From assembly GCA_018434945.1 (NCBI GenBank), contig JAHDOI010000024.1, positions 1 to 64,000 of the forward strand: a stretch of 64,000 nucleotides of DNA. Direction: 5' to 3'. The position numbers and the translations under genes were made by a program. The notes under the pieces were generated by a model. It was not told the origin of the DNA, made no database searches, and worked only from the letters and a program-made list of their open reading frames with translations. Shown here piece after piece: positions 1 to 64,000 of this stretch. How positions within the stretch are numbered: position 1 is the first letter of the stretch; every line of letters starts with the position of its first letter. The DNA is from Selenomonadales bacterium. Lineage in GTDB: Bacteria > Bacillota > Negativicutes > Sporomusales > UBA7701.

Positions 1-37
1 CCCATTTGGTCTGTGTTTCCGTCCGTTCGCTGATCAT
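1..37 (-). CDS. 5' end of an unidentified gene (partial)
   Basis: Only the first twelve codons (MISERTETQTKW) lie in the window; the gene runs off the left edge. The ATG at 37 is chosen because AGGAGG at 45-50 lies seven bases upstream. A hairpin with a T-run lies just upstream. Too little is present to name a family. Confidence 0.6.
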   Translation of the reverse strand, partial: MISERTETQTKW

Positions 38-51
38 ATCGGTTCCTCCTC

Positions 52-90
52 AAAAAAGAATTCCCATGTACTTATTCGCCATGGGAATTC
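52..90 (-). terminator. Perfect 11-bp hairpin with T-run, minus strand
   Basis: GAATTCCCATG (58-68) pairs perfectly with CATGGGAATTC (80-90) around an 11-base loop. On the minus strand six Ts follow, at 57-52. It sits directly before the ribosome site of the gene leaving the window, so it may be an upstream terminator or an attenuator of that gene. Confidence 0.6.
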
Positions 91-139
91 AAAAATCATT
101 TTCCGCTATTTAACTTCTTGGGACTTTTAAAACAACCTG

Positions 140-164
140 AAAAGACCCTCCAGGAGGGTCTTTT
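140..164 (-). terminator. Rubredoxin terminator (bidirectional)
   Basis: AAAAGACCCTC (140-150) pairs with GAGGGTCTTTT (154-164) across a three-base loop, ten bases beyond the rubredoxin stop codon. The stem is bounded by A and T runs, so it can act in both directions. Confidence 0.8.
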
Positions 165-173
165 CTTGCACTC

Positions 174-332
174 TTACAGCTTCGTGAACTGATCCTTGCC
201 CACGCCGCACACCGGGCACACCCAGTCGTCGGGGATGTCCTCGAACTTCGTCCCGGCCGCGATGCCGTGCTCGGGATCGCCCGCCGCCTCGTCGTACACA
301 TAGCCGCACACGCTGCACTCCCACTTCGCCAT
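174..332 (-). CDS. Rubredoxin
   Basis: This is a 52-residue one-electron carrier of the cytoplasm. Two CxxCG motifs (CSVCG, Cys6/Cys9, and CPVCG, Cys39/Cys42) provide the four cysteine ligands of the iron site, and the family signature around DDWVCPVCG is intact. The length is exactly that of clostridial rubredoxins. ATG at 332 is preceded by AGGAGG about seven bases upstream and a terminator follows the stop, so the gene looks monocistronic. In anaerobes of this kind rubredoxin usually passes electrons to oxygen- or superoxide-detoxifying enzymes; no partner gene is adjacent here, so the partner is unknown. Confidence 0.96.
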
Positions 333-412
333 AGCCAATCCTCCTTAATAGTTGCTGTTATATAGATTTTACCAACAACAACGCCAAAAGGCAAATCAAG
401 CTTATTAGCACC

Positions 413-537
413 ATCGGCCGTTCAGAAGCCTTCAGATACAAGGCGCACCGCAGGCGGCGCGGCGACGCGTACTCGGACGTACGCTAGCAAGACCGCCGAG
501 GAGCAACGCAGTAGATGATGGCTTATCAACGGCCGAT
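413..537. repeat. Palindromic intergenic element, family A, copy 1
   Basis: ATCGGCCGTT (413-422) is the perfect complement of AACGGCCGAT (528-537). Inside lies the family-A core: CAGATACAAGGCGCACCG, the hairpin GCGTAC-TCGGAC-GTACGC, GCTAGCAAG and GAGGAGCAACGC. The right arm overlaps the stop codon of the symporter gene by one base, so the element occupies that gene's terminator position. Confidence 0.85.
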
Positions 538-2129
538 CACACCGCTTCTTCCTTGACCTCCAGCGCCCCCTCCGCCGCCGGCTGGGTCGCCATGCTCACC
601 GCCCACAGCGTCAGCGCGCTGATCGGCAGCGTTATCATCAGCGGGTCGATATACGTCCACGGGGCCGACGCCAGCGACTTCACCCCGAACAGGCTCTGGC
701 ACACGCCGAAAATCGCCGCCTCCTTCTCATGCACCACCAGCACAAGCACGAGATACGTCACGCTGGCCGCCACCATGCTCCAGGCCGCTCCGGCCGGCGT
801 CACCCTCGGCCAGTAAAGCGCGGCGGCGTACATCGGCAGGAAGGCCGAAGCGCAGAAACCGAAAAACAGCGCCGTCGCGATGGCGATGATCCCCGGCGGC
901 AGCAGCAGCGACAGCGCCAACGTCAGCGCGAAGCCCGCCACCGTCCCCGCCCGGTTCAGCAGCAGCGTCCGCCTGTCGCTCCGCCCCCGGCCGGGGTTGA
1001 GGTCGTAGGAGAGCGAGCTCGAAATCAGGTGGAACTGCCCGCTGAGCGTCGACATCGCCGCCGACAGCAGCGTGAACAGGAACAGATACTTCAGCCATTC
1101 GGGCATCGCCTGGGCGATGAACAAGGGGATCACCCTGTCGACATTGGGCGCCGCGCCGCCGGCGGCCGTAGCCGCCAGAGCCAGCCTGCCGGACGCCTCC
1201 ACGAAATAGACGTTGGACAACGCGCCGACCGTAAACGCCACCCCGGTCATGAAGAGGATGAAAACCCCGCCGACCCCCAACGCCCGGTTAAGATCGCGCG
1301 AACTGGCCACCGTCATATAGCGCACCGCCAGCTGCGGCTGGGCCAGCACGCCGATGCCCACCCCCAGGACGAGCGTGGAAACCACGAACCACCAGATCTC
1401 CGAGCCGAATGCCGGCATCGACGCCCAGCCCTGATGGCCCTTAGCCGCCAGCGCCGCCGGCACCAGCGCCCTTAAAGCCTCCAGCTTGCCGTGGGCGGCC
1501 GTCACCCCGCCCAGCTTCACATACGTCAGCACGATCAGAACCGCCATACTGACGAACATTATCGTCGACTGAAAAGCATCGTTGTAGATCACGCCCCGCA
1601 GGCCGCCGAAATATACGTAGCCGAGAACGATGGCGGCGAACACCGTCAGGGCGGCGACGTAATCCATCCCCAGCGCCTCCTCCATATAGCGGGCCCCGCC
1701 GATCATCACCGCCGCAGCGTACAGCGGCATCGTCAGGCTGAGCACCCCCGCCGCGAACCGCCGGATGAAGGGCGACTGGAAGCGGGCGCCGAGGAACTCG
1801 GGGAATGTGTTGACCTTAAGAGCGTGGGCCATCGCCCGCGTCTTGAGGCCGAACACCACGAACGCCACGAAAATGCCGACAAAGATATTGAACACCGTCA
1901 GCCACAGCAGGCTCATCCCGTACACCCCGGCCGCGCCGCCGAAACCGACGATCGCCGACGTCGAAATGAACGTCGAACCGTAAGCGAGCGCCATCAACAC
2001 CGGGTGGACGTTGCCGCCGGCGATCAGGTAGTCGCGCGAAGACTTCGTATGGCGATATCCCAGGTAGCCCAGCAGGGACGTGGCCCCGACGAACAACGCC
2101 AGCATCCCGTAAAGCAGATAATAATTCAT
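537..2129 (-). CDS. Sodium:solute symporter (SSS family), T-box controlled
   Basis: A 530-residue integral membrane protein of the SSS family, about thirteen hydrophobic segments, expected to couple sodium entry to uptake of an organic solute. The N-terminal YLIAGGNVHP and the following STFISTSAIVGFGGAAG stretch match the family core. I chose ATG at 2129 over an upstream TTG at 2147 because AAAGGA lies ten bases before it and the TTG would overlap that site. A 35-residue accessory peptide gene precedes it, and a T-box leader upstream of both means expression responds to an uncharged tRNA, which points to an amino acid or related compound as substrate. The exact substrate cannot be read from the sequence. 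Confidence 0.9.
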   Translation of the reverse strand: MNYYLLYGMLALFVGATSLLGYLGYRHTKSSRDYLIAGGNVHPVLMALAYGSTFISTSAIVGFGGAAGVYGMSLLWLTVFNIFVGIFVAFVVFGLKTRAMAHALKVNTFPEFLGARFQSPFIRRFAAGVLSLTMPLYAAAVMIGGARYMEEALGMDYVAALTVFAAIVLGYVYFGGLRGVIYNDAFQSTIMFVSMAVLIVLTYVKLGGVTAAHGKLEALRALVPAALAAKGHQGWASMPAFGSEIWWFVVSTLVLGVGIGVLAQPQLAVRYMTVASSRDLNRALGVGGVFILFMTGVAFTVGALSNVYFVEASGRLALAATAAGGAAPNVDRVIPLFIAQAMPEWLKYLFLFTLLSAAMSTLSGQFHLISSSLSYDLNPGRGRSDRRTLLLNRAGTVAGFALTLALSLLLPPGIIAIATALFFGFCASAFLPMYAAALYWPRVTPAGAAWSMVAASVTYLVLVLVVHEKEAAIFGVCQSLFGVKSLASAPWTYIDPLMITLPISALTLWAVSMATQPAAEGALEVKEEAV

Positions 2130-2165
2130 ATCATTCAGTCCTTTCAATTATTCTTGAACTGCCGT

Positions 2166-2273
2166 CTACTCCCGCCGGCATCCCGTCAAAACCGCCCAGC
2201 CCACGCACAGCCCCGCCGCGCCCAGGCACAGCAGATAAGCGGCGATTATCCACGGATCGCTCAAACCCAGCAC
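2166..2273 (-). CDS. Symporter small accessory protein (35 aa)
   Basis: GTG at 2273 with GGAGGTGA upstream opens a 35-codon frame giving MLGLSDPWIIAAYLLCLGAA and a further hydrophobic stretch, ending GCRRE. It is a single transmembrane helix starting with the LGLSDPWI motif that I recognise from small peptides encoded immediately upstream of SSS symporters in Firmicutes. It lies 36 bases before the symporter start and under the same T-box. It probably assembles with or stabilises the transporter; that role is inferred from gene pairing. Confidence 0.82.
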   Translation of the reverse strand: MLGLSDPWIIAAYLLCLGAAGLCVGWAVLTGCRRE

Positions 2274-2289
2274 TTATACCTCACCTCCT

Positions 2290-2631
2290 TCACGGGCGAA
2301 AATACAAAACTCCCGCCCCTTGTGCAAAAAGGGGCGGGAGAATAATATCCCGCGGTACCACCCTCATTGGATAACACGGCTAACGCCGCGCATCCGTCTC
2401 ATCAGGATACGGGCAGGCCGACCCGCCGATATCCCCTTCCCTGTAACGGCGGAAGACCCGGCGAAGCCTACCAGCCGCCTTCCGGCGGCCTTCAGCCAGC
2501 AACTCCGAGGAGAACTTCGACTTCGTCGTCCGCACCGGGCTCACACCTTGCCCCGGCTCTCTGGGCCGAACTCCCAAGCCTACTTTTCCTCTTCATGGTA
2601 TTTCTGGGCTGCTATTAAGTTAATTGCATTA
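2290..2631 (-). promoter_or_regulatory. T-box leader (tRNA-sensing riboswitch)
   Basis: Read on the minus strand the leader has AGTAGGC (loop E side), AGAGAGCCGGGGCAAGG (stem I tip), then the diagnostic antiterminator GGGTGGTACCGCGG at 2350-2363. An intrinsic terminator follows: CTCCCGCCCCTT and AAGGGGCGGGAG, 2310-2340, then TTTTGT. By alignment with the glyQS leader (GAA-N-specifier-N-stem), the specifier would be TTC (Phe) at 2512-2514, although the next base is T where most T-boxes have a purine, so the amino acid is tentative. It controls the small accessory gene and the SSS symporter. Confidence 0.93.
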
Positions 2632-2660
2632 ATTGTAACTTTATCAATCAACCAAGTCAA
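2632..2660 (-). promoter_or_regulatory. Sigma-A promoter of the T-box transcript
   Basis: TTGACT at 2660-2655 and TACAAT at 2637-2632 are separated by exactly 17 bases, placing the transcript start just before the T-box stem I. Confidence 0.8.
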
Positions 2661-2739
2661 TACATTTTTAATATTTGTAATTAATGTCTCCCGTCAGTCT
2701 ACAAACCTCCATCGTTATTCCATAATACGCAAAACCAAA

Positions 2740-2860
2740 GGCCGTTCAGAAGGCCCCAGATGCTAGGCGGCTCCGTCGGGTGGGCAGCGCCGCGTACTTG
2801 GCGTGTACGCAAGCAACTACCCGACGGAACAACAACGCAGATGGGGCCTTATCAACGGCC
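2740..2860. repeat. Palindromic intergenic element, family A, copy 2
   Basis: GGCCGTTCAGAAGGCCCCA pairs with TGGGGCCTTATCAACGGCC apart from small internal mismatches. The core is diverged (GCGTAC...GTACGC hairpin kept) and ends GCAGATGG. It lies upstream of the T-box promoter rather than next to a stop codon. Confidence 0.75.
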
Positions 2861-2869
2861 GGGAATTCA

Positions 2870-3320
2870 CAAACGGGGCAAAGGCCCGCAATGATCTACG
2901 CTACAGCCTACCCCGATCATTACATACCTATACGCAACCTTTCGGCTACGCACAAGCATTACACAACCGGCGCAGACCTTTGCTCGACTGCCAGAAGTAC
3001 CTGCCGAACCTGCCGCAGTCTCCCGACAGCGACAGACCCAAGTACAGTTTTCCGGGAAACCTCTCCGGCACCCCTGACAATCTTAGCTCGACCGCCATAC
3101 ATCCCTTTTGACCACACGACAACAGTTGGGCTGCCGTACAGCCTTACAAGACACATGACGATCTGCCCGCCGACTAACGCCGAACCCCGGGTGAGATCCG
3201 ACGCCAATCTTTGGCCGACCGATACCGGACCCCGGATGAGATCCGACACCGCTCTTGGCTCGACCATTACGAATCTCTGCGTTACTATTATGGCCTAAAA
3301 AACCGCCATCATGCATGGAA
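2870..3320. other. Intergenic stretch with a 45-bp tandem repeat, no gene seen
   Basis: No frame here has a convincing ribosome site or a recognisable protein. From 3171 to about 3275 a unit of about 45 bp recurs (CGACTAACGCC..., CGACCGATACC..., CGACCATTACG...), containing GATGAGATCCGAC or a near copy. Open frames of 77-102 codons on the minus strand across it have low-complexity products and are probably chance. Confidence 0.5.
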
Positions 3321-3324
3321 AAAA

Positions 3325-3447
3325 TAGACTGCGTAGGAAATCCATCTGCGGCGTTGCTCCTCAGAGCGCTTGCTAGCGTACATCCGAGTACGCGTCGCGG
3401 CGCGCTCTTCCGGTGCGCCTTGCATCTGGAGCTTCCTACGCAGTCTA
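3325..3447. repeat. Palindromic intergenic element, family A, copy 3 (inverted)
   Basis: TAGACTGCGTAGGAA (3325-3339) and TTCCTACGCAGTCTA (3433-3447) are a perfect 15-bp inverted repeat. The core reads CCATCTGCGGCGTTGCTCC...GCATCTGG, the reverse of copies 1, 2, 4 and 6. On the minus strand the second arm is followed by TTTTTT, so the arms look like the mobA terminator stem with the element in its loop. Confidence 0.88.
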
Positions 3448-3464
3448 AAAATTACTTACTGCTA

Positions 3465-4058
3465 TCAGCGTCCGAAACCCGGCGGCAGGTCGTCGGGACT
3501 GTTCATATTCCGCAGCATCGCCAGTTCCGCGTCGAATACGGCCAGCTCATCCTTGCCCACGCGGCGCAAATTCACTTGCTCGTAAAAATCGACCACCCGG
3601 TAACGGCCGCCCGCCAAGAGCGCCTCGACCGCCGGCAGGCAGCGGTGATGATAAACGGCGTGCAGCGGATTGAAATGCCCGTCCACATAAGGCACCGCCG
3701 CGTCGTAACCCTCGGCCGCCTTCGCCATATAGGCGACGGCGTCGCTCCGCAGGTACGGCATGTCGCAGGCGGCCACGAAGCTGTAGCCCTCCCCCGCCGC
3801 CAGCAGCCCCGCGTGGATGCCGGCCAGCGGCCCGCAGCCCCGGTAGCGGTCGGCCACCACCGCCACCTCCGCCAGGCCGATCGTCCGCGGCACGTTGCTC
3901 ACCACTATCAGGCGCCGGCAGACGGGCGCCAGCGCCGCCAGCACCGTATTGAGGAGATCGCCGTCCCCCCACGGCAGGCTGGCCTTATCCCGGCCCATGC
4001 GGGTGCTGCGGCCGCCGGCCAGCACGATCCCGGACAGCGGCGCGATAATATCAGCCAT
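3465..4058 (-). CDS. mobA: Molybdenum cofactor guanylyltransferase
   Basis: A 197-residue cytoplasmic enzyme that transfers GMP from GTP to molybdopterin, forming the guanine dinucleotide cofactor of DMSO-reductase-family enzymes. The N-terminal nucleotide-binding signature LAGGRSTRMGRDK (residues 13-25) and the metal-binding region with AACDMPYL are present, and the length fits MobA. ATG at 4058 overlaps the end of uvrC by eight bases, so translation is probably coupled to it. The presence of MobA implies molybdoenzymes elsewhere in the genome. A MobA-like nucleotidyltransferase with another substrate is possible but less likely given the conserved motifs. Confidence 0.92.
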   Translation of the reverse strand: MADIIAPLSGIVLAGGRSTRMGRDKASLPWGDGDLLNTVLAALAPVCRRLIVVSNVPRTIGLAEVAVVADRYRGCGPLAGIHAGLLAAGEGYSFVAACDMPYLRSDAVAYMAKAAEGYDAAVPYVDGHFNPLHAVYHHRCLPAVEALLAGGRYRVVDFYEQVNLRRVGKDELAVFDAELAMLRNMNSPDDLPPGFGR

Positions 4059-5859
4059 CTTTCCCCTCCCGGCGCTGGAAGAATGCGTACACCGCCTCGG
4101 CAGCCGGCCGCGTCATCCCCGGCACCGCCGCCAGCTCCTCCACCGCCGCCGCCTTGATCTTCGCCAGGCTGCCGAAATGCTCCCACAACGCCTTGCGGCG
4201 GGCCGGGCCGATCCCCGGCACATGATCGAGCACCGACACCAGGTTGCGGCGGGCCCGAAGCTTGCGGTGGTAGGTTATCGCGAAGCGGTGGGCCTCGTCG
4301 CGGATGCGCTGCACCAGGAAAAGCGCCTGCGAGCTGCGCGGCAGGATGAGCGGCTCGCTCTCCCCCTCGCGGAAAATATGCTCGAACTCCTTCGCCAGTC
4401 CCAAAACCGGCACAGCGACCCCCAGCCCGCGGATGACCGCCAGGGCGGCGCTCAGCTGCCCCTTGCCGCCGTCGATAATGACAAGGTCGGGCAGCGGCCC
4501 CTCCGCCCCCCGGAACCGGCGGCCGACCACCTCCGCCATCGAGCGGAAATCGTCCGGCTTGCCCTCCACCGTCTTCAGCTTATAGCGGCGATACTCGTCC
4601 TTGTTGGCCGCGCCGTCCTCGAACACCACCATCGACGCCACCGTCTCCGCCCCCTGGATGTGGGAAATATCGAAACACTCGATCCGCGCCGGCGGCGCCG
4701 GCAGACCGAGGTACGCCGCCAGCTCCGCCACCGCCCCGGCCGTCCGCCCCGTGTCGGCCGCCAGGCGGGCCGCCTGCTCGTCCAGCACCACCGCCGCGTT
4801 ATCGGCGGCCATCGTCACAAGATCGCGTTTCGTGCCGCGCTTCGGCGCCTCCACCCTCACCCGGCCGCCCTTCAGGCCGCCCAGCCACTCGGCCAGCAGC
4901 TCCTGCTCCGGCAGCGCCTCAGGCAGCAGCACCTCGCGCGGGATGAACGCCGCCTGGCTGTAATACTGCTTCACGAACGCCGCCAGCACAGCGGTATCCT
5001 CCTCGTCCTCGCCGCCGGTCAGCAGGAAATGTTCCCGCCCCACCAGCTTGCCGCTGCGGATGAAGAACACCTGGGCGCACGTCCCGGCCGCCGACCGCGC
5101 CAGGCCGATCGCGTCCTGGTCGCCGGCGCCGGTCACGATATTCTGTTTCTCCACCACCTTCTCCACCGACGCCAACTGGTCGCGCAGGCGGGCGGCCCGC
5201 TCGAACTCCAGATTCGCGGCCGCCTCGGCCATCCGGCGCCTCAGCTCCCTCACCACATCGTCCGAACGGCCCTCAAGCAGCAGCAGCACCGCCCGGATCA
5301 TCTCCCCGTATGTCTTCTCGTCCACCTTGCCGGCGCAGGGCGCCAGGCACCGCTTGATATGGTGCTGCAGGCACGGCCTGGGGGCGTCCAGCTTGCGGCA
5401 GGTGCGCAGCGGAAAAAGGCGGCGCAGCAGGGCGATCGTCGCGTGGATCGCCCCCGCGTCGGTATAAGGGCCGAAATAGCGCGCCCCGTCCTTCACCACC
5501 CGCCGCGTCACGAAAACCTGGGGATACGGCTCGTTCACCGTCACCTTCACATACGGGAAGCTCTTGTCGTCCCGCAGGCTGATATTGTACTTCGGGCGGT
5601 GCTTCTTGATCAGGTTGCATTCCAGGATCAGCGCCTCGATCTCCGACGCCGTCACGATGAACTCCAGGTCGGCGATGCGGGCCACCAGCGCCAGCGTCTT
5701 CGGCGAATGAGCGCGGCTGGTCTGGAAATAAGAGCGCACCCTGTTCTTCAGGTTGACCGCCTTGCCGACATAAATGATCCGGCCGCCGGCGTCCTTCATC
5801 AGGTACACGCCCGGCTTATCCGGCAGATGACTCAGTTTTTCCGTCAGCTCGCTCGCCAT
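4051..5859 (-). CDS. uvrC: Excinuclease ABC subunit C
   Basis: A 602-residue nuclease of nucleotide excision repair that cuts the damaged strand on both sides of a lesion marked by UvrB. Visible are the GIY-YIG nuclease domain (GVYLM...IYVGKA, about residues 15-90), a UVR motif (FERAARLRDQLA, around residue 205), the RNase H-like second nuclease and C-terminal helix-hairpin-helix motifs (VPGIGPARRKAL). ATG at 5859 is chosen because GGGAGG lies six bases upstream; the open frame extends six codons further to a TTG. It overlaps mobA. The other subunits, uvrA and uvrB, lie 12 kb away on the same strand. Confidence 0.97.
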   Translation of the reverse strand: MASELTEKLSHLPDKPGVYLMKDAGGRIIYVGKAVNLKNRVRSYFQTSRAHSPKTLALVARIADLEFIVTASEIEALILECNLIKKHRPKYNISLRDDKSFPYVKVTVNEPYPQVFVTRRVVKDGARYFGPYTDAGAIHATIALLRRLFPLRTCRKLDAPRPCLQHHIKRCLAPCAGKVDEKTYGEMIRAVLLLLEGRSDDVVRELRRRMAEAAANLEFERAARLRDQLASVEKVVEKQNIVTGAGDQDAIGLARSAAGTCAQVFFIRSGKLVGREHFLLTGGEDEEDTAVLAAFVKQYYSQAAFIPREVLLPEALPEQELLAEWLGGLKGGRVRVEAPKRGTKRDLVTMAADNAAVVLDEQAARLAADTGRTAGAVAELAAYLGLPAPPARIECFDISHIQGAETVASMVVFEDGAANKDEYRRYKLKTVEGKPDDFRSMAEVVGRRFRGAEGPLPDLVIIDGGKGQLSAALAVIRGLGVAVPVLGLAKEFEHIFREGESEPLILPRSSQALFLVQRIRDEAHRFAITYHRKLRARRNLVSVLDHVPGIGPARRKALWEHFGSLAKIKAAAVEELAAVPGMTRPAAEAVYAFFQRREGKDG

Positions 5860-5963
5860 GAACAGCCTCCCGCGCAAAACATCGTACTTGTATTATAGCA
5901 AGCCGCACGGCTCGGCGCCAGGTTCCGGCCGCGTCACCGCCGCCGCTCCCCCCTCCCGCCGCC

Positions 5964-5997
5964 TCAAAAAGCAAGCGGCCGGCTATTCGCCGGCCGC
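5964..5997 (-). terminator. Terminator after the 56-residue gene
   Basis: GCGGCCGGC (5975-5983) pairs with GCCGGCCGC (5989-5997), and on the minus strand TTGCTTTTTG follows. It separates the riboswitch operon from uvrC. Confidence 0.8.
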
Positions 5998-6018
5998 AAC
6001 AACGCTGCCCTATTGCCC

Positions 6019-6189
6019 TCATTCCTGCTCCTCGATATAAACGAACGGCACCTCGCGGCGGATAAGACAGGCGATATGCGCCTGCGTCAGGCGTCCGCCC
6101 TTCTCGAGAAGCACTATTCCCTCGCGGGAAACCACCTCGCGGCCCACCACCAACCCTGGCGTAAGCTCCTGGATAGCCACCTTCTTCAT
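6019..6189 (-). CDS. Small protein resembling the N-terminal segment of HD-GYP proteins
   Basis: A 56-residue frame beginning MKKVAIQELTPGLVVGREVV and ending FVYIEEQE. The pattern L-x-PG-x-V-x-x-x-x-V-x-x-x-x-G-x-x-LL-x-x-G, ending in a Tyr-rich strand, is the one found just before the catalytic domain in many HD-GYP phosphodiesterases; here it stands alone. ATG at 6189 has GAGGGGG upstream. It is the second gene behind a c-di-GMP riboswitch, which fits a role in that network, but the similarity is by eye and the function is unknown. Confidence 0.72.
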   Translation of the reverse strand: MKKVAIQELTPGLVVGREVVSREGIVLLEKGGRLTQAHIACLIRREVPFVYIEEQE

Positions 6190-6238
6190 GGCGCACCCCC
6201 TCTCCGAGATCCAAGACTACCGTCCATGCCTTTTCCCG

Positions 6239-6397
6239 TCAGTCTTTTATCTTGCGCAGATCCCTGACCTGAACCTGGCCTACCGGTCGCCGGAAAAAAC
6301 TCTTCGGCTCAGACACCGCCGAATAAACGTACGCGGCCAGCAAAACGACGATAATGCCCCCTGCGGCGAGCAAATATGCGAAATCCATGTCCGGCAT
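6239..6397 (-). CDS. Small single-pass membrane protein
   Basis: A 52-residue protein: MPDMDFAYLL, one strongly hydrophobic helix (about residues 6-26), then a basic tail ending in DLRKIKD. ATG at 6397 has GGAGGGGG eight bases upstream. It is the first gene downstream of the c-di-GMP riboswitch and is followed 49 bases later by the HD-GYP-associated small protein. I do not recognise a family; the layout suggests a small membrane component switched by c-di-GMP. Confidence 0.7.
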   Translation of the reverse strand: MPDMDFAYLLAAGGIIVVLLAAYVYSAVSEPKSFFRRPVGQVQVRDLRKIKD

Positions 6398-6518
6398 CCG
6401 CTTTTCCCCCTCCGCCGGCCGGTCGCGACCGCATCAGCGGGCTTACCCGACCGAATTAAAGAAATAACGCCAGTCAAACCACAGACTGCCGCAGAAAATC
6501 GACCCGCCCCGGCGGATA

Positions 6519-6596
6519 GGCAACCTGGCAGTCATAGACGATCCGTCCTTAGACCCATAGCTTTGCGTCCCTGTCTTTCGGCAGGTTTGCCGATTA
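6519..6596 (-). promoter_or_regulatory. Class I c-di-GMP riboswitch (GEMM), copy 1
   Basis: Minus-strand sequence contains GGCAAACC, a GAAA-capped stem, GGGACGCAAAGC, GGGTCTAAGG and the closing GACTGCCAGGTTGCC. The base preceding CAAAC is G (position 20 of the Vc2 aptamer), the c-di-GMP rather than cGAMP version. Downstream, ATCCGCC and GGGCGGGT (about 6502-6517) can form an expression hairpin. It controls the two small genes at 6019-6397. Confidence 0.92.
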
Positions 6597-6846
6597 TGAT
6601 ATTTTCGACAATTTTCTTCACAAATCCCTGTTATTGACTTAATCTTATCGTGTTTCTTCCTGGTTGGCAAGCCTTTTTTAGTACAAAAGTCTGAAAATAA
6701 TGGGAAATTTGTCCTATACTCCTCCCCCACCCCCTTCCGCCCGGGGCCCGGCGCCAGGCAGGGGGTATTTTCGCCCGCCGGAAAAAGGAAATTGCCTGCC
6801 GCTGCTTGAATATACCCACAGTAAAACGTCCGAAAGGGGTCTTATA

Positions 6847-7257
6847 ATGGCAACCGTAACAAACAAATACCTCGGCGACCTGCGCACCGAATGCGTGCAT
6901 CTTCAATCAGGCAACAAACTCATCACCGACGCCCCCGTAGACAACCAGGGCCGCGGCGAAGCCTTCTCCCCTACCGACCTCGTCGCCACCGCCTTCGGGT
7001 CCTGCGTCCTCACCATCATGGGCATCGCCGCCAAAACCCACGGCTTCTCCATCGAAGGCGCCGAAGTATCGACCACCAAAGTCATGGGCACCGACCCGCG
7101 CCGCATCGTCGAGCTCATCAGCGAATTCACCATGCCCCACGACAACTACAGCCCCAAGGAGAAAAAGATCATCGAACTCACCGCCAAGGAATGCCCCGTA
7201 TTCAACAGCCTCCACCCCGACATGAAAAAAACCATCACCTTCAAATACCGCTCCTAA
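6847..7257 (+). CDS. OsmC/Ohr-family protein
   Basis: A 136-residue cytoplasmic protein of the OsmC family, thiol peroxidases acting on organic hydroperoxides. The two family cysteines are visible: one in AFGSCVLTIMG (about residue 58) and one in ECPVFNSLHP (about residue 118). GAAAGGGG just upstream of the ATG is a good ribosome site. It stands alone on the plus strand, divergent from the riboswitch operon and with its own terminator. This subfamily (SGNKLITDAPVDNQG start) is often annotated only as OsmC-like, so substrate is unproven. Confidence 0.92.
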   Translation: MATVTNKYLGDLRTECVHLQSGNKLITDAPVDNQGRGEAFSPTDLVATAFGSCVLTIMGIAAKTHGFSIEGAEVSTTKVMGTDPRRIVELISEFTMPHDNYSPKEKKIIELTAKECPVFNSLHPDMKKTITFKYRS

Positions 7258-7286
7258 ACCCCTCCCCAGTAAGTAGCACCAAAACA

Positions 7287-7327
7287 AAAGAGACCGTCTG
7301 AGCGTTCTCGCTTCAGCCGGTCTCTTT
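7287..7327 (+). terminator. OsmC terminator
   Basis: AAAGAGACCG (7287-7296) pairs with CGGTCTCTTT (7318-7327), with further pairing of CTGA and TTCAG inside, thirty bases after the stop codon. Confidence 0.8.
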
Positions 7328-7347
7328 ATTTGTATCTTTGAATTGCC

Positions 7348-7583
7348 GGGATTGAGATAAAATGTTCCAGATGCAAGGCGTACCGGATAAGCAGGCACAC
7401 AACGCTTTAGCGTTGATGTGATCGCTTATACCCGAAAGGGTGCGAGCGCACCGCGACGCCGGCCCCGGATGGGCCAAGTGCCGGACGCGCCATGGATGGC
7501 GTGGGCGTCAGGCCGCGTACTCGGGCGTACGCTAGCAAGCGCTCTGAGGAACAACGCCGCAGATGGACATTTTAGCCAATCCC
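7348..7583. repeat. Palindromic intergenic element, family A, copy 4 (long form)
   Basis: Two-part arms: GGGATTG with CAATCCC, and TAAAATGT with ACATTTTA, enclosing CCAGATGC...GCAGATGG. The core carries an extra module with AACGCTTTAGCGTT inside TAAGCAGGCACAC...GTGATCGCTTA, also seen in copy 5 and in element B1. The right arm ends four bases from the stop codon of the MFS gene, in its terminator position. Confidence 0.87.
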
Positions 7584-7586
7584 CTC

Positions 7587-8933
7587 TTATTCAGTACGAG
7601 CCCGGCAGCGCGTCTCCTTGATCAGCAGCGTCAGCGCCAGCCCCACGGCCAGCGTCGCCGCGCACAGCCAGAACGCGCTCTGCCAGGCCTCTGCCGGGTA
7701 AACCTTCACCCCGTTCTCGACCGCCCCCTGCCAGTGCACATCAAGCACCCAGCCGAAAAGCGGCTGCATCAGCGCCGCGCCCACGAACGGTCCCGAATTG
7801 GTGATCCCGGCCGCGATGCCGGTCATATGCGGCAGATTCACCTCGCGCACGCAGGCCACCGAGATGGTGAGCCCCGACACCCCCAGACCGATCGCCAGAG
7901 CGATGGGGTAAACGGCCCACACCGGCGGCCTGCCGCCGTTCCACACCGTCAGCGTCAGCCACACCGCCAGGAAAAGCGCTGTCGCCACGGTGAACGGCAG
8001 CCGCCTGTACCCGAGCCGGTCCGAAAAAAAGCCGACCAGCGGCCCGCCGATCATGTTGCCGGCCACGACCAGCAGCATCAGATTGGACGCCTCGACCCGC
8101 GACATGCCGTACACCTGCATGAAATACGGCACACCCCACACGCCGAGGAACGACATGAACACCCCGTAAATCGCGACCGCCGCCAAAAACGGCGGCCAGG
8201 TGAAACGGTTGCCCAGCACCGCCCCGATGCACGCCGCCACACTGTCCCGGGCCGTCACCGTCGCCGCCGGCGCCCCGCCCTCGCGCTCCTCCACCGCCGC
8301 TATCGGCGGCAGCCCCACGTCGGCCGGGCGGTCGCGGATCGCCAGCCAGCAAACCGCCGCCATTCCCAGCGAATAAGCGGCGATTATATAAAACGCCGCC
8401 CGCCAGTCGAGCGCCTCCACCACGAACGCCAGCGGCGTCGCCGCCAGCAGCGAACCGGAGTTGCCCACAAGCACCGTCAGGCCGCCCATCGTGCCGAACT
8501 CCCGCAGCCGGAACCAATCGGCGTGGATCTTGATCAGGTTGATAAACAGCAGTCCGACCCCCACGCTCGACAAAAAGCGGCCGGCGTACAGGGCGCCCAT
8601 ACTCTCGCTCGCCCCGAACAGCACCGCGCCGGCCGTCGCGATCAGCAGCGCCAGCGTTATCGCCCGCCGCGGCCCCCAGAAATCGGCCAGGATGCCTGCA
8701 GGCACCTGCATAGCCGCGTACGTGTAAAAATAAATCGACGACAAGACCCCCAGCTCGGCCGCTCGTTCGATCGCAAAATCGCGCATCAGGCTGTCGGCCA
8801 CCACGCCGGTCGCCGTGCGGTGGAAATAAGCCGCCAGAAAAGCCAGCGCCACCGGCGCCCACACGATCCACCGCCGCCGCTCCAGCGCGCGCACCAGCGC
8901 CTGCCAGTCGCCCGTTCCCTTATCCTGCCCCAT
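7587..8933 (-). CDS. MFS transporter
   Basis: A 448-residue major facilitator protein with about twelve hydrophobic segments; YAAMQVPAGILADFWGPRR matches the loop 2-3 signature region, repeated more weakly in the second half (VGFFSDRLGYRR). ATG at 8933 has AGGAG about a dozen bases upstream. It is upstream of nothing in its own transcript, its stop lying against a family-A element. RidA and an AhpD-like gene follow in the 5' direction on the same strand and could share a transcript. Substrate cannot be predicted; the family resembles sugar-phosphate/organic-anion type MFS carriers. Confidence 0.88.
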   Translation of the reverse strand: MGQDKGTGDWQALVRALERRRWIVWAPVALAFLAAYFHRTATGVVADSLMRDFAIERAAELGVLSSIYFYTYAAMQVPAGILADFWGPRRAITLALLIATAGAVLFGASESMGALYAGRFLSSVGVGLLFINLIKIHADWFRLREFGTMGGLTVLVGNSGSLLAATPLAFVVEALDWRAAFYIIAAYSLGMAAVCWLAIRDRPADVGLPPIAAVEEREGGAPAATVTARDSVAACIGAVLGNRFTWPPFLAAVAIYGVFMSFLGVWGVPYFMQVYGMSRVEASNLMLLVVAGNMIGGPLVGFFSDRLGYRRLPFTVATALFLAVWLTLTVWNGGRPPVWAVYPIALAIGLGVSGLTISVACVREVNLPHMTGIAAGITNSGPFVGAALMQPLFGWVLDVHWQGAVENGVKVYPAEAWQSAFWLCAATLAVGLALTLLIKETRCRARTE

Positions 8934-9020
8934 CTGCCGCGCCAGCTCCTAACCCGTATATTGCTGCCATGCTTTCACTTCTCGGCCGGCAAGGGAATGT
9001 CCTGCCCTAACGGACGTATT

Positions 9021-9401
9021 TCAGCCCCGGCGGGCGATCATCTCGATCTCCACCCGGGCCCCCAGCGGCAGCGCCGCCACGCCCACCGTCGACCGCGCCG
9101 GATAAGGCGCCGCGAACTTCGTCGCGTACACCGCATTCATCGCCGCGAAATCGCCGATATCGGTCAGGAAAACGTTGACCTTCACAACATCGTCCAGCGT
9201 CATCCCGGCCGCCGCCAGCACATTCGCCAGATTCTCGAAGCACTGCTCCGTCTGGGCGCCCACGTCGCCGGCCACCAGCTTGCCCGTCTTGGGGTCGAGC
9301 GGCGTCTGCCCGGAAAGATATACGAATTCGCCGGCCGCCACCGCGTGCGAATACGGTCCGACCGTCGCGGCCCCCGCCGCGCTGAAAGCTGTCCTTGCCA
9401 T
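9021..9401 (-). CDS. ridA: RidA family enamine/imine deaminase
   Basis: A 126-residue member of the YjgF/YER057c/UK114 family, which hydrolyses reactive 2-aminoacrylate and related enamines released by PLP enzymes. The typical start (GPYSHAV), SGQTPLDPKTG, VNVFLTD and the end with P-AR-TVGVAALPLGARVEIE are intact, including the catalytic-pocket arginine. AGGAGGAG lies just before ATG. It is thirteen bases from the AhpD-like gene, so the two are probably co-transcribed. Confidence 0.94.
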   Translation of the reverse strand: MARTAFSAAGAATVGPYSHAVAAGEFVYLSGQTPLDPKTGKLVAGDVGAQTEQCFENLANVLAAAGMTLDDVVKVNVFLTDIGDFAAMNAVYATKFAAPYPARSTVGVAALPLGARVEIEMIARRG

Positions 9402-9414
9402 ATGAATACTCCTC

Positions 9415-10005
9415 CTAACGTTTATGGCTGAAATGGCCGCGGTTGGCCACCGGCTTGATCGTGCTCACCCAGCGGTTCGTGTAATTGAAAAACCCCGCCA
9501 CATAAGCCGCCTCCAGGATCTCGTGGTCGTTGAAGCCCACCGCCCGCAGCTTGTCGACCTGGTCGGTGTCGATCTCGCGCGGATACACCGTCACGAAAAA
9601 CGCGTAATCGCACAGCGCCCGCTGCTTCGGCGTCAGCTTCGCCGAGCGGTAATTATAGCTCAGCGTATCCACCCAGGCCGGGTCGTCCACCATCCCGCGC
9701 AGCGCGTCGGTGTGCGTCGTCAGGCAATACGCGCAGTTATTCGCCGCCGACACCACCAGCCCCATCATCTCCTTGTCGGCGTTCGACAGATAGCACGTCT
9801 CCGGCGTGAACAGCGACGCCTTGAAATCGAGAAATCCCTTGTACTGGTGCGCATTGAGCGGCAGCACCTTGAACAGATTATTGATAAACCCCCAGTTCTT
9901 CTCCTGAAAATCGGTGAACTTGTCGAAAACCTCCTGCAATTCGGCCGGCACCTCCGCCACGTTTGGCTTCTGCAGATACGAAAGCTGTTCGTCATACTTG
10001 GCCAC
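9415..10005 (-). CDS. AhpD-like peroxidase-related protein (carboxymuconolactone decarboxylase fold)
   Basis: A 196-residue protein of the AhpD/CMD superfamily. The redox motif CxxC with trailing histidine is present in NNCAYCLTTHTDALR (about residues 100-114), characteristic of the peroxidase-related subfamily. Such proteins reduce peroxides or relay electrons through the dithiol. ATG at 10005 with GGGGG upstream; ridA follows directly downstream. With OsmC nearby the region has a stress-defence flavour, though co-regulation is not shown. Confidence 0.88.
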   Translation of the reverse strand: MAKYDEQLSYLQKPNVAEVPAELQEVFDKFTDFQEKNWGFINNLFKVLPLNAHQYKGFLDFKASLFTPETCYLSNADKEMMGLVVSAANNCAYCLTTHTDALRGMVDDPAWVDTLSYNYRSAKLTPKQRALCDYAFFVTVYPREIDTDQVDKLRAVGFNDHEILEAAYVAGFFNYTNRWVSTIKPVANRGHFSHKR

Positions 10006-10113
10006 GTCAAAAACCCCCTCACATCATTTTCCATCTAATTCGACTAAAAATAGGGATTTCCTTTCTGTCCATCCTCCGGCCGCCCCCGAAAAAAAGCTCC
10101 CCGGATACGGCGC

Positions 10114-10142
10114 GTGACAAATCGGCATTTTTAGGATAAAAT
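10114..10142 (+). promoter_or_regulatory. Promoter of the acyl-CoA ligase gene
   Basis: GTGACA at 10114-10119 and TAAAAT at 10137-10142 are 17 bases apart, upstream of GAAAGGGG and ATG at 10180. Confidence 0.65.
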
Positions 10143-10179
10143 ACCCACATACGTTTGTTGAAAAAGAAAGGGGTTCAGG

Positions 10180-11680
10180 ATGCTTGTTCACCAGCTGATC
10201 TCCAGGGGAGCCGACGACACCGTCGCCTTCCACGGCAAAGAAAACCCTACCTATAAAGAGTTCCGCGCCCAGGTCGCCGCCTGGCGGGCCTTCCTCCACG
10301 CCAGCGGCGTCGGGGCGGGCGACAACGTCGGCCTCATCTCCCGCAACGCCGTCGAATTCGTCTACGGCTACATGGCCGTCGTCAGCCTCGGCGCCGTCGT
10401 CGTGCCGCTCAACTTCCAGCTCACCGCCAGGGAAATCGCCTACATCGTCAACGACGCCCGCATCCGCCACCTCATCACCGCCGAACCCCTCGACCTCGGC
10501 GCCGAGCTCGAGCGCTGCGGCTACCAGGGCAGCCTCGTCCAGCACCCCATCCCCGCCGTCAAGGCCAGGCTGGCCGCCGCGGCCTTCCCCCCCCGCCCCC
10601 GACGCCGACGCCGGCCTCGGGCCCGACAGCCACTGCGCCATCATCTACACCTCCGGCACCACCGGCAACCCCAAAGGCGCCGTCCTCAGCCACGGCAACC
10701 TCGTCGGCAACGCCGCCGCCTTCCGCGAGGCGCTGGCCGTCACCGCCGCCGACAACGTCCTGTGCGTCCTCCCCATGTACCACTGCTTCGCCTGGACGTG
10801 CGCCGTCCTCAACCCCCTCCTCTGCGGCGCCTCCATCACCGTCCTCGACGGCTTCACCCCCAAGGAAACCATCGCCGCCATCAAAGAATACGGCGTCACC
10901 GTAATGTACGGCGTCCCCCCCATGTACAACTTCCTTTCCCGCGCCGGCGAACCCGGCGACCTCGCCGGCGTGCGCATCTTCGTCTCCGGCGGCGCACCCC
11001 TGCCCGAAAAAGTCGCCAGGCAGTTCGAGGAAAAGCACGGCGTCCCCATCATCGAAGGCTACGGCCTCTCCGAAGCCTCGCCCGTCGTCACCCTTAACCC
11101 GCCGGCCAGGACGAAATACTACTCCATCGGCAAACCCCTGCCCGGCCTAGAAGTCAAAGTCGTCGGCCCGAAAGGCGAAACCCTCGCCCCCGGCGCCGTC
11201 GGCGAAATCGTCGTCAAAGGCCCCAGCGTTATGCAGGGCTACTACAACCTGCCGCTCGAAACCTCCCTCGCCCTGCGCGACGGCTGGCTGCACACCGGCG
11301 ACCTCGCCTACCGCGACACCGAAGGCTACTTCTTCATCGTCGACCGCCTCAAAGACCTCATCATCGCCAACGGCGAAAACATCTACCCCCGCGAGATCGA
11401 GGAACTGCTCTACGCCTACCCCGGCGTCACCGAAGCCGCCGTCATCGGCGTCCCCGACGAACTGCGCGGCCAGGCCGTGCGGGCCTACCTCGTCCTCGCC
11501 GAAGGCCACGTCCTCGACAAAAAGGCCATCCGCGAATACCTCGCCGCCAACCTCGCCGCCTATAAACTCCCTCGCGACTACATCGTCCTCGACGCCCTCC
11601 CCAAAAACCAGACCGGCAAGATCTTAAAGCGCGTCCTCCGCGACCAGGTCACCGCCGGCACAAGCGAACAGGTAGGCTAA
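10180..11680 (+). pseudogene. Acyl-CoA synthetase / AMP-dependent ligase, frameshifted at a C8 run
   Basis: A long-chain fatty acid-CoA ligase-type protein of about 500 residues split over two frames. The first 138 codons (MLVHQLISRGADDTVAFHGK...) are in one frame; from 10601 the homology continues in the next frame with YTSGTTGNPKGAV (AMP-binding loop), YGLSEAS, GWLHTGD and the catalytic-lysine motif NQTGKILKR. The break coincides with eight Cs at 10587-10594; seven would restore one frame. Everything else is intact, so this may be a recent mutation, a slippery phase-variable tract or a sequencing error rather than an old pseudogene. The gene has its own promoter and ribosome site. Confidence 0.9.
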
Positions 11681-11685
11681 TCAGC

Positions 11686-11857
11686 TTGCCGATAACGCCC
11701 CATCTGCGGCGTTGCTCCTCAGAGCGCTTGCTTGCGTACGTCCCAAGTACGCGGCGAGGCGCGCTCGCACCCTTTCGGGTATAAGCGATCACATCAACGC
11801 TAAAGCGTTGTGTGCCTGCTTATCCGGTGCGCCTTGCATCTGGAGCCTTCTCGGCAA
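11686..11857. repeat. Palindromic intergenic element, family A, copy 5 (inverted, long form)
   Basis: TTGCCGA (11686-11692) pairs with TCGGCAA (11851-11857), enclosing CCATCTGCGGCG...GCATCTGG. The core contains AACGCTAAAGCGTT inside TAAGCGATCACATC...GTGTGCCTGCTTA. The left arm begins six bases after the ligase stop codon. Confidence 0.83.
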
Positions 11858-11877
11858 CCTGGGTTAATCAGCATTAC

Positions 11878-11911
11878 AAAAGCCTGAACCTTTGTTGGTT
11901 CAGGCTTTTTT
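11878..11911 (+). terminator. Terminator between convergent genes
   Basis: AAAGCCTGAACC pairs with GGTTCAGGCTTT across TTTGTT and ends in six Ts. It serves the ligase on the plus strand and, with its A-run, probably the DUF6141-like gene on the minus strand. Confidence 0.9.
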
Positions 11912-11920
11912 CGTTATGGT

Positions 11921-12442
11921 TCACTTATCGCCCGGCCGCGGCACGACCCTGTCCAGCGCCGCCACGAACTCCTCCGCCCGCTGCGTGCCGATCAGGATGC
12001 GCTTGCCGCCCTCGAGCACGAACTGCACGCCCCTGTCGCCGCTCACATTGTAGGCGTCCCCGCCCCGCCCCGAGCGTATGCCCCAGCCGCCGTACTCCAC
12101 CAGCGGGCGGTAAGTGCGCGCCTCATACGCGCGGATATACGCCGGCGGCAGCACGCGGAACGTGAAATGGAACGGCGCGAACCTAAAATGCACCCCCGCC
12201 GGGCTCACCACCGTCACCAGCCGCAGCTGGCGGAAGAACACCGGCATGCCGATGCCGCCCGCCAGCCAGATGACGGTCAGCATCACATCCGAAGCCGGGT
12301 TGTCGCCGAACGGGCGCCCCATGACCACCTGGCTCGCGAACCCGTACCACGCTATCCCGGCCGTGGCCACGATCACCAGCCACAGCCACCGCTGGCGGAA
12401 ATACTGCTCCTCGCGGAAAATCGCCCCCACCGGCTCATTCAT
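11921..12442 (-). CDS. DUF6141-like membrane protein
   Basis: A 173-residue protein with two N-terminal hydrophobic helices (WLWLVIVATAGIAWYG and VMLTVIWLAGGIGMPVFF) and a soluble C-terminal domain ending in a PH-like strand pattern (GVQFVLEGGKRILIGTQRAEEFVAAL). The opening FREEQYFRQRWLW is what I associate with DUF6141; the function of that family is unknown. ATG at 12442; it is 30 bases beyond the start of the next gene downstream on the same strand, suggesting a shared transcript with the exported protein at 12473. Confidence 0.7.
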   Translation of the reverse strand: MNEPVGAIFREEQYFRQRWLWLVIVATAGIAWYGFASQVVMGRPFGDNPASDVMLTVIWLAGGIGMPVFFRQLRLVTVVSPAGVHFRFAPFHFTFRVLPPAYIRAYEARTYRPLVEYGGWGIRSGRGGDAYNVSGDRGVQFVLEGGKRILIGTQRAEEFVAALDRVVPRPGDK

Positions 12443-12472
12443 ATAGCGAGCATCCTTTCAGAAAACCCTGTC

Positions 12473-13033
12473 TCATCTCAGCGTCAGCGAATCCATGACC
12501 TTCCTCGCCGCCGCCAGATACCGCCCGTACTCCGCCTCCTCGGCCGTGTAGGTCACCACGAAGGCCCTGCCCCCGGCGACCGTCATCGCCTGCAGCACAT
12601 GGAGGTTATAACCGTCCTGCCGGCAGGTGAACTCCACCAGCTTCGCCGGCCGCCCCGCCAGGGTGAATTTGCTCCGCCCCTTCAGCGTGAATTCCGGCAT
12701 GAACGCCGCCAGGTTGGCCAGGCCGAGCTCCTCGTAACCGTCGAGAGTCAGCCCCGGGTGGGCGGCCAGGTCCTCGACGATGACGTTCACATTCTCGCTG
12801 AACCTGTCTCCGGCCGAGATCAGCGGCGAATGGAAAGCGACCGTCGTCTCCGCCGCCCCCTCGACCACCTGCCACTTCGCGGGATACAGCGCCGTGAATC
12901 CATGCTCCTCGTTGTCGTAAACGGCGAACGCCCCCTGCGCCTTCTTGGCGCCGGCGTCGGCGGGAGCGGCGGCGGCCGTCAGCGGCAGCGCCAGCGCCGC
13001 GGCGAGCAGCAAAGCGGTGAAGAGCTTATTCAT
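12473..13033 (-). CDS. Exported PsbP/DcrB-like protein, paralog 1
   Basis: A 186-residue protein with a Sec signal peptide (MNKLFTALLLAAALALPLTA, cleavage near AAA). The mature part has the PsbP/DcrB (DUF1795) pattern: YDNEEHGFTALYPAKWQV, then a domain of strands ending AARKVMDSL. ATG at 13033 has AGGAGGG upstream; the longer open frame is ignored for lack of a ribosome site. A close paralog follows upstream at 13166-13729, the two sharing YPA-W, VAFHSPL, NVHVIVED-like and RPA-L-E-T stretches. Located outside the cytoplasmic membrane; role unknown. Confidence 0.8.
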   Translation of the reverse strand: MNKLFTALLLAAALALPLTAAAAPADAGAKKAQGAFAVYDNEEHGFTALYPAKWQVVEGAAETTVAFHSPLISAGDRFSENVNVIVEDLAAHPGLTLDGYEELGLANLAAFMPEFTLKGRSKFTLAGRPAKLVEFTCRQDGYNLHVLQAMTVAGGRAFVVTYTAEEAEYGRYLAAARKVMDSLTLR

Positions 13034-13111
13034 ACGAAACCCTCCTGTAGGCAAGATACGGAAAACTGCTGCTTCTAGTATAGCCCGTTTCCCCCTCCGG
13101 CCGCAACACGA

Positions 13112-13148
13112 AAAGGCAGCCCGCGCCCTCCCGGCGCCGGCTGCCTTT
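13112..13148 (-). terminator. Terminator between the two PsbP-like genes
   Basis: AAAGGCAGCC (13112-13121) pairs with GGCTGCCTTT (13139-13148) with an inner GC-rich stem, and the minus-strand side ends in TTTT. The two paralogs are therefore separate transcripts. Confidence 0.85.
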
Positions 13149-13165
13149 GTTCTTTCGTCGCGGCA

Positions 13166-13729
13166 CTACTTTATCGCCACCGATGCGAGGACCCGCCGCG
13201 CCGCCGGCAGATGCTTGTCGTAGCTGCCCTCCTCGGCCACATACGTTATCAGGAAGGCTTTGCCGTCCGCTATCGTCACCGCCTGCAGGAAACGGAGCCG
13301 GAAATCCCCCCGCCTGCCCGTGTATTCGATCAGCCTCGCCGGCCGGCCGGACACGGTATCGCCCTTGTTCCCGACCAGGCGGAAATCTTCCAGCGCCGCC
13401 GGCAGCTTGGCTATGCCGCTCGCCGCGTAGGCCTCGGCGGTCAGCCCCGGCTGGCCGGAAACATCCTCGACGATGACATGGACATTGTCGTTGTACTTGT
13501 CCTCGGCCGACTCCAGCGGCGAATGGAAAACAACGGCGACCCCGCGCACGTCTTCGAGCGTCTGCCACCTGGCCGGATACTCCGCCTTCAGCCCCAGGGC
13601 CGCGTTCTCGTACGCCGCGAAGCCATCCTTCGTCTCCCCGGCGTCCTTCTTCGACGCGGCGAAATAAGCGAAGGCGCTCACCAGCACCACGAATACCAGC
13701 AAAACCACGAAAAGCCTTTTTATACTCAT
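13166..13729 (-). CDS. Exported PsbP/DcrB-like protein, paralog 2
   Basis: A 187-residue paralog of the preceding gene: N-terminal helix (KRLFVVLLVFVVLVSAFAYF) that may be a signal anchor since no clear cleavage site follows, then YENAALGLKAEYPARWQTLE, VVFHSPLESAEDKYNDNVHV and RRVLASVAIK. ATG at 13729 with GGGGAA ten bases upstream. A tandem duplication is the simplest origin. The different N-terminus (anchor versus cleavable signal) suggests different locations for the two copies. Confidence 0.78.
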   Translation of the reverse strand: MSIKRLFVVLLVFVVLVSAFAYFAASKKDAGETKDGFAAYENAALGLKAEYPARWQTLEDVRGVAVVFHSPLESAEDKYNDNVHVIVEDVSGQPGLTAEAYAASGIAKLPAALEDFRLVGNKGDTVSGRPARLIEYTGRRGDFRLRFLQAVTIADGKAFLITYVAEEGSYDKHLPAARRVLASVAIK

Positions 13730-13811
13730 TCCCTGTGCATTCCCCTGTCGAGCAACATATTTATCGCAGTTTCTAGTATAGCCTGTCTCGCTACCCGCCG
13801 CAAGGAAATAC

Positions 13812-13846
13812 AAAAAGACCGGCTCCGCTTGGGGGGAATCGGTCTT
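13812..13846 (-). terminator. Terminator after the zinc-ribbon gene
   Basis: AAGACCG (13815-13821) pairs with CGGTCTT (13840-13846); on the minus strand TTTTTG follows the stem. Confidence 0.75.
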
Positions 13847-13902
13847 AAGGTTAAGCCCGCCGCAGATATTGACCCATTACCGGTTTTCCTTTTCTGGCCG
13901 CA

Positions 13903-14109
13903 CTAAATACCGCTGGCAATCTGCGCGGCCAGTTTCACCAACCGCGCAATACCCCTTTTAGTTCCGCAGCGATAAGTATAAATTACACAACCGCATTTCT
14001 TACACCGCGTAAAATAGCGCCTTTTATCCATCCCTGCGGGAGTAGCATCCACATCCTCAAACATTTTACTCCCGCACGGGCATTTTTCTTTTTGCAACAC
14101 ATCGCGCAT
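13903..14109 (-). CDS. Small zinc-ribbon-like protein behind a c-di-GMP riboswitch
   Basis: A 68-residue basic protein with two cysteine pairs, CPCG (about residues 10-13) and CKKCGC (about 36-41), typical of a zinc ribbon. The C-terminal part (GTKRGIARLVKLAAQIASG) is an amphipathic basic helix. ATG at 14109 has GGAGGG upstream. The gene lies directly downstream of a class I c-di-GMP riboswitch with a terminator and has its own terminator, so it is a single-gene c-di-GMP regulon member. No family recognised. Confidence 0.78.
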   Translation of the reverse strand: MRDVLQKEKCPCGSKMFEDVDATPAGMDKRRYFTRCKKCGCVIYTYRCGTKRGIARLVKLAAQIASGI

Positions 14110-14120
14110 ATTATCCCTCC

Positions 14121-14236
14121 AAAAATTAAAAATGCCCGGCTGTTCCCCTGTTAGGAAGCAACCAGGCAGTCATAAGCTACAAAAAAACCCTTAGACCCAC
14201 GGCTTTGCGTCCTCACCTTTCGATGAGTTTGCCAAA
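14121..14236 (-). promoter_or_regulatory. Class I c-di-GMP riboswitch, copy 2, with overlapping terminator
   Basis: The minus strand has TTGGCAAAC, a GAAA-capped stem, GAGGACGCAAAGC, GTGGGTCTAAGGG and GACTGCCTGGTTGC. G precedes CAAAC as in c-di-GMP aptamers. The final GCCTGGTTGCTTCC (14154-14167) is complementary to GGGGAACAGCCGGGC (14133-14147), followed by a T-rich tract. Ligand binding would hold the first strand and prevent the terminator, so an ON switch is predicted. Confidence 0.93.
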
Positions 14237-14339
14237 GAATCTATATATTCGCAAATCATTACTATTAAATTATAGCGACTAATCATCGTATTTTCAATCC
14301 AATAATATCCTATTTTCGTCAACAACAAGCAACTTCCCC

Positions 14340-14801
14340 TCACTCACCCTCCCCCGCCGCCCTCCGCCGCAGGATAACCGTCCCTATCCCGGCCGGGTTC
14401 GGCCCCGCCTTCCCGGCCTCGACGAACCCGGCGTCGGCGTAAAGCTTCCGCGCCGCGGCGCCTGCGGGGCACGAAGCGTCGAAGGTCTGCACCGTCACCG
14501 GCCGGCCGGGGTCGCACTGCCCCAGGGCGAAAGCCAGCAGCGCCCTGCCGCAGCCCTTCCCCCTCGCCCGCGCCGCGACGGCCAGCCATTCTATCGCGTT
14601 TTCCTCCCCGGAGATCGCGATAACGCCCGCCAGTCCTTCTCCGTCGCGGATGCAGAACGCCTTCCTCGCCGCGATTATTTCCCTCACGGCCCGGATAAAG
14701 CCCTCTTCCCCGGCCATCGGCCCGAACAGCGGCTCTACCTCCCGGGCGAGCGCCAGCCATGCGTCGATATCGCCGGCCGTCACAAACCCGATATCCTTCA
14801 T
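14340..14801 (-). CDS. GNAT family N-acetyltransferase
   Basis: A 153-residue acetyltransferase. The acetyl-CoA loop appears as ARARGKGCGRALLAFAL (about residues 77-93), the A motif Q/R-x-x-G-x-G/A, and the last part has LYADAGF typical of the family. ATG at 14801 overlaps the stop of the gene at 14798 by four bases (ATGA), so the two are translationally coupled. Substrate unknown. Confidence 0.88.
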   Translation of the reverse strand: MKDIGFVTAGDIDAWLALAREVEPLFGPMAGEEGFIRAVREIIAARKAFCIRDGEGLAGVIAISGEENAIEWLAVAARARGKGCGRALLAFALGQCDPGRPVTVQTFDASCPAGAAARKLYADAGFVEAGKAGPNPAGIGTVILRRRAAGEGE

Positions 14802-15262
14802 CCCTCGCTACTCCCGTTTATTAACCCCTTCTCCCGCATAAACCCCACGGCGAACATCGCCGCGTCCACGCTGCGCGGCTCGCAGGCGTGCAGCGGCACC
14901 TCGGGGCCGAAGCCTTCGGGGCGCAGTTCGCGGCAGATCAGGCTGCCGAGCGTCGCGGTGAACCCCGCCGCGAAATCGCGGCACAGGTCGCCGATCTCCT
15001 CGTCGCTCAGCCCGCGCTCTGCACCGGCGATGCCGATATACATCAGTCCGCCCTCCACCAGCCCGCACTGCGCCCCGAACCCGCCCGCGCCGTGCAGCCC
15101 CGTGGCCGCCGCCACCACCTGCGGGTGGATGGTCCGCCCGTCCAGCTCCGCCAATATCGCCAGCACCGTCCGCGCGCAATTATCGTTCTCCTGCCAGTAA
15201 TGCCTCCGCACCTCACCGGCCACCCATTCCCTGATATCCAATTCGCTGACCTCCAACGTCAC
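14798..15262 (-). CDS. C_GCAxxG_C_C family redox protein
   Basis: A 154-residue protein with the spaced cysteines of this family: DNCARTVL (about residue 28), GFGAQCGLVEGG (about residue 65), LCRDF (about 98), LICRE and HACEP. The family binds a metal or disulfide and is common in anaerobic Firmicutes; its reaction is not established. The usual GCAGLG core is varied here (GAQCGLVEG). ATGA overlap with the GNAT gene downstream indicates an operon. Upstream is the repeat-rich stretch 15290-16010. Confidence 0.8.
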   Translation of the reverse strand: MTLEVSELDIREWVAGEVRRHYWQENDNCARTVLAILAELDGRTIHPQVVAAATGLHGAGGFGAQCGLVEGGLMYIGIAGAERGLSDEEIGDLCRDFAAGFTATLGSLICRELRPEGFGPEVPLHACEPRSVDAAMFAVGFMREKGLINGSSEG

Positions 15263-15289
15263 TTGATTTTTAAACGTTCTTCAACATCT

Positions 15290-15725
15290 CCCATGAAAAC
15301 CCTGCAAATCAACATACTATCTTCGCGCCTCTCCGTCCGCTAACAAAAACTAAGACTATAGGCAGAAGCGCGGCCGGGCCGTAGGTGCGGGGCGACTTTG
15401 CGGAGGGCGAATACGCGCCGTTGGCGTAGCTAGCCGGGAAGTGCGCCACTCTTAGCGCTTTAGCGGTTAGAGGGGCGGCCTACCCCTTGCGGGTACACAA
15501 ACGTACGCCCGTCCAGGGACGGACGGGCGAGGAGCCATCTGTCACGGACGACAGTTGGCGACGGTACGGCAGTGTCGGCGCGAGCCTTCGCCTTCCAGGC
15601 ATAAGCGATCACATCGCCGCTAAAGCGGCGTGTGCCTGCTTACGGCGCGTTCGCCCTGAGGACCGGAGCCCAAACCTACGGCCCGGCCGTGGAAGGAGAC
15701 GGGCCTCTCCACATCCCCCGCCCGA
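15290..15725. repeat. Palindromic intergenic element, family B, copy 1 (with flank shared with copy 2)
   Basis: CGGCCGGGCCGTAGGT (15371-15386) is the perfect complement of ACCTACGGCCCGGCCG (15674-15689). The core has GGGGCGACTTTGCGGAGG, GCGCCGTTGGCG, an insertion with CTCTTAGCGCTTTAGCGGTTAGAGGGG, GAGGAGCCATCTGTCACGG, CGATCACATCGCCGCTAAAG and GAGGACCGGAGCC. The 70 bases to its left (AAAACCCTGCAAATC..., AGGCAGAAGC) are shared with copy 2 at 17362-17440. No gene is seen here. Confidence 0.85.
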
Positions 15726-15990
15726 GTCGCATTGGGTTTGCCACACGCTGCGTCGGCGGTCTTACTAGGCTCGTCGCCGACGGCACCGCACCACCGCCAA
15801 ATTCACATCCATGTTCGATTGTCGCTTCTCGCCGCCGTCCATGGCGGCTCGTGCGGTGCTGCACCCGCAAGGGGCAGGCCGCAGTTCTAAGCGCTGAAGC
15901 GCTAAGAACTTGCGCACTTACCGGCTCCCTCGCCAAGTAGCTGCCGCCGCCTCGCTTCCGTGGCTGCACCCAAAACGCCTCGGGCTTTGG
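15726..15990. repeat. Palindromic intergenic element, family C, copy 1
   Basis: TTGGGT and GCCACACG near 15730-15750 pair with CGTGGC and ACCCAA near 15958-15972. The core, shared with copy 2 at 30396-30755, includes GTCGGCGGTCTTACT, CACCGCCAAA, ATGTTCGATTGTCG, CCGTCCATGGCGGCTCG, CCGCAAGGGGCAGGCCGC and the hairpin AGTTCTAAGCGCTGAAGCGC with TAAGAACT. Confidence 0.75.
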
Positions 15991-16089
15991 TTGCTACTTA
16001 GTCCCTAGCTTAATACTTATCAAGTTCGTCAAACACCTTTTCTGTGTAAAAATACCTATCAGGCTTACCAGGCTTTCTTAAATTTAGCG

Positions 16090-17304
16090 CTAATACCAGC
16101 CATATACGAGCATTTCCGTGAAGTCTGACCAATACGGAGTCTTTGCCTGCCACTCCCGCACACGTTTTTTCGTATTATCTACGAAGTCTGGTGGCAAGCT
16201 GCTCTCAAGGGCAGCCAATGTCGCATGGTCATCCTTATGTCCTCCCTCGGCGGCAATCTGAAGCCAGTATAAAGCCTTGGTGGCGTCTTTTGCCGCTCCC
16301 TTACCTTCAAGAATCATTCCTGCTAAGTTCTTACATGCCTCCGGAAAACCGGCCGCAGCCCCGCGCGCGTACCATTTGATTGCTTCCGAATAATTTACTT
16401 CAACTCCCTGTCCCTTATAGTACATGAAGCCGATGCTGTTCATTGCGCGGGGATGCCCGTGAGCAGCTGCTTTTTGATATAGTTGCATAGCCGTGGCATA
16501 GTTTTTAGCAACACCGAGGCCTAGAGCGTAATGGACAGCTAGATTGTTAAGGGCGGGAGGATGATTTTGCCTCGCGGCCACTTCATACCATTTAACGGCT
16601 TCATTACCTCGCCCTCCACGGTCGAGCATCGATCCCAGGATATACTGAGCCGGTGCGTATCCTTTTGTCGCCGACTGCATCATCAATTCGAAAGTCTCAC
16701 CTGGTCTGCCCGCGCCCTCAGACATTCCACTCATCAACATTACCGCCAGCATGTACTGACAGCGGGCTTCGCCCCTCTCGGCAGCCTTGCGGAACCATCT
16801 GGCAGCCTCGGGATAGTTGATTTCGCCCCCGGCCCCGCTAAGGTATATCCAGCCAAGAGGTCCTTGAGCGAAAGAAACCCCCTGGTCAGCAGCCAGACGG
16901 TACCAGTGTGCTGCCTTAGCAATGTCACGGGGCTGGCCCAAACCGTATTGATACATGCTGCCAAGTTGATACTGCGCCGCCCCGTCGCCCTGTTCGGCGG
17001 CCTTGCGGAACCACACCGCAGCCTGATTATAGTCCTGCTTTACCCCCAGGCCGCCGAAATACGCCGCCCCGAGGTTGTTCTGCGCCCCGGCGTGGCCCTG
17101 CTCGGCGGCCAGGCGAAACCATCTCGCGGATTCGGACAAATCTTTCGGCACCTCGCGGCCGCTCATGTATCGGTTGCCCATCACATTCTGCGCCGACGCG
17201 TCCCCGGCCTCCGCCGCACGGCGGTCCTCGTCCAGCGTCCCAGCCGCTGCCGGCGCCGCTATCATGATAAACGCTATTAATAGCAAACCGATAACCTTCC
17301 GCAC
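16090..17304 (-). CDS. Exported Sel1-repeat protein
   Basis: A 404-residue protein with a Sec signal peptide (VIGLLLIAFIMIAAPAAAG) followed by about ten Sel1-like repeats of 36 residues, each with A-x-x-G-x-A-x-A-Q-x-x-L-G-x-x-Y and AxWFRKAAEQG. Sel1 repeats form an alpha-solenoid for protein contacts, here outside the cytoplasmic membrane. GTG at 17304 is chosen because TGGAGG lies eight bases upstream and it removes a non-signal extension. The gene sits between two repeat clusters and appears monocistronic. Confidence 0.9.
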   Translation of the reverse strand: MRKVIGLLLIAFIMIAAPAAAGTLDEDRRAAEAGDASAQNVMGNRYMSGREVPKDLSESARWFRLAAEQGHAGAQNNLGAAYFGGLGVKQDYNQAAVWFRKAAEQGDGAAQYQLGSMYQYGLGQPRDIAKAAHWYRLAADQGVSFAQGPLGWIYLSGAGGEINYPEAARWFRKAAERGEARCQYMLAVMLMSGMSEGAGRPGETFELMMQSATKGYAPAQYILGSMLDRGGRGNEAVKWYEVAARQNHPPALNNLAVHYALGLGVAKNYATAMQLYQKAAAHGHPRAMNSIGFMYYKGQGVEVNYSEAIKWYARGAAAGFPEACKNLAGMILEGKGAAKDATKALYWLQIAAEGGHKDDHATLAALESSLPPDFVDNTKKRVREWQAKTPYWSDFTEMLVYGWY

Positions 17305-17361
17305 GGCAATCGCCTCCACATCTAAACACATCTATATGAAAATCATTCCACAATTCCCATA

Positions 17362-17654
17362 AAAACCCTGCAAATCGACATACCATCCTCACGCCACACG
17401 CCCCTTCGTCTCCTAACAAAACTAAGAAACAGGCAGAAGCGCGGCCGGGCCGTAGGTGCGGGGCGACTTTGCGGAGGCTGTTACCGCGCCGTTAGCGAAG
17501 CAGAGCAGCGCCGCCGCACGCGAGGCCATGGACGGCCGAGCGAGGAGTCATCGGGCATGGACGCCCGTTGACGACGGTGCTCGCGGGCGCGCGGCGCAAG
17601 CTTTACGGCGCGTTCAGCCGGAGGATCGGAGCCCCGCGCCTACGGTCCGGCCGC
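17362..17654. repeat. Palindromic intergenic element, family B, copy 2
   Basis: The 24-base arms at 17441-17464 (GCGGCCGGGCCGTAGGTGCG then GGGC) and 17631-17654 pair throughout, with two positions being G-T. Just inside, GGGGC-GA-C faces G-GA-GCCCC, a tandem GA/GA mismatch seen in every family-B copy. The core has CATGGACGGCCGAGCGAGGAG, GTTGACGACGG and GTTCAGCCGGAGGATCGGAG. Flank 17362-17440 repeats that of copy 1. Confidence 0.87.
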
Positions 17655-17696
17655 AAGACAAGGCCACTTATGGCCACCTAACCATCCCCACAAAAC

Positions 17697-17737
17697 AAAA
17701 AGGCTACCCGCGCCATCCCGGCGCAGGTAGCCTTTTT
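17697..17737 (-). terminator. uvrA terminator
   Basis: AAAAAGGCTACC (17697-17708) pairs with GGTAGCCTTTTT (17726-17737), with GCGCC/GGCGC inside, four bases from the uvrA stop codon. Confidence 0.92.
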
Positions 17738-17740
17738 ACA

Positions 17741-20593
<2,853 letters not shown>

Positions 20594-20636
20594 TTTAAAT
20601 AGCCTCCGACGATATTTGAGTGCAAAACAATCTATA

Positions 20637-22703
20637 TCACTTGCCGCGCGGTTTCTTCTTCTCCTTCATAACCGGCGGCGCGTTCTGTATGCCCTGGCGG
20701 AGTTCGACGATCATGTCGCGGAACTCGGCGGCCCGCTCGAACTCCAGCGCCTTGGACGCCTGGCGCATCTCCTTCTCCAGCTTGGCGATGAGCGCCAGCG
20801 TCTCGGAGCGCGACATCGTCTTGATGCGGTCGGCGCGGTACTCGCCCGGCGTCTCGGCCACCTTCGTCGTCTCGATGATCTCCTTGACCCGCTTGCGGAT
20901 GGTCTGCGGCGTGATGCCGTGTTCGGCGTTATAGGCCTGTTGCACCGCGCGGCGGCGGTCGGTTTCGCCGATGGCCCGTTTCATCGAGTCGGTCACCACG
21001 TCGGCGTACATGATGACCCGGCCGTTGGCGTTGCGGGCGGCGCGGCCGGTCGTCTGGATGAGCGACGTTTCCGAGCGGAGGAAGCCCTCCTTGTCGGCGT
21101 CGAGGATGGCGACCAGCGACACCTCCGGCAGATCGAGGCCCTCGCGGAGCAGGTTGATGCCGACAAGCACGTCGAAGGCGCCGGCCCTGAGGTCGCGGAT
21201 GATCTCCAGCCTTTCCAGGGTGACGATATCCGAATGGAGGTAGCGCACCCGCACCCCCATCTCCTTGAGGTACTCGGTCAGGTCCTCGGCCATCTTCTTG
21301 GTCAGCGTCGTGACAAGCACGCGCTCGTTGGCGGCGGCGCGGATCTTGATCTCGCCCAGCAGGTCGTCCATCTGCCCCTTGATCGGCCGCACCTCGACCT
21401 CGGGATCGAGGAGGCCGGTGGGGCGGATTATCTGCTCCGCCACCTGGGTGGACGCGCCCAGCTCGTATGGCGCCGGCGTCGCCGACACGTAGATTATCTG
21501 GTTGATGCGCTCGACGAACTCGTCGAAGGTCAGCGGCCTGTTATCATAGGCCGACGGCAGGCGGAACCCGAACTCGACGAGCGCCTCCTTGCGGGAGCGG
21601 TCGCCGTTGTACATCGCCCTGAGCTGGGGGATAGTGACATGCGATTCGTCGACGACGATCAGGAAATCGTCGGGGAAGTAGTCGATGAGGGTGTAGGGCG
21701 ACTCGCCCGGCTTGCGGCCGGTGATGTGGCGCGAATAGTTCTCGATGCCCGAGCAGTAGCCCATCTCCAGCAGCATCTCCAGGTCGTACCTGGTGCGCTG
21801 CCCGAGGCGCTGGGCCTCAAGGAGCTTGTCCTGCGCCTTGAGCTCGGCCAGCCGCTCTGTCAGCTCGGCCTCGATATCCTGTGTCGCCCGCAGCATGTTG
21901 TCGCGCGAGGTGACATAGTGGGAGGCGGGGTAGATGGCGATGTGCTTGCGTTCGGCCAGCACCTCGCCGGTCATGGTGTCGATCTCGATGATCCGCTCGA
22001 CCTCGTCGCCAAAGAGCTCGACGCGCACCGCCCGCTCGCCGTAGGCGGCCGGGAATATCTCGATGACGTCGCCGCGCACGCGGAAGGTGCCGCGGGTGAA
22101 GTTGATGTCGTTGCGCTCGTACTGGATGTCGACCAGCTTGCGAAGGATCTCGTCGCGGTCCTTGGTCTGCCCCTGCCTGAGAGACAGCACCAGGTTGTAG
22201 TAGTCCTCCGGCGAGCCGAGGCCGTAGATGCAGGAGACGCTGGCCACGACGATGACGTCGCGCCGCTCGAACAGCGAGCTGGTGGCCGAGTGGCGGAGTT
22301 TGTCGATCTCGTCGTTTATCGACGCGTCCTTCTCGATGTAGGTGTCGGTATGGGCGATGTACGCCTCGGGCTGATAGTAGTCGTAGTAGCTGACGAAGTA
22401 TTCGACGGCGTTGTGGGGGAAAAACTCTTTGAACTCGCTGGCCAGCTGGGCCGCGAGCGTTTTGTTGTGGGCTATGACAAGGGTTGGCTTCTGGACCGCC
22501 TCGATGGTCTTGGCGATGGTGAAGGTCTTGCCGGTGCCGGTCGCGCCCAGCAGCACCTGGGCCCAGTCGCCCTTTTTGATGCCGCCGGCCAGCTTATCGA
22601 TGGCGGTCGGCTGGTCGCCCGTCGGCACGAAGGGGGCGACGACCTCGAACGGCCGGCCGCCTTCCTGATAGGTGTTTTTCAGTTTGGGGACGAGTGATGT
22701 CAT
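20637..22703 (-). CDS. uvrB: Excinuclease ABC subunit B
   Basis: A 688-residue damage-verifying helicase-like protein. Walker [11 protein letters not shown] (about residues 52-61), the beta-hairpin region with [10 protein letters not shown], the DEAD-type motif VVDESHVT, helicase motif VI (QTTGRAARN) and the C-terminal UVR motif ([13 protein letters not shown]) that binds UvrC are all visible. ATG at 22703 with GAGG upstream. Two LexA boxes and a promoter lie directly before it. Confidence 0.98.
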
Positions 22704-22720
22704 AACAGCCTCGCTATTTC

Positions 22721-22734
22721 AGAACAAATGTTCG
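22721..22734 (-). promoter_or_regulatory. LexA operator 1 of uvrBA
   Basis: Minus-strand CGAACATTTGTTCT matches the Firmicute LexA box CGAAC-N4-GTTCG with one end mismatch. It lies 18 bases before the uvrB start. Confidence 0.85.
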
Positions 22735-22752
22735 TTATTACCATTGTACTAC

Positions 22753-22766
22753 AGTACGTATGTTCG
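22753..22766 (-). promoter_or_regulatory. LexA operator 2, inside the uvrB promoter spacer
   Basis: Minus-strand CGAACATACGTACT, a weaker LexA box, centred 32 bp (three helix turns) from operator 1. It lies between TTGCCC and TACAAT, the likely -35 and -10 of uvrB, spaced 17. Confidence 0.6.
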
Positions 22767-22779
22767 GGCAAGACGGTCG

Positions 22780-22967
22780 TGCAAAATCTGCCATTTCTCT
22801 GACAAATACTCTGGCATTTTCTCTGCCATCAGCCCTGGCATTCACTCTGGCAAATGCCCGGCGGACGGCCGGTATTTGTACGAAATTTTCCTGAGTTGGA
22901 AATTAATTTATAAAAATTATCGGTTAGTAATAATTATAACACAAACAGAAGGAAATAAGAACGGTTT
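22780..22967. other. Intergenic stretch with short CTCTGGCA-type repeats
   Basis: Between the PDZ gene and uvrB, the sequence CTCTGRCA/CTCTGCCA/CCCTGGCA recurs about every 13-20 bases from 22797 to 22856. The rest is AT-rich. No gene is seen; the repeats could be a regulator site or degenerate sequence. Confidence 0.4.
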
Positions 22968-24206
22968 TCACCGTTTTGCGAATTTGTTCTTCAGCCAGTC
23001 GATGAGGCCGAAGCGGTTGCCGACGAGCTGGGCGTAGTGCTGCTCGTGGCCTTCGGGGACGATTATGACGCCGAGGCGGCGCTCGCCGTTCACGAAGCGG
23101 GCCTGGCGGCGGGTGACGGCGCCGGCGCGGCTAACGGTGACGGCGAATTCGTCGGGGGCGAAGCTGATGGCGCGGGCCAGCTCGAAGCCGCTGCCGACGC
23201 CGAGGCCGCCGAGGTCGAGGATGATGTCGCCGGGGCGGAGGCCGGCCTGGCGGGCGGGGGTGTCGGCGACGGTGTCGAGGACCATGACGCCGCTCGCGGG
23301 GGGCACGAACAGGGGCTCGCCCCGCATCTCGCGGCGGTTGTCGAGCCGGACGAGCAGCTCGTGGCCGGCCGGCGAGAGGACGGCGGCGAAGAACTGCAGC
23401 CAGGCGTACTTGGCGGACAGCACGGCGAGGGCGAGGAGGACGAGGCTGTAAAAGGCGAGGTTGAGGGCCGACCGACGGCGGCGCTCGGCCGGGGTGCTGG
23501 AGACGGCGATGTCGCCGTAGCCGAGGGCGGCGACGACGGGGACCATGGCGTACAGCCAGGTGTGGCCGGCGGGCGGGTCTTCGCCGATGGGCAGCAGCGG
23601 CCACCAGTCGGGCATCTTGAGGACGGCGGGCAGCGACCCTTCGGGGACGCTGGTCGCGGCCAGCAGGACGAGGGGCAGCGGCCAGAAGTTCTGGAGGGTG
23701 AAGGCGCCGACGAGGCGGCCGTCGTCTTTTTTGAGGATCATGGGCACGGCGCCGTAGCGGCCGCTGACAAAGATGAGGATGGCCTCGGTGACGTGGAGGG
23801 CGGCGACGAGGGCGATGACCTGGGGGACGTTGACCTCCGGCCAGCCGAACAGGACGTTCGCTACGGCGACGAGGCCGCCGGCGTAAGCGAAGCACATGAA
23901 GCGGATGTTGATGAGCATGAGGGCGATGACGACCGGCCAGATGTAGGCGAGGCCGAGGTTATTGAGGGGCACGCCGACGAAGGTCAGCACGAAGCTGCCG
24001 ATGACGCCGCCGGCGGCGCCGATGGCCGCCGCGGTCATCACCTGCTGGCGCAGGCTGGGGCCGGGGACGCCGAACATCTTAAGCTGGTCCTTCTGCATCT
24101 GCCGGTACTGGAAGGCCACCAGGCCGAGCACCAGCCAGAAGGTCAGGTCGAAGAAGACATAGAACACGCCGCGGGCGATGAGGCCGAGCAGGTCGATCCA
24201 GGGCAA
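22968..24206 (-). CDS. MinJ-like multi-pass membrane protein with C-terminal PDZ domain
   Basis: A 412-residue protein with about eight hydrophobic segments in the first 290 residues and a PDZ domain at about 305-380 (DTVADTPARQAGLRPGDIILDLGG). This architecture matches MinJ/SwrA-linked topology proteins of Firmicutes that help position the division machinery. TTG at 24206 has GAGGTG seven bases upstream. It lies upstream of uvrB in the same direction; in related genomes such a gene stands between ctpA and uvrB, which supports a division-related role. The MinJ assignment is by architecture only. Confidence 0.75.
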   Translation of the reverse strand: MPWIDLLGLIARGVFYVFFDLTFWLVLGLVAFQYRQMQKDQLKMFGVPGPSLRQQVMTAAAIGAAGGVIGSFVLTFVGVPLNNLGLAYIWPVVIALMLINIRFMCFAYAGGLVAVANVLFGWPEVNVPQVIALVAALHVTEAILIFVSGRYGAVPMILKKDDGRLVGAFTLQNFWPLPLVLLAATSVPEGSLPAVLKMPDWWPLLPIGEDPPAGHTWLYAMVPVVAALGYGDIAVSSTPAERRRRSALNLAFYSLVLLALAVLSAKYAWLQFFAAVLSPAGHELLVRLDNRREMRGEPLFVPPASGVMVLDTVADTPARQAGLRPGDIILDLGGLGVGSGFELARAISFAPDEFAVTVSRAGAVTRRQARFVNGERRLGVIIVPEGHEQHYAQLVGNRFGLIDWLKNKFAKR

Positions 24207-24393
24207 GCGTCTTCACCTCGTGTTTCAGGGTGGGAAACGGCCACGAAAAATCTTTTCGTGCAGGCAAGAAAATATTATCACAAATGGGGGGCGGGTAGCA
24301 AACGGCCGGGGCAGAAAGAAAAAGGCCCGGAACGACGAACCCGGGTATGACCTGGGCAAAAGCCGCGGCCCGGCCGCCAATAAGCGCACACAC

Positions 24394-24421
24394 TTGACTT
24401 AACAAGTAAATATAATATAGC
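24394..24421 (+). promoter_or_regulatory. Promoter of the 122-residue gene
   Basis: TTGACT at 24394-24399 and TATAGC at 24416-24421 are 16 bases apart, with AGGAG before the ATG at 24456. Confidence 0.6.
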
Positions 24422-24455
24422 AGCACGGCATCCACAGAATAGGAGTTGAATTGTT

Positions 24456-24824
24456 ATGTCAAATATTCTCCAGCGGTTTCTGCAGGGGCTCAAACTCCTG
24501 CCCGGGCTGCAGGTACGGGTCGTGGTGACAAATGGCGCCGCTTCGAACACCGGCACGGGAGCCATCCCCTACGTACTGACAGGCTCGCTGGTGGCGGAGC
24601 TCGAAGACCGTCTCCCGCAAATCCCTTATCCCTTCCCTCAGCCGCCGATAAGCATCGAGAACGATAATTCGCCCGATTTCCTGCTGCTCGATCTGGGGAC
24701 CGCGGGTGTCACGATCCTGGCTCCCGGCACGAGCGGCCCCAACCCCACGTTCATTACCCCGACGGGCATTATCGCCATCAATCTGAACAGTATCCAGATC
24801 ATCGCGCCTGTGACACCGGTATAG
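24456..24824 (+). CDS. Unidentified 122-residue protein
   Basis: No family recognised. The protein starts MSNILQRFLQGLKLLPGLQV and lacks a signal peptide. It is rich in Pro, Ile and Thr with many short beta-prone stretches and few charges (ITPTGIIAINLNSIQIIAPV near the end). It has its own promoter, ribosome site and strong terminator, so it is probably expressed. The composition suggests a beta-structured, perhaps assembling or surface protein, but that is conjecture. Confidence 0.7.
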   Translation: MSNILQRFLQGLKLLPGLQVRVVVTNGAASNTGTGAIPYVLTGSLVAELEDRLPQIPYPFPQPPISIENDNSPDFLLLDLGTAGVTILAPGTSGPNPTFITPTGIIAINLNSIQIIAPVTPV

Positions 24825-24831
24825 CGTCCGG

Positions 24832-24878
24832 AAAAAAGGCGCCGGTTCCGGGCGCTGAGGCCCGGAACCGGCGCTTTT
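24832..24878. terminator. Strong bidirectional terminator
   Basis: AAAAGGCGCCGGTTCCGGGC pairs with GCCCGGAACCGGCGCTTTT around a short loop, between the convergent 122-residue gene and phzF-like gene. Confidence 0.92.
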
Positions 24879-24895
24879 CCATTGGCCGCCGGCAG

Positions 24896-25687
24896 CTAGG
24901 CGCGGAGGCCGCCGGCGAAGACGGTGACGGCGTGACCGGCGATGCTGACGCGGCCGCCCCTGGCGGCGACCTTGAGGAAGCCACCGCGCGCCGACGCCTG
25001 GTAGGCGGTGAATACGTCCTTTTTCAGCTTGGCCTGCCAGTACGGAACGAGCCGGCAGTGGGCCGAGCCGGTGACGGGGTCCTCGGCGACGCCGACGGCG
25101 GGGGCGAAGAAGCGCGAGACGAAATCGTATTCCCCCGAGCGGGACAGGGCGGTGAGGATGACGCCCCGGCAGGGCGCCTTGACGAGGGTGGCGAAGTCGG
25201 GCGCCGCTTCCCGCACCTCTTCCTCGGTCGCCACCTCGACGAGGTAGTCGTCGTCGCCACGGCCGACGAACACCGGCCGCACGCCCAAAGCCCCGGCGAG
25301 CCCCGGCGGCGCTTCGCAGGCAACGACCGGCGAGGCGGGGAAGTCGAGTTCGATCATGCCGTCCGCCAGGCCGGCGGTGAGCAGGCCGCTGAGGGTGTAG
25401 AAGTTGATCGGCCTGTCCTGGGCCACGCCTTTCTCGCGGAACAGCACGTGGGCGGTGGCCAGCGTGGCGTGGCCGCACAGCTTCACTTCGCTCTTGGGCG
25501 TAAACCAGCGCAGCCGGTAGCCGTCGCCCTCGGGAAAGATGAAGGCGGTCTCCGACAGGTTCATCTCGGCGGCAACGTCCTGCATCCACGCCGCGTCGGC
25601 CGCCTTATCGAGCAGGCATACGGCCGCCGGGTTGCCCCTGTACGGCTCGGCGGTGAAGGCGTCGACCTGGTAAATGGGGATAGGCAT
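24896..25687 (-). CDS. PhzF family isomerase
   Basis: A 263-residue protein of the PhzF/diaminopimelate epimerase fold. The family start (YQVDAFTAEPYRGNPAAVCLL), the catalytic glutamate in MNLSETAF (about residue 46), KLCGHATLATAHVL and EDPVTGSAHC near the C-terminus are all intact. Most bacterial members have no known substrate. ATG at 25687 has GGAGCGA upstream. A family-B element separates it from the next gene. Confidence 0.93.
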   Translation of the reverse strand: MPIPIYQVDAFTAEPYRGNPAAVCLLDKAADAAWMQDVAAEMNLSETAFIFPEGDGYRLRWFTPKSEVKLCGHATLATAHVLFREKGVAQDRPINFYTLSGLLTAGLADGMIELDFPASPVVACEAPPGLAGALGVRPVFVGRGDDDYLVEVATEEEVREAAPDFATLVKAPCRGVILTALSRSGEYDFVSRFFAPAVGVAEDPVTGSAHCRLVPYWQAKLKKDVFTAYQASARGGFLKVAARGGRVSIAGHAVTVFAGGLRA

Positions 25688-25720
25688 GGCTGATCGCTCC
25701 TTTTTTCTTAGCTCTGTCCT

Positions 25721-25936
25721 GTTGTGAGGTGCCGCAGGCTGCCGGCTCCGATGCTACAGAAGCACGCGCCGTAGACTTGGGTCTTGCGCCGCCAGCACCG
25801 TCGCCAACTGTCGTCCGTGATAGATGGCTCCTCGCCCGGCCATCCATGGCCGGGCGTGCTGCGTCGCTACGACCGCTTCGTCAACGGCGCGTAGCATCTT
25901 CCGCAAAGTCGCCGTTCGCCTGCGGCACCTCACAAC
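25721..25936. repeat. Palindromic intergenic element, family B, copy 3 (inverted)
   Basis: GTTGTGAGGTGCCGCAGGC (25721-25739) and GCCTGCGGCACCTCACAAC (25918-25936) are a perfect 19-bp inverted repeat. On the minus strand the core reads ACGGCGACTTTGCGGAAG, GCGCCGTTGACGAAGCGG, CGAGGAGCCATCTATCACGG, ATCGGAGCCGG, keeping the GGC-GA-C/G-GA-GCC mismatch pair. Confidence 0.9.
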
Positions 25937-25962
25937 TCAGTAACTTTCAGCGTAAGATTATA

Positions 25963-26394
25963 CTAACCGAGGGCGACGAGGATGGCGCCGAGGGCTATGA
26001 GGGCGACGCCCGCGCCGCCGAGGAAGCTGACCTTCTCGCCGAGGAAGAGGACCGCGATCACGGTCGCCATGACGACGCTCAGCTTGTCGACCGGGGCCAC
26101 CTGGGACACCTTGCCGTATTTGAGGGCGAGGAAGTAAAACAGCCACGACGTCGCCCCCGCCACGCCGCTCAAAGCGATGAACGTAATCGCCTTCCGGTCG
26201 GCGATGATGGCCGGGATGTCCTTCAGCGTCCCCTGGAAAGCCACAACGCCGACCAGGAACAAAGCCATGATAACCGCCCGCACCGCGGTCGCCGTATTGG
26301 CGTCGATGCCCTGCAACCCTATCTTGCCGAAAATCGCCACCAACGCCGCCGTCCCCGCCGACAACAGCGCGAAAACAAGCCAGAGATGCTCCAA
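25963..26394 (-). CDS. EamA-domain transporter, half-size
   Basis: A 143-residue protein with five hydrophobic helices forming a single EamA unit (HLWLVFALLSAGTAALVAIFG ... VAPVDKLSVVMATVIAVLFLGEKVSFLGG). Usual members have two such units in ten helices, so this one would work as a dimer. ATG at 26394. It is the last gene before the AT-rich defence-like cassette and is separated from it by a terminator. Confidence 0.88.
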   Translation of the reverse strand: MEHLWLVFALLSAGTAALVAIFGKIGLQGIDANTATAVRAVIMALFLVGVVAFQGTLKDIPAIIADRKAITFIALSGVAGATSWLFYFLALKYGKVSQVAPVDKLSVVMATVIAVLFLGEKVSFLGGAGVALIALGAILVALG

Positions 26395-26465
26395 AGGTAA
26401 TCACTCCTATATACTGGTAATATATAAGAATACGCCGGGGGCTGGCGCGGTACCTCCCTGGCAAT

Positions 26466-26491
26466 GAAAAAAGAGCGGGGGTACCGCTCTT
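26466..26491 (-). terminator. Terminator after the QueC-like gene
   Basis: AAGAGCGG (26471-26478) pairs with CCGCTCTT (26484-26491), and the minus side ends in six Ts. The sequence CAATGAAAAAAGAGCG recurs in the terminator at 29573. Confidence 0.8.
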
Positions 26492-26536
26492 GATGATTAT
26501 GTCGGGTAATGTGTTATTGTTAAGTATCTATACTAA

Positions 26537-28393
26537 TCACCGGATGATACAAACTCGACAACGGCCTTTCTTTTGAAAGTCGTTACGAAAAACATCATCG
26601 TTATGAATAGACCTCTCAGGGTCATATACTAAAAATAATATAAAACTGTCTTCCTGATATTTTATTAAGTCAGCAGCCATTCCTTCCGTTGCTTTACTCG
26701 GAGTGGTACTACCTCTAAGATATTTAGTTTCAATCACTAGAGCAAAATCTTTTGCGGAATGATCAGGAATTACCTTTGCTAAAGCAAAAGGTAAAGAAGG
26801 GTGTTCTCTTTCAAATGCTTCACGATATCCTTCCAATAAAGAACTAACCTTATCATTCAGGTCATTTTCACCTGTTGGTTTTTCCCTTTGAAAGGATATG
26901 GGAATAGCCTTTTCCATTTGGTCAGCTATTGTTTTTACAAGTCTTAATACAGGCTCTTGAGAGTATTCCCTATTCGAGATAATACTTAATAGGGAGTTTT
27001 CCAGACATTTTTCAAATGGATCGTCGTATATTGCTCTAATTCTCTGTAGTGCTTTAGCAACTTGTTTACCGTGACGATTACACAAATTGTAAACTTTTTC
27101 AATAGCATCTATTTCATCGTTAGATATATAATCAACTAAATAAGTAAGCTCAGGCATCATTCTGTCAGAGAAATGATCAATATTCCACTGGGCATAATTT
27201 CTTGCCTGTCGAAGATAATCTATAAGCGCCGTTTTTTCTTCGTTTGACCCAATGTTTTCTCGTATAAAATCAAGACAGTAAAGTCCCAAATTTTCAGCAT
27301 CTTCTTGTTCTGCTGCATATGTGGCCAATCTTCTATCAACACATTGGAAGCAACATCCACAATGCGTGGCGCCTCCGATATTTTTAAAAGTTTTACTACA
27401 TGACACTGCACTTGGAATTAAGTGTTCTCTCTTATATGTTTTGAGTAACGATATAATATCAGTTTTTGTTAATAAAACAAACGGAGCTTTTATTGTGATT
27501 TGCCTATCACTAACTAGTGAAAAAAGATTACTTAACAAAAACAGAGTTCTTGGGTGAGTTGTGCGACTGGCGCGTGCATTCATTAAATCCTGTCGACGCG
27601 GAAAGTTTATACTTGTTATACCGTTTTCGTAAACGTACAAAGAATCTTTCTTATAAGCCTCCGCCAAGGAAAATGCTATTGTATTATATAAGAACGCACG
27701 AGTACGTTGAGATTCTTCAATACGTCTGCATCCAGTTAAGGAACAATCAAACTTGTAATGTTTTATTCGCTCTGGATAGTATATATTTAGAGCTTCAACC
27801 AAGCCATCCTGGGTCTTTTTGGTAGACGGATTTGATCTGTGACTAATAAGGCAGACGGAAGATTTGGTTTCTTCTAAAACACTAATTGCGCCAGCTAAAG
27901 AATCGAGGCCTCCAGAAAATAATAGTATTTTTATATCATCGCTATGCTGCAAGGCAAACTCTTTGTTATCAAATAGACTGAAAGGTAAAGTGTTATGCCC
28001 TGCCTCAAATTCAAATCGAAACTCACGATCACCCGACATGAAACAAAGGGCATCATTTAAAGCCTTTTTTACCTCTGGTTTGCTCCAAAACTCATAATCT
28101 CGAACTTTTATAAAAAACCAGAAAGAACGAGCCCACGCATGATACTCTATACTATCACGGCTTCCACGACTAACGAGTCTATCCGCGCCGTATACATATG
28201 CCGCAATTTCTAGTAAATCTTTAATTCTTTTTGGCAGGAAGTATAGATCGCCAATAAAATTCGGGAATAAGGCTTTTATGTTTTGATCATTTAAGCCGTT
28301 ATCCCTATAATCCAATATTCTCGAATCACACTTTCTTAAAATTAGCTTTGGGATCTGCGCGCCATTACAAGCAATTGCATAAGGGGAATCCAC
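26537..28393 (-). CDS. QueC-like PP-loop ATPase fused to a PD-(D/E)XK nuclease-like domain
   Basis: A 618-residue protein. Residues 155-175 hold a PP-loop, FSGGLDSLAGA, as in QueC, the 7-cyano-7-deazaguanine synthase; a QueC-type zinc site follows (Cys332, then CGCCFQC with Cys345, Cys348, Cys351). An unusual N-terminal part of 150 residues precedes it. The last 75 residues have PD (543-544), then E-x-K (Glu555, Lys557) and KYLRG...AADLIKY, the pattern of a PD-(D/E)XK nuclease of the DpnII/MboI kind. GTG at 28393 shares one base with the stop of the partner gene. The DNA is far more AT-rich than its surroundings. QueC-like enzymes occur in Qat and type IV CBASS antiphage systems; a fused nuclease is not something I know from either. 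Confidence 0.85.
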   Translation of the reverse strand: MDSPYAIACNGAQIPKLILRKCDSRILDYRDNGLNDQNIKALFPNFIGDLYFLPKRIKDLLEIAAYVYGADRLVSRGSRDSIEYHAWARSFWFFIKVRDYEFWSKPEVKKALNDALCFMSGDREFRFEFEAGHNTLPFSLFDNKEFALQHSDDIKILLFSGGLDSLAGAISVLEETKSSVCLISHRSNPSTKKTQDGLVEALNIYYPERIKHYKFDCSLTGCRRIEESQRTRAFLYNTIAFSLAEAYKKDSLYVYENGITSINFPRRQDLMNARASRTTHPRTLFLLSNLFSLVSDRQITIKAPFVLLTKTDIISLLKTYKREHLIPSAVSCSKTFKNIGGATHCGCCFQCVDRRLATYAAEQEDAENLGLYCLDFIRENIGSNEEKTALIDYLRQARNYAQWNIDHFSDRMMPELTYLVDYISNDEIDAIEKVYNLCNRHGKQVAKALQRIRAIYDDPFEKCLENSLLSIISNREYSQEPVLRLVKTIADQMEKAIPISFQREKPTGENDLNDKVSSLLEGYREAFEREHPSLPFALAKVIPDHSAKDFALVIETKYLRGSTTPSKATEGMAADLIKYQEDSFILFLVYDPERSIHNDDVFRNDFQKKGRCRVCIIR

Positions 28394-29187
28394 TACGCCT
28401 GGACCCCCTCTCTCCGGAGTTCCTCACGAATTTTCTCAAGAGAACGCTTAATTAAGTATCGTATTGCTAAATCAGATGGAATCTGATTATTTGAGTATTT
28501 GTTAAACCAACCAGCTGCGAAGGATTGAGTAATCTTAGAAGTATCAAAAGCATGTTTAGAGATTATCTCGATATGATTTTCAATATGACGACTAAAAACT
28601 TCTCTGTCACTAATTGTCTTTATGACATTGGACGCTTCTCGTTCTAAAAAGTATTTTATATACCGCTCAGTATATTTTGCAAAAAAGCACCTAGATATTT
28701 CGCAAAACCCAGCACCCGTTCCTACTTTTTTCCATATATTTATCTGACTATACTCACCATCAAATAAAACCAAATTATCATCTGCGTTGTCCCTAAAAAA
28801 TTTGGTTATTGCATCTGTTGCAGCTTGGCGCGCAATCTCGGTATATTCTAAAGAACCAGAAAAAGAAGTAGATAACAACCATTTATATAACTCACGAGAA
28901 GAAGAAAGTGCTGTTGAGTTGTTATTTATATTAATATTTAGCTGGGATAAATCCAGACTAGGATCAGATGAGTTTTTTTGTATTGCTGCTATGACAACAA
29001 GAAATTTATAGGTAGCGAACAAACCTTTGTCTGATGACATTTCTCTAAATTGCTTACTAACATTTTTGAGCGTATTGTTCATAATCGTTGATATATTTGA
29101 ATTGTCATATTCATAATTAGCAATTTGTTCTACTATCTTGCACCAATGTTGGGTTCTTGGGAGCAACCCGATTCTTTCGTGTCCCAT
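28393..29187 (-). CDS. Partner protein of the QueC-like gene, Met-Gly start
   Basis: A 264-residue cytoplasmic protein without signal or membrane segment, mostly helical: MGHERIGLLPRTQHW, a middle part with INININNNS, and a helical end (SDLAIRYLIKRSLEKIREEL). Not recognised as a named family. ATG at 29187 has AGGGGGGA four bases upstream. Its stop (TAG) overlaps the GTG of the QueC-like gene, so the two are translated together. The second residue is glycine, which would be exposed once Met is removed; in Qat and type IV CBASS the reported target of the QueC-like enzyme is the N-terminus of a partner protein. AT-rich like its partner. Confidence 0.82.
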   Translation of the reverse strand: MGHERIGLLPRTQHWCKIVEQIANYEYDNSNISTIMNNTLKNVSKQFREMSSDKGLFATYKFLVVIAAIQKNSSDPSLDLSQLNININNNSTALSSSRELYKWLLSTSFSGSLEYTEIARQAATDAITKFFRDNADDNLVLFDGEYSQINIWKKVGTGAGFCEISRCFFAKYTERYIKYFLEREASNVIKTISDREVFSRHIENHIEIISKHAFDTSKITQSFAAGWFNKYSNNQIPSDLAIRYLIKRSLEKIREELRREGVQA

Positions 29188-29298
29188 AAAATCCCCCCTA
29201 GCTGTATCACTATTCTGTATTTTTCGCTAATTTGTAAAATCCTGCAATATCGCCGTTATATTTGTCATGTTGTAACAGAATTCCCCAATTTTCTTTGC

Positions 29299-29498
29299 GG
29301 GGGCGCAGACGAACGGCGACGTTGCGGAGGCTGCTACGCGCCGTTGGCGAAGCGGTGAGCACGCGGCGCGAGCGGCCATGGACGGACGCGAGAGGAGTCA
29401 TCTGTCACGGACGACAGTTGACGACGGCGCCAGCGGGCGAAACCGCGAGCCATACGGCGCGTTAAGCCGGAGGACAGGAGCCGGGCGTTTGCGCCCCC
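29299..29498. repeat. Palindromic intergenic element, family B, copy 4
   Basis: GGGGGCGCAGACG (29299-29311) pairs with CGTTTGCGCCCCC (29486-29498) with one G-T. The core has CGGCGACGTTGCGGAGGCTG, GCGCCGTTGGCGAAGCGG, CATGGACGGACGCGAGAGGAG, TCATCTGTCACGGACGACAG and GTTAAGCCGGAGGACAGGAG. It lies directly upstream of the QueC-like cassette. Confidence 0.87.
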
Positions 29499-29572
29499 TC
29501 AAAGGTATTGGCACAAGGCCAGCGCCTCCGCCCGCGGTTTGCGTCTCCGCAAAGGTATCGGCGGAAGCAATG

Positions 29573-29599
29573 AAAAAAGAGCGTGCTAAGCCGCTCTTT
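29573..29599 (-). terminator. Terminator after the exported 179-residue protein gene
   Basis: AAAGAGCG pairs with CGCTCTTT around a short loop, and the minus strand continues TTTTTTCA. Confidence 0.8.
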
Positions 29600-29638
29600 G
29601 TGAGGATGATGTAGTAGAATCGTCCCCTTGTTTCTTAT

Positions 29639-30178
29639 TTAGTCAGGCAACCTGCGCAGCAAGCGGTAGTAAATCGGTTGCCCGGTTTGGGGATGGGCGA
29701 GGCTCATTATGATATCGCCCTTTTCGTGGTGAACGCCCATAATGTCCGCGGTCTCGTCAATAACGTTCACTCCCCATATTTCTAAATATCCCTTTATATC
29801 CGAATAGGTGATTCTCACAAAACCATCCCGGAATTCGTATGTAATGTTTTTCGGGAGAGGCCTAAACATTTTTTCCAAGTCTCTTCCCGTTAGCTCCCGG
29901 TAATTCGAGGACATATACGACATAAAATGTCCGTCCTCATAAAAGGCGAACCAGTGGTGCGGCGCCGGCCAAGGCTCAACTTTGTTCAATTTCTTCCGGA
30001 CGTTTTCAGGGTACGGGATTCGCTCCCAATAGCCGATCAAATCGGCTTTAGTAGCGAAATGCCCCTTTAGCTTACTTCCCGTACTTTCATTTTCCGCAGC
30101 CAAGGCAAGCGTATTATGAAAGAATATAATGCTTGTAAAAAAAGCAACGGTCAGGAACATTAGAATTCTTTTCTGCAT
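29639..30178 (-). CDS. Exported protein of unknown function
   Basis: A 179-residue protein with a Sec signal peptide (KRILMFLTVAFFTSIIFFHN...LALAAEN). The mature part (ATKADLIGYWERIPYPENV, HHWFAFYEDGHFMSYMSS, DIIMSLAHP, IYYRLLRRL) looks like a small beta-rich lipocalin-type fold that compares a measured quantity against text-like strands, but I recognise no family. ATG at 30178 has AGGGGAG eight bases upstream. It is more AT-rich than the chromosome average and lies between repeat elements, so transfer is likely. Confidence 0.75.
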   Translation of the reverse strand: MQKRILMFLTVAFFTSIIFFHNTLALAAENESTGSKLKGHFATKADLIGYWERIPYPENVRKKLNKVEPWPAPHHWFAFYEDGHFMSYMSSNYRELTGRDLEKMFRPLPKNITYEFRDGFVRITYSDIKGYLEIWGVNVIDETADIMGVHHEKGDIIMSLAHPQTGQPIYYRLLRRLPD

Positions 30179-30299
30179 CCGTTTGGCTCCCCTTTCGACG
30201 CACCCCAGAAAATCCAAGCGCTATTCTAAGTAATATTTTACCATTAATGCAATCTTTCTGCCAGTTTGTTGTCAAAATGTGTCGTGACGGGGTGCAAAT

Positions 30300-30350
30300 A
30301 AGCGGCGACGTTACGGCGTGCCGCCGGAGGACAGGAGCCGGGCGTTTGCG
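30300..30350. repeat. Truncated family-B element, copy 5
   Basis: GCGGCGACGTTACGGCGTGC is directly followed by CGCCGGAGGACAGGAGCCG, joining the two ends of a family-B core with the roughly 150-base interior missing. The tail GCGTTTGCGCC..GCAAAGGTATTGGCACAAGG matches that of copy 4. Confidence 0.7.
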
Positions 30351-30395
30351 CCACCGCAAAGGTATTGGCACAAGGCCCACGATTCCCCGCGGCTA

Positions 30396-30755
30396 GCGCC
30401 TGGGTTCGCCTTGACGCTCGTCGGCGGTCTTACTCGCAGGGCAACGACTCACTCGAAAGTGAACTTTCGGTTCGCTGTTGCCCTGCATAGCGACTCGCAC
30501 AAAACGCCGTCGTAGCCACTGGGCGTTTTGGCTCGCTGCTAACCTCATCGCCGATAGCGCCGCGCCACCGCCAAACGAACGTCCATGTTCGATTGTCGGT
30601 TCTCGCCGCCGTCCATGGCGGCTCGCGCGGTGCTGTACCCGCAAGGGGCAGGCCGCCCCTCTAACCGCTAAAGCGCTAAGAGGGGCGCACTTACCGGCTC
30701 TCTCGCTAAGTAGCGGCCGCCTCCTCACTCGCTGTACGCCGGCGGACCCAGGCGC
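30396..30755. repeat. Palindromic intergenic element, family C, copy 2
   Basis: GCGCCTGGGT (30396-30405) and ACCCAGGCGC (30746-30755) are a perfect 10-bp pair. The interior shares long blocks with copy 1 (GTCGGCGGTCTTACT, ATGTTCGATTGTCG, CCGTCCATGGCGGCTCG, CCGCAAGGGGCAGGCCGC) and has its own hairpins, including AACTTTCGG with matching AAAGTGA and CCCCTCTAACCGC with GCGCTAAGAGGGG. Confidence 0.8.
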
Positions 30756-30873
30756 CAACCGCTGTCTGCCCCCCGCAAAGGCATAGGCACCAGCTAAACC
30801 TCGTCAACCGCACCCCTAGTAAGTCATAGGACTTAAGTCCTGGTTTTGTAGGAAAAAACTCCTAGGAAATACC

Positions 30874-30903
30874 TTGACACTAATTATAGCTAAGTAGTAA
30901 TAT
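30874..30903 (+). promoter_or_regulatory. Promoter of the third riboswitch transcript
   Basis: TTGACA at 30874-30879 and TAATAT at 30898-30903, spacer 18, about 30 bases before the aptamer. Confidence 0.75.
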
Positions 30904-30936
30904 GAAACTGCGAATAATTGTTATAATTTGTCGAAT

Positions 30937-31062
30937 TTGGCAAACTTGTCGAAAGATAAGGACGCAAAGCTATGGGTCTAAGGACATGGGTCTATGACTG
31001 CCAAGCCGCCAACTATTTAGGAATAGTTGTTTGAGCAGGCAGCGGCCTGCTTATTTGTTTTT
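30937..31062 (+). promoter_or_regulatory. Class I c-di-GMP riboswitch, copy 3, with terminator
   Basis: TTTGGCAAACTTGTCGAAAG, AAGGACGCAAAGC, ATGGGTCTAAGG and GACTGCCAAGCCGCC form the aptamer; G again precedes CAAAC. Downstream GCAGGC (31035-31040) pairs with GCCTGC (31045-31050) before TTATTTGTTTTT. GCGGC in that terminator can instead pair with GCCGC at the aptamer end. It precedes the 65-residue gene. Confidence 0.93.
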
Positions 31063-31116
31063 GAGCGGTGAAACTTGCCGGACAATCCCCAGTTATCGCG
31101 AAACGGGAGGCTGCTG

Positions 31117-31314
31117 ATGATAAACCGGGATTGTATCTATAAGACGATAAAGAGCTACCTGCCGACCGCGGAGGAAGATTTGCTCGTCAGCCTGACCGCC
31201 CAGGCGGAAAGGCAGATCGAAATCCTGGGCAGGGACGTCATACGGAGACTGGTGCTGCCGGGCGCCGACAAGGGGCCGGTACTGTTCTCATCGAGAATCG
31301 ATACGAAAGTGTAG
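31117..31314 (+). CDS. Small protein behind c-di-GMP riboswitch 3
   Basis: A 65-residue charged, mostly helical protein (MINRDCIYKTIKSYLPTAEE...IEILGRDVIRRLVLPGADKG). ATG at 31117 has GGGAGG six bases upstream; an earlier in-frame TTG lacks one. No family recognised and no membrane segment. It is the only gene between the riboswitch and a terminator, so it is a dedicated c-di-GMP-controlled product. Confidence 0.75.
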   Translation: MINRDCIYKTIKSYLPTAEEDLLVSLTAQAERQIEILGRDVIRRLVLPGADKGPVLFSSRIDTKV

Positions 31315-31341
31315 CGTAACCGGAGGGAAGGGGAGCAAGAG

Positions 31342-31369
31342 CAAAAGCCACGAGATTTCGTGGCTTTTG
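31342..31369. terminator. Bidirectional terminator
   Basis: CAAAAGCCACGA (31342-31353) pairs perfectly with TCGTGGCTTTTG (31358-31369) between two convergent genes. Confidence 0.9.
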
Positions 31370-31385
31370 TCGTTGCGCCGCAGAC

Positions 31386-32162
31386 TCACATGTTGTCGAT
31401 GTCGGTTTTCTTGATGCGGTAACTGTCGCCGACTTTGATGGCCCGCAGCTTGCCTTCGTCGATGAGGTACTGCACCGTCTCGGGCGATACCTGAAGGTAG
31501 GCGGCGGCCTGGTCGAGCGTCATGATGTCGGGGACGGCGGCTTTCTGGGGGGCGGCGGGAGCGGCCGTTTTCTTGCTGTTGGGGTCGACCATCGTTTCCG
31601 CCAGCATGTCGGGCTCGACACCGAGGTCGTAATCGCTTTCCACCGCGACGCTGAACCGCGTGCCGGCGGGGAGGTCCTGATTTTTGCCCCGGACGAAACC
31701 GGCGAGCACTGATAAGACCAGGAAAGCCGGAATCACCCATCCCCCCTCTCCCCCGCCGCTTTTTTCGAGATTGAACGCCACCGGCACTTCCGCGCCGTTG
31801 ACCGATCTGACGAAGCGGGTCGTTATCGCGACCTTGCCGCCTTTCCCGAACGCGCCCGCTTTTTTCACCTCGGAGACGATCGCCTCGCCGGCGGCGCCGA
31901 CGGGGATGATCGTCGTACCGTTGACCTGCACGGCGCCGGTGGTCTTGAACAGCACGCGCTCGCCCTGGTAGTTGCGCCCCGAGTTGAGCGGGGTGATGAG
32001 CTCGCAGGGGATGGTCGTGCCCGCGGGGATGTAGGCGTTTTTAGGGCTGCGGTTTGTGGCCGCCGAGAGGCTGAACGCCTGGGCGACGCCCGAGGAGAAG
32101 AGGATGGCGGCGCAGAGTACCGCCGCGGTGAGCCGAAGAGTGGTACTACCGGGGTTTAACAA
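31386..32162 (-). CDS. Exported/membrane protein with C-terminal excisionase-type HTH
   Basis: A 258-residue protein. Residues 1-29 are a signal sequence (TTLRLTAAVLCAAILFSSGV, AQA). Residues 44-130 resemble a TrbI/VirB10-like beta domain (IPAGTTIPCELITPLNSG). A hydrophobic stretch lies at 142-157. A MerR/excisionase-type helix-turn-helix ends the protein (MTLDQAAAYLQVSPETVQYL, ...IKVGDSYRIKKTDIDNM, about 214-258). TTG at 32162 is chosen because AGGGAGGGG lies seven bases upstream; an ATG at 32207 has a weaker site and would spoil the signal peptide. If 142-157 spans the membrane, the HTH is cytoplasmic and the protein is a membrane-bound DNA-binding sensor. Confidence 0.75.
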   Translation of the reverse strand: MLNPGSTTLRLTAAVLCAAILFSSGVAQAFSLSAATNRSPKNAYIPAGTTIPCELITPLNSGRNYQGERVLFKTTGAVQVNGTTIIPVGAAGEAIVSEVKKAGAFGKGGKVAITTRFVRSVNGAEVPVAFNLEKSGGGEGGWVIPAFLVLSVLAGFVRGKNQDLPAGTRFSVAVESDYDLGVEPDMLAETMVDPNSKKTAAPAAPQKAAVPDIMTLDQAAAYLQVSPETVQYLIDEGKLRAIKVGDSYRIKKTDIDNM

Positions 32163-32464
32163 ACAGGTCCCCTCCCTTTTTCGAATCGTGAGGTTACCAT
32201 TCGACATTTGTAATAATTTTCCTTGTAAGTTATTTACTTTTTTAGGCTTTTTTTGAATTTTGTTCCAGCGCCCGCCAGGATGAGCGCAGCCACGCCGATA
32301 ATACACGGCAGACACGAGAGGATCCGCCTGTTTCCGTTTGTGGCGCCTGAAAGGCTCCCGCCCCTCGCTGGGCACAGGGTTTTTGCCCGTACCCGGCAAA
32401 ACCGGGCACGAAATGTCGGATACCGGCTGGCGGTTTCTGTTACTCTAGCTGTGGAGGAGGTGAC

Positions 32465-33355
32465 ATGCCCATGGGGATGCTGGAACAGATGAACGACGCG
32501 CTGCGCTATATCGAAGACAACCTGACGGGCGATATCGATTTCCGGGAGGCGGCGCGGCGCGCTTACTGCTCGGAGTATCATTTCAAGCGGATGTTTTCTT
32601 CGCTGGCCGGGGTGACGCTGTCGGAGTATATCCGGCGCAGGCGCCTGACCCTGGCGGCGCTGGAGCTCGCCGGCAGCGACATGAGGGTGATCGATGCGGC
32701 GGTGAAGTACGGGTACGGTTCGCCGGATTCGTTCGCCCGCGCTTTTCAGGCGCTGCACGGTCTGACGCCGTCGGAGGCGAGAAGCGGCGGCCAGGCGCTG
32801 AAGGCGTATCCGCGGATGTTTTTTCAATTGACGGTAAAAGGAGGCGACGAGATGAATTATCGCATCGAACAGCAGGCTGCTTTCCGCATCGTCGGCATCA
32901 AAAGACGCGTGCCGATAGTTTTCGAGGGGGTCAACCCCGAGATCGCCGCGATGTGGAAGGCGCTCGACGGCGAGACGGTCGCGCGGCTGAAGAGCCTATC
33001 GGATGTGGAGCCGCGCGGGATCATCCAGGCGTCGGCGAATTTTTCCGAGGGACGGATGGAGGAAAAGGGCGAGCTCGACCATTATATCGGCGTGGCGACG
33101 ACGCGGACCTGCCCGGAGGGCCTGGCGTCGCTGGCGGTGGCGGCGTCGGCCTGGGCGGTGTTCACGGCTGTGGGGCCGTTCCCCGCTGCTCTTCAGAACG
33201 TCTGGGGCCGCATCTACGCCGAATGGTTCCCTGCTTCGGGCTATGAGCTGGCGGAGGGGCCGGAAATGCTCTGGAACGCGCATGCGGACTTTTCGTCGCC
33301 GGAATTCAGGAGCGAGATATGGATCCCGGTCACGAAAAAAGCCAATCCGTCATAG
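32465..33355 (+). CDS. AraC-family regulator with GyrI-like effector domain
   Basis: A 296-residue transcription factor. Residues 5-110 form the two AraC helix-turn-helix units ([41 protein letters not shown]). Residues 130-290 are a GyrI/BmrR-type small-molecule-binding domain. ATG at 32465 has GGAGGAGGTG upstream. It is divergent from the HTH membrane protein and followed by a terminator, so the target is not evident; it could act on the shared 300-base intergenic region. Confidence 0.93.
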
Positions 33356-33407
33356 GATAAAAAAACCGTCCCCCTCCCTTTTCCGGGAGCGGGGACGGTG
33401 TATTTTT
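33356..33407. terminator. Bidirectional terminator
   Basis: ACCGTCCCC-CTCCC pairs with GGGAG-C-GGGGACGGT, with A and T runs at the two ends, between the AraC gene and the chemoreceptor gene. Confidence 0.9.
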
Positions 33408-33411
33408 ATTC

Positions 33412-34890
33412 TCAGGCGTGCCGCAGGACGGCTTCGCCGGCCCGGGCTTTGCTTTCGATGACGCGGATGGTGCTGTCGATGCGGGCGAAGATCTGGTTGG
33501 AGAGTTCCTCGGCCTGCGCGAAGAGGCTGCGGGCCGCGTGCGCGTCGCCGGCGGCGACGGCGGCGATCACTTTTTCGCCCATGCCGTGCATTTCGTTGTG
33601 GACGGCGTCGATGGCCGACCATTCCCGGAGGACGTCGGGCTGGGTGATGGTGATGGCGTGGTAGAAGTGGCCGAAGGCGCACCGCTTGGAGTTGGTCTGG
33701 ATGGGGTAGGCCTTCATTTCGTCGGCGATCTTTTTGAGGTTGCGCATCCAGTTGGCGTGGGCTTCCTTGGCTTTATTGAGGTTGGCGACGAGGTCGTCGT
33801 TGGAGATGGCGTGGATGCCGCCGTTGAGGGCGGAGACCATGTCGCGGACGACGCCGCTGAGCTCTTCGTCGATCTTGGATATCTGCTTGGCGTTGGCGGC
33901 GCTCTGGGTGGCGTCGTCGTGGATGGCCTGGGTCATGCCGTGGAGTTTTTCGGCGTCCTGGGCGGACAGGGTCATGGCCTGGTTGACCTGCTGGGCGGAT
34001 TCCTTGACGTTGACCATGAGGGCGGAGATGTCGTCGACGTCTTTGACGGCGGATTTGAGCATGGCGACGTTTTCGGCGACGGTGCCGGAGATGTTGTCGA
34101 GTTTGTCGTTCATGGAGCTGGTGGAGCGGAGGGTGTTGGCGAGGCTTTCCCGGCCGCCGTGGGCGGCCTGCTGGATGTTGTTGACGAAGCCGCGCATGTC
34201 GTTGAGGTTTGTTTTGGTGCTGTCGGCGAGTTTGCGGATTTCCTCGGCGACGACGGCGAAGCCGCGGCCGTGTTCGCCGGCCCGCGCGGCCTCGATGGAG
34301 GCGTTGAGGGCGAGGAGGTTCGTCTGCTCGGCGATGGCGGCGACGCCGTCGACGATGTCGTTGATCCTTGTGGTCATTTCGACGAGTTGCCCGATCTGGT
34401 CGTGCATGAGGGTGGTGTCGGCGACGACGTTTTCTTTGAGGGCGTTGATCTCGCCGATCTGGACGATGCTCGCGTCGTTTTTGGCGATGAGGTCCTGGGA
34501 GGCCTCGGACAGGTGCTGCATTTTCTGCGAGGTCTGGGCGATGGTTTCGTTGACGTCGTTCATGCTGGCGGTGATCTCTTCGACGATGGCGAGGTTGGAT
34601 TCGCTGAGGGTGGCCATTTCCTGGGAGAATTTTATCAGGCTGTAGGACGAGTGGGTCATCCTTACGTCGAATTCGCTGAGGGCCGAGACGGTGCCGAGCA
34701 TGGTTTTGCAGGCGTCGGCCATTTTGGCCTCGCTGGCCAGCAGTTTGTCGAAGTTGCCGAGCACGCGCTGGTGGATGGGGTAGGCGACCGAGATGGGGTC
34801 GGCCGGTTTGCCGCTTATCCGGTCCTCGACGTTTTTGAGGATGCACAGGGCTTCCTCGCAGGGCGCGTTTTTCCTGAAGATGTTGAACAT
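33412..34890 (-). CDS. Soluble methyl-accepting chemotaxis protein with CZB domain
   Basis: A 492-residue cytoplasmic chemoreceptor, since no membrane segment is visible. The signalling hairpin tip is intact ([22 protein letters not shown] then [16 protein letters not shown], about residues 185-225), flanked by long coiled coils. The C-terminal 120 residues form a CZB zinc-binding domain ([13 protein letters not shown]...[12 protein letters not shown]), which senses zinc or oxidants such as hypochlorite in characterised members. ATG at 34890 has GAGGAGG upstream. It stands alone, away from any che cluster. Confidence 0.93.
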
Positions 34891-35086
34891 GTTTCAGCCT
34901 CCTCTTCGCCGCCGAAGCTGTCCGGGGCTTGTACATATTATTAATTCATAATCATTCTAAATTGATTCGAGATAAATGAGGAAAATCCTGCTAGTTGTGA
35001 CAAAACTCGCCGTATTTCGACTATTACAAATGGCGATGGCGCTATCGGCGGCGGCGCGGGCCGGGGGCGGGAGCGGCGGGCATGAG

Positions 35087-35121
35087 GAAAGCCCCGGCCC
35101 TCTACGAGGGCTGGGGCTTTC
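35087..35121 (-). terminator. PFOR terminator
   Basis: GAAAGCCCCGGCCCTC pairs with GAGGGCTGGGGCTTTC, with one mismatch, around TAC, just after the nifJ stop. Confidence 0.9.
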
Positions 35122-35134
35122 GGCTGCTGACGGT

Positions 35135-38977
<3,843 letters not shown>

Positions 38978-39017
38978 AAAAGCTCCGGCCCGGCGTTGGT
39001 CGGGCGGAGCTTTTTTT
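38978..39017 (-). terminator. TVP38 gene terminator
   Basis: AAAAGCTCCGGCCCG pairs with CGGGCGGAGCTTTT. A longer T-run (39011-39017) lies on the plus strand, so it may also work that way. Confidence 0.85.
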
Positions 39018-39032
39018 GGGGCGGGGCGGTTT

Positions 39033-39674
39033 TCAGCCGCGGCGGCGCAGACAGAGGCAGGCGGCGGCGAGGAGGACGGCGGCGGCGGCGGCGGCGGAGA
39101 AGGGGCCGAAGAGGGCGCCGCCGAGGCAGGCGAAGGCGGCCGCGCCGGGGATGCTGCCGAGGAGCGTCGCCCAGAGGTAGGGCCGGAAGCGCACGCCCGA
39201 GAGGCCGGCGAGGAAGCTGACGGCGTCCCACGGCAGGATGGGGGCGAGGCGCAGCAGCAGTACGGCCCTGAAGGCGTTGCGCGCGAGTTTGTCGTCGAGG
39301 CTGGCCAGCGGCAGCCACGGCGGCCAGCACCGTTTGAGCCGGTCGCGGCCGAGCAGGCGGGCGACGGCGAAGCAGAGGGCCGCTCCCAGGACGGTGCCGG
39401 CGACGAGGTAGACGGTGCCCCACAGCGGGCCGAAGGCGAGGCCGCCGGCAATGCCGAGGACGATGGCGGGGAAAAAGAAAAAGGGGCGGACGATGTTGGC
39501 GAGGATGTAGAGGCACGGACCCCAGTATCCCAGGGAGGTCATCGTTTCGCCGATCGTCTCGGGCCTGAACCGTTCGATGCCGTAGCCGTATACGTATAGT
39601 ATTCCGAGGGCGGCGAAGCCGGCAAGGTATAAGCCGGCCGCGGGCCCGACAGTTGTTTGGATGTAGTGTCTCAC
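39033..39674 (-). CDS. TVP38/TMEM64 (VTT-domain) membrane protein
   Basis: A 213-residue protein with about six hydrophobic segments and the VTT/DedA-like core FFFPAIVLGIAGGLAFGPLWGTVYLVAGTVLGA (split motif G-x-x-FG-x-x-x-G) and APILPWDAVSFLAGLSGVRF. Family members affect membrane lipid scrambling or transport. GTG at 39674 is the only start that includes the first helix but has no ribosome site; a strong promoter ends eight bases before it, so translation may be leaderless. Confidence 0.85.
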   Translation of the reverse strand: MRHYIQTTVGPAAGLYLAGFAALGILYVYGYGIERFRPETIGETMTSLGYWGPCLYILANIVRPFFFFPAIVLGIAGGLAFGPLWGTVYLVAGTVLGAALCFAVARLLGRDRLKRCWPPWLPLASLDDKLARNAFRAVLLLRLAPILPWDAVSFLAGLSGVRFRPYLWATLLGSIPGAAAFACLGGALFGPFSAAAAAAVLLAAACLCLRRRG

Positions 39675-39682
39675 AAGGTTTA

Positions 39683-39711
39683 ATTATAGGACAGTGCCCG
39701 GGAGGTGTAAA
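39683..39711 (-). promoter_or_regulatory. Promoter of the TVP38 gene
   Basis: TTTACA at 39711-39706 and TATAAT at 39688-39683 with a 17-base spacer. The start point would fall at or just before the GTG at 39674. Confidence 0.75.
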
Positions 39712-39735
39712 GGAAAATATCGCCGGGGGAAGGGT

Positions 39736-40347
39736 TTACTGCGGTTTGGCGATTGTTATCTTTTTGATGACGACGTCGGTGACGGGTTTGTCGTTGGGGC
39801 CGGTTTTGACTTTGCCGATGGCGCGGACGACGTCCATGCCTTCGACGACTTTGCCGAAGACGGCGTGCTTGTCGTCGAGCCACGGGGTGGCCGTGAGGGT
39901 GATGAAGAACTGCGAGCCGCCGGTGTTGGGGCCGGCGTTGGCCATCGAGAGGACGCCTTCGGAGGCGTGGCGCAGGTCTTTGGTGAATTCGTCGGCGATG
40001 GTGTAGCCGGGGCCGCCTGTGCCGTTGCCTTTGGGGTCGCCGCCCTGGATCATGAAGCCGTCGATGACGCGGTGGAAGATGAGGCCGTCGAAGAAGCCCT
40101 TGGTGGCGAGGGTGATGAAGTTTTTGGCGGTGCCGGGCGCTTTGTCTTCGAAGAGTTCGATTTTGAAGGTGCCGAGCGAGGTTTCGAATGTGGCCCGGCT
40201 GTTGCCCGGGGAGCTGACGTTTACGGCGGCGGGCGCGGGCGTTTTCCCGGGCTGGGCCGGCGGCTGGGGGGTTTTGGCGGCGCACCCGGGCAGGAGCAGC
40301 GCCAGGCAGGCGACGATGGTCAGGGCGGTCGCTACGGTCTTGTTCAT
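39736..40347 (-). CDS. Cyclophilin-type peptidyl-prolyl isomerase, lipoprotein
   Basis: A 203-residue protein with a lipoprotein signal ([16 protein letters not shown]; lipid on Cys22) and a cyclophilin domain ([48 protein letters not shown]). The catalytic Arg (FHRV) and QFFIT residues are intact. It folds exported proteins at the membrane surface. ATG at 40347 has AGGAGGA eight bases upstream. Confidence 0.95.
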
Positions 40348-40566
40348 TGTTCAGTCCTCCTGTTGGCTTGCGTGTTTCGGTGGTCAAGCCTTATTATTTC
40401 CCGTGCTGCGCGTACTATCTGCGGACGGCGGCGACCGCCGGGCAGGCCGGAGAGCCGGCGGGCGGCAGGGGCGCGGCGGGCGCACTATTAACATGTACTA
40501 TGCCGGGTGCGGAAATCCTGCCAGGTGTTCCGCGACGGGTGCGGAAAGTATTTATGGAAAAGATAT

Positions 40567-40594
40567 TTGCCATAGATTATAATTATTGTAGAAT
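40567..40594 (+). promoter_or_regulatory. Promoter of the GGDEF/HD-GYP gene
   Basis: TTGCCA (40567-40572) and TAGAAT (40589-40594) are 16 bases apart, with an AT-rich spacer. Confidence 0.65.
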
Positions 40595-40657
40595 CGCTAT
40601 AACTTTTGTCATAATTCGGGGAAAAATAAGATTTTACGGATGAGGCGGTCAGCGTCG

Positions 40658-43348
40658 ATGAAAAGTTCGCTACGGTCTCTGGTTTTAATAACTTTCGTTG
40701 CTCTGATGGTGGCGACGTTCGCCATCGTCGGCTATTTCGCTTTCATTACCTGGCAGGCCCACACCGGGCGGATGGTGGCCGAGATCCAGAACATCACGAA
40801 CAGCGTGATCGTCAGCCGCATCGACGGCTTCATCGACGAAACCCGCCATGTGAACGAGACGAACCGCAACCTGGTCGGCCGGAAGGCGATCGCCCTGGAG
40901 GACAAGCGCGAACGCGACCTTTATTTCGCCAGCGTGCTGCAGGCGACGGGCGACGAGGTGTACAGTTTCACGTACGGCAAGGAGAACGGCGAATTTTACG
41001 GGGCGCGCCGCAACGCGCGCAGCGAGATCGAGGTGTACGAGAACAACGCGCTGACCGGCGGCAGAACGCGCTACTATGCCGTGACGCCCGAGCTTACTGC
41101 CGGTAAGCTGGTGACCGAGACGGGGAAGTTCGATCCCCGGACGAGGGATTGGTATAAGATCGCCAAGGCGGCGGGGAAACCGGTGTTCTCCCCCATCTAT
41201 AAACATTTTGTGATCGACGACCTGGCGATTTCGGCGGCCTGGCCGATTTACGACCGGGACGGCGCGCTCATGGGCGTGCTGGGAACGCACATAACGCTTT
41301 CGAAGATGAACGGGTACCTGCGCGAGGTGGTGCGGGACCGGGACGCTGTGGCGTATATCGTCGAGAAGGACAGCGGCTTTCTGGTGGCGAACTCGCAGGG
41401 CTGGCCGAATTTCGGCCCTGATGCCGCCGGCATCAGGAGGATCTCGCTCGGGGAGACCGAGAACGCGGCGGTCGTCGAAGCCTGGCGCCGGTACCAGGCG
41501 GCGCCCGGGAACGCGGCGGCGGCGTGGGGAGAAAAAGACGGACTGTCCGTCAAGGTTACCGAGTACGACCGGGACGGCCTTAACTGGCTGATAATCACGG
41601 CTATCCCGAAAGGCCCGTTCATGGCCGGGTTCGTGAAGAGCCTCCAGTTTTCGCTGTTTATCGCTGTGCTCGCCATCGTGCTGGCCGTCCTGATTTACGC
41701 GAAAAGCACGGCGATCGTTTTCAGGCCGGTGTATGACCTGATAAGGACGACGGAGAAGTTTTCGGGCGGCGATTTCGATGTGCGCGCGCGGGTGGTGCGC
41801 CAGGACGAGATCGGCAGGCTGTCGGCCGCCTTCAACAAGATGGCCGACCAGATCGACGCCCTGATCCATTCGCTGGAGGCGCGCATCCGGGCGCGGACGA
41901 AGAGGCTTGAGAGAACGGTGCGGCTGCTGAAGGACAGCGAGGATAACATCCGCCTGCTGCTGGATTCGACCGCCGAGGCGATCTACGGCATCGATACGGA
42001 CGGCAACTGCACGTTCTGCAACGCCAGCTGCCTGCGGATGCTCGGGTACAACAGGACAAGGGAGCTGATCGGGGAAAACATGCACAACAAGCTGCATGCC
42101 CGGCGCAGCGACGGCAGCGCCATCTTGCAGGAGGATTGCCGGATCTTCCGGACGCTGCGCAACGGCGACGGGGTGCATGCCGACGACGAGGTTTTCTGGC
42201 GGGCCGACGGGACGTATTTCCCGGTGGAATATTTCTCTTACCCCCAGTACCGCGACGGTAGAATCGTCGGCGCGGTCGTGACGTTCTTCGATATCTCCGA
42301 CCGCAAGAAGTCGCAGGCGGATATCCTGTATCTCAGCCACCACGATCAGCTTACCGGGCTCTATAACCGCCGGTTTTACGAAAGCGAGCTGCTGCGGCTC
42401 GATACGCCGGGCAACCTGCCGATGACGGTGGCGGTGGCCGACGTCAACGGCCTGAAGCTGGTCAACGATTCCCTTGGCCACGCCGTGGGAGACACCCTGC
42501 TGGTGAAGGCGGCCGAAGCGCTGACGAGGGGGTGCCGCGACAGCGACATGATCGCCAGGCTGGGCGGCGACGAGTTCGTGATCCTCATGCCGCGCACGAG
42601 CGCCGCCGAGGCCGAACGGATCATCGGGCGCATCAAGGATATAGCCGCCGGGGAAACTGTGGGCTCGGTCGCGGTGTCGCTCTCCTTCGGGTACTGCACG
42701 AAGACCTCGGTCCAAGAGGCGATCGAGGAGGTCTTCAAGAAGGCCGACGACGATATGTACCGCGCCAAACTGTTCGAGAGCCCGGATATGCTCGGCCGGA
42801 CGATCACGACGATCATCGCCGCGCTGTACGAAAAGAACGACATCGAGGAGGCGCATTCGCGCCGGGTCGCCGAGCTGTGCCGGAGGATGGGCGAGGCCCT
42901 GGGGCTGCCTGCCGGCGAGGTGGAAGCGCTGAGCAACGCCGGGCTGCTCCACGACATCGGCAAGATCGCGATCGCCGACGAGATCCTGAACAAGCCGGAT
43001 AAGCTGACGGATGTCGAGTGGGCGGAGGTCAGACGCCACCCGGAAATCGGCTACCGCATCCTCAGCGCGGTCAACCATCTGTCGGAGATCGCGAACAACG
43101 TGCTCGCCCACCACGAGCGGTGGGACGGCGGCGGCTACCCCAAAGGGACGACGGGGACGGAGATTCCTTTGCCGGCCAGGATCATCCACATCGCCGACGC
43201 GTACGACGCTATGACGAGTTACCGCAGTTTCCGGGGCGCGAGGACGCACGAGGAGGCGGTCGCCGAACTGCAGCTGGGCGCCGGCCGGCAGTTCGACCCC
43301 GCGCTTGTCGAGATATTCGTGGAGAAGGTGCTGGATAAACCGGCGTAA
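40658..43348 (+). CDS. dCache-HAMP-PAS-GGDEF-HD-GYP signalling protein
   Basis: An 896-residue membrane sensor. Order: TM1 (about 10-30), a double Cache sensor outside the membrane (to about 320), TM2 (LFIAVLAIVLAVLIYA), HAMP, a coiled coil, PAS (SEDNIRLLLDSTAEAIYGID), GGDEF with intact LGGDEFVILM and HHDQLTGLYNRRF, and HD-GYP with HDIGK and HHERWDGGGYP. It has both synthesis and breakdown motifs for c-di-GMP and so could drive the riboswitches in this window. ATG at 40658 has GAGGCGG upstream; the ATG at 40640 in the same frame has a weak site. A terminator follows. Confidence 0.94.
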   Translation: MKSSLRSLVLITFVALMVATFAIVGYFAFITWQAHTGRMVAEIQNITNSVIVSRIDGFIDETRHVNETNRNLVGRKAIALEDKRERDLYFASVLQATGDEVYSFTYGKENGEFYGARRNARSEIEVYENNALTGGRTRYYAVTPELTAGKLVTETGKFDPRTRDWYKIAKAAGKPVFSPIYKHFVIDDLAISAAWPIYDRDGALMGVLGTHITLSKMNGYLREVVRDRDAVAYIVEKDSGFLVANSQGWPNFGPDAAGIRRISLGETENAAVVEAWRRYQAAPGNAAAAWGEKDGLSVKVTEYDRDGLNWLIITAIPKGPFMAGFVKSLQFSLFIAVLAIVLAVLIYAKSTAIVFRPVYDLIRTTEKFSGGDFDVRARVVRQDEIGRLSAAFNKMADQIDALIHSLEARIRARTKRLERTVRLLKDSEDNIRLLLDSTAEAIYGIDTDGNCTFCNASCLRMLGYNRTRELIGENMHNKLHARRSDGSAILQEDCRIFRTLRNGDGVHADDEVFWRADGTYFPVEYFSYPQYRDGRIVGAVVTFFDISDRKKSQADILYLSHHDQLTGLYNRRFYESELLRLDTPGNLPMTVAVADVNGLKLVNDSLGHAVGDTLLVKAAEALTRGCRDSDMIARLGGDEFVILMPRTSAAEAERIIGRIKDIAAGETVGSVAVSLSFGYCTKTSVQEAIEEVFKKADDDMYRAKLFESPDMLGRTITTIIAALYEKNDIEEAHSRRVAELCRRMGEALGLPAGEVEALSNAGLLHDIGKIAIADEILNKPDKLTDVEWAEVRRHPEIGYRILSAVNHLSEIANNVLAHHERWDGGGYPKGTTGTEIPLPARIIHIADAYDAMTSYRSFRGARTHEEAVAELQLGAGRQFDPALVEIFVEKVLDKPA

Positions 43349-43381
43349 GGGAAAGCCGGGAGATGATACGCGGAAAAACGG

Positions 43382-43422
43382 GCGTCCCCTCCCCCATTCG
43401 CGGGCGGGGACGCTTCGTTTTT
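43382..43422 (+). terminator. Terminator after the GGDEF/HD-GYP gene
   Basis: GCGTCCCC (43383-43389 region) pairs with GGGGACGC (43406-43413), then TTCGTTTTT. Confidence 0.75.
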
Positions 43423-43436
43423 GCGCCGGCGGTTTT

Positions 43437-44183
43437 TCAGCGGCTGAAGCGGCAGGTTACGCCTTTGCAGCCGTGGGTCGTGTCTTTGATGTGGAAGCAA
43501 CGCGCGTGGCTGAGCGGCAGCCGCACCCGGCATAGCTCCTTGAGGATTTCGGCGCCGGAGAGCACCGCGGTACGCACGCTTTGCTTGCAGCAGCCCGGCC
43601 CGCCGCAGTCGGCGATGGCGGCCAGGGCGGCGTTGGCGGCCCGCATTGACAGGGTGCGCTCGACGTCCTTGGCGCAGGTGGCGTCAAGGAGGATGCTTAT
43701 GAAGGCGCCCGCGCCAAGACCGGCGCCGCAGGCCCCATGGTTGGCGCAGGTGCAGGCGGGTATCTGGCGCATGCGGCGGATGCCTTCGAGGATGTCGGCG
43801 TCGGTGACGGCGCGCGCGGCGCCGCCTGGAAGGGGAACAGGGCCGTGGTTTCTTACGGCGGCCAGCAGCGCGGCGACTACGATGGCGTGGTGTTCGGCGC
43901 CGAGCGACGGCAGGAAGGGGCCGCGCAGGAGCGTTTCGGCGATAGCCATCGGGTCTGTGCCGTCAGCGGCGAGGACGGTTTTTTCGAGGAAGTCGTGGAA
44001 GCCCGCGCCGTGGCAGTCTTCGCAGACGTAGTGGCCCGCGGGGCAGAGGACTGAGGCGGCGAAGGTCCGCCGACAGTAGCTGCAGGCTATTTCCGCGGCG
44101 TGGGTCCGGTAGACGAGCTTGGCGCCGCAGATCATGCAGTTTTCCAGGTGTCGTTGTTCGCCGTGCCGACCGGCACGGTCCAC
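43437..44183 (-). CDS. DUF5714-type cysteine-rich protein
   Basis: A protein of up to 248 residues with zinc- or cluster-like cysteines: CMICG, CSYC, LCPAGHYVCEDCHG, CTCANHGACGAG, GGPGCCKQ and GCKGVTCRFSR. The opening CMICGAKLVYRTHAAEIACSYC and GHYVCEDCH match what I associate with DUF5714, of unknown function, common near radical-SAM genes in anaerobes and methanogens. The start is uncertain: GTG at 44183 lacks a ribosome site, ATG at 44135 (MICGAK) has a weak one. Confidence 0.72.
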   Translation of the reverse strand: MDRAGRHGEQRHLENCMICGAKLVYRTHAAEIACSYCRRTFAASVLCPAGHYVCEDCHGAGFHDFLEKTVLAADGTDPMAIAETLLRGPFLPSLGAEHHAIVVAALLAAVRNHGPVPLPGGAARAVTDADILEGIRRMRQIPACTCANHGACGAGLGAGAFISILLDATCAKDVERTLSMRAANAALAAIADCGGPGCCKQSVRTAVLSGAEILKELCRVRLPLSHARCFHIKDTTHGCKGVTCRFSR

Positions 44184-44338
44184 TTGTGGGGTCGCTCAAC
44201 AGTTTTTGGCGACGATTTCTTCGTTCATCGGCATAGCCCCCTTGTCATCTGGCTTTTGCGTTGGTATTCTAGGCGGCGCGGTCTTATTCCTCCGGAGCAA
44301 CCTGGGCTTGCCGCAGGCGGTTTGGGGGAAGATAATGC

Positions 44339-46093
44339 GTGGACAACAAGGATTTTGGCCGAGAAGATGGAAATATGGGGAAAGATGCGGTTCGTAAAGA
44401 AAGGATGACGACTTTGGCGGCGGAGGAAAACGGCAAGCTGACGAGGGGGAACGTTGTGTCGCTGGCGATGCTGGCGGTGCTGTTCCTGTATATGTACGCG
44501 CTCAATTATTTTATGCCGCTGCACCGTGACGATTACGAGTACGCGCTGGTGTGGAACACGCTGGAGCGGCTGTCGTCGTGGCCGGATGTCTTCCGGTCGC
44601 TTTATCTCCACTATTTCCAGCACGGCGGACGGATGGTGGATTTCTTCGTGCTGGACGGCTTCCTGCTGGTCGGCAAGCAGTTGTTCAACCCGTTCAACGC
44701 CTTGCTGTACGTGGCGCTGATGGTGCTCATCTACTGGCATTCGCAGCGGGAGGTGACGCTGCGCTTCAACCCTTACATCCTCGGCCTGATCATCGTGTTC
44801 TGCTGGTTCGGCCTGCCGGACTGGGCGCTGACGAATGTGTGGATGACAGGGGCGTGTGTTTACCTGTTCACGGCGGTGCTGATCTTCGCTTTCCTGCTGC
44901 CGTATCATTTCGATCATATCGGCAGGCCGCTCATCGGGGACAGCTGGCCGGCCGCCGCGGGGATGTTCCTGGGCGGCGTGGCCGCGAGCTGGACGATCGA
45001 GAATACGGCGGCGACGATGATCCTGGTGGCGGCGGGGCTGACCTGGCTCGCGTGGCGGCGGGGCGCGCTGAAGATGTGGATGGCATCCGGCCTGGCGGGT
45101 TCGCTGCTGGGGTTCGCGCTGCTGGTGGCGGCGCCCGGCAATTTCGTGCGCTACGGCAAGGGGCCGAAATTTTTCATCCATTTCACCAATCAGCTGGCGG
45201 CCGGGCTGGAGATTTTCCTCGGCGTCATCCCGGTGGTGATTTTCCTGGTGCTGGCGTGGCGGGTGGTGAAAGCTGATTATGCCCGGCAGCAGGGCCTGAC
45301 GGCGCCTGCGCTCCCCGCACGGGGCGGCTTCGACATCTGGGGCGCCGTCCGCATCGCGCTGGCGCTGGTGATGCTGGCTTCGCTGCTGAACGGTCAATTT
45401 GCCGCCAAGTGGGCCGCTAACGGGCTTATTAACAATGTGGCTGTGCCGCTGGGGGTGGCGACCGCCCACCTCAAGGCCCAGCTCACCCGTACGCTGTCGG
45501 GGCTGGAGGAAGTGGTGCTGTATCTGCTGATCATGACGCAACTGGCGAAGTTCGCTTTCCGCCGGCTGGCGCTGAGGAAGGCGGACGCGGGCGCGCTGCT
45601 GGCGCAGGTGAAGCGGCGCGAGGTGCTGGCGACCTGCCCGGTGTGCCTGTTCGCGGCGGTGTGCGTGGCGCTGGCGGTGATCAACAATCTGGCGATGCTA
45701 CCGGCGCCGACCTTCCCCGGGCGGGCGGGCTACGGATCTGTGGTCTTTCTGATCATCGGCGCGGCGAGCCTGCTGACGCTGCCGGCGGTGAAGGCCGCCG
45801 TGCTGGGCGACGGTGCGAAGAGGCGGTTCGTGGCGGCGGTGGCGGCGCTGATGTTTTTCCCGATGGCGGCGGCGGCGCTGTACCAGTACTCAATCATCCA
45901 CCGCGAGGACGGGGCGCGGATGGCGTACCTGGAGCGACGGGTGGCCGAGGGTGCGACGTATGTTGAGCTGGAGCCGCTGTCGGTGAAGAACCGGGTGCTG
46001 CGGCACGTGTATTTCGTGGAGCTGAACAATTCGGTGTCGAAGGGCGGGCTGATCCGCTACTACGGGCTGAAGGATATAAAGGTGAGGGAATAG
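44339..46093 (+). CDS. DUF6056-like multi-pass membrane protein
   Basis: A 584-residue protein with about eleven hydrophobic segments and, in the first outer loop, PLHRDDYEYALVWNT and QHGGRMVDFFV, the acidic DDY pattern of GT-C-type glycosyltransferases; I associate this with DUF6056. A role in surface polysaccharide or glycan transfer is likely but not shown. GTG at 44339 has GGGGGAAG seven bases upstream; ATGs at 44375 or 44405 are alternatives with poorer sites. Confidence 0.78.
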   Translation: MDNKDFGREDGNMGKDAVRKERMTTLAAEENGKLTRGNVVSLAMLAVLFLYMYALNYFMPLHRDDYEYALVWNTLERLSSWPDVFRSLYLHYFQHGGRMVDFFVLDGFLLVGKQLFNPFNALLYVALMVLIYWHSQREVTLRFNPYILGLIIVFCWFGLPDWALTNVWMTGACVYLFTAVLIFAFLLPYHFDHIGRPLIGDSWPAAAGMFLGGVAASWTIENTAATMILVAAGLTWLAWRRGALKMWMASGLAGSLLGFALLVAAPGNFVRYGKGPKFFIHFTNQLAAGLEIFLGVIPVVIFLVLAWRVVKADYARQQGLTAPALPARGGFDIWGAVRIALALVMLASLLNGQFAAKWAANGLINNVAVPLGVATAHLKAQLTRTLSGLEEVVLYLLIMTQLAKFAFRRLALRKADAGALLAQVKRREVLATCPVCLFAAVCVALAVINNLAMLPAPTFPGRAGYGSVVFLIIGAASLLTLPAVKAAVLGDGAKRRFVAAVAALMFFPMAAAALYQYSIIHREDGARMAYLERRVAEGATYVELEPLSVKNRVLRHVYFVELNNSVSKGGLIRYYGLKDIKVRE

Positions 46094-46103
46094 GTTCGGT
46101 TAA

Positions 46104-46149
46104 TAAAAGAGGCCGCCCCGCAAGCACAGGTTTGCGGGGCGGCCTTTTT
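46104..46149. terminator. Bidirectional terminator
   Basis: AGGCCGCCCCGCAA pairs with TTTGCGGGGCGGCCT and is bounded by AAAAG and TTTTT, between convergent genes. Confidence 0.93.
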
Positions 46150-46151
46150 GG

Positions 46152-47510
46152 TCAGAGTTTTATGACGCCGACGGAGCTGAGGAAGATGACGAGGAGGAGG
46201 GCCGGGGTGACGTAGCGGAGGATGAAGAAGTATACGGGCAGCAGGCGGGCGGCGGCCGGCGAGCCTGCGGACAGTTCGCGGACGATGTCCGCCTTGTCGG
46301 CGAAGCGGCCGATGAATAAGGCGATGAGCAGGCCGCCGAGGGGGAGCATGATGTTGGAGGAGATGTAGTCGAACCAGTCGAAGAAGCCGCGGCCCATGAG
46401 GGTGTAACCGCCGAGCAGGCTGCCTTTGTCGACCGACAGGGTGGCGAGGATGCCGACGGCGAAGATGACGGCGACGCTGAGGAGGACGGCTCTGGAGCGC
46501 GTCAGGCCTTTTTCTTCGGAGAGGTAGGCGACCGGTACTTCGACGAGAGAGATCATGGCGGTGGTGGCGGCGATGGCGGCGAGGAAGAAGAAGGCGGTGA
46601 GCAGGATGGCGCCGAAGGGCATCTGGGAGAAGACGAGCGGGATGGTCATGAACAGCAGGCCGGGGCCGGCGCCCGGCTCGAGGCCGAAGGCGAAGACGGT
46701 CGGGAAGATGGCGAGGCCGGCGAGCAGCGAGACGAGGGTGTCGGACAGGGCGACTTTGGCGCCGGTGGCGAAGAGGTCGTTGTCGTGGGTGAAGTAACTG
46801 CCGTAGGTTATCATGCAGCCCATGCCGAGCGAGAGCTTGAAGAAGGCGAGCCCGAGGGCGGTGAGGACGGCGGCGGCGGAGAGCTTGCCGAAGTCGACGG
46901 CGAACAGGAAGCTGACGCCGTCGGCCGCGCCGGGGAGGGTGAGAGCGCGGAGGTCGCAGGCGATGATGAGGACGAAGAGGAGCGGCATGAGGGTTTTGGT
47001 GATGCGCTCGATGCCTTTTTTGACGCCCATGATGAGGATGCCGGCGACGACGGCGAGGACGACGGCCTGCCAGACGACGGGGGTGACGGGGCTGACGACG
47101 AGGGCGCCGAACTGGGCTTTGGCGCTTTCCATGGTGACGGCGGCGAAGTCGCCGCGCAGGGCTTTGAAGAGGTAGTAGTATACCCAGCCGGCGACCGAGC
47201 TGTAGAAGAACATGATGAGGCCGGCGGCGGCGACGCCAATGGTGCCGATGTGCTTCCAGGGGGTGCCGGGGGCGAGCTTTTCGAGGGCGCCGACGGCATT
47301 GCGGCGCGTGCGGCGGCCGAGGTAGAATTCGCCGAGCATGACGGGCAGGCCGACGAACACGATGCAGGCGAGGTATACGAGCAGGAAGGCGCCGCCGCCG
47401 TATTGGCCGGTGAGGTAGGGGAACTTCCAGATGTTGCCGAGGCCGACGGCCGAGCCGAGGGTGGCGAAGAAGACGGCGAGGCCGGAGGAGAAGGTTTCTC
47501 TTGTTTTCAT
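46152..47510 (-). CDS. Neurotransmitter:sodium symporter family transporter
   Basis: A 452-residue NSS (LeuT-type) transporter with about eleven to twelve hydrophobic segments. The unwound helix-1 motif GSAVGLGNIWKFPYLTGQYG (residues 17-36) that binds sodium and substrate is intact, as is the conserved GMGCMITYGSY in helix 6-7. The frame extends far upstream, but ATG at 47510 is used as AAGGGA lies seven bases before it. Prokaryotic members carry amino acids. Confidence 0.95.
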   Translation of the reverse strand: MKTRETFSSGLAVFFATLGSAVGLGNIWKFPYLTGQYGGGAFLLVYLACIVFVGLPVMLGEFYLGRRTRRNAVGALEKLAPGTPWKHIGTIGVAAAGLIMFFYSSVAGWVYYYLFKALRGDFAAVTMESAKAQFGALVVSPVTPVVWQAVVLAVVAGILIMGVKKGIERITKTLMPLLFVLIIACDLRALTLPGAADGVSFLFAVDFGKLSAAAVLTALGLAFFKLSLGMGCMITYGSYFTHDNDLFATGAKVALSDTLVSLLAGLAIFPTVFAFGLEPGAGPGLLFMTIPLVFSQMPFGAILLTAFFFLAAIAATTAMISLVEVPVAYLSEEKGLTRSRAVLLSVAVIFAVGILATLSVDKGSLLGGYTLMGRGFFDWFDYISSNIMLPLGGLLIALFIGRFADKADIVRELSAGSPAAARLLPVYFFILRYVTPALLLVIFLSSVGVIKL

Positions 47511-47659
47511 GCTGCATTCCCTTCTGCGAATAGATTGCGATGATTGCTGCGGTTGGGACACAAGGATTATGATACCATGGCGGCGCGCGGCCGGGCAACG
47601 GGGAAAAATATGGCCCGGGACGCATTTGGGGCGGCCCGGGCCGGAGATGCCGATCTGCG

Positions 47660-47956
47660 CTACAGGGGCGTTTCTTCGCCTTCGTAGAGCTTGATGGCGG
47701 TGGGTGCGGCGAGGAGGTCCTTGACCTTGGCCCGCCATTCGGCGATGTGGGGGGTGGTGAGGTGCTTCTTGAGCGCCTCCTTGCTTGTCCATTCCTCGAC
47801 GAACACCATCCGGTGGGGGTCGCCCGGGTCGTCGAACAGCGTGTAGCTGACGCAGCCTTCCTCCTGCCTGGTGGCGGCCATCAGGGGCCGGGCGAGCGCG
47901 AGCACGTCCGCTTTCTTGCCTTCTTTGACCGTCTGGGCGGCCATGACGATGATCAT
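47660..47956 (-). CDS. Antibiotic biosynthesis monooxygenase (ABM) domain protein
   Basis: A 98-residue dimeric alpha-beta barrel protein: VKEGKKADVLALARPLMAAT, EEGCVSYTLFDDPGDPHRMV, WTSKEALKKHLTTPHI. YgiN-type quinol monooxygenases have this size and these motifs; ABM proteins without cofactor oxidise quinones or other aromatics. ATG at 47956 with GGGAGGGAA upstream. It lies 150 bases before the NSS gene on the same strand. Confidence 0.92.
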   Translation of the reverse strand: MIIVMAAQTVKEGKKADVLALARPLMAATRQEEGCVSYTLFDDPGDPHRMVFVEEWTSKEALKKHLTTPHIAEWRAKVKDLLAAPTAIKLYEGEETPL

Positions 47957-48268
47957 GCGTGTTCCCTCCCGAGAGCTTTGATAGTTAGTAGTTTCTCCGT
48001 CCGGCGGCGCTTTCCTCGTTGCCGCAGATAATCTTTCGCAGTCGGCTACAGAGTATGTCCGGGCGCAGGCATCGCCTGCCCAGGATTGTCGGGCTTTAGC
48101 TTTTTATGTAATTCGGCCTGTAAAATTCCAATAAATGCATATAAATGCAAATAATGTTTTCTATAATTTTTCTTGTAGTTATATTATTAAACAGAGAAAG
48201 CTGTATTTAGTTGAAGTTGGCAGGAAAGCAACCGTTTTTCAAAAACTCCGGCAAAAGGCATGTGAAAT
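47957..48268. other. AT-rich intergenic stretch upstream of the autotransporter
   Basis: From about 48105 the DNA is AT-rich (AAATGCATATAAATGCAAAT, a direct repeat of ATAAATGCA) and contains candidate promoter boxes, but I cannot assign a definite -35/-10. No gene seen. Confidence 0.4.
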
Positions 48269-51200
48269 ATGAGAACAAAATGGCATAGATTGTTGGGGAT
48301 TCTTCTGGGCTTGTTTTTGCTGGCCGCCTTTAGCGGCACCGCCTATTGCGCCAACCCGGAAGATTTTGAGACACCGGAATACCTGGCCAACCAGGGCTTG
48401 CGCCTGATCTACGCTTCGGAAGCGTATGCGCTCGGTTATACCGGCAGAGGCATCACTTTGGGCATAGCGGATAATTTCGCGCAAATAACCCATGTCGAGT
48501 TCGCCAGCAAGGCAAATTCGAGAACTATTACTGTTCCGCGGAATTACAACTGGACGGCGTATACTCACGGTACGCACGTGGCCGGCATTATGGCGGCGGC
48601 CAAGAATAACCTGGGAATGCACGGCGTGGCTTTTGAGGCGAATCTGCTGTCCGGCGACGTGCTTTCCGACAATCAGTATAATAATTTACTTGGCGCTTAT
48701 AATGCTTTCATCGCTAATAGCAGTATAAAAATCATCAATAACAGCTGGGGTTCGACAGCCTATTACGATGTGGCCGGGAAGACGGCTTTCCAGGATCCGG
48801 GGTTTCAGTTGTCGCTCGATGTGCTGCAAAATGCCACAAACCGCGATAAGGTTCTGGTTTTTGCCGCCGGCAACAGCGGTCATCCCACCCCGGCCGCGGA
48901 AAGCACGCTTGCCTATCTGCGACCCCAGACGGCAGGCAACTTTATCAACGTCATTTCGGTTAATGCGGCCAATTATGATATGGCGACCAGCACCGCAGGC
49001 ACGGCCTTTGTCAGCGAGTTCAGCGATCTGACGAAGTATGTGGAGGAAAATAGCATCGCCGCACCGGGTTCTAATATCTATTCGTCCATTTCCAGTCCGT
49101 CGGCTAATAATTTGTATAAACCCGATTCGGGGACGTCGATGGCCGCGCCTCATGTCAGCGGTGTGGCCGGCTTGGTGCAGCAGGCTTTCCCGTATATGAG
49201 CGGCAAGCAGATCGTCGACACCGTGCTGACGACGGCAAACCGCAGCTTTACCCTGCCTGACTACACTGTTACGGTCCAGCAGGACGAGACACCAGCAGGT
49301 GGTAGTAGTTTCAAAGTTAACCTATATTATTTCAGAACTTCTCCGAATCCGGTACAAACGGATTTGACCAATTATTATAATGCCAACAGCACAACTTTGC
49401 TGAATTATGGTTATGATACTTTGAACAGTTTTCTGCTGGCGACCCGGTCGGTGTTTTACAACGTCCCGCAGGAGCTTGTTTTCGGCCAGGGCCTGCTGGA
49501 TGCCGGGACGGCCGTAAAAGGCCCCGGGTTACTGGATGCCAGACGGTTGACCGCAAGCAGCCTCAGTACGGGCTATGGACTGACGCAGGCCCTCTACGCC
49601 GTCAATACGAACGGATATGACAGTACGTGGAGTAACGATATCGGGGAAAGAAGGGCCGGCTTGCTGGAAGCGGGCAGCCCGTACCAGGATCTGCGGGAAA
49701 TCTATAATTATTACAATACGCAAGCCGGCGATACGTACAGCCTCGCGCAAGGCAGGACGTATATCGCGGAGTACAACGCCAGAGTGACCGCCAACGGACT
49801 AAAAGACCTGCCTGTAGGATTGATCAAATCCGGCTCTGGAACGCTGACGCTTTCAGGAACGAACACGTATCAGGGCAGCACCGTGGCAGCCGGCGGAACG
49901 CTGCAGATCGACGGAGCGGTCGCGGGTGACGCCTGGAGCGTAGGGTCGGGTACGATTGCCGGCGCTGGCACCATCGGCGGCAATGTTTTCAACCAATTCA
50001 ATATAAGGGCCGGGAGCGCCAGTACTCCCGGTATATTGAGGGTCAACGGCAATCTCACAAGTAACAGGTTCATTTCCGTTGTCATAAACAGCAAGGATAG
50101 CTTTGGCAAGATTGCGGTAGCCGGTACCGCCAATATCAATGGCTCCCTCTTAATCCCCTATACCGATGCCTACAAGCCGGATGAGAGGTATGTAGGGATT
50201 CTTACTGCCGCAATGGGCATCACCGGCACATTTTCAGACATGCCTGTGACGGGATTCCTGACGGCCGTGGGCAGCCATGACGGAACCACCGCCACGCTGC
50301 AATACAGGCAGGAGAATAATCTTGCCGGCACTACGGCCAAACAGTCTGAAACCTATCAAAAAATGATGGCTATATATAATAGGCTGCCTGTCGGGTCGCC
50401 GGAGAGGCTGGCCATGTACCCGCTGCTCAACCTAAACGATACACAGGCTCCCCAGGCCTTGACGGAAATCTACGGCGGAGCCCAGATAAACCAGGCGGCA
50501 TTCATTCAAAGCGATCCGACTATCGGCAACGCCGTGTCCGCAAGGATGGACTATCTGAAGCAACCGGCCGGCCAGCAAGTCTCCTTTCAACTCTCCGGGT
50601 TTGCGCCCGGCAGTATTACGGTCAACACCATCATCCCCCTGGAGTTGGATGCTGTTAACAGTTGGTGGGTGAAGGCCAGCAAAAACTGGGGCTCGATCCA
50701 CGCTCAGAATGACCTGCCTGTAATCAATAACCAGGGTTCCGGTTTTGTGGTAGGTACAGACAGGAAAACAGGCGAGAATTGGCGGACAGGAATTCTCTTC
50801 GGCTATAGCCAGAATCAGGTATCATCAACGCTGGCCAATACGACGAACCGCGGCTACCATCTGGGATTGTACGGGGGGGTTCAGTAAGGGCGCCTTAGAT
50901 TTACAGACTTACTTGGATTATGGCCGCCAGAAGAACCAGGCGACACGTTATCTCCGGCAATTGGGACTGCAGGCCGACAGCAGGTATTACAGCCAGACCA
51001 TGTCTTTGGGCATCGGCGCCAGTTATAACCTGCACCATGGTAAAGAGCAGCTGTGGCAGGTAAGCCCGTATGCCGATGTTAATATAACCCGCTATATACA
51101 GGACGGTTATTCCGAGACGGGTGCCGGCGCCAGCTACGACCAGATTGCCGATAAACTGACCAATACATATAGTACCGGAGAATTCGGCATTAAGGTTGCC

Positions 51201-51473
51201 CGCAAATTGCCTAAAGCGCATTATGCGTTTAATGTCGGATACAAAAGAGTGCTAAGCGGCAGTAATCCGGAGATGACCGTCGCCTACACGCTCACGCCGA
51301 CGGATAAAATTAAGATAAGCGGCAGCGAGCAAGATCGCGAGTATCTGGTGGTCGGTCTCAATATCCAGGGAAAATTGTCGAAAAACGTGACAATAGATGG
51401 GCAGATAACCGACGAAATAGGCAAGAAAAGCGATAATCTGACAGCATCATTGATGGTGCGAAAAGTTTGGTGA
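48269..51473 (+). pseudogene. Subtilisin-type autotransporter, frameshifted at a G7 run
   Basis: A type V secreted protease of about 1065 residues in two frames. Part 1 (48269-50878): signal peptide, peptidase S8 domain with the catalytic Asp in ITLGIADNF, His in THGTHVAGIMAA and Ser in SGTSMAAPHVSG, an autotransporter repeat (TLTLSGTNTYQGSTVAAGGT) and the start of the beta-barrel (TGENWRTGILFGYSQ...). Part 2 (50880-51473): the rest of the barrel, ending with an aromatic residue (SLMVRKVW). Seven Gs at 50873-50879 shift the frame; six would join LGLYGG to FSKGALDLQTYLDYG. The product needs an outer membrane. It may be phase-variable. Confidence 0.92.
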
Positions 51474-51692
51474 TAGAGGTTGCTGGCGTGCTTTTAGCTG
51501 TGGGGGGCGCGAATGGAACGGCGCTGCCGCCGCAAAAATAAAAAACGAAATACTGCGATTGGCGGCGCGTGAGTAAGTATGCGGTCCGCGCGGAATGAAC
51601 AATGGCGTTATTCGTCCTTTTCACCGGTTCATTACTTTATCGCGGTAAAGTAAAATAGGCAAGGAAGCAATACATAACAGGAGTGATATGGC
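51474..51692. other. Intergenic stretch upstream of the ABC importer
   Basis: Between the autotransporter and the binding-protein gene. No gene and no clear repeat seen; AGGAGTG before 51693 is the only signal I can assign. Confidence 0.4.
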
Positions 51693-52457
51693 ATGAAAAA
51701 ATGGATAGCTCTCGCCCTTGCCGCCGTGCTGGTCGTCAGCCTGCTCGCCGGCTGCGGCGCGCCCGCGAAGAAGAAGATCGTGGTCGGTCTTGACGACCAT
51801 TTCCCGCCGATGGGGTTCCGCGACGATAAGAATAATATCGTGGGCTTCGACGTGGATATGGCCAAGGAGGCCGCGAAGCGGCTGGGCATGGAGGTCGAGT
51901 TCAAGCCGATCGACTGGAACAGCAAGGAGGCCGAGCTTAACGGCAAACGCATCGATATGCTGTGGAACGGCCTGACGATCACCGAGAAGCGCAAGGAGAA
52001 CATCCTGTTCTCGAACGCTTATATGGAGAACAAGCAGATTATCGTGGTGGCCGCCAATTCGCCGCTGAAGACGAAGGCCAGCCTGGCCGGCAAGGTTGTC
52101 GGCGTGCAGGACGGCAGCAGCAGCATCGAGGCTGTGGAGAAGGAGGCGGCGGTGGCCAAGTCCTTCAAGGAGCTCAAGAAGTATCCGGATAATGTGGCGG
52201 CGCTGATGGATCTGAAGGCGGGCCGCATCGACGCCCTGGTAGTTGACGAGATCGTCGGCCGCTACTATATCGCGAAGAAGGCCGGCGAGTATGCCGTGCT
52301 GGGCGAGAACTTCGGCTCCGAGGAGTACGGCGTGGGGCTGCGCAAGGACGACAAGGACCTGCACGCGAAGCTGCAGAAGGTGCTCGACGAGATGAAGAAG
52401 GACGGCACCTCGGCGAAGATTTCGCAGCAGTGGTTCGGGGCGAATATCGTAAAGTAA
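51693..52457 (+). CDS. Amino-acid ABC transporter substrate-binding lipoprotein
   Basis: A 254-residue family-3 solute-binding protein with a lipoprotein signal (VVSLLAGCGAP, lipid on Cys21). The mature part has KIVVGLDDHFPPMGFRD, NNIVGFDVDMAKEAAKRLGM and DMLWNGLTITEKR, typical of polar amino-acid binding proteins. It heads an operon with permease and ATPase. ATG at 51693 has AGGAG upstream. Substrate unknown. Confidence 0.95.
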   Translation: MKKWIALALAAVLVVSLLAGCGAPAKKKIVVGLDDHFPPMGFRDDKNNIVGFDVDMAKEAAKRLGMEVEFKPIDWNSKEAELNGKRIDMLWNGLTITEKRKENILFSNAYMENKQIIVVAANSPLKTKASLAGKVVGVQDGSSSIEAVEKEAAVAKSFKELKKYPDNVAALMDLKAGRIDALVVDEIVGRYYIAKKAGEYAVLGENFGSEEYGVGLRKDDKDLHAKLQKVLDEMKKDGTSAKISQQWFGANIVK

Positions 52458-52476
52458 GCTGAATGCACGAAAAACT

Positions 52477-52508
52477 GATGAGATTGCCGGCCGGCAGTCT
52501 CATCTTTG
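52477..52508 (+). terminator. Intra-operon hairpin after the binding-protein gene
   Basis: GATGAGATTGCC (52477-52488) pairs with GGCAGTCTCATC (52493-52504), then TTTGTG. A leaky terminator here would give more binding protein than permease. Confidence 0.75.
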
Positions 52509-52521
52509 TGAGGAGCAAGGC

Positions 52522-53175
52522 ATGGATTATATCCTTTCGCTCATCGGGCCGATGGTGGAGGGCACGGCGGTGACGCTGCAGATGTTTTTCGTCACCATCG
52601 TGCTGTCGCTGCCGCTGGGGCTGGGACTGGCGATGGCGCGCATCTCGCGTTTTGCGGCTCTGTCGGGCGCGGTGGGCGTGTATATCTGGCTGATGCGCGG
52701 CACGCCGCTGATGCTGCAGCTGCTGTTCGTGTACTACGGCCTGCCGTTCATCCCGTATGCGGGGGTGACGCTGCCGGAGTTCCCGGCGGCGGCGGTGGCT
52801 TTCGTGCTGAATTACGCCGCGTATTTCGCGGAGATCTTCCGGGCCGGCATCCAGTCGATCGAGCGCGGCCAGTACGAGGGCGCGAAGGTGCTGGGGATGA
52901 CTTACCCCCAGACGATGCGGCGGATCGTGCTGCCGCAGGTGATCAAGCGGGTGCTGCCGCCGGTGAGCAACGAGACGATCACGCTGGTGAAGGATACGTC
53001 GCTCATTTATGTGCTGGCGATGAACGATCTGCTGCGGGTGACGCGCTCGATCGTGCAGCGCGATTTCGACCTGACGCCGTTTATGGTGGCGGCGGTGTTT
53101 TACCTGGCGATGACGTTCGTGCTGACCTGGATGTTCGAAAAAATGGAAAAGCGGTATGCAGTGTATGACGAATAA
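52522..53175 (+). CDS. Amino-acid ABC transporter permease
   Basis: A 217-residue HisM/GlnP-type permease with about five hydrophobic segments. The EAA loop that meets the ATPase is in [23 protein letters not shown] (about residues 114-136). [16 protein letters not shown] is typical of the family. ATG at 52522 with GAGGAG upstream; it overlaps the ATPase gene by 20 bases. Confidence 0.95.
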
Positions 53176-53938
53176 CGATGGGCATATGATCGAGATGACC
53201 GGCATCCATAAGAGCTTCGGGGCGCTGGAGGTGCTGAGGGGCGTGTCGCTGACGGTGGCGAAGGGCGAGGTGGTGGCGATCATCGGCCCGTCGGGGTCGG
53301 GGAAGAGCACGCTGCTCCGCTGCCTGTGCCGGCTGGAGGCGATCGACCGCGGGAGCATCGCGGTAGCGGGCGAGACGCTGGCCGCCGAGGTGCCGGGCGG
53401 CCGCAGCCGCTATGTGGCCGACGCCGAGGCGCGGCGCATCTGCCGCAAGATGGGGATGGTGTTCCAGCATTTCAACCTGTTCCCGCATCTGACGGTGCTG
53501 GATAATCTGCTGGAGGCGCCGTTGACGGTGAAAGGGCTGGCGCGGGCCGATATCCTCCCCGAGGCCGAGGCGCTGCTCCGCAAGGTGGGGCTGTGGGAAA
53601 AGCGCGCTACTTATCCTTCCCGCCTGTCGGGCGGCCAGAAGCAGCGGGTGGCGATCGCCCGGGCGCTGGCGATGAAACCGGATATCATGCTGTTCGACGA
53701 GCCGACGTCGGCCCTCGACCCGGAGCTGACGGGCGAGGTGCTGAAGGCGATGCGCCAGTTGGCCGAGGAGCATATGACGATGGTGGTCGTGACCCACGAG
53801 ATGGCGTTCGCCCGCGAGGTGGCCCACTGGGTGATCTTTATGGACGAGGGCGAGATCGTCGAGGAGGGCGCGCCTGAGGAGGTTTTCGCCCGCCCGCGGA
53901 TGGAACGGACGAAAGCCTTTTTGGGCAGTATGCTGTAA
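53156..53938 (+). CDS. Amino-acid ABC transporter ATP-binding protein
   Basis: A 260-residue ATPase: Walker [10 protein letters not shown] (about residues 44-52), Q-loop ([10 protein letters not shown]), signature RLSGGQKQR, Walker [16 protein letters not shown]-loop (VVVTHEMAF). It powers the importer. Three ATGs (53156, 53165, 53186) are possible starts; 53156 has GGAAAAGCGG upstream. A perfect terminator follows. Confidence 0.96.
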
Positions 53939-53956
53939 AGTATTTCTTAGCGTGTT

Positions 53957-53998
53957 AAGGCCCCCACTTCCGCGTAACGCGGAAGTGGGGGCCTTATT
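53957..53998 (+). terminator. Terminator of the amino-acid importer operon
   Basis: AAGGCCCCCACTTCCGC and GCGGAAGTGGGGGCCTT form a perfect 17-bp stem around GTAAC, then ATT. Confidence 0.92.
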
Positions 53999-54131
53999 GA
54001 CAGTTGGGGCGCGATTCGTCTTTGCACAGGGTTAATATTATTTTCTTTTATGTCTCTTGACTTTGCCCACGGGTAATATTATGATAAATCCATAGGTATT
54101 TTTGTAATTAATTGTCATTGGAGGGAGAAAA

Positions 54132-54380
54132 ATGAGCGCGGAATCAGCCAAAGCGTTTCTGGCCAAAATGAAAGCCGACGAAAAGTTCGCCCAAGAGGTT
54201 CTCCTGCACAAAGAATTTGACAAGCTGGCGGAAGCGGCCAAGGCCGCAGGGTTTAGTTTTACTAAGGAGGAGTTCAAGGCAGCCTGCGGCGATCTGGCGG
54301 AAGGCGACCTTGATAAGGTGACAGGCGGGGCGAATTCGATCCGTTGCTGCCATTCCGGCTGGTGGTTCGCCAATTGGTAA
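54132..54380 (+). CDS. Nif11-type RiPP precursor peptide
   Basis: An 82-residue peptide with a Nif11-like leader (SAESAKAFLAKMKADEKFAQ...) that ends in the double-glycine site LDKVTGG (about residue 66). The core that would be released is ANSIRCCHSGWWFANW (16 residues), rich in Cys and Trp. ATG at 54132 has GGAGGGAG upstream. The maturase, a radical SAM protein, is convergent 60 bases away. No export or peptidase gene is adjacent. Confidence 0.87.
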   Translation: MSAESAKAFLAKMKADEKFAQEVLLHKEFDKLAEAAKAAGFSFTKEEFKAACGDLAEGDLDKVTGGANSIRCCHSGWWFANW

Positions 54381-54404
54381 TACGCGGGTCGCGGTGATTA
54401 CGCC

Positions 54405-54440
54405 AACTGGCGCCGTTTGAAGCGGCGCCAGTTTTGTTTT
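54405..54440. terminator. Terminator between precursor and maturase
   Basis: AACTGGCGCCG (54405-54415) pairs with CGGCGCCAGTT (54423-54433), followed by TTGTTTTT on the plus strand. It ends at the maturase stop and can serve both convergent genes. Confidence 0.85.
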
Positions 54441-55750
54441 TATCTGCCGGCCTTGTACTGCCGGCATAAATGCGGATTGACGCCCATGAGGTCGCCGGTC
54501 GCGGTGGCCGCGCTGGCCCGGCAGCCGCCGCCGCAGCGGGGGAATTCGGCGCAGGCGGCGCAGGCGGCGTTATGGGCCAGGACATCCTTTTTCCTGATGT
54601 CGGTGATCGCCCGCAGAGCCGGTGACGACAATGCCGCCGCGAATGACTGGCGCAGAATGTTCGGCATCCGCTTTTTGTCGATAATGTCGATATACCCGGG
54701 GCAGGGTATTATCGTGCCGTCCGGCAGCAGCGTCGGCGTCAGCCGGCAGGACATGCAGTCGTAGCTCTCCGGCCCGTACCCCGCGAACTCTTCGATTTTA
54801 CCGGTGCAGTCGAACCCGCTTATTTTCAGTTCGAACGGCCGCCCGTCGGCCGACCAGCGGTCCGCGACGGCCGCGTAGGCCGCCAATGCCTCTTCCCAGG
54901 CCAGCTCCGTCTCGCTGTCCCGCCAGTTGCCGATTTTTTCCGGCAGGCCGACCAGCCAGGACTGGATGTCCATTCGTTTCAGCACGGCGTAGGTTTCCGG
55001 CAGCGAAGCGGCATTGGCCCGGTCGACGACGGTGGCGGCGGCGACCGGAAAACCATGTCCCCGCAAGCGCCGGATGGCCTGTACGGCAGCCCGTTCGGCG
55101 CCAGGGACGCCGCGCATGGCGTCGTGCGCGCCGTAGCCGTCGAAGCTGATCTGGAAATGGGGCGAGAAGCCCAGTTTTTTTATGTTTTGCAGCGCTTCGT
55201 CGGTGACCAGCGCGCCGTTGGTGGAAATATGCGTTACGGTAATCTGCCTCGCGGCCAATGCGGCCAGTATGTCAGCCAGGTCTTGGCGCAAAAACGGCTC
55301 TCCGCCGGTCAGGTGGACATGGTGGACATTGGCTGCGGCCAGCCTGTCGATGATGCGGAGTATGTCCGGCAAGGGGAGCTCGCCGTAAGTTCCGGCGGGC
55401 GCTTCCATATAGCAGTGCCGGCATTTGAGGTTGCACAGCCCGGTTATCAGCCAGTGGACGGTGCGTATGTATGCGTTGTCCGCTTTGCGGAACCGCTGAT
55501 ACGGCAGTATTTCCTCCCCCTGGCCGCATTCTTCGGCCATGCCCGCCGCGATGAGCTTATCGAGGAAGACTTCCCTCCCGATGAAGCCGGCGGCGGCGGC
55601 GAGGTCGGTCAGCCCGTCACAGGCCTGGGCAAGGAGAAACATCTGCTCAGATAACTGGCGGCAGTCGCCGGTCTTGAAGTTGAGCAGGGAATGAGGCTCG
55701 TCCGCCCAGCCCCGCAGCACCCATTCGTTTTTCAGTCTGGCGTAGCGCAT
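54440..55750 (-). CDS. Radical SAM/SPASM peptide maturase
   Basis: A 436-residue enzyme. The first 95 residues form a PqqD/RRE-like peptide-binding domain (NFKTGDCRQLSEQMFLLAQA). The radical SAM core has CNLKCRHC (about residues 107-114) and the G-G-E-P motif (LTGGEPFLRQ). The C-terminal SPASM region carries the extra cluster cysteines: CMSCR, CPGYID, CAACAEFPRCGGGCRA and C near the end. Such enzymes make thioether or C-C links on RiPP cores. ATG at 55750 has GGAAGGAG upstream. Its substrate is most likely the Nif11 peptide next door. Confidence 0.9.
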   Translation of the reverse strand: MRYARLKNEWVLRGWADEPHSLLNFKTGDCRQLSEQMFLLAQACDGLTDLAAAAGFIGREVFLDKLIAAGMAEECGQGEEILPYQRFRKADNAYIRTVHWLITGLCNLKCRHCYMEAPAGTYGELPLPDILRIIDRLAAANVHHVHLTGGEPFLRQDLADILAALAARQITVTHISTNGALVTDEALQNIKKLGFSPHFQISFDGYGAHDAMRGVPGAERAAVQAIRRLRGHGFPVAAATVVDRANAASLPETYAVLKRMDIQSWLVGLPEKIGNWRDSETELAWEEALAAYAAVADRWSADGRPFELKISGFDCTGKIEEFAGYGPESYDCMSCRLTPTLLPDGTIIPCPGYIDIIDKKRMPNILRQSFAAALSSPALRAITDIRKKDVLAHNAACAACAEFPRCGGGCRASAATATGDLMGVNPHLCRQYKAGR

Positions 55751-55786
55751 GGTTCCAGCTCCTTCCTGGTGAGCACGCCCCGTTTA

Positions 55787-56956
55787 TTACGGGCGGAGCA
55801 GCCTGAGGGCGGCGCCGGCCATAATCCGGACGGCGTGGGCGAGGGCCTGTTCGTCGAAGTCGAATTTCGGGTGGTGGAGGGGATGGACGGTCCGGCCGGA
55901 AGGGGCGGCGCCGATGAACATGAACGCGCCGGGCACTTTGGCGAGGTAGTGGGCGAAGTCTTCGCTGGCCAGGACGGGGGGCGTCTCCCCCACCCCGTCG
56001 GCGCCGAGGACTTCGGTGCCGGCCGCCAGGACCCGCTCGGCGACGGCGGGGTCGTTAACGAGCGGCGGGTAGCCGATGACTTTCTCGACGGCGACTTCGG
56101 CGCCGTGGGCCTGGCCGATGTGCCGGCAGAGCTTTTCGATGCGGTCGAGAATTTCGTACCGCAGCTGTCCGTCGAAGCAGCGGAGCGTGCCTTTGATCGC
56201 GGCTTTGTCGGGGATGATGTTTTCGGCCTCGCCGCTCTGGAAGGAGCCGACGGAGAGGACGACGGTTTCCGCCGGGTCGGTGGCGCTGCCGACGATGGCG
56301 CTCAGGGCGGCGACGATTTCGGTGCCGACGAGGATGGGGTTGACGGCGCGGTGGGGCATCGAGCCGTGGCCGCCTTTGCCGTGGACGGCGATGCGGAAGG
56401 CGTTGGCCGAGGCCATCATCCGGCCGCGGGCTGTGAGCATTTTGCCGAGGGGGGCGGTCGGCCACAGGTGGGCGCCGAGGATGCAGTCGACGCCGGCGAG
56501 CGCTCCGTCCGCGATCATGGCGAGCGAGCCGCCGGGCAGCACTTCCTCGCTGGGCTGGAAAATGAGGCGGACGGTGCCGGAATATTCGTCTCTGAGCGCG
56601 GCGAGGACCATGGCTGTGCCGAGGAGGGCGGCGGTGTGGCCGTCGTGGCCGCAGGCGTGGGCTACGCCGTCGACGGTGGAGGCGTACGGCTGGCCGCATT
56701 CGTCCCTGAGCGGAAGGGCGTCGATGTCGGCGCGGAGGGCGACGGTTTTGCCGCCGGCGGCGCCTTGTATGTCGGCGATTACGCCGGTGCCGCCCGCGAG
56801 GACGGGCTCGAGTCCCAGCGCCGTGAGGGTTGCGGCGATTTTCGCCTGGGTGGCGAATTCGCGGCCGCCGAGCTCGGGGTGGGCGCGGAAGTGGCGGCGG
56901 AGGGCGACGACGGCGGGGTGGTTCTCGGCGGCGAGGGCGGCGATTTTCGTCTGCAT
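55787..56956 (-). CDS. M20D-family amidohydrolase
   Basis: A 389-residue metal-dependent hydrolase: RRHFRAHPELGGREFAT, the metal ligands HACGHDGHTAALLG (about residues 100-113), FQPSEEVLPGG and the C-terminal H near PLHHPKFD. Family members cleave N-acyl or N-acetyl amino acids. ATG at 56956 with AAGGAGA upstream. It lies 45 bases past the ABC-F gene on the same strand, so they may share a transcript. Confidence 0.94.
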   Translation of the reverse strand: MQTKIAALAAENHPAVVALRRHFRAHPELGGREFATQAKIAATLTALGLEPVLAGGTGVIADIQGAAGGKTVALRADIDALPLRDECGQPYASTVDGVAHACGHDGHTAALLGTAMVLAALRDEYSGTVRLIFQPSEEVLPGGSLAMIADGALAGVDCILGAHLWPTAPLGKMLTARGRMMASANAFRIAVHGKGGHGSMPHRAVNPILVGTEIVAALSAIVGSATDPAETVVLSVGSFQSGEAENIIPDKAAIKGTLRCFDGQLRYEILDRIEKLCRHIGQAHGAEVAVEKVIGYPPLVNDPAVAERVLAAGTEVLGADGVGETPPVLASEDFAHYLAKVPGAFMFIGAAPSGRTVHPLHHPKFDFDEQALAHAVRIMAGAALRLLRP

Positions 56957-56999
56957 GGCGAATCTCCTTTTATTGAAGCTAACCGGTTTGGCAAATCTC

Positions 57000-58874
57000 T
57001 TAACTTTGTTCCGTGAGGGCGAGCCATTCTTCGTAGCGGGCGTCGAGGGCGTCCTTGCAGGCGGCGTAGCGGTCGGCGGCCTGGCGGGATGTTTCGGGGT
57101 CGCCGTGGGTGGCGGGGTCGTTGAGGGCGGCTTCGCAGGCGGCGAGTTCGGCTTCGAGGCCGGCGATCTCTTCTTCGAGTCTGCGGGCCGCTTTGGCGGT
57201 GTCGGGGGGGCGTCTGCGCGCCGCCTGCGGTCGGGTCGCGGCGGGTTTGGCCGCCGGCCGGGCCGCGGTCTGGCGGTCGGCGAGCGTCTTCTGCCGGCGG
57301 TAGTAGCTGTAGTCGCCGAGGTATTCGGTGAGGCGGCCGCCGTCCAGTTCGACGACGCGGTCGGCGACTTTGTCGAGGAAGTAGCGGTCGTGGGAGACGG
57401 CGACGATGGTGCCGGGGAAGACGGCGAGGGCGGTTTCGACGGCTTCTTTGGCGGCGATGTCGAGGTGGTTGGTGGGTTCGTCGAGGAGGAGGACGTTGGC
57501 GCCCGAGAGCATGAGCTTGAGGAGGGCGAGGCGGGCTTTTTCGCCGCCGCTGAGGTCGCCGACGGCTTTGAAGACGTCGTCGCCGCAGAAGAGGAAGTGG
57601 CCGAGGAGGCCGCGGGCCCGCTCGTCCCCCAGGCCGAAGCCGTGGGCGATTTCGTCGAGGAGGGTGCCGTGGCCGCTGAGGGTTTCGTGCTGCTGGGCGA
57701 AGTAGCCGATGTGGACGCGGCTGCCTTTTTTGACCCGCCCTTCGCGGGGGTCGAGTTCGCCGGTGAGGAGTTTGAGGAGGGTGGTTTTGCCGGCGCCGTT
57801 GGGGCCGACGAGGGCTACGGCTTCGCCCCTTCTGACGAGCAGCGATTGGCTCGCGAACACTGTCCTGTCGCCGTAGCCGGCGGTGACTTCGATGAGTTCG
57901 AGGGCGCGGTCGGCGCATTCGGCCGGGGCGGGCAGGTCGAATTCGAGTACTTTGTCCTGCCGCATGTTTTCGATGCGTTCCAAGCGGTCGAGCTGGGACT
58001 GGCGGCCGCGGGCCTGCTTAGATTTTATGCCGGCTTTGTAGCGGCGGATGTATTCCTCGGTTTTGGCGATCTGGCGCTGCTGTTTCTCGTAGGCGCTGAG
58101 GAGGGCGGCGTCGTTCATGGCTTTTTGTTCGAGGTAGCGGCTGTAGTTGCCGCTGTAGGCGACGAGTCGCCCGCCCTGGAGGTCGAAGATGCGGCTGACG
58201 GTGTTGTCGAGGAAGTAGCGGTCGTGGGAGATGATGAAGACGCTGCCGGGGTAGCCCTGGAGGAATTCCTCGAGCCATTCGACCATGGCGATGTCGAGGT
58301 GGTTGGTGGGCTCGTCGAGGAAGAGGAAGTCGGGTTTGCGGCACAGGGCTTTGGCGAGGTTGAGGCGGGTCTGCTGGCCGCCGGAGAGGGTGGCGACCGG
58401 GCGGGAGAGGTCTTCGTCGGCGAAGCCGAGGCCGAAGGCGACACGGCGGATGTCGCTGGCGATGTTGTAGCCGCCGGCGCGCTCGAAGTATTCGATGTCG
58501 GCGGCGTAGGTTTTCATGAGGCGGTTGAGTTCGGCTTCGTCTTTTTCGGCCGCCATGCGCCGCTCGGTGTCCTGAAAGCGCCGCTGGCATTCGAGGACGT
58601 CGGCGTAGGCGTCTTCGAGGCAGGCGTAGACGGTCCCGCTGCCGGCGGCGGCCTGCTGGCGGACGTAGCCGACGGTGGCCCCGGGGCTTAGGCGCACCTG
58701 GCCTTTGTCGAGGGGTTCGAGGCCGAGGAGGCACCGCATGAGGGTGGTTTTGCCGGCGCCGTTGGCGCCGATGAGGCCGACTTTTTCGCCGCTTTGTATT
58801 TCGAAGCCGATGTTGTCGAAGATGGTGTCGACGCCGAACGATTTGCTCAGCTGGTCAGCGTATAGAAAGCCCAT
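57000..58874 (-). CDS. ABC-F family ATPase
   Basis: A 624-residue soluble protein with two ABC domains (GANGAGKTTLMR, about 36-47; GPNGAGKTTLLK, about 345), signatures LSGGQQTRL and LSGGEKARL, each with DEPTNHLDI, and the linker between them. A charged C-terminal coiled coil follows. ABC-F proteins work on the ribosome, either in routine translation (Uup, YdiF type) or antibiotic protection; the length with C-terminal extension fits the Uup/YdiF type. ATG at 58874; promoter at 58962-58935. Confidence 0.93.
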   Translation of the reverse strand: MGFLYADQLSKSFGVDTIFDNIGFEIQSGEKVGLIGANGAGKTTLMRCLLGLEPLDKGQVRLSPGATVGYVRQQAAAGSGTVYACLEDAYADVLECQRRFQDTERRMAAEKDEAELNRLMKTYAADIEYFERAGGYNIASDIRRVAFGLGFADEDLSRPVATLSGGQQTRLNLAKALCRKPDFLFLDEPTNHLDIAMVEWLEEFLQGYPGSVFIISHDRYFLDNTVSRIFDLQGGRLVAYSGNYSRYLEQKAMNDAALLSAYEKQQRQIAKTEEYIRRYKAGIKSKQARGRQSQLDRLERIENMRQDKVLEFDLPAPAECADRALELIEVTAGYGDRTVFASQSLLVRRGEAVALVGPNGAGKTTLLKLLTGELDPREGRVKKGSRVHIGYFAQQHETLSGHGTLLDEIAHGFGLGDERARGLLGHFLFCGDDVFKAVGDLSGGEKARLALLKLMLSGANVLLLDEPTNHLDIAAKEAVETALAVFPGTIVAVSHDRYFLDKVADRVVELDGGRLTEYLGDYSYYRRQKTLADRQTAARPAAKPAATRPQAARRRPPDTAKAARRLEEEIAGLEAELAACEAALNDPATHGDPETSRQAADRYAACKDALDARYEEWLALTEQS

Positions 58875-58934
58875 GGTTTGTTACTCCGTCGGTTGATGAT
58901 TTGCGGCGGCGACGCGAAAGGCCGCGCTGCTAAA

Positions 58935-58962
58935 ATTATATACGATTGGCGCCGATATGCAA
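58935..58962 (-). promoter_or_regulatory. Promoter of the ABC-F gene
   Basis: TTGCAT (58962-58957) and TATAAT (58940-58935), spacer 16. Confidence 0.75.
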
Positions 58963-59179
58963 AGCGTCAGCCGCGCCACGGGCTGCACATTCCCCCGCCG
59001 GGGGATATTTGTGTGCGTCCTGGTATATATTGCCTGATAATTTAGTGTGATTTTCGGGAAAAATATGGCTATACCTGTTTATATCTGTAAATATTTCTGA
59101 TATATTTAGAGCGTTGGGGAATTTTTTCCCCGGCGCTCCGGGGAATGCCCAACCGGCGCGCATAAGAAGGAGGAGCGTA

Positions 59180-60367
59180 ATGTCCAGAACGGTGGGTACA
59201 ACTGTGAGGGGTATACGGACCCCGATCGTGAAAAGGGGCGACGATGTCGTCGGCCTGGTCGTAGATTCCGTGCTGAAGGCGGCCGGACAGGATAATTTCC
59301 AGCTCAAAGACAACGATGTGCTCGGCGTGACCGAGTCGCTGGTGGCGCGGGCGCAGGGCAATTATGCTTCTGTGGCCGATATCGCCGCCGATATCAACGC
59401 CAAATTCACGGGCGATATCGCCGTTCTTTTCCCGATATTGAGCCGCAACCGGTTTTCGCTGATCCTCAAGGGGGTGGCGATGAGCGGCAAGAAGATCCAT
59501 CTGTATCTTAGCTACCCGGGCGACGAGGTCGGCAATCACCTGATCGATGTGGACAGGATGGACGAACTGGGGATCGATCCTTATGTCGATACTCTTTCCG
59601 AGGCTAAGTACCGGCAGCTGTTCGGCACCCATGTCCCCCACCCTTTCACCGGCATCGACTATGTGAGTTTGTACAAAAGCCTGGCGCCCGAGGGGCGGAT
59701 CACGGTTCACCTCACCAATCAGCCGAAGGCGGCGCTCGAACATACGAAGGAGGTGCTGGTGGCGAGCATCCACGACCGGCACCGGATCAAGGGCATCCTG
59801 AGGAAAGCCGGCGCGCAGACGGTCTACGGCCTCGACGACATCCTGAACAAGTCGATGGCCGGCAGCGGCTATCACCCCGATTTCGGGCTGCTGGGCTCGA
59901 ATAAGGCTTCGGACGATACTGTCAAGCTGTTCCCGCGCGACTGCCAGAAGGTGGTGACCGATATCCAGGCGAGACTGCGGGAGGCGACCGGCCGCCATGT
60001 CGAGGTGATGGTGTACGGGGATGGCGCTTTCAAGGACCCGCAGGGCAAAATCTGGGAGCTGGCCGACCCGGTGGTTTCCCCAGGGTTTACCGCCGGTCTC
60101 AGCGGGATGCCGAACGAGCTTAAGATCAAGTTCATCGCCGATACGGAGCTGCGCGGCCTGGGAACGGACGAGGCTACGGCGGCGATGAAGGAGAAGATCA
60201 GGGCCAAGGATTCGAACCTGCTGGGCAAGGACGCTTCGCTGGGGACGACGCCGCGGCAGCTGACCGACCTTCTGGGCAGCCTGTGCGATCTGACGAGCGG
60301 CAGCGGCGACAAGGGTACGCCGGTGGTGCTGATCCAGGGTTATTTCGATAATTTCGCGTGTGAGTGA
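59180..60367 (+). CDS. CofE-like (coenzyme F420-0:L-glutamate ligase family) protein
   Basis: A 395-residue protein starting with the CofE fold (GTTVRGIRTPIVKRGDDVV, KDNDVLGVTESLVARAQG) and with GRHVEVMVYGDGAFKDPQGK later on. CofE adds glutamate to F420. F420 is not expected in this kind of organism and no other F420 genes are nearby, so another amide-forming reaction is plausible. AGGAGG lies before ATG at 59180; a terminator follows. Related long forms occur in many Firmicutes without F420. Confidence 0.85.
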   Translation: MSRTVGTTVRGIRTPIVKRGDDVVGLVVDSVLKAAGQDNFQLKDNDVLGVTESLVARAQGNYASVADIAADINAKFTGDIAVLFPILSRNRFSLILKGVAMSGKKIHLYLSYPGDEVGNHLIDVDRMDELGIDPYVDTLSEAKYRQLFGTHVPHPFTGIDYVSLYKSLAPEGRITVHLTNQPKAALEHTKEVLVASIHDRHRIKGILRKAGAQTVYGLDDILNKSMAGSGYHPDFGLLGSNKASDDTVKLFPRDCQKVVTDIQARLREATGRHVEVMVYGDGAFKDPQGKIWELADPVVSPGFTAGLSGMPNELKIKFIADTELRGLGTDEATAAMKEKIRAKDSNLLGKDASLGTTPRQLTDLLGSLCDLTSGSGDKGTPVVLIQGYFDNFACE

Positions 60368-60378
60368 GAATAATATTG

Positions 60379-60406
60379 AACCCCCGCCGGTTGGCGGGGG
60401 TTTTTG
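60379..60406. terminator. Terminator between CofE-like gene and ctpA
   Basis: AACCCCCGCC pairs with GGCGGGGGTT around GGTT, then TTTG. Convergent genes share it. Confidence 0.92.
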
Positions 60407-60407
60407 T

Positions 60408-61556
60408 TTATTTTATTTTCGTTTTGAGGATTTCGACGGCCTTATCGAGCTGCGGATCTTTGCCGCCGGGTTCTTTGTCGGACGGGGCTTCGATCTTGAC
60501 GTCGGGCTCGATGCCGATGCCGTTGATGGAACGGTCTTTGGGGGTGTAGTATTTGGCGATGGTGAGTTTGACGGCGGTGCTGTCGCCGAGGCCCATGATG
60601 GTCTGGACGGAGCCTTTGCCGAAGGTTTTGACGCCGACGAGGGTGCCCGCGCCGGTGTCCTGGACGGCGCCGGCGACGATTTCGGAGGCGCTGGCGCTGC
60701 CGCCGTTGACGAGGACGGCGAGCGGGTACTTCACGGCGTCGAGGTGGGAGGAGTGGGTTTCGCGCTTGCCGCTGCGCTCGACGACCGAGACGATGGGCCC
60801 GCGGGGGACGAGTTTGCCGGCGACTTTGACGCTTTCGCCGAGCAGGCCGCCGGGGTTGTCGCGCAGGTCGAGGACGATGGCTTTCATGCCTTCCTGTTCG
60901 AGTTCCTGGTATTTGCGGGCGAAGTCGGCGCCGGTCTGTTCGTTGAACATCGACAGGCGGATGTAGGCGATTTTGTCTGGGAGCATTTTGCCGGTGACGG
61001 TTTTGATCTGGATGTTTGAACGGGTCAGGGAGTAGTCTTTGGTGTCCTGGCCGCGGCGGATGGTGAGGGTGACTTTGCTGCCTTCGGGGCCGCGGATTTT
61101 GCTGACCGCTTCGTCGAGGGCGAAGTCTTTTGTGTCGTGGCCGTCGATCTTTATTATCTGGTCGCCGCTTTTGATGCCGGCTTTATCGCCGGAGGTGCCT
61201 TCGATGGGCGATACGACGGTGAGGACTTTGTCCTTGACGCCGATGACGATGCCGACGCCGCTGAAGGAGCCTTCGGTTTCGATGAGGAATTCGCGGTACA
61301 TGCGTTTGTCGAGGTAGACGGAGTGGGGGTCGCCGATGGCGCCGACAGCGCCTTTGATGGCGCCGTTCATGAGCGTCTCGACGGAGACGTCTTCGACGTA
61401 GCGGGCTTTGACCTGCTGGATTATCCGGAAGAGCTTGACGGCGCCGAGGGCGTCGCCGGTCCAGGATTGGAGCAGGTAGTAGAAGCCCCCCGCGGTCAGG
61501 GTGAATGTGGCCGCGACGAGGACGACGGCTCCCGCGATCAAGCGCCGGTTGAACAA
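60408..61556 (-). CDS. ctpA: Carboxy-terminal processing peptidase (S41)
   Basis: A 382-residue protease at the outer face of the membrane: signal anchor (LIAGAVVLVAATFTLTAGG), a PDZ domain (about 95-180, GIKSGDQIIKIDGHD), then the peptidase core with DLRDNPGGLLGES and the catalytic Ser/Lys (NGGSASASEI; FGKGSVQT). TTG at 61556 with GAGGTG six bases upstream is the start. It stands downstream of the EnvC-like gene, with a family-A element between, in the ftsEX cluster. Confidence 0.94.
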   Translation of the reverse strand: MFNRRLIAGAVVLVAATFTLTAGGFYYLLQSWTGDALGAVKLFRIIQQVKARYVEDVSVETLMNGAIKGAVGAIGDPHSVYLDKRMYREFLIETEGSFSGVGIVIGVKDKVLTVVSPIEGTSGDKAGIKSGDQIIKIDGHDTKDFALDEAVSKIRGPEGSKVTLTIRRGQDTKDYSLTRSNIQIKTVTGKMLPDKIAYIRLSMFNEQTGADFARKYQELEQEGMKAIVLDLRDNPGGLLGESVKVAGKLVPRGPIVSVVERSGKRETHSSHLDAVKYPLAVLVNGGSASASEIVAGAVQDTGAGTLVGVKTFGKGSVQTIMGLGDSTAVKLTIAKYYTPKDRSINGIGIEPDVKIEAPSDKEPGGKDPQLDKAVEILKTKIK

Positions 61557-61596
61557 TATTTACACCTCGATTCGGGTTTTGCCGGTACACAAGGCC

Positions 61597-61719
61597 GAGA
61601 TTGCTTTCAAAAGCTCCAGATGCAAGGCGCACCGGAGGCTGCGCAGCGACGCGTACTCGGACGTACGCTAGCAAGACAGCCGAGGAGCAACGTAGCAGAT
61701 GGACTTTTAAAGCAATCTC
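61597..61719. repeat. Palindromic intergenic element, family A, copy 6
   Basis: GAGATTGCTTT (61597-61607) is the perfect complement of AAAGCAATCTC (61709-61719), with AAAAGC/ACTTTT partly pairing inside. Core: CCAGATGCAAGGCGCACCGG, GCGTACTCGGACGTACGC, GCTAGCAAG, GAGGAGCAACG, GCAGATGG. It is nearly identical to copy 1 inside but has unrelated arms, and lies 42 bases after the stop of the M23 gene. Confidence 0.9.
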
Positions 61720-61760
61720 CCGTTAACTATATGTAGAATTTCGCCCGCCTATTCACCCCG

Positions 61761-62882
61761 TTACGGCAAATATCCGAGCGGGTTGACGGGCGAGCCGTTC
61801 TGGCGGACTTCGAAGTGGAGGTGGGGGCCGGTGGAGTAGCCGGTGGAGCCGATGCGGGCTACGACCTGGCCTTTGTAGACGCGCTGGCCTTCGCCGACCA
61901 AAAGTTCGGAGGAGTGGGCGTAGAGGGTGGATACGCCGCCGCCGTGGTCGATGATGACGGCTTTGCCGTAGCCGCCCATCCAGTCGGCGTAGATGACGAC
62001 GCCGCCGTCGGCCGCGCGGATGGGTTCGCCGTAGTCGGCGCCGATGTCGATGCCGCTGTGGTAGCGCTGGGTGCCGAAGATGGGATGGGTGCGCCAGCCG
62101 TAGGGGGAGGTGATGGGGCCGGACGCCGGCCAGATGAGGGCGCCGGTGGCGTCACGGTTGCCGGACTGGATGTTGCGGATCATCTGCTCGATGCGGCGGG
62201 AGGTTTCCTGGAGTTCCTGGTAGGCCCGCTCGGCGGTGTCGCGCTCGTAGACGGCGGAGTTCAGGACCTGCTCGCGCTCGTTGCGGCGGCTTTCGATGAC
62301 GTTTTTCTTGGCTGCGGCGACTTTTTCCAGCTCGAGGATGGCGAGGCGGTCGCGTTCGAGTTCGGCTTTCTTCTGGGTGACGAGTTCGCGCTCGAGTTTT
62401 ACTTTGGTGATGAGGGTGGCGTCCTGGGCAAGGACTCGCTTCAAGAGGTCGGCGCGGGTGGTGAAGTCGCCGAAGTCGGTGGCGCCGAGGAGGACGTCGA
62501 GGTAGCTGACCTGTCCGTTCTGGTAGATGTCGCGGATGCGTTTGTTGAGTATCCTGGTGCGCTCGGCAAGGCTCTTTTCGGCCTTGGCGAGGATGTCTTT
62601 GTTGAGGGCGATCTGCTGCTCGGTGTAGGCCCGCCGGGACTGGATGGCGTTGTAGTCGGCCAGGGCGCCGTCGAGGTCAGTCTGGATGAGACGGAGCTGT
62701 TCGGAGACACTGCTGACCTTTTGCTGGGCCTGGGCGGCTTTTTGCTGATGCTGCTGCATCTGCTGCTGGATGTCCTGCAGCTGACGCTGGTGGTCTTCGA
62801 TTTCGTTGGCGAGGGCGGGCAACGCGGCGGCCGCTGTGAGCAGCAGGGCCAGTGCCATTGCTGTGATGCGCCTTTTTTCCAT
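61761..62882 (-). CDS. EnvC/PcsB-like M23 peptidase
   Basis: A 373-residue exported protein: signal peptide (MALALLLTAAAALPALA), two long coiled coils (about 30-235), then an M23 domain with the zinc ligands HSGIDIG and HLHFEV (GPHLHFEVRQ) and YAHSS. The order coiled coil then LytM matches EnvC and PcsB, which act with FtsEX in septal wall cleavage. FtsX is 12 bases upstream. ATG at 62882 with AGGAGG upstream. Confidence 0.94.
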   Translation of the reverse strand: MEKRRITAMALALLLTAAAALPALANEIEDHQRQLQDIQQQMQQHQQKAAQAQQKVSSVSEQLRLIQTDLDGALADYNAIQSRRAYTEQQIALNKDILAKAEKSLAERTRILNKRIRDIYQNGQVSYLDVLLGATDFGDFTTRADLLKRVLAQDATLITKVKLERELVTQKKAELERDRLAILELEKVAAAKKNVIESRRNEREQVLNSAVYERDTAERAYQELQETSRRIEQMIRNIQSGNRDATGALIWPASGPITSPYGWRTHPIFGTQRYHSGIDIGADYGEPIRAADGGVVIYADWMGGYGKAVIIDHGGGVSTLYAHSSELLVGEGQRVYKGQVVARIGSTGYSTGPHLHFEVRQNGSPVNPLGYLP

Positions 62883-62894
62883 CGAATACCTCCT

Positions 62895-63782
62895 TTATAC
62901 TTTCATGAATCTTTTGAGGGATATTGTGCTGCCGAGGGCGCCGATGACGGTGCCGGCGACGATCAGCAGGATGCTGACATAGGTGAGGAAGGGGTATTTG
63001 GGGATGAGGGGCAGGAAGACGAGTTTCTGGTATATCTGGCCGGTGAGGAGGGTGTAGGCTTCGATGAGGAGGACGACGGCGATGACGGCGCCGCTGAAGC
63101 CGAGGATCATGCCTTCGATGAGGAAGGGCCAGCGGATGAAGGCGTCGGTGGCGCCGACGTATTTCATGATGCCGATTTCCTTGCGGCGGGCGAAGACGGT
63201 GATGCGGATGGTGTTGGAGATGATGAACAGGGCGGCCAGGGCGAGGAAGACGATGAGGGCGAGGCCGATGAGGCGGACCATTTTTGTGAGGGTGAAGAGC
63301 TGTTCGATGATTTCCTGGCCGAAGCGGGCGTTTTCGACGCCTTTGAGCTGGGCGACGGCCTGGGCCGCGGGTTTGACTCTCTCGGGCTTGTCCACTTTGA
63401 CTTCGAAGGCGTTGGGCAGGGGGTTGGTGTCGCCGAGGACGGCCAGGAGGCCCTGCTGTTCGCCGAGGCGCTGTTTGAAGCGGGCCAGGGCCTGGTCTTT
63501 GTCGACGAATGTTACCTGGACGACGCCGGGGATTTTGGTGATGCGGGTGCCGACTTCGCGGATTTCCTGGTCTTTGAGGTTGTCCTGGAGGTAGACGGAT
63601 ATCTGAACCTGCGATTCGAGGGTGGAGGCCATGTGGTTGAGGTTGAGGACCATGATGAGGAACATGCCGAGGATGAGGAGGGACAAGGCGACGGTGCTGA
63701 CGGAGGCGATGCTCATGAGGCCGTTGTGCCGGAGCGACGAGAAGGCTTCGCGGATGAAGTATTCGGTGGTCCTAACTTTCAT
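62895..63782 (-). CDS. ftsX: Cell division protein FtsX
   Basis: A 295-residue membrane protein: TM1 (SIASVSTVALSLLILGMFLI), an outer domain of about 110 residues (SVYLQDNLKDQEI...), then three helices and the conserved FARRKEIGIMKYVGATDAFI. It forms the FtsEX complex that activates the M23 protein. ATG at 63782 overlaps ftsE by 11 bases; GTG at 63797 is also open but lacks a site. Confidence 0.95.
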   Translation of the reverse strand: MKVRTTEYFIREAFSSLRHNGLMSIASVSTVALSLLILGMFLIMVLNLNHMASTLESQVQISVYLQDNLKDQEIREVGTRITKIPGVVQVTFVDKDQALARFKQRLGEQQGLLAVLGDTNPLPNAFEVKVDKPERVKPAAQAVAQLKGVENARFGQEIIEQLFTLTKMVRLIGLALIVFLALAALFIISNTIRITVFARRKEIGIMKYVGATDAFIRWPFLIEGMILGFSGAVIAVVLLIEAYTLLTGQIYQKLVFLPLIPKYPFLTYVSILLIVAGTVIGALGSTISLKRFMKV

Positions 63783-64000
63783 AGCCGTATTGCCCACCTT
63801 CCTGATCGCGGGCGATGCGGCCCTGCTCGATGGCGATGACGCGTCGTTTCATGCCGTCGACGACCATTTTGTCGTGGGTGGCCATGACCATGGTGGTGCC
63901 GGCTTTGTTGATGCGTTCGAAGATTTTCATGATTTCCCATGAGGTGTCGGGGTCGAGGTTGCCGGTGGGCTCGTCGGCGATGACGACGGTGGGGTTGTTG
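63772..64000 (-). CDS. ftsE: Cell division ATP-binding protein FtsE (C-terminal part)
   Basis: The last 75 codons of the gene are in the window. They begin in Walker B and D-loop (TVVIADEPTGNLDPDTSW), followed by the switch histidine in MVMATHDKMVVD and the end (IEQGRIARDQEGGQYGYES). FtsE is the cytoplasmic ATPase for FtsX. The TAG stop lies within the ftsX start region, so the two are coupled. Confidence 0.95.
   Translation of the reverse strand, partial: NNPTVVIADEPTGNLDPDTSWEIMKIFERINKAGTTMVMATHDKMVVDGMKRRVIAIEQGRIARDQEGGQYGYES

Follow-up and report, generated by a model that had tools for sequence, protein, structure and literature searches.

A horizontally acquired gene pair encoding a QatC-like protein with a fused nuclease domain and a QatB-like partner, a candidate defence system

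What do two overlapping AT-rich genes, one of which joins a QueC-family enzyme to a nuclease-type domain, do for the bacterium whose GC-rich chromosome carries them? The original prediction, made on the 64,000-nucleotide stretch of DNA analysed here (the window), saw in this pair a candidate antiphage system, namely, a compact relative of Qat in which modification and DNA cleavage are fused. We therefore examined the locus and its borders, both proteins, their relatives, and the known systems that they resemble.

Results

An acquired AT-rich cassette at a variable site

The pair consists of a 618-aa ORF with a GTG start and, directly upstream on the same strand, a 264-aa ORF with an ATG start, the two overlapping by one base. 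The genes and the borders of the locus are as follows.

26537..28393, minus strand: 618-aa QatC-like protein, GTG start, nuclease domain at the C-terminus
28393..29187, minus strand: gene of the 264-aa partner, predicted fold QatB-like (ORF, AF2, Foldseek), N-terminus MGHERIGLLPRTQHW
26471..26491, minus strand: terminator-like hairpin 3' of the pair, part of the site and also in congeners
29294..29516, no strand assigned: interspersed GC-rich repeat, right border, 95.5% identity with the copy in congener G001
26491..29293, no strand assigned: acquired cassette, approximate extent, from alignment ends against congeners G001 and G004

Both ORFs and their overlap, as well as the PP-loop, the four cysteines and the PD...ExK unit described below, lie at the positions noted originally. 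The compositional contrast was equally confirmed, since the GC content of the two genes is 0.350 and 0.368, against 0.618 in the rest of the window, and the GC3 of the pair is about 0.28-0.30, that of the nearby PFOR gene being 0.87. The pair is also flanked, as had been seen, by a terminator on the left (the hairpin, read from 26491 to 26471) and a repeat element on the right. This repeat has 28 matches genome-wide and occurs in congeners too; further copies in the window lie at 25725-25932 and 17462-17633. Promoter-like sites at the pair showed no excess over the shuffled expectation.

The congeners G001 and G004 keep the flanking gene, the hairpin and the repeat, but the cargo between them differs, measuring 892 bp in G001, where it contains an ORF of 229 aa, and 678 bp in G004. 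As these two congeners hold different cargo at the site, the window cassette is an acquired insert, and because they retain the hairpin, the latter was assigned to the site and not to the cargo. The pair is thus a horizontally acquired AT-rich cassette of approximately 2.8 kb, and the site that it occupies is variable. The pair is also rare, being present in one of 380 genomes of the class and in two of 398 of the phylum. The equivalent site with other small cargo was recorded in two congeners at L115:13437-14126 and L116:15342-16018, and the 229-aa ORF found at the congener site has no Pfam match. The pair lies outside any defence island and, since its own neighbours are housekeeping genes, the window copy offers no defence-island argument.

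The large protein is QatC-like over its first 470 residues or so

The features of the large protein that are relevant to its assignment are the following.

26984..28393, minus strand: QatC-like part, residues 1-470, with N-terminal extension, QueC core and C-terminal extension (NCBIfam, Foldseek)
27899..27919, minus strand: PP-loop FSGGLDS (ATP site), residues 159-165; S160, G161, G162, D164 and S165 invariant in 37 homologs
27551..27565, minus strand: RTTHP motif, residues 277-281, QatC-type substrate pocket, invariant in 37 homologs
27341..27400, minus strand: zinc site C332, C345, C348 and C351, invariant in 37 homologs
26549..26839, minus strand: DpnII/MboI-type REase domain, residues 519-615; PF18742, E 7.7e-9, 35.7 bits against a cut-off of 27
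26723..26767, minus strand: catalytic-type motif P543-D544-H545 ... E555-x-K557, common to all three nuclease-bearing members

In HMM searches of the kind envisaged with the original prediction, the Pfam QueC (PF06508, E 8.2e-8) and DpnII-MboI models both exceeded their curated cut-offs, which places the observation beyond chance, and QatC models matched as well. Specifically, NCBIfam QatC (NF041925) matched residues 56-369 with an E-value of 1.6e-52 and 178.8 bits, short of the equivalog cut-off of 280 bits, and PADLOC also names the protein QatC (E 1.7e-45). The AF2 model is confident across most of residues 1-470 and, when compared using Foldseek, it matched the QatC crystal structure 9y01_B (E 1e-17, 469 columns), with QueC and Cap9 ranking lower.

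The active site agrees with this assignment. The QatC signature as defined in PMC13329287 (SGGxDS, RxRxxxF/Y, ExG, HP, P-x4-TK and the cysteine site) is complete, and its residues are invariant or almost so in the 37 homologs, with some motif spacings that differ from those of QatC. Where QueC and Cap9 have a Tyr/Asp substrate pair, the 618-aa protein has TTHP, as in QatC, for which the role of this motif is taken from PMC13279940 and PMC13329287. An extension corresponding to the C-terminal one with which QatC binds QatB is present too. The QueC-like identity first proposed therefore stands at the level of the family, the closer assignment being QatC, on the basis of a QatC-type active site and QatC-type extensions.

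The partner is probably QatB-like

The second gene encodes a protein that starts with a conserved motif.

29143..29187, minus strand: N-terminal motif Met-Gly-His-x-R-x-G-x-L-P, with M1, G2 and H3 invariant; Gly2 is the proposed modification acceptor

The window sequence begins MGHER, M1, G2 and H3 are invariant in 19 of the 19 paired partners that were aligned, and the MGH start is kept in every paired relative recovered, a result that rests on loci found by scanning with the large protein or the partner's C-terminal half, in which the motif was not used. At the sequence level, the 264-aa partner as query matched no family above cut-off and no PDB chain, and QatB was not recovered from the PDB by a sequence search with a 41-row partner profile; a profile comparison between partner and QatB gave a weak link (E 3.9e-4, probability 36%). 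The AF2 model (pLDDT 87.6, pTM 0.88) is all helical, with residues 1-5 disordered, and Foldseek against 350,542 PDB chains placed QatB 9y02_A first (probability 0.99, E 0.17), the other rows listed having probabilities of 0.20 or less. VIA-align superposed partner and QatB over 200 of 215 residues with a Z of 12.0 and an rmsd of 4.1 Å, the next fold having a Z of 7.7. Since chance Z can easily run high for helical proteins, this fold match alone constitutes moderate evidence; taken together, predicted fold, gene order, Met-Gly start and the weak profile link are good evidence that the partner is QatB-like. The Met-Gly start of the original prediction is real, and it can be refined to a Met-Gly-His start on a QatB-like predicted fold.

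A family of two-gene loci with exchangeable C-termini

The two-gene unit was found at over 80 further loci. When viral contigs were scanned with the large protein, 20 loci emerged, and the partner's C-terminal half as query added three; at the large-protein loci with enough upstream sequence, a partner with an MGH start lies directly 5'. An extra scan with an MGH pattern returned 71 loci, some already known, which served solely to compare gene order and C-termini, because the pattern itself contained MGH and hence lends no support to its conservation. Searches of plasmid and phage records with the partners yielded one plasmid relative, and no credible match among the phage records. After removal of redundancy, 36 loci were compared, in which only the pair is conserved, common prophage genes aside; a third conserved gene sought among their neighbours was not found beyond such genes. 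A serine recombinase lies near the pair in 16 of the 36.

A tree of the QatC part places this MGH family on one side of a branch (100/96) and nine canonical or canonical-like QatCs on the other, the certainty of the canonical side being weakened by two long branches, L134 and L136. The window member forms one supported set (100/99) with L006, L009, L012 and L014. Three proteins of this set carry a nuclease, namely, those of the window, of L009 (a Leptospira noguchii plasmid) and of L012 (genome G429, of the same phylum), whereas L006 ends in TIR_2 (E 9e-16) and L014 in a short tail with no domain assignment. The window pair is no singleton, belonging instead to the MGH family, whose members differ in their C-termini (nuclease, TIR, winged helix or unassigned). 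The L014 locus adjoins a type IIG/ISP restriction enzyme together with RmrA/PIN-like genes.

PDH, E and K are retained in all three nuclease domains, and that of L012 scores 30.0 bits against the PF18742 cut-off of 27. The AF2 model of the window protein has, over this region, a helix/strand order that fits PD-(D/E)XK, at a pLDDT of only about 42-64; a sequence search of the domain against the PDB gave no credible match, and additional nuclease-type members were sought in viral contigs and not found. The TIR of L006, so far the one member of this form, matches the ThsB model of PADLOC with an E-value of 9.2e-52. Outside the supported set, most tails are winged-helix-like or have no domain assignment, the clear case being L029, with an OmpR-type winged helix (E 1e-9); winged-helix-like ends were seen in many prophage relatives (L017-L102).

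We regard the C-terminal domain as a probable effector mainly because nuclease and TIR replace one another on a core that stays constant. The winged-helix members show, on the other hand, that a killing domain is not found at every C-terminus, and the fact that the tails of most relatives are winged-helix-like or unassigned, and match no known effector, counts against a defence reading. Interrupted copies were also noted, namely, L012:7312-9185, where the nuclease-type large gene is split across two ORFs, and the paired locus L016:8001-9562, where the large protein ends at 264 aa, with the stop within the match.

Relationship to known systems

The pair belongs with the QatB-QatC core, without being a qatABCD system. 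It shares with Qat the QatC sequence and fold, the N- and C-terminal extensions, the TTHP pocket, and a partner of QatB-like predicted fold with a Met-Gly start, encoded directly upstream. It differs in that qatA and qatD are missing, the putative effector is fused to the enzyme, and the QatC part falls in a separate clade. Neither QatA (KAP ATPase) nor QatD (TatD nuclease) was found near the pair, the only KAP and TatD matches of the genome being on contigs C74 and C6, respectively. Moreover, the partner has MGHxR and a tail of approximately 14 residues, whereas the canonical QatBs sampled start with MGTS where complete and have tails of 30-90 residues. The compact Qat relative with a fused nuclease domain that had been anticipated is thus borne out by QatC homology and a PF18742 match on one protein.

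Type IV CBASS (Cap9 plus CD-NTase) likewise places a QueC-family enzyme next to a partner with a Met-Gly N-terminus, but the pair has no CD-NTase or Cap10, its partner is QatB-like, and Cap9 keeps the QueC substrate residues (YxDC) where the 618-aa protein has RTTHP of the QatC type. With no CD-NTase in the cassette and the Cap9 substrate residues missing, this assignment was ruled out. As for DpnII/MboI nucleases, the C-terminal domain scores above the gathering threshold of their model and keeps D, E and K, but here it is fused and has no methyltransferase partner. Similarly, the TIR of L006 resembles that of Thoeris through the ThsB model, yet it sits on another core and has no ThsA.

In the limited literature searched, no description was found of a QatC-like fusion to nuclease or TIR, or of the MGH partner, in line with the original statement that no described system of this two-gene form was known. 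According to a survey of the QueC family, roughly one in three members of its QatC cluster, and no more, have qatA and qatD as neighbours (PMC13329287), and the MGH family may explain part of the remainder. On a haloarchaeal plasmid (L136:1560-5152), a QatB-like gene that is split (MGTATR...) and a QatC-like gene are accompanied by a further gene, annotated as a restriction endonuclease; the stretch shown has no qatA or qatD, and the nuclease thus stands in trans next to QatBC.

Proposed function and alternative explanations

A 1:1 complex of QatB and QatC is sufficient against lambda phage, and protection requires Gly2 of QatB, the PP-loop of QatC and its two threonines (PMC13279940). That study left the QatC reaction open, reconstitution of activity in vitro having failed (PMC13279940). 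Cap9 uses 7-carboxy-7-deazaguanine, which it attaches to a glycine at the N-terminus (PMC13279940, PMC11996544). With the architecture, homology, conserved sites, C-terminal variety on a constant core and acquisition given by the data, we infer a role in defence, with a probability of roughly 0.6: the pair would be an acquired QatB-QatC relative whose enzyme modifies Gly2 of the partner and thereby controls the fused nuclease against phage.

According to this proposal, the small protein would present a short free N-terminus, Met-Gly-His, on a QatB-like helical body. The large protein would bind ATP at the PP-loop and hold zinc; if it works in the manner of Cap9 and QatC, it may activate a carboxylate and join it to the N-terminal glycine of the partner. 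The DpnII/MboI-type nuclease would then act as effector in cis, instead of separate QatA and QatD. Phage infection would alter the state of the complex, such that the nuclease is released or aimed at DNA, either that of the invader or the cell's own, the latter as an abortive response.

Several other explanations were weighed against this defence reading. A toxin-antitoxin-like or selfish module, in which the partner and its modification state restrain the nuclease, with retention as the primary role and phage protection as a secondary one, would suit two compact overlapping genes that are mobile, patchy among closely related genomes and, in one homolog, plasmid-borne. We find it unlikely, since the pair is homologous to QatBC, which protects and for which such a role is unreported (PMC13279940), and the C-termini of many relatives are winged-helix-like rather than toxin-like. 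These same tails, present in many prophage relatives near recombinases and clearest in L029, speak for a regulatory module, whereby enzyme and partner control prophage or host genes through DNA-binding C-termini, nuclease and TIR being side branches; the window protein and those closest to it have nuclease or TIR, however, and kinship with QatBC suggests defence, making regulation an improbable explanation.

The co-occurrence on one protein of a QueC-family part and a restriction nuclease, and the existence elsewhere of 7-deazaguanine DNA modification (cited in PMC13329287), also bring to mind modification-dependent restriction, where the QueC-like part makes a 7-deazaguanine-type DNA mark that the nuclease reads. 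We give this very little credence: the pocket is QatC-type and not QueC-type, QatC does not restore queuosine (PMC13329287), and the cassette has no gene for a base-inserting transglycosylase. Because the Met-Gly-His N-terminus of the partner is the likely substrate, modification is probably of protein and not of DNA, and probably of the N-terminal glycine; of the originally predicted fusion of modification and DNA cleavage, the fused nuclease domain is supported. Queuosine metabolism, with the enzyme as an extra QueC, finds a basis in the PF06508 match and was ruled out, given the QatC-type active site and the canonical QueC encoded elsewhere in the genome, on contig C55; no que genes lie near the pair, which sits outside a queuosine setting, as the original prediction requires.

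Returning to the defence reading, the relatives with a TIR or DNA-binding domain suggest that such probable defence systems make up a modular family not yet described. For the open question of how QatC acts on QatB and thereby stops phage, a two-gene form with a fused effector would offer a simpler readout of what is perhaps the same chemistry, namely, cleavage of DNA or, with the TIR form, loss of NAD.

A phage pair in which the proposed acceptor glycine is replaced

Among the replication genes of a viral contig (L015:7602-8707), a partner homolog 50% identical to that of L009 starts with MRHER, Gly2 being replaced by Arg. The next ORF, of 110 aa, has a short start followed by a stretch matching residues 360-441, approximately, of the large protein; it has neither catalytic core nor effector, and keeps the C-terminal stretch of the QatB-binding type. 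Among complete loci, broken copies aside, this partner is the sole one with no full large protein, and it is the sole one with no Gly2. A search for further relatives of the orphan pair returned only L015 itself. On this single contig, the pair is possibly an anti-defence decoy or a decaying relic, and, if a decoy, the N-terminal glycine would be the step that phages need to block.

It is tempting to speculate more broadly, as a tentative view that we consider well short of an even bet, that a fixed core of MGH partner and QatC-like protein, with N-terminal protein modification and exchangeable effectors (nuclease, TIR, DNA-binding), constitutes a widespread, undescribed two-gene immune class, to which at least one phage answers with a decoy pair, that is, a partner with another residue in place of the acceptor glycine, next to a QatC-like protein devoid of its catalytic core. 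A stretch resembling the QatC-like part was also seen in two unannotated Listeria phage records, H43 and H44 (OR848142, OR846725), with 28% identity and an E-value of 4e-7.
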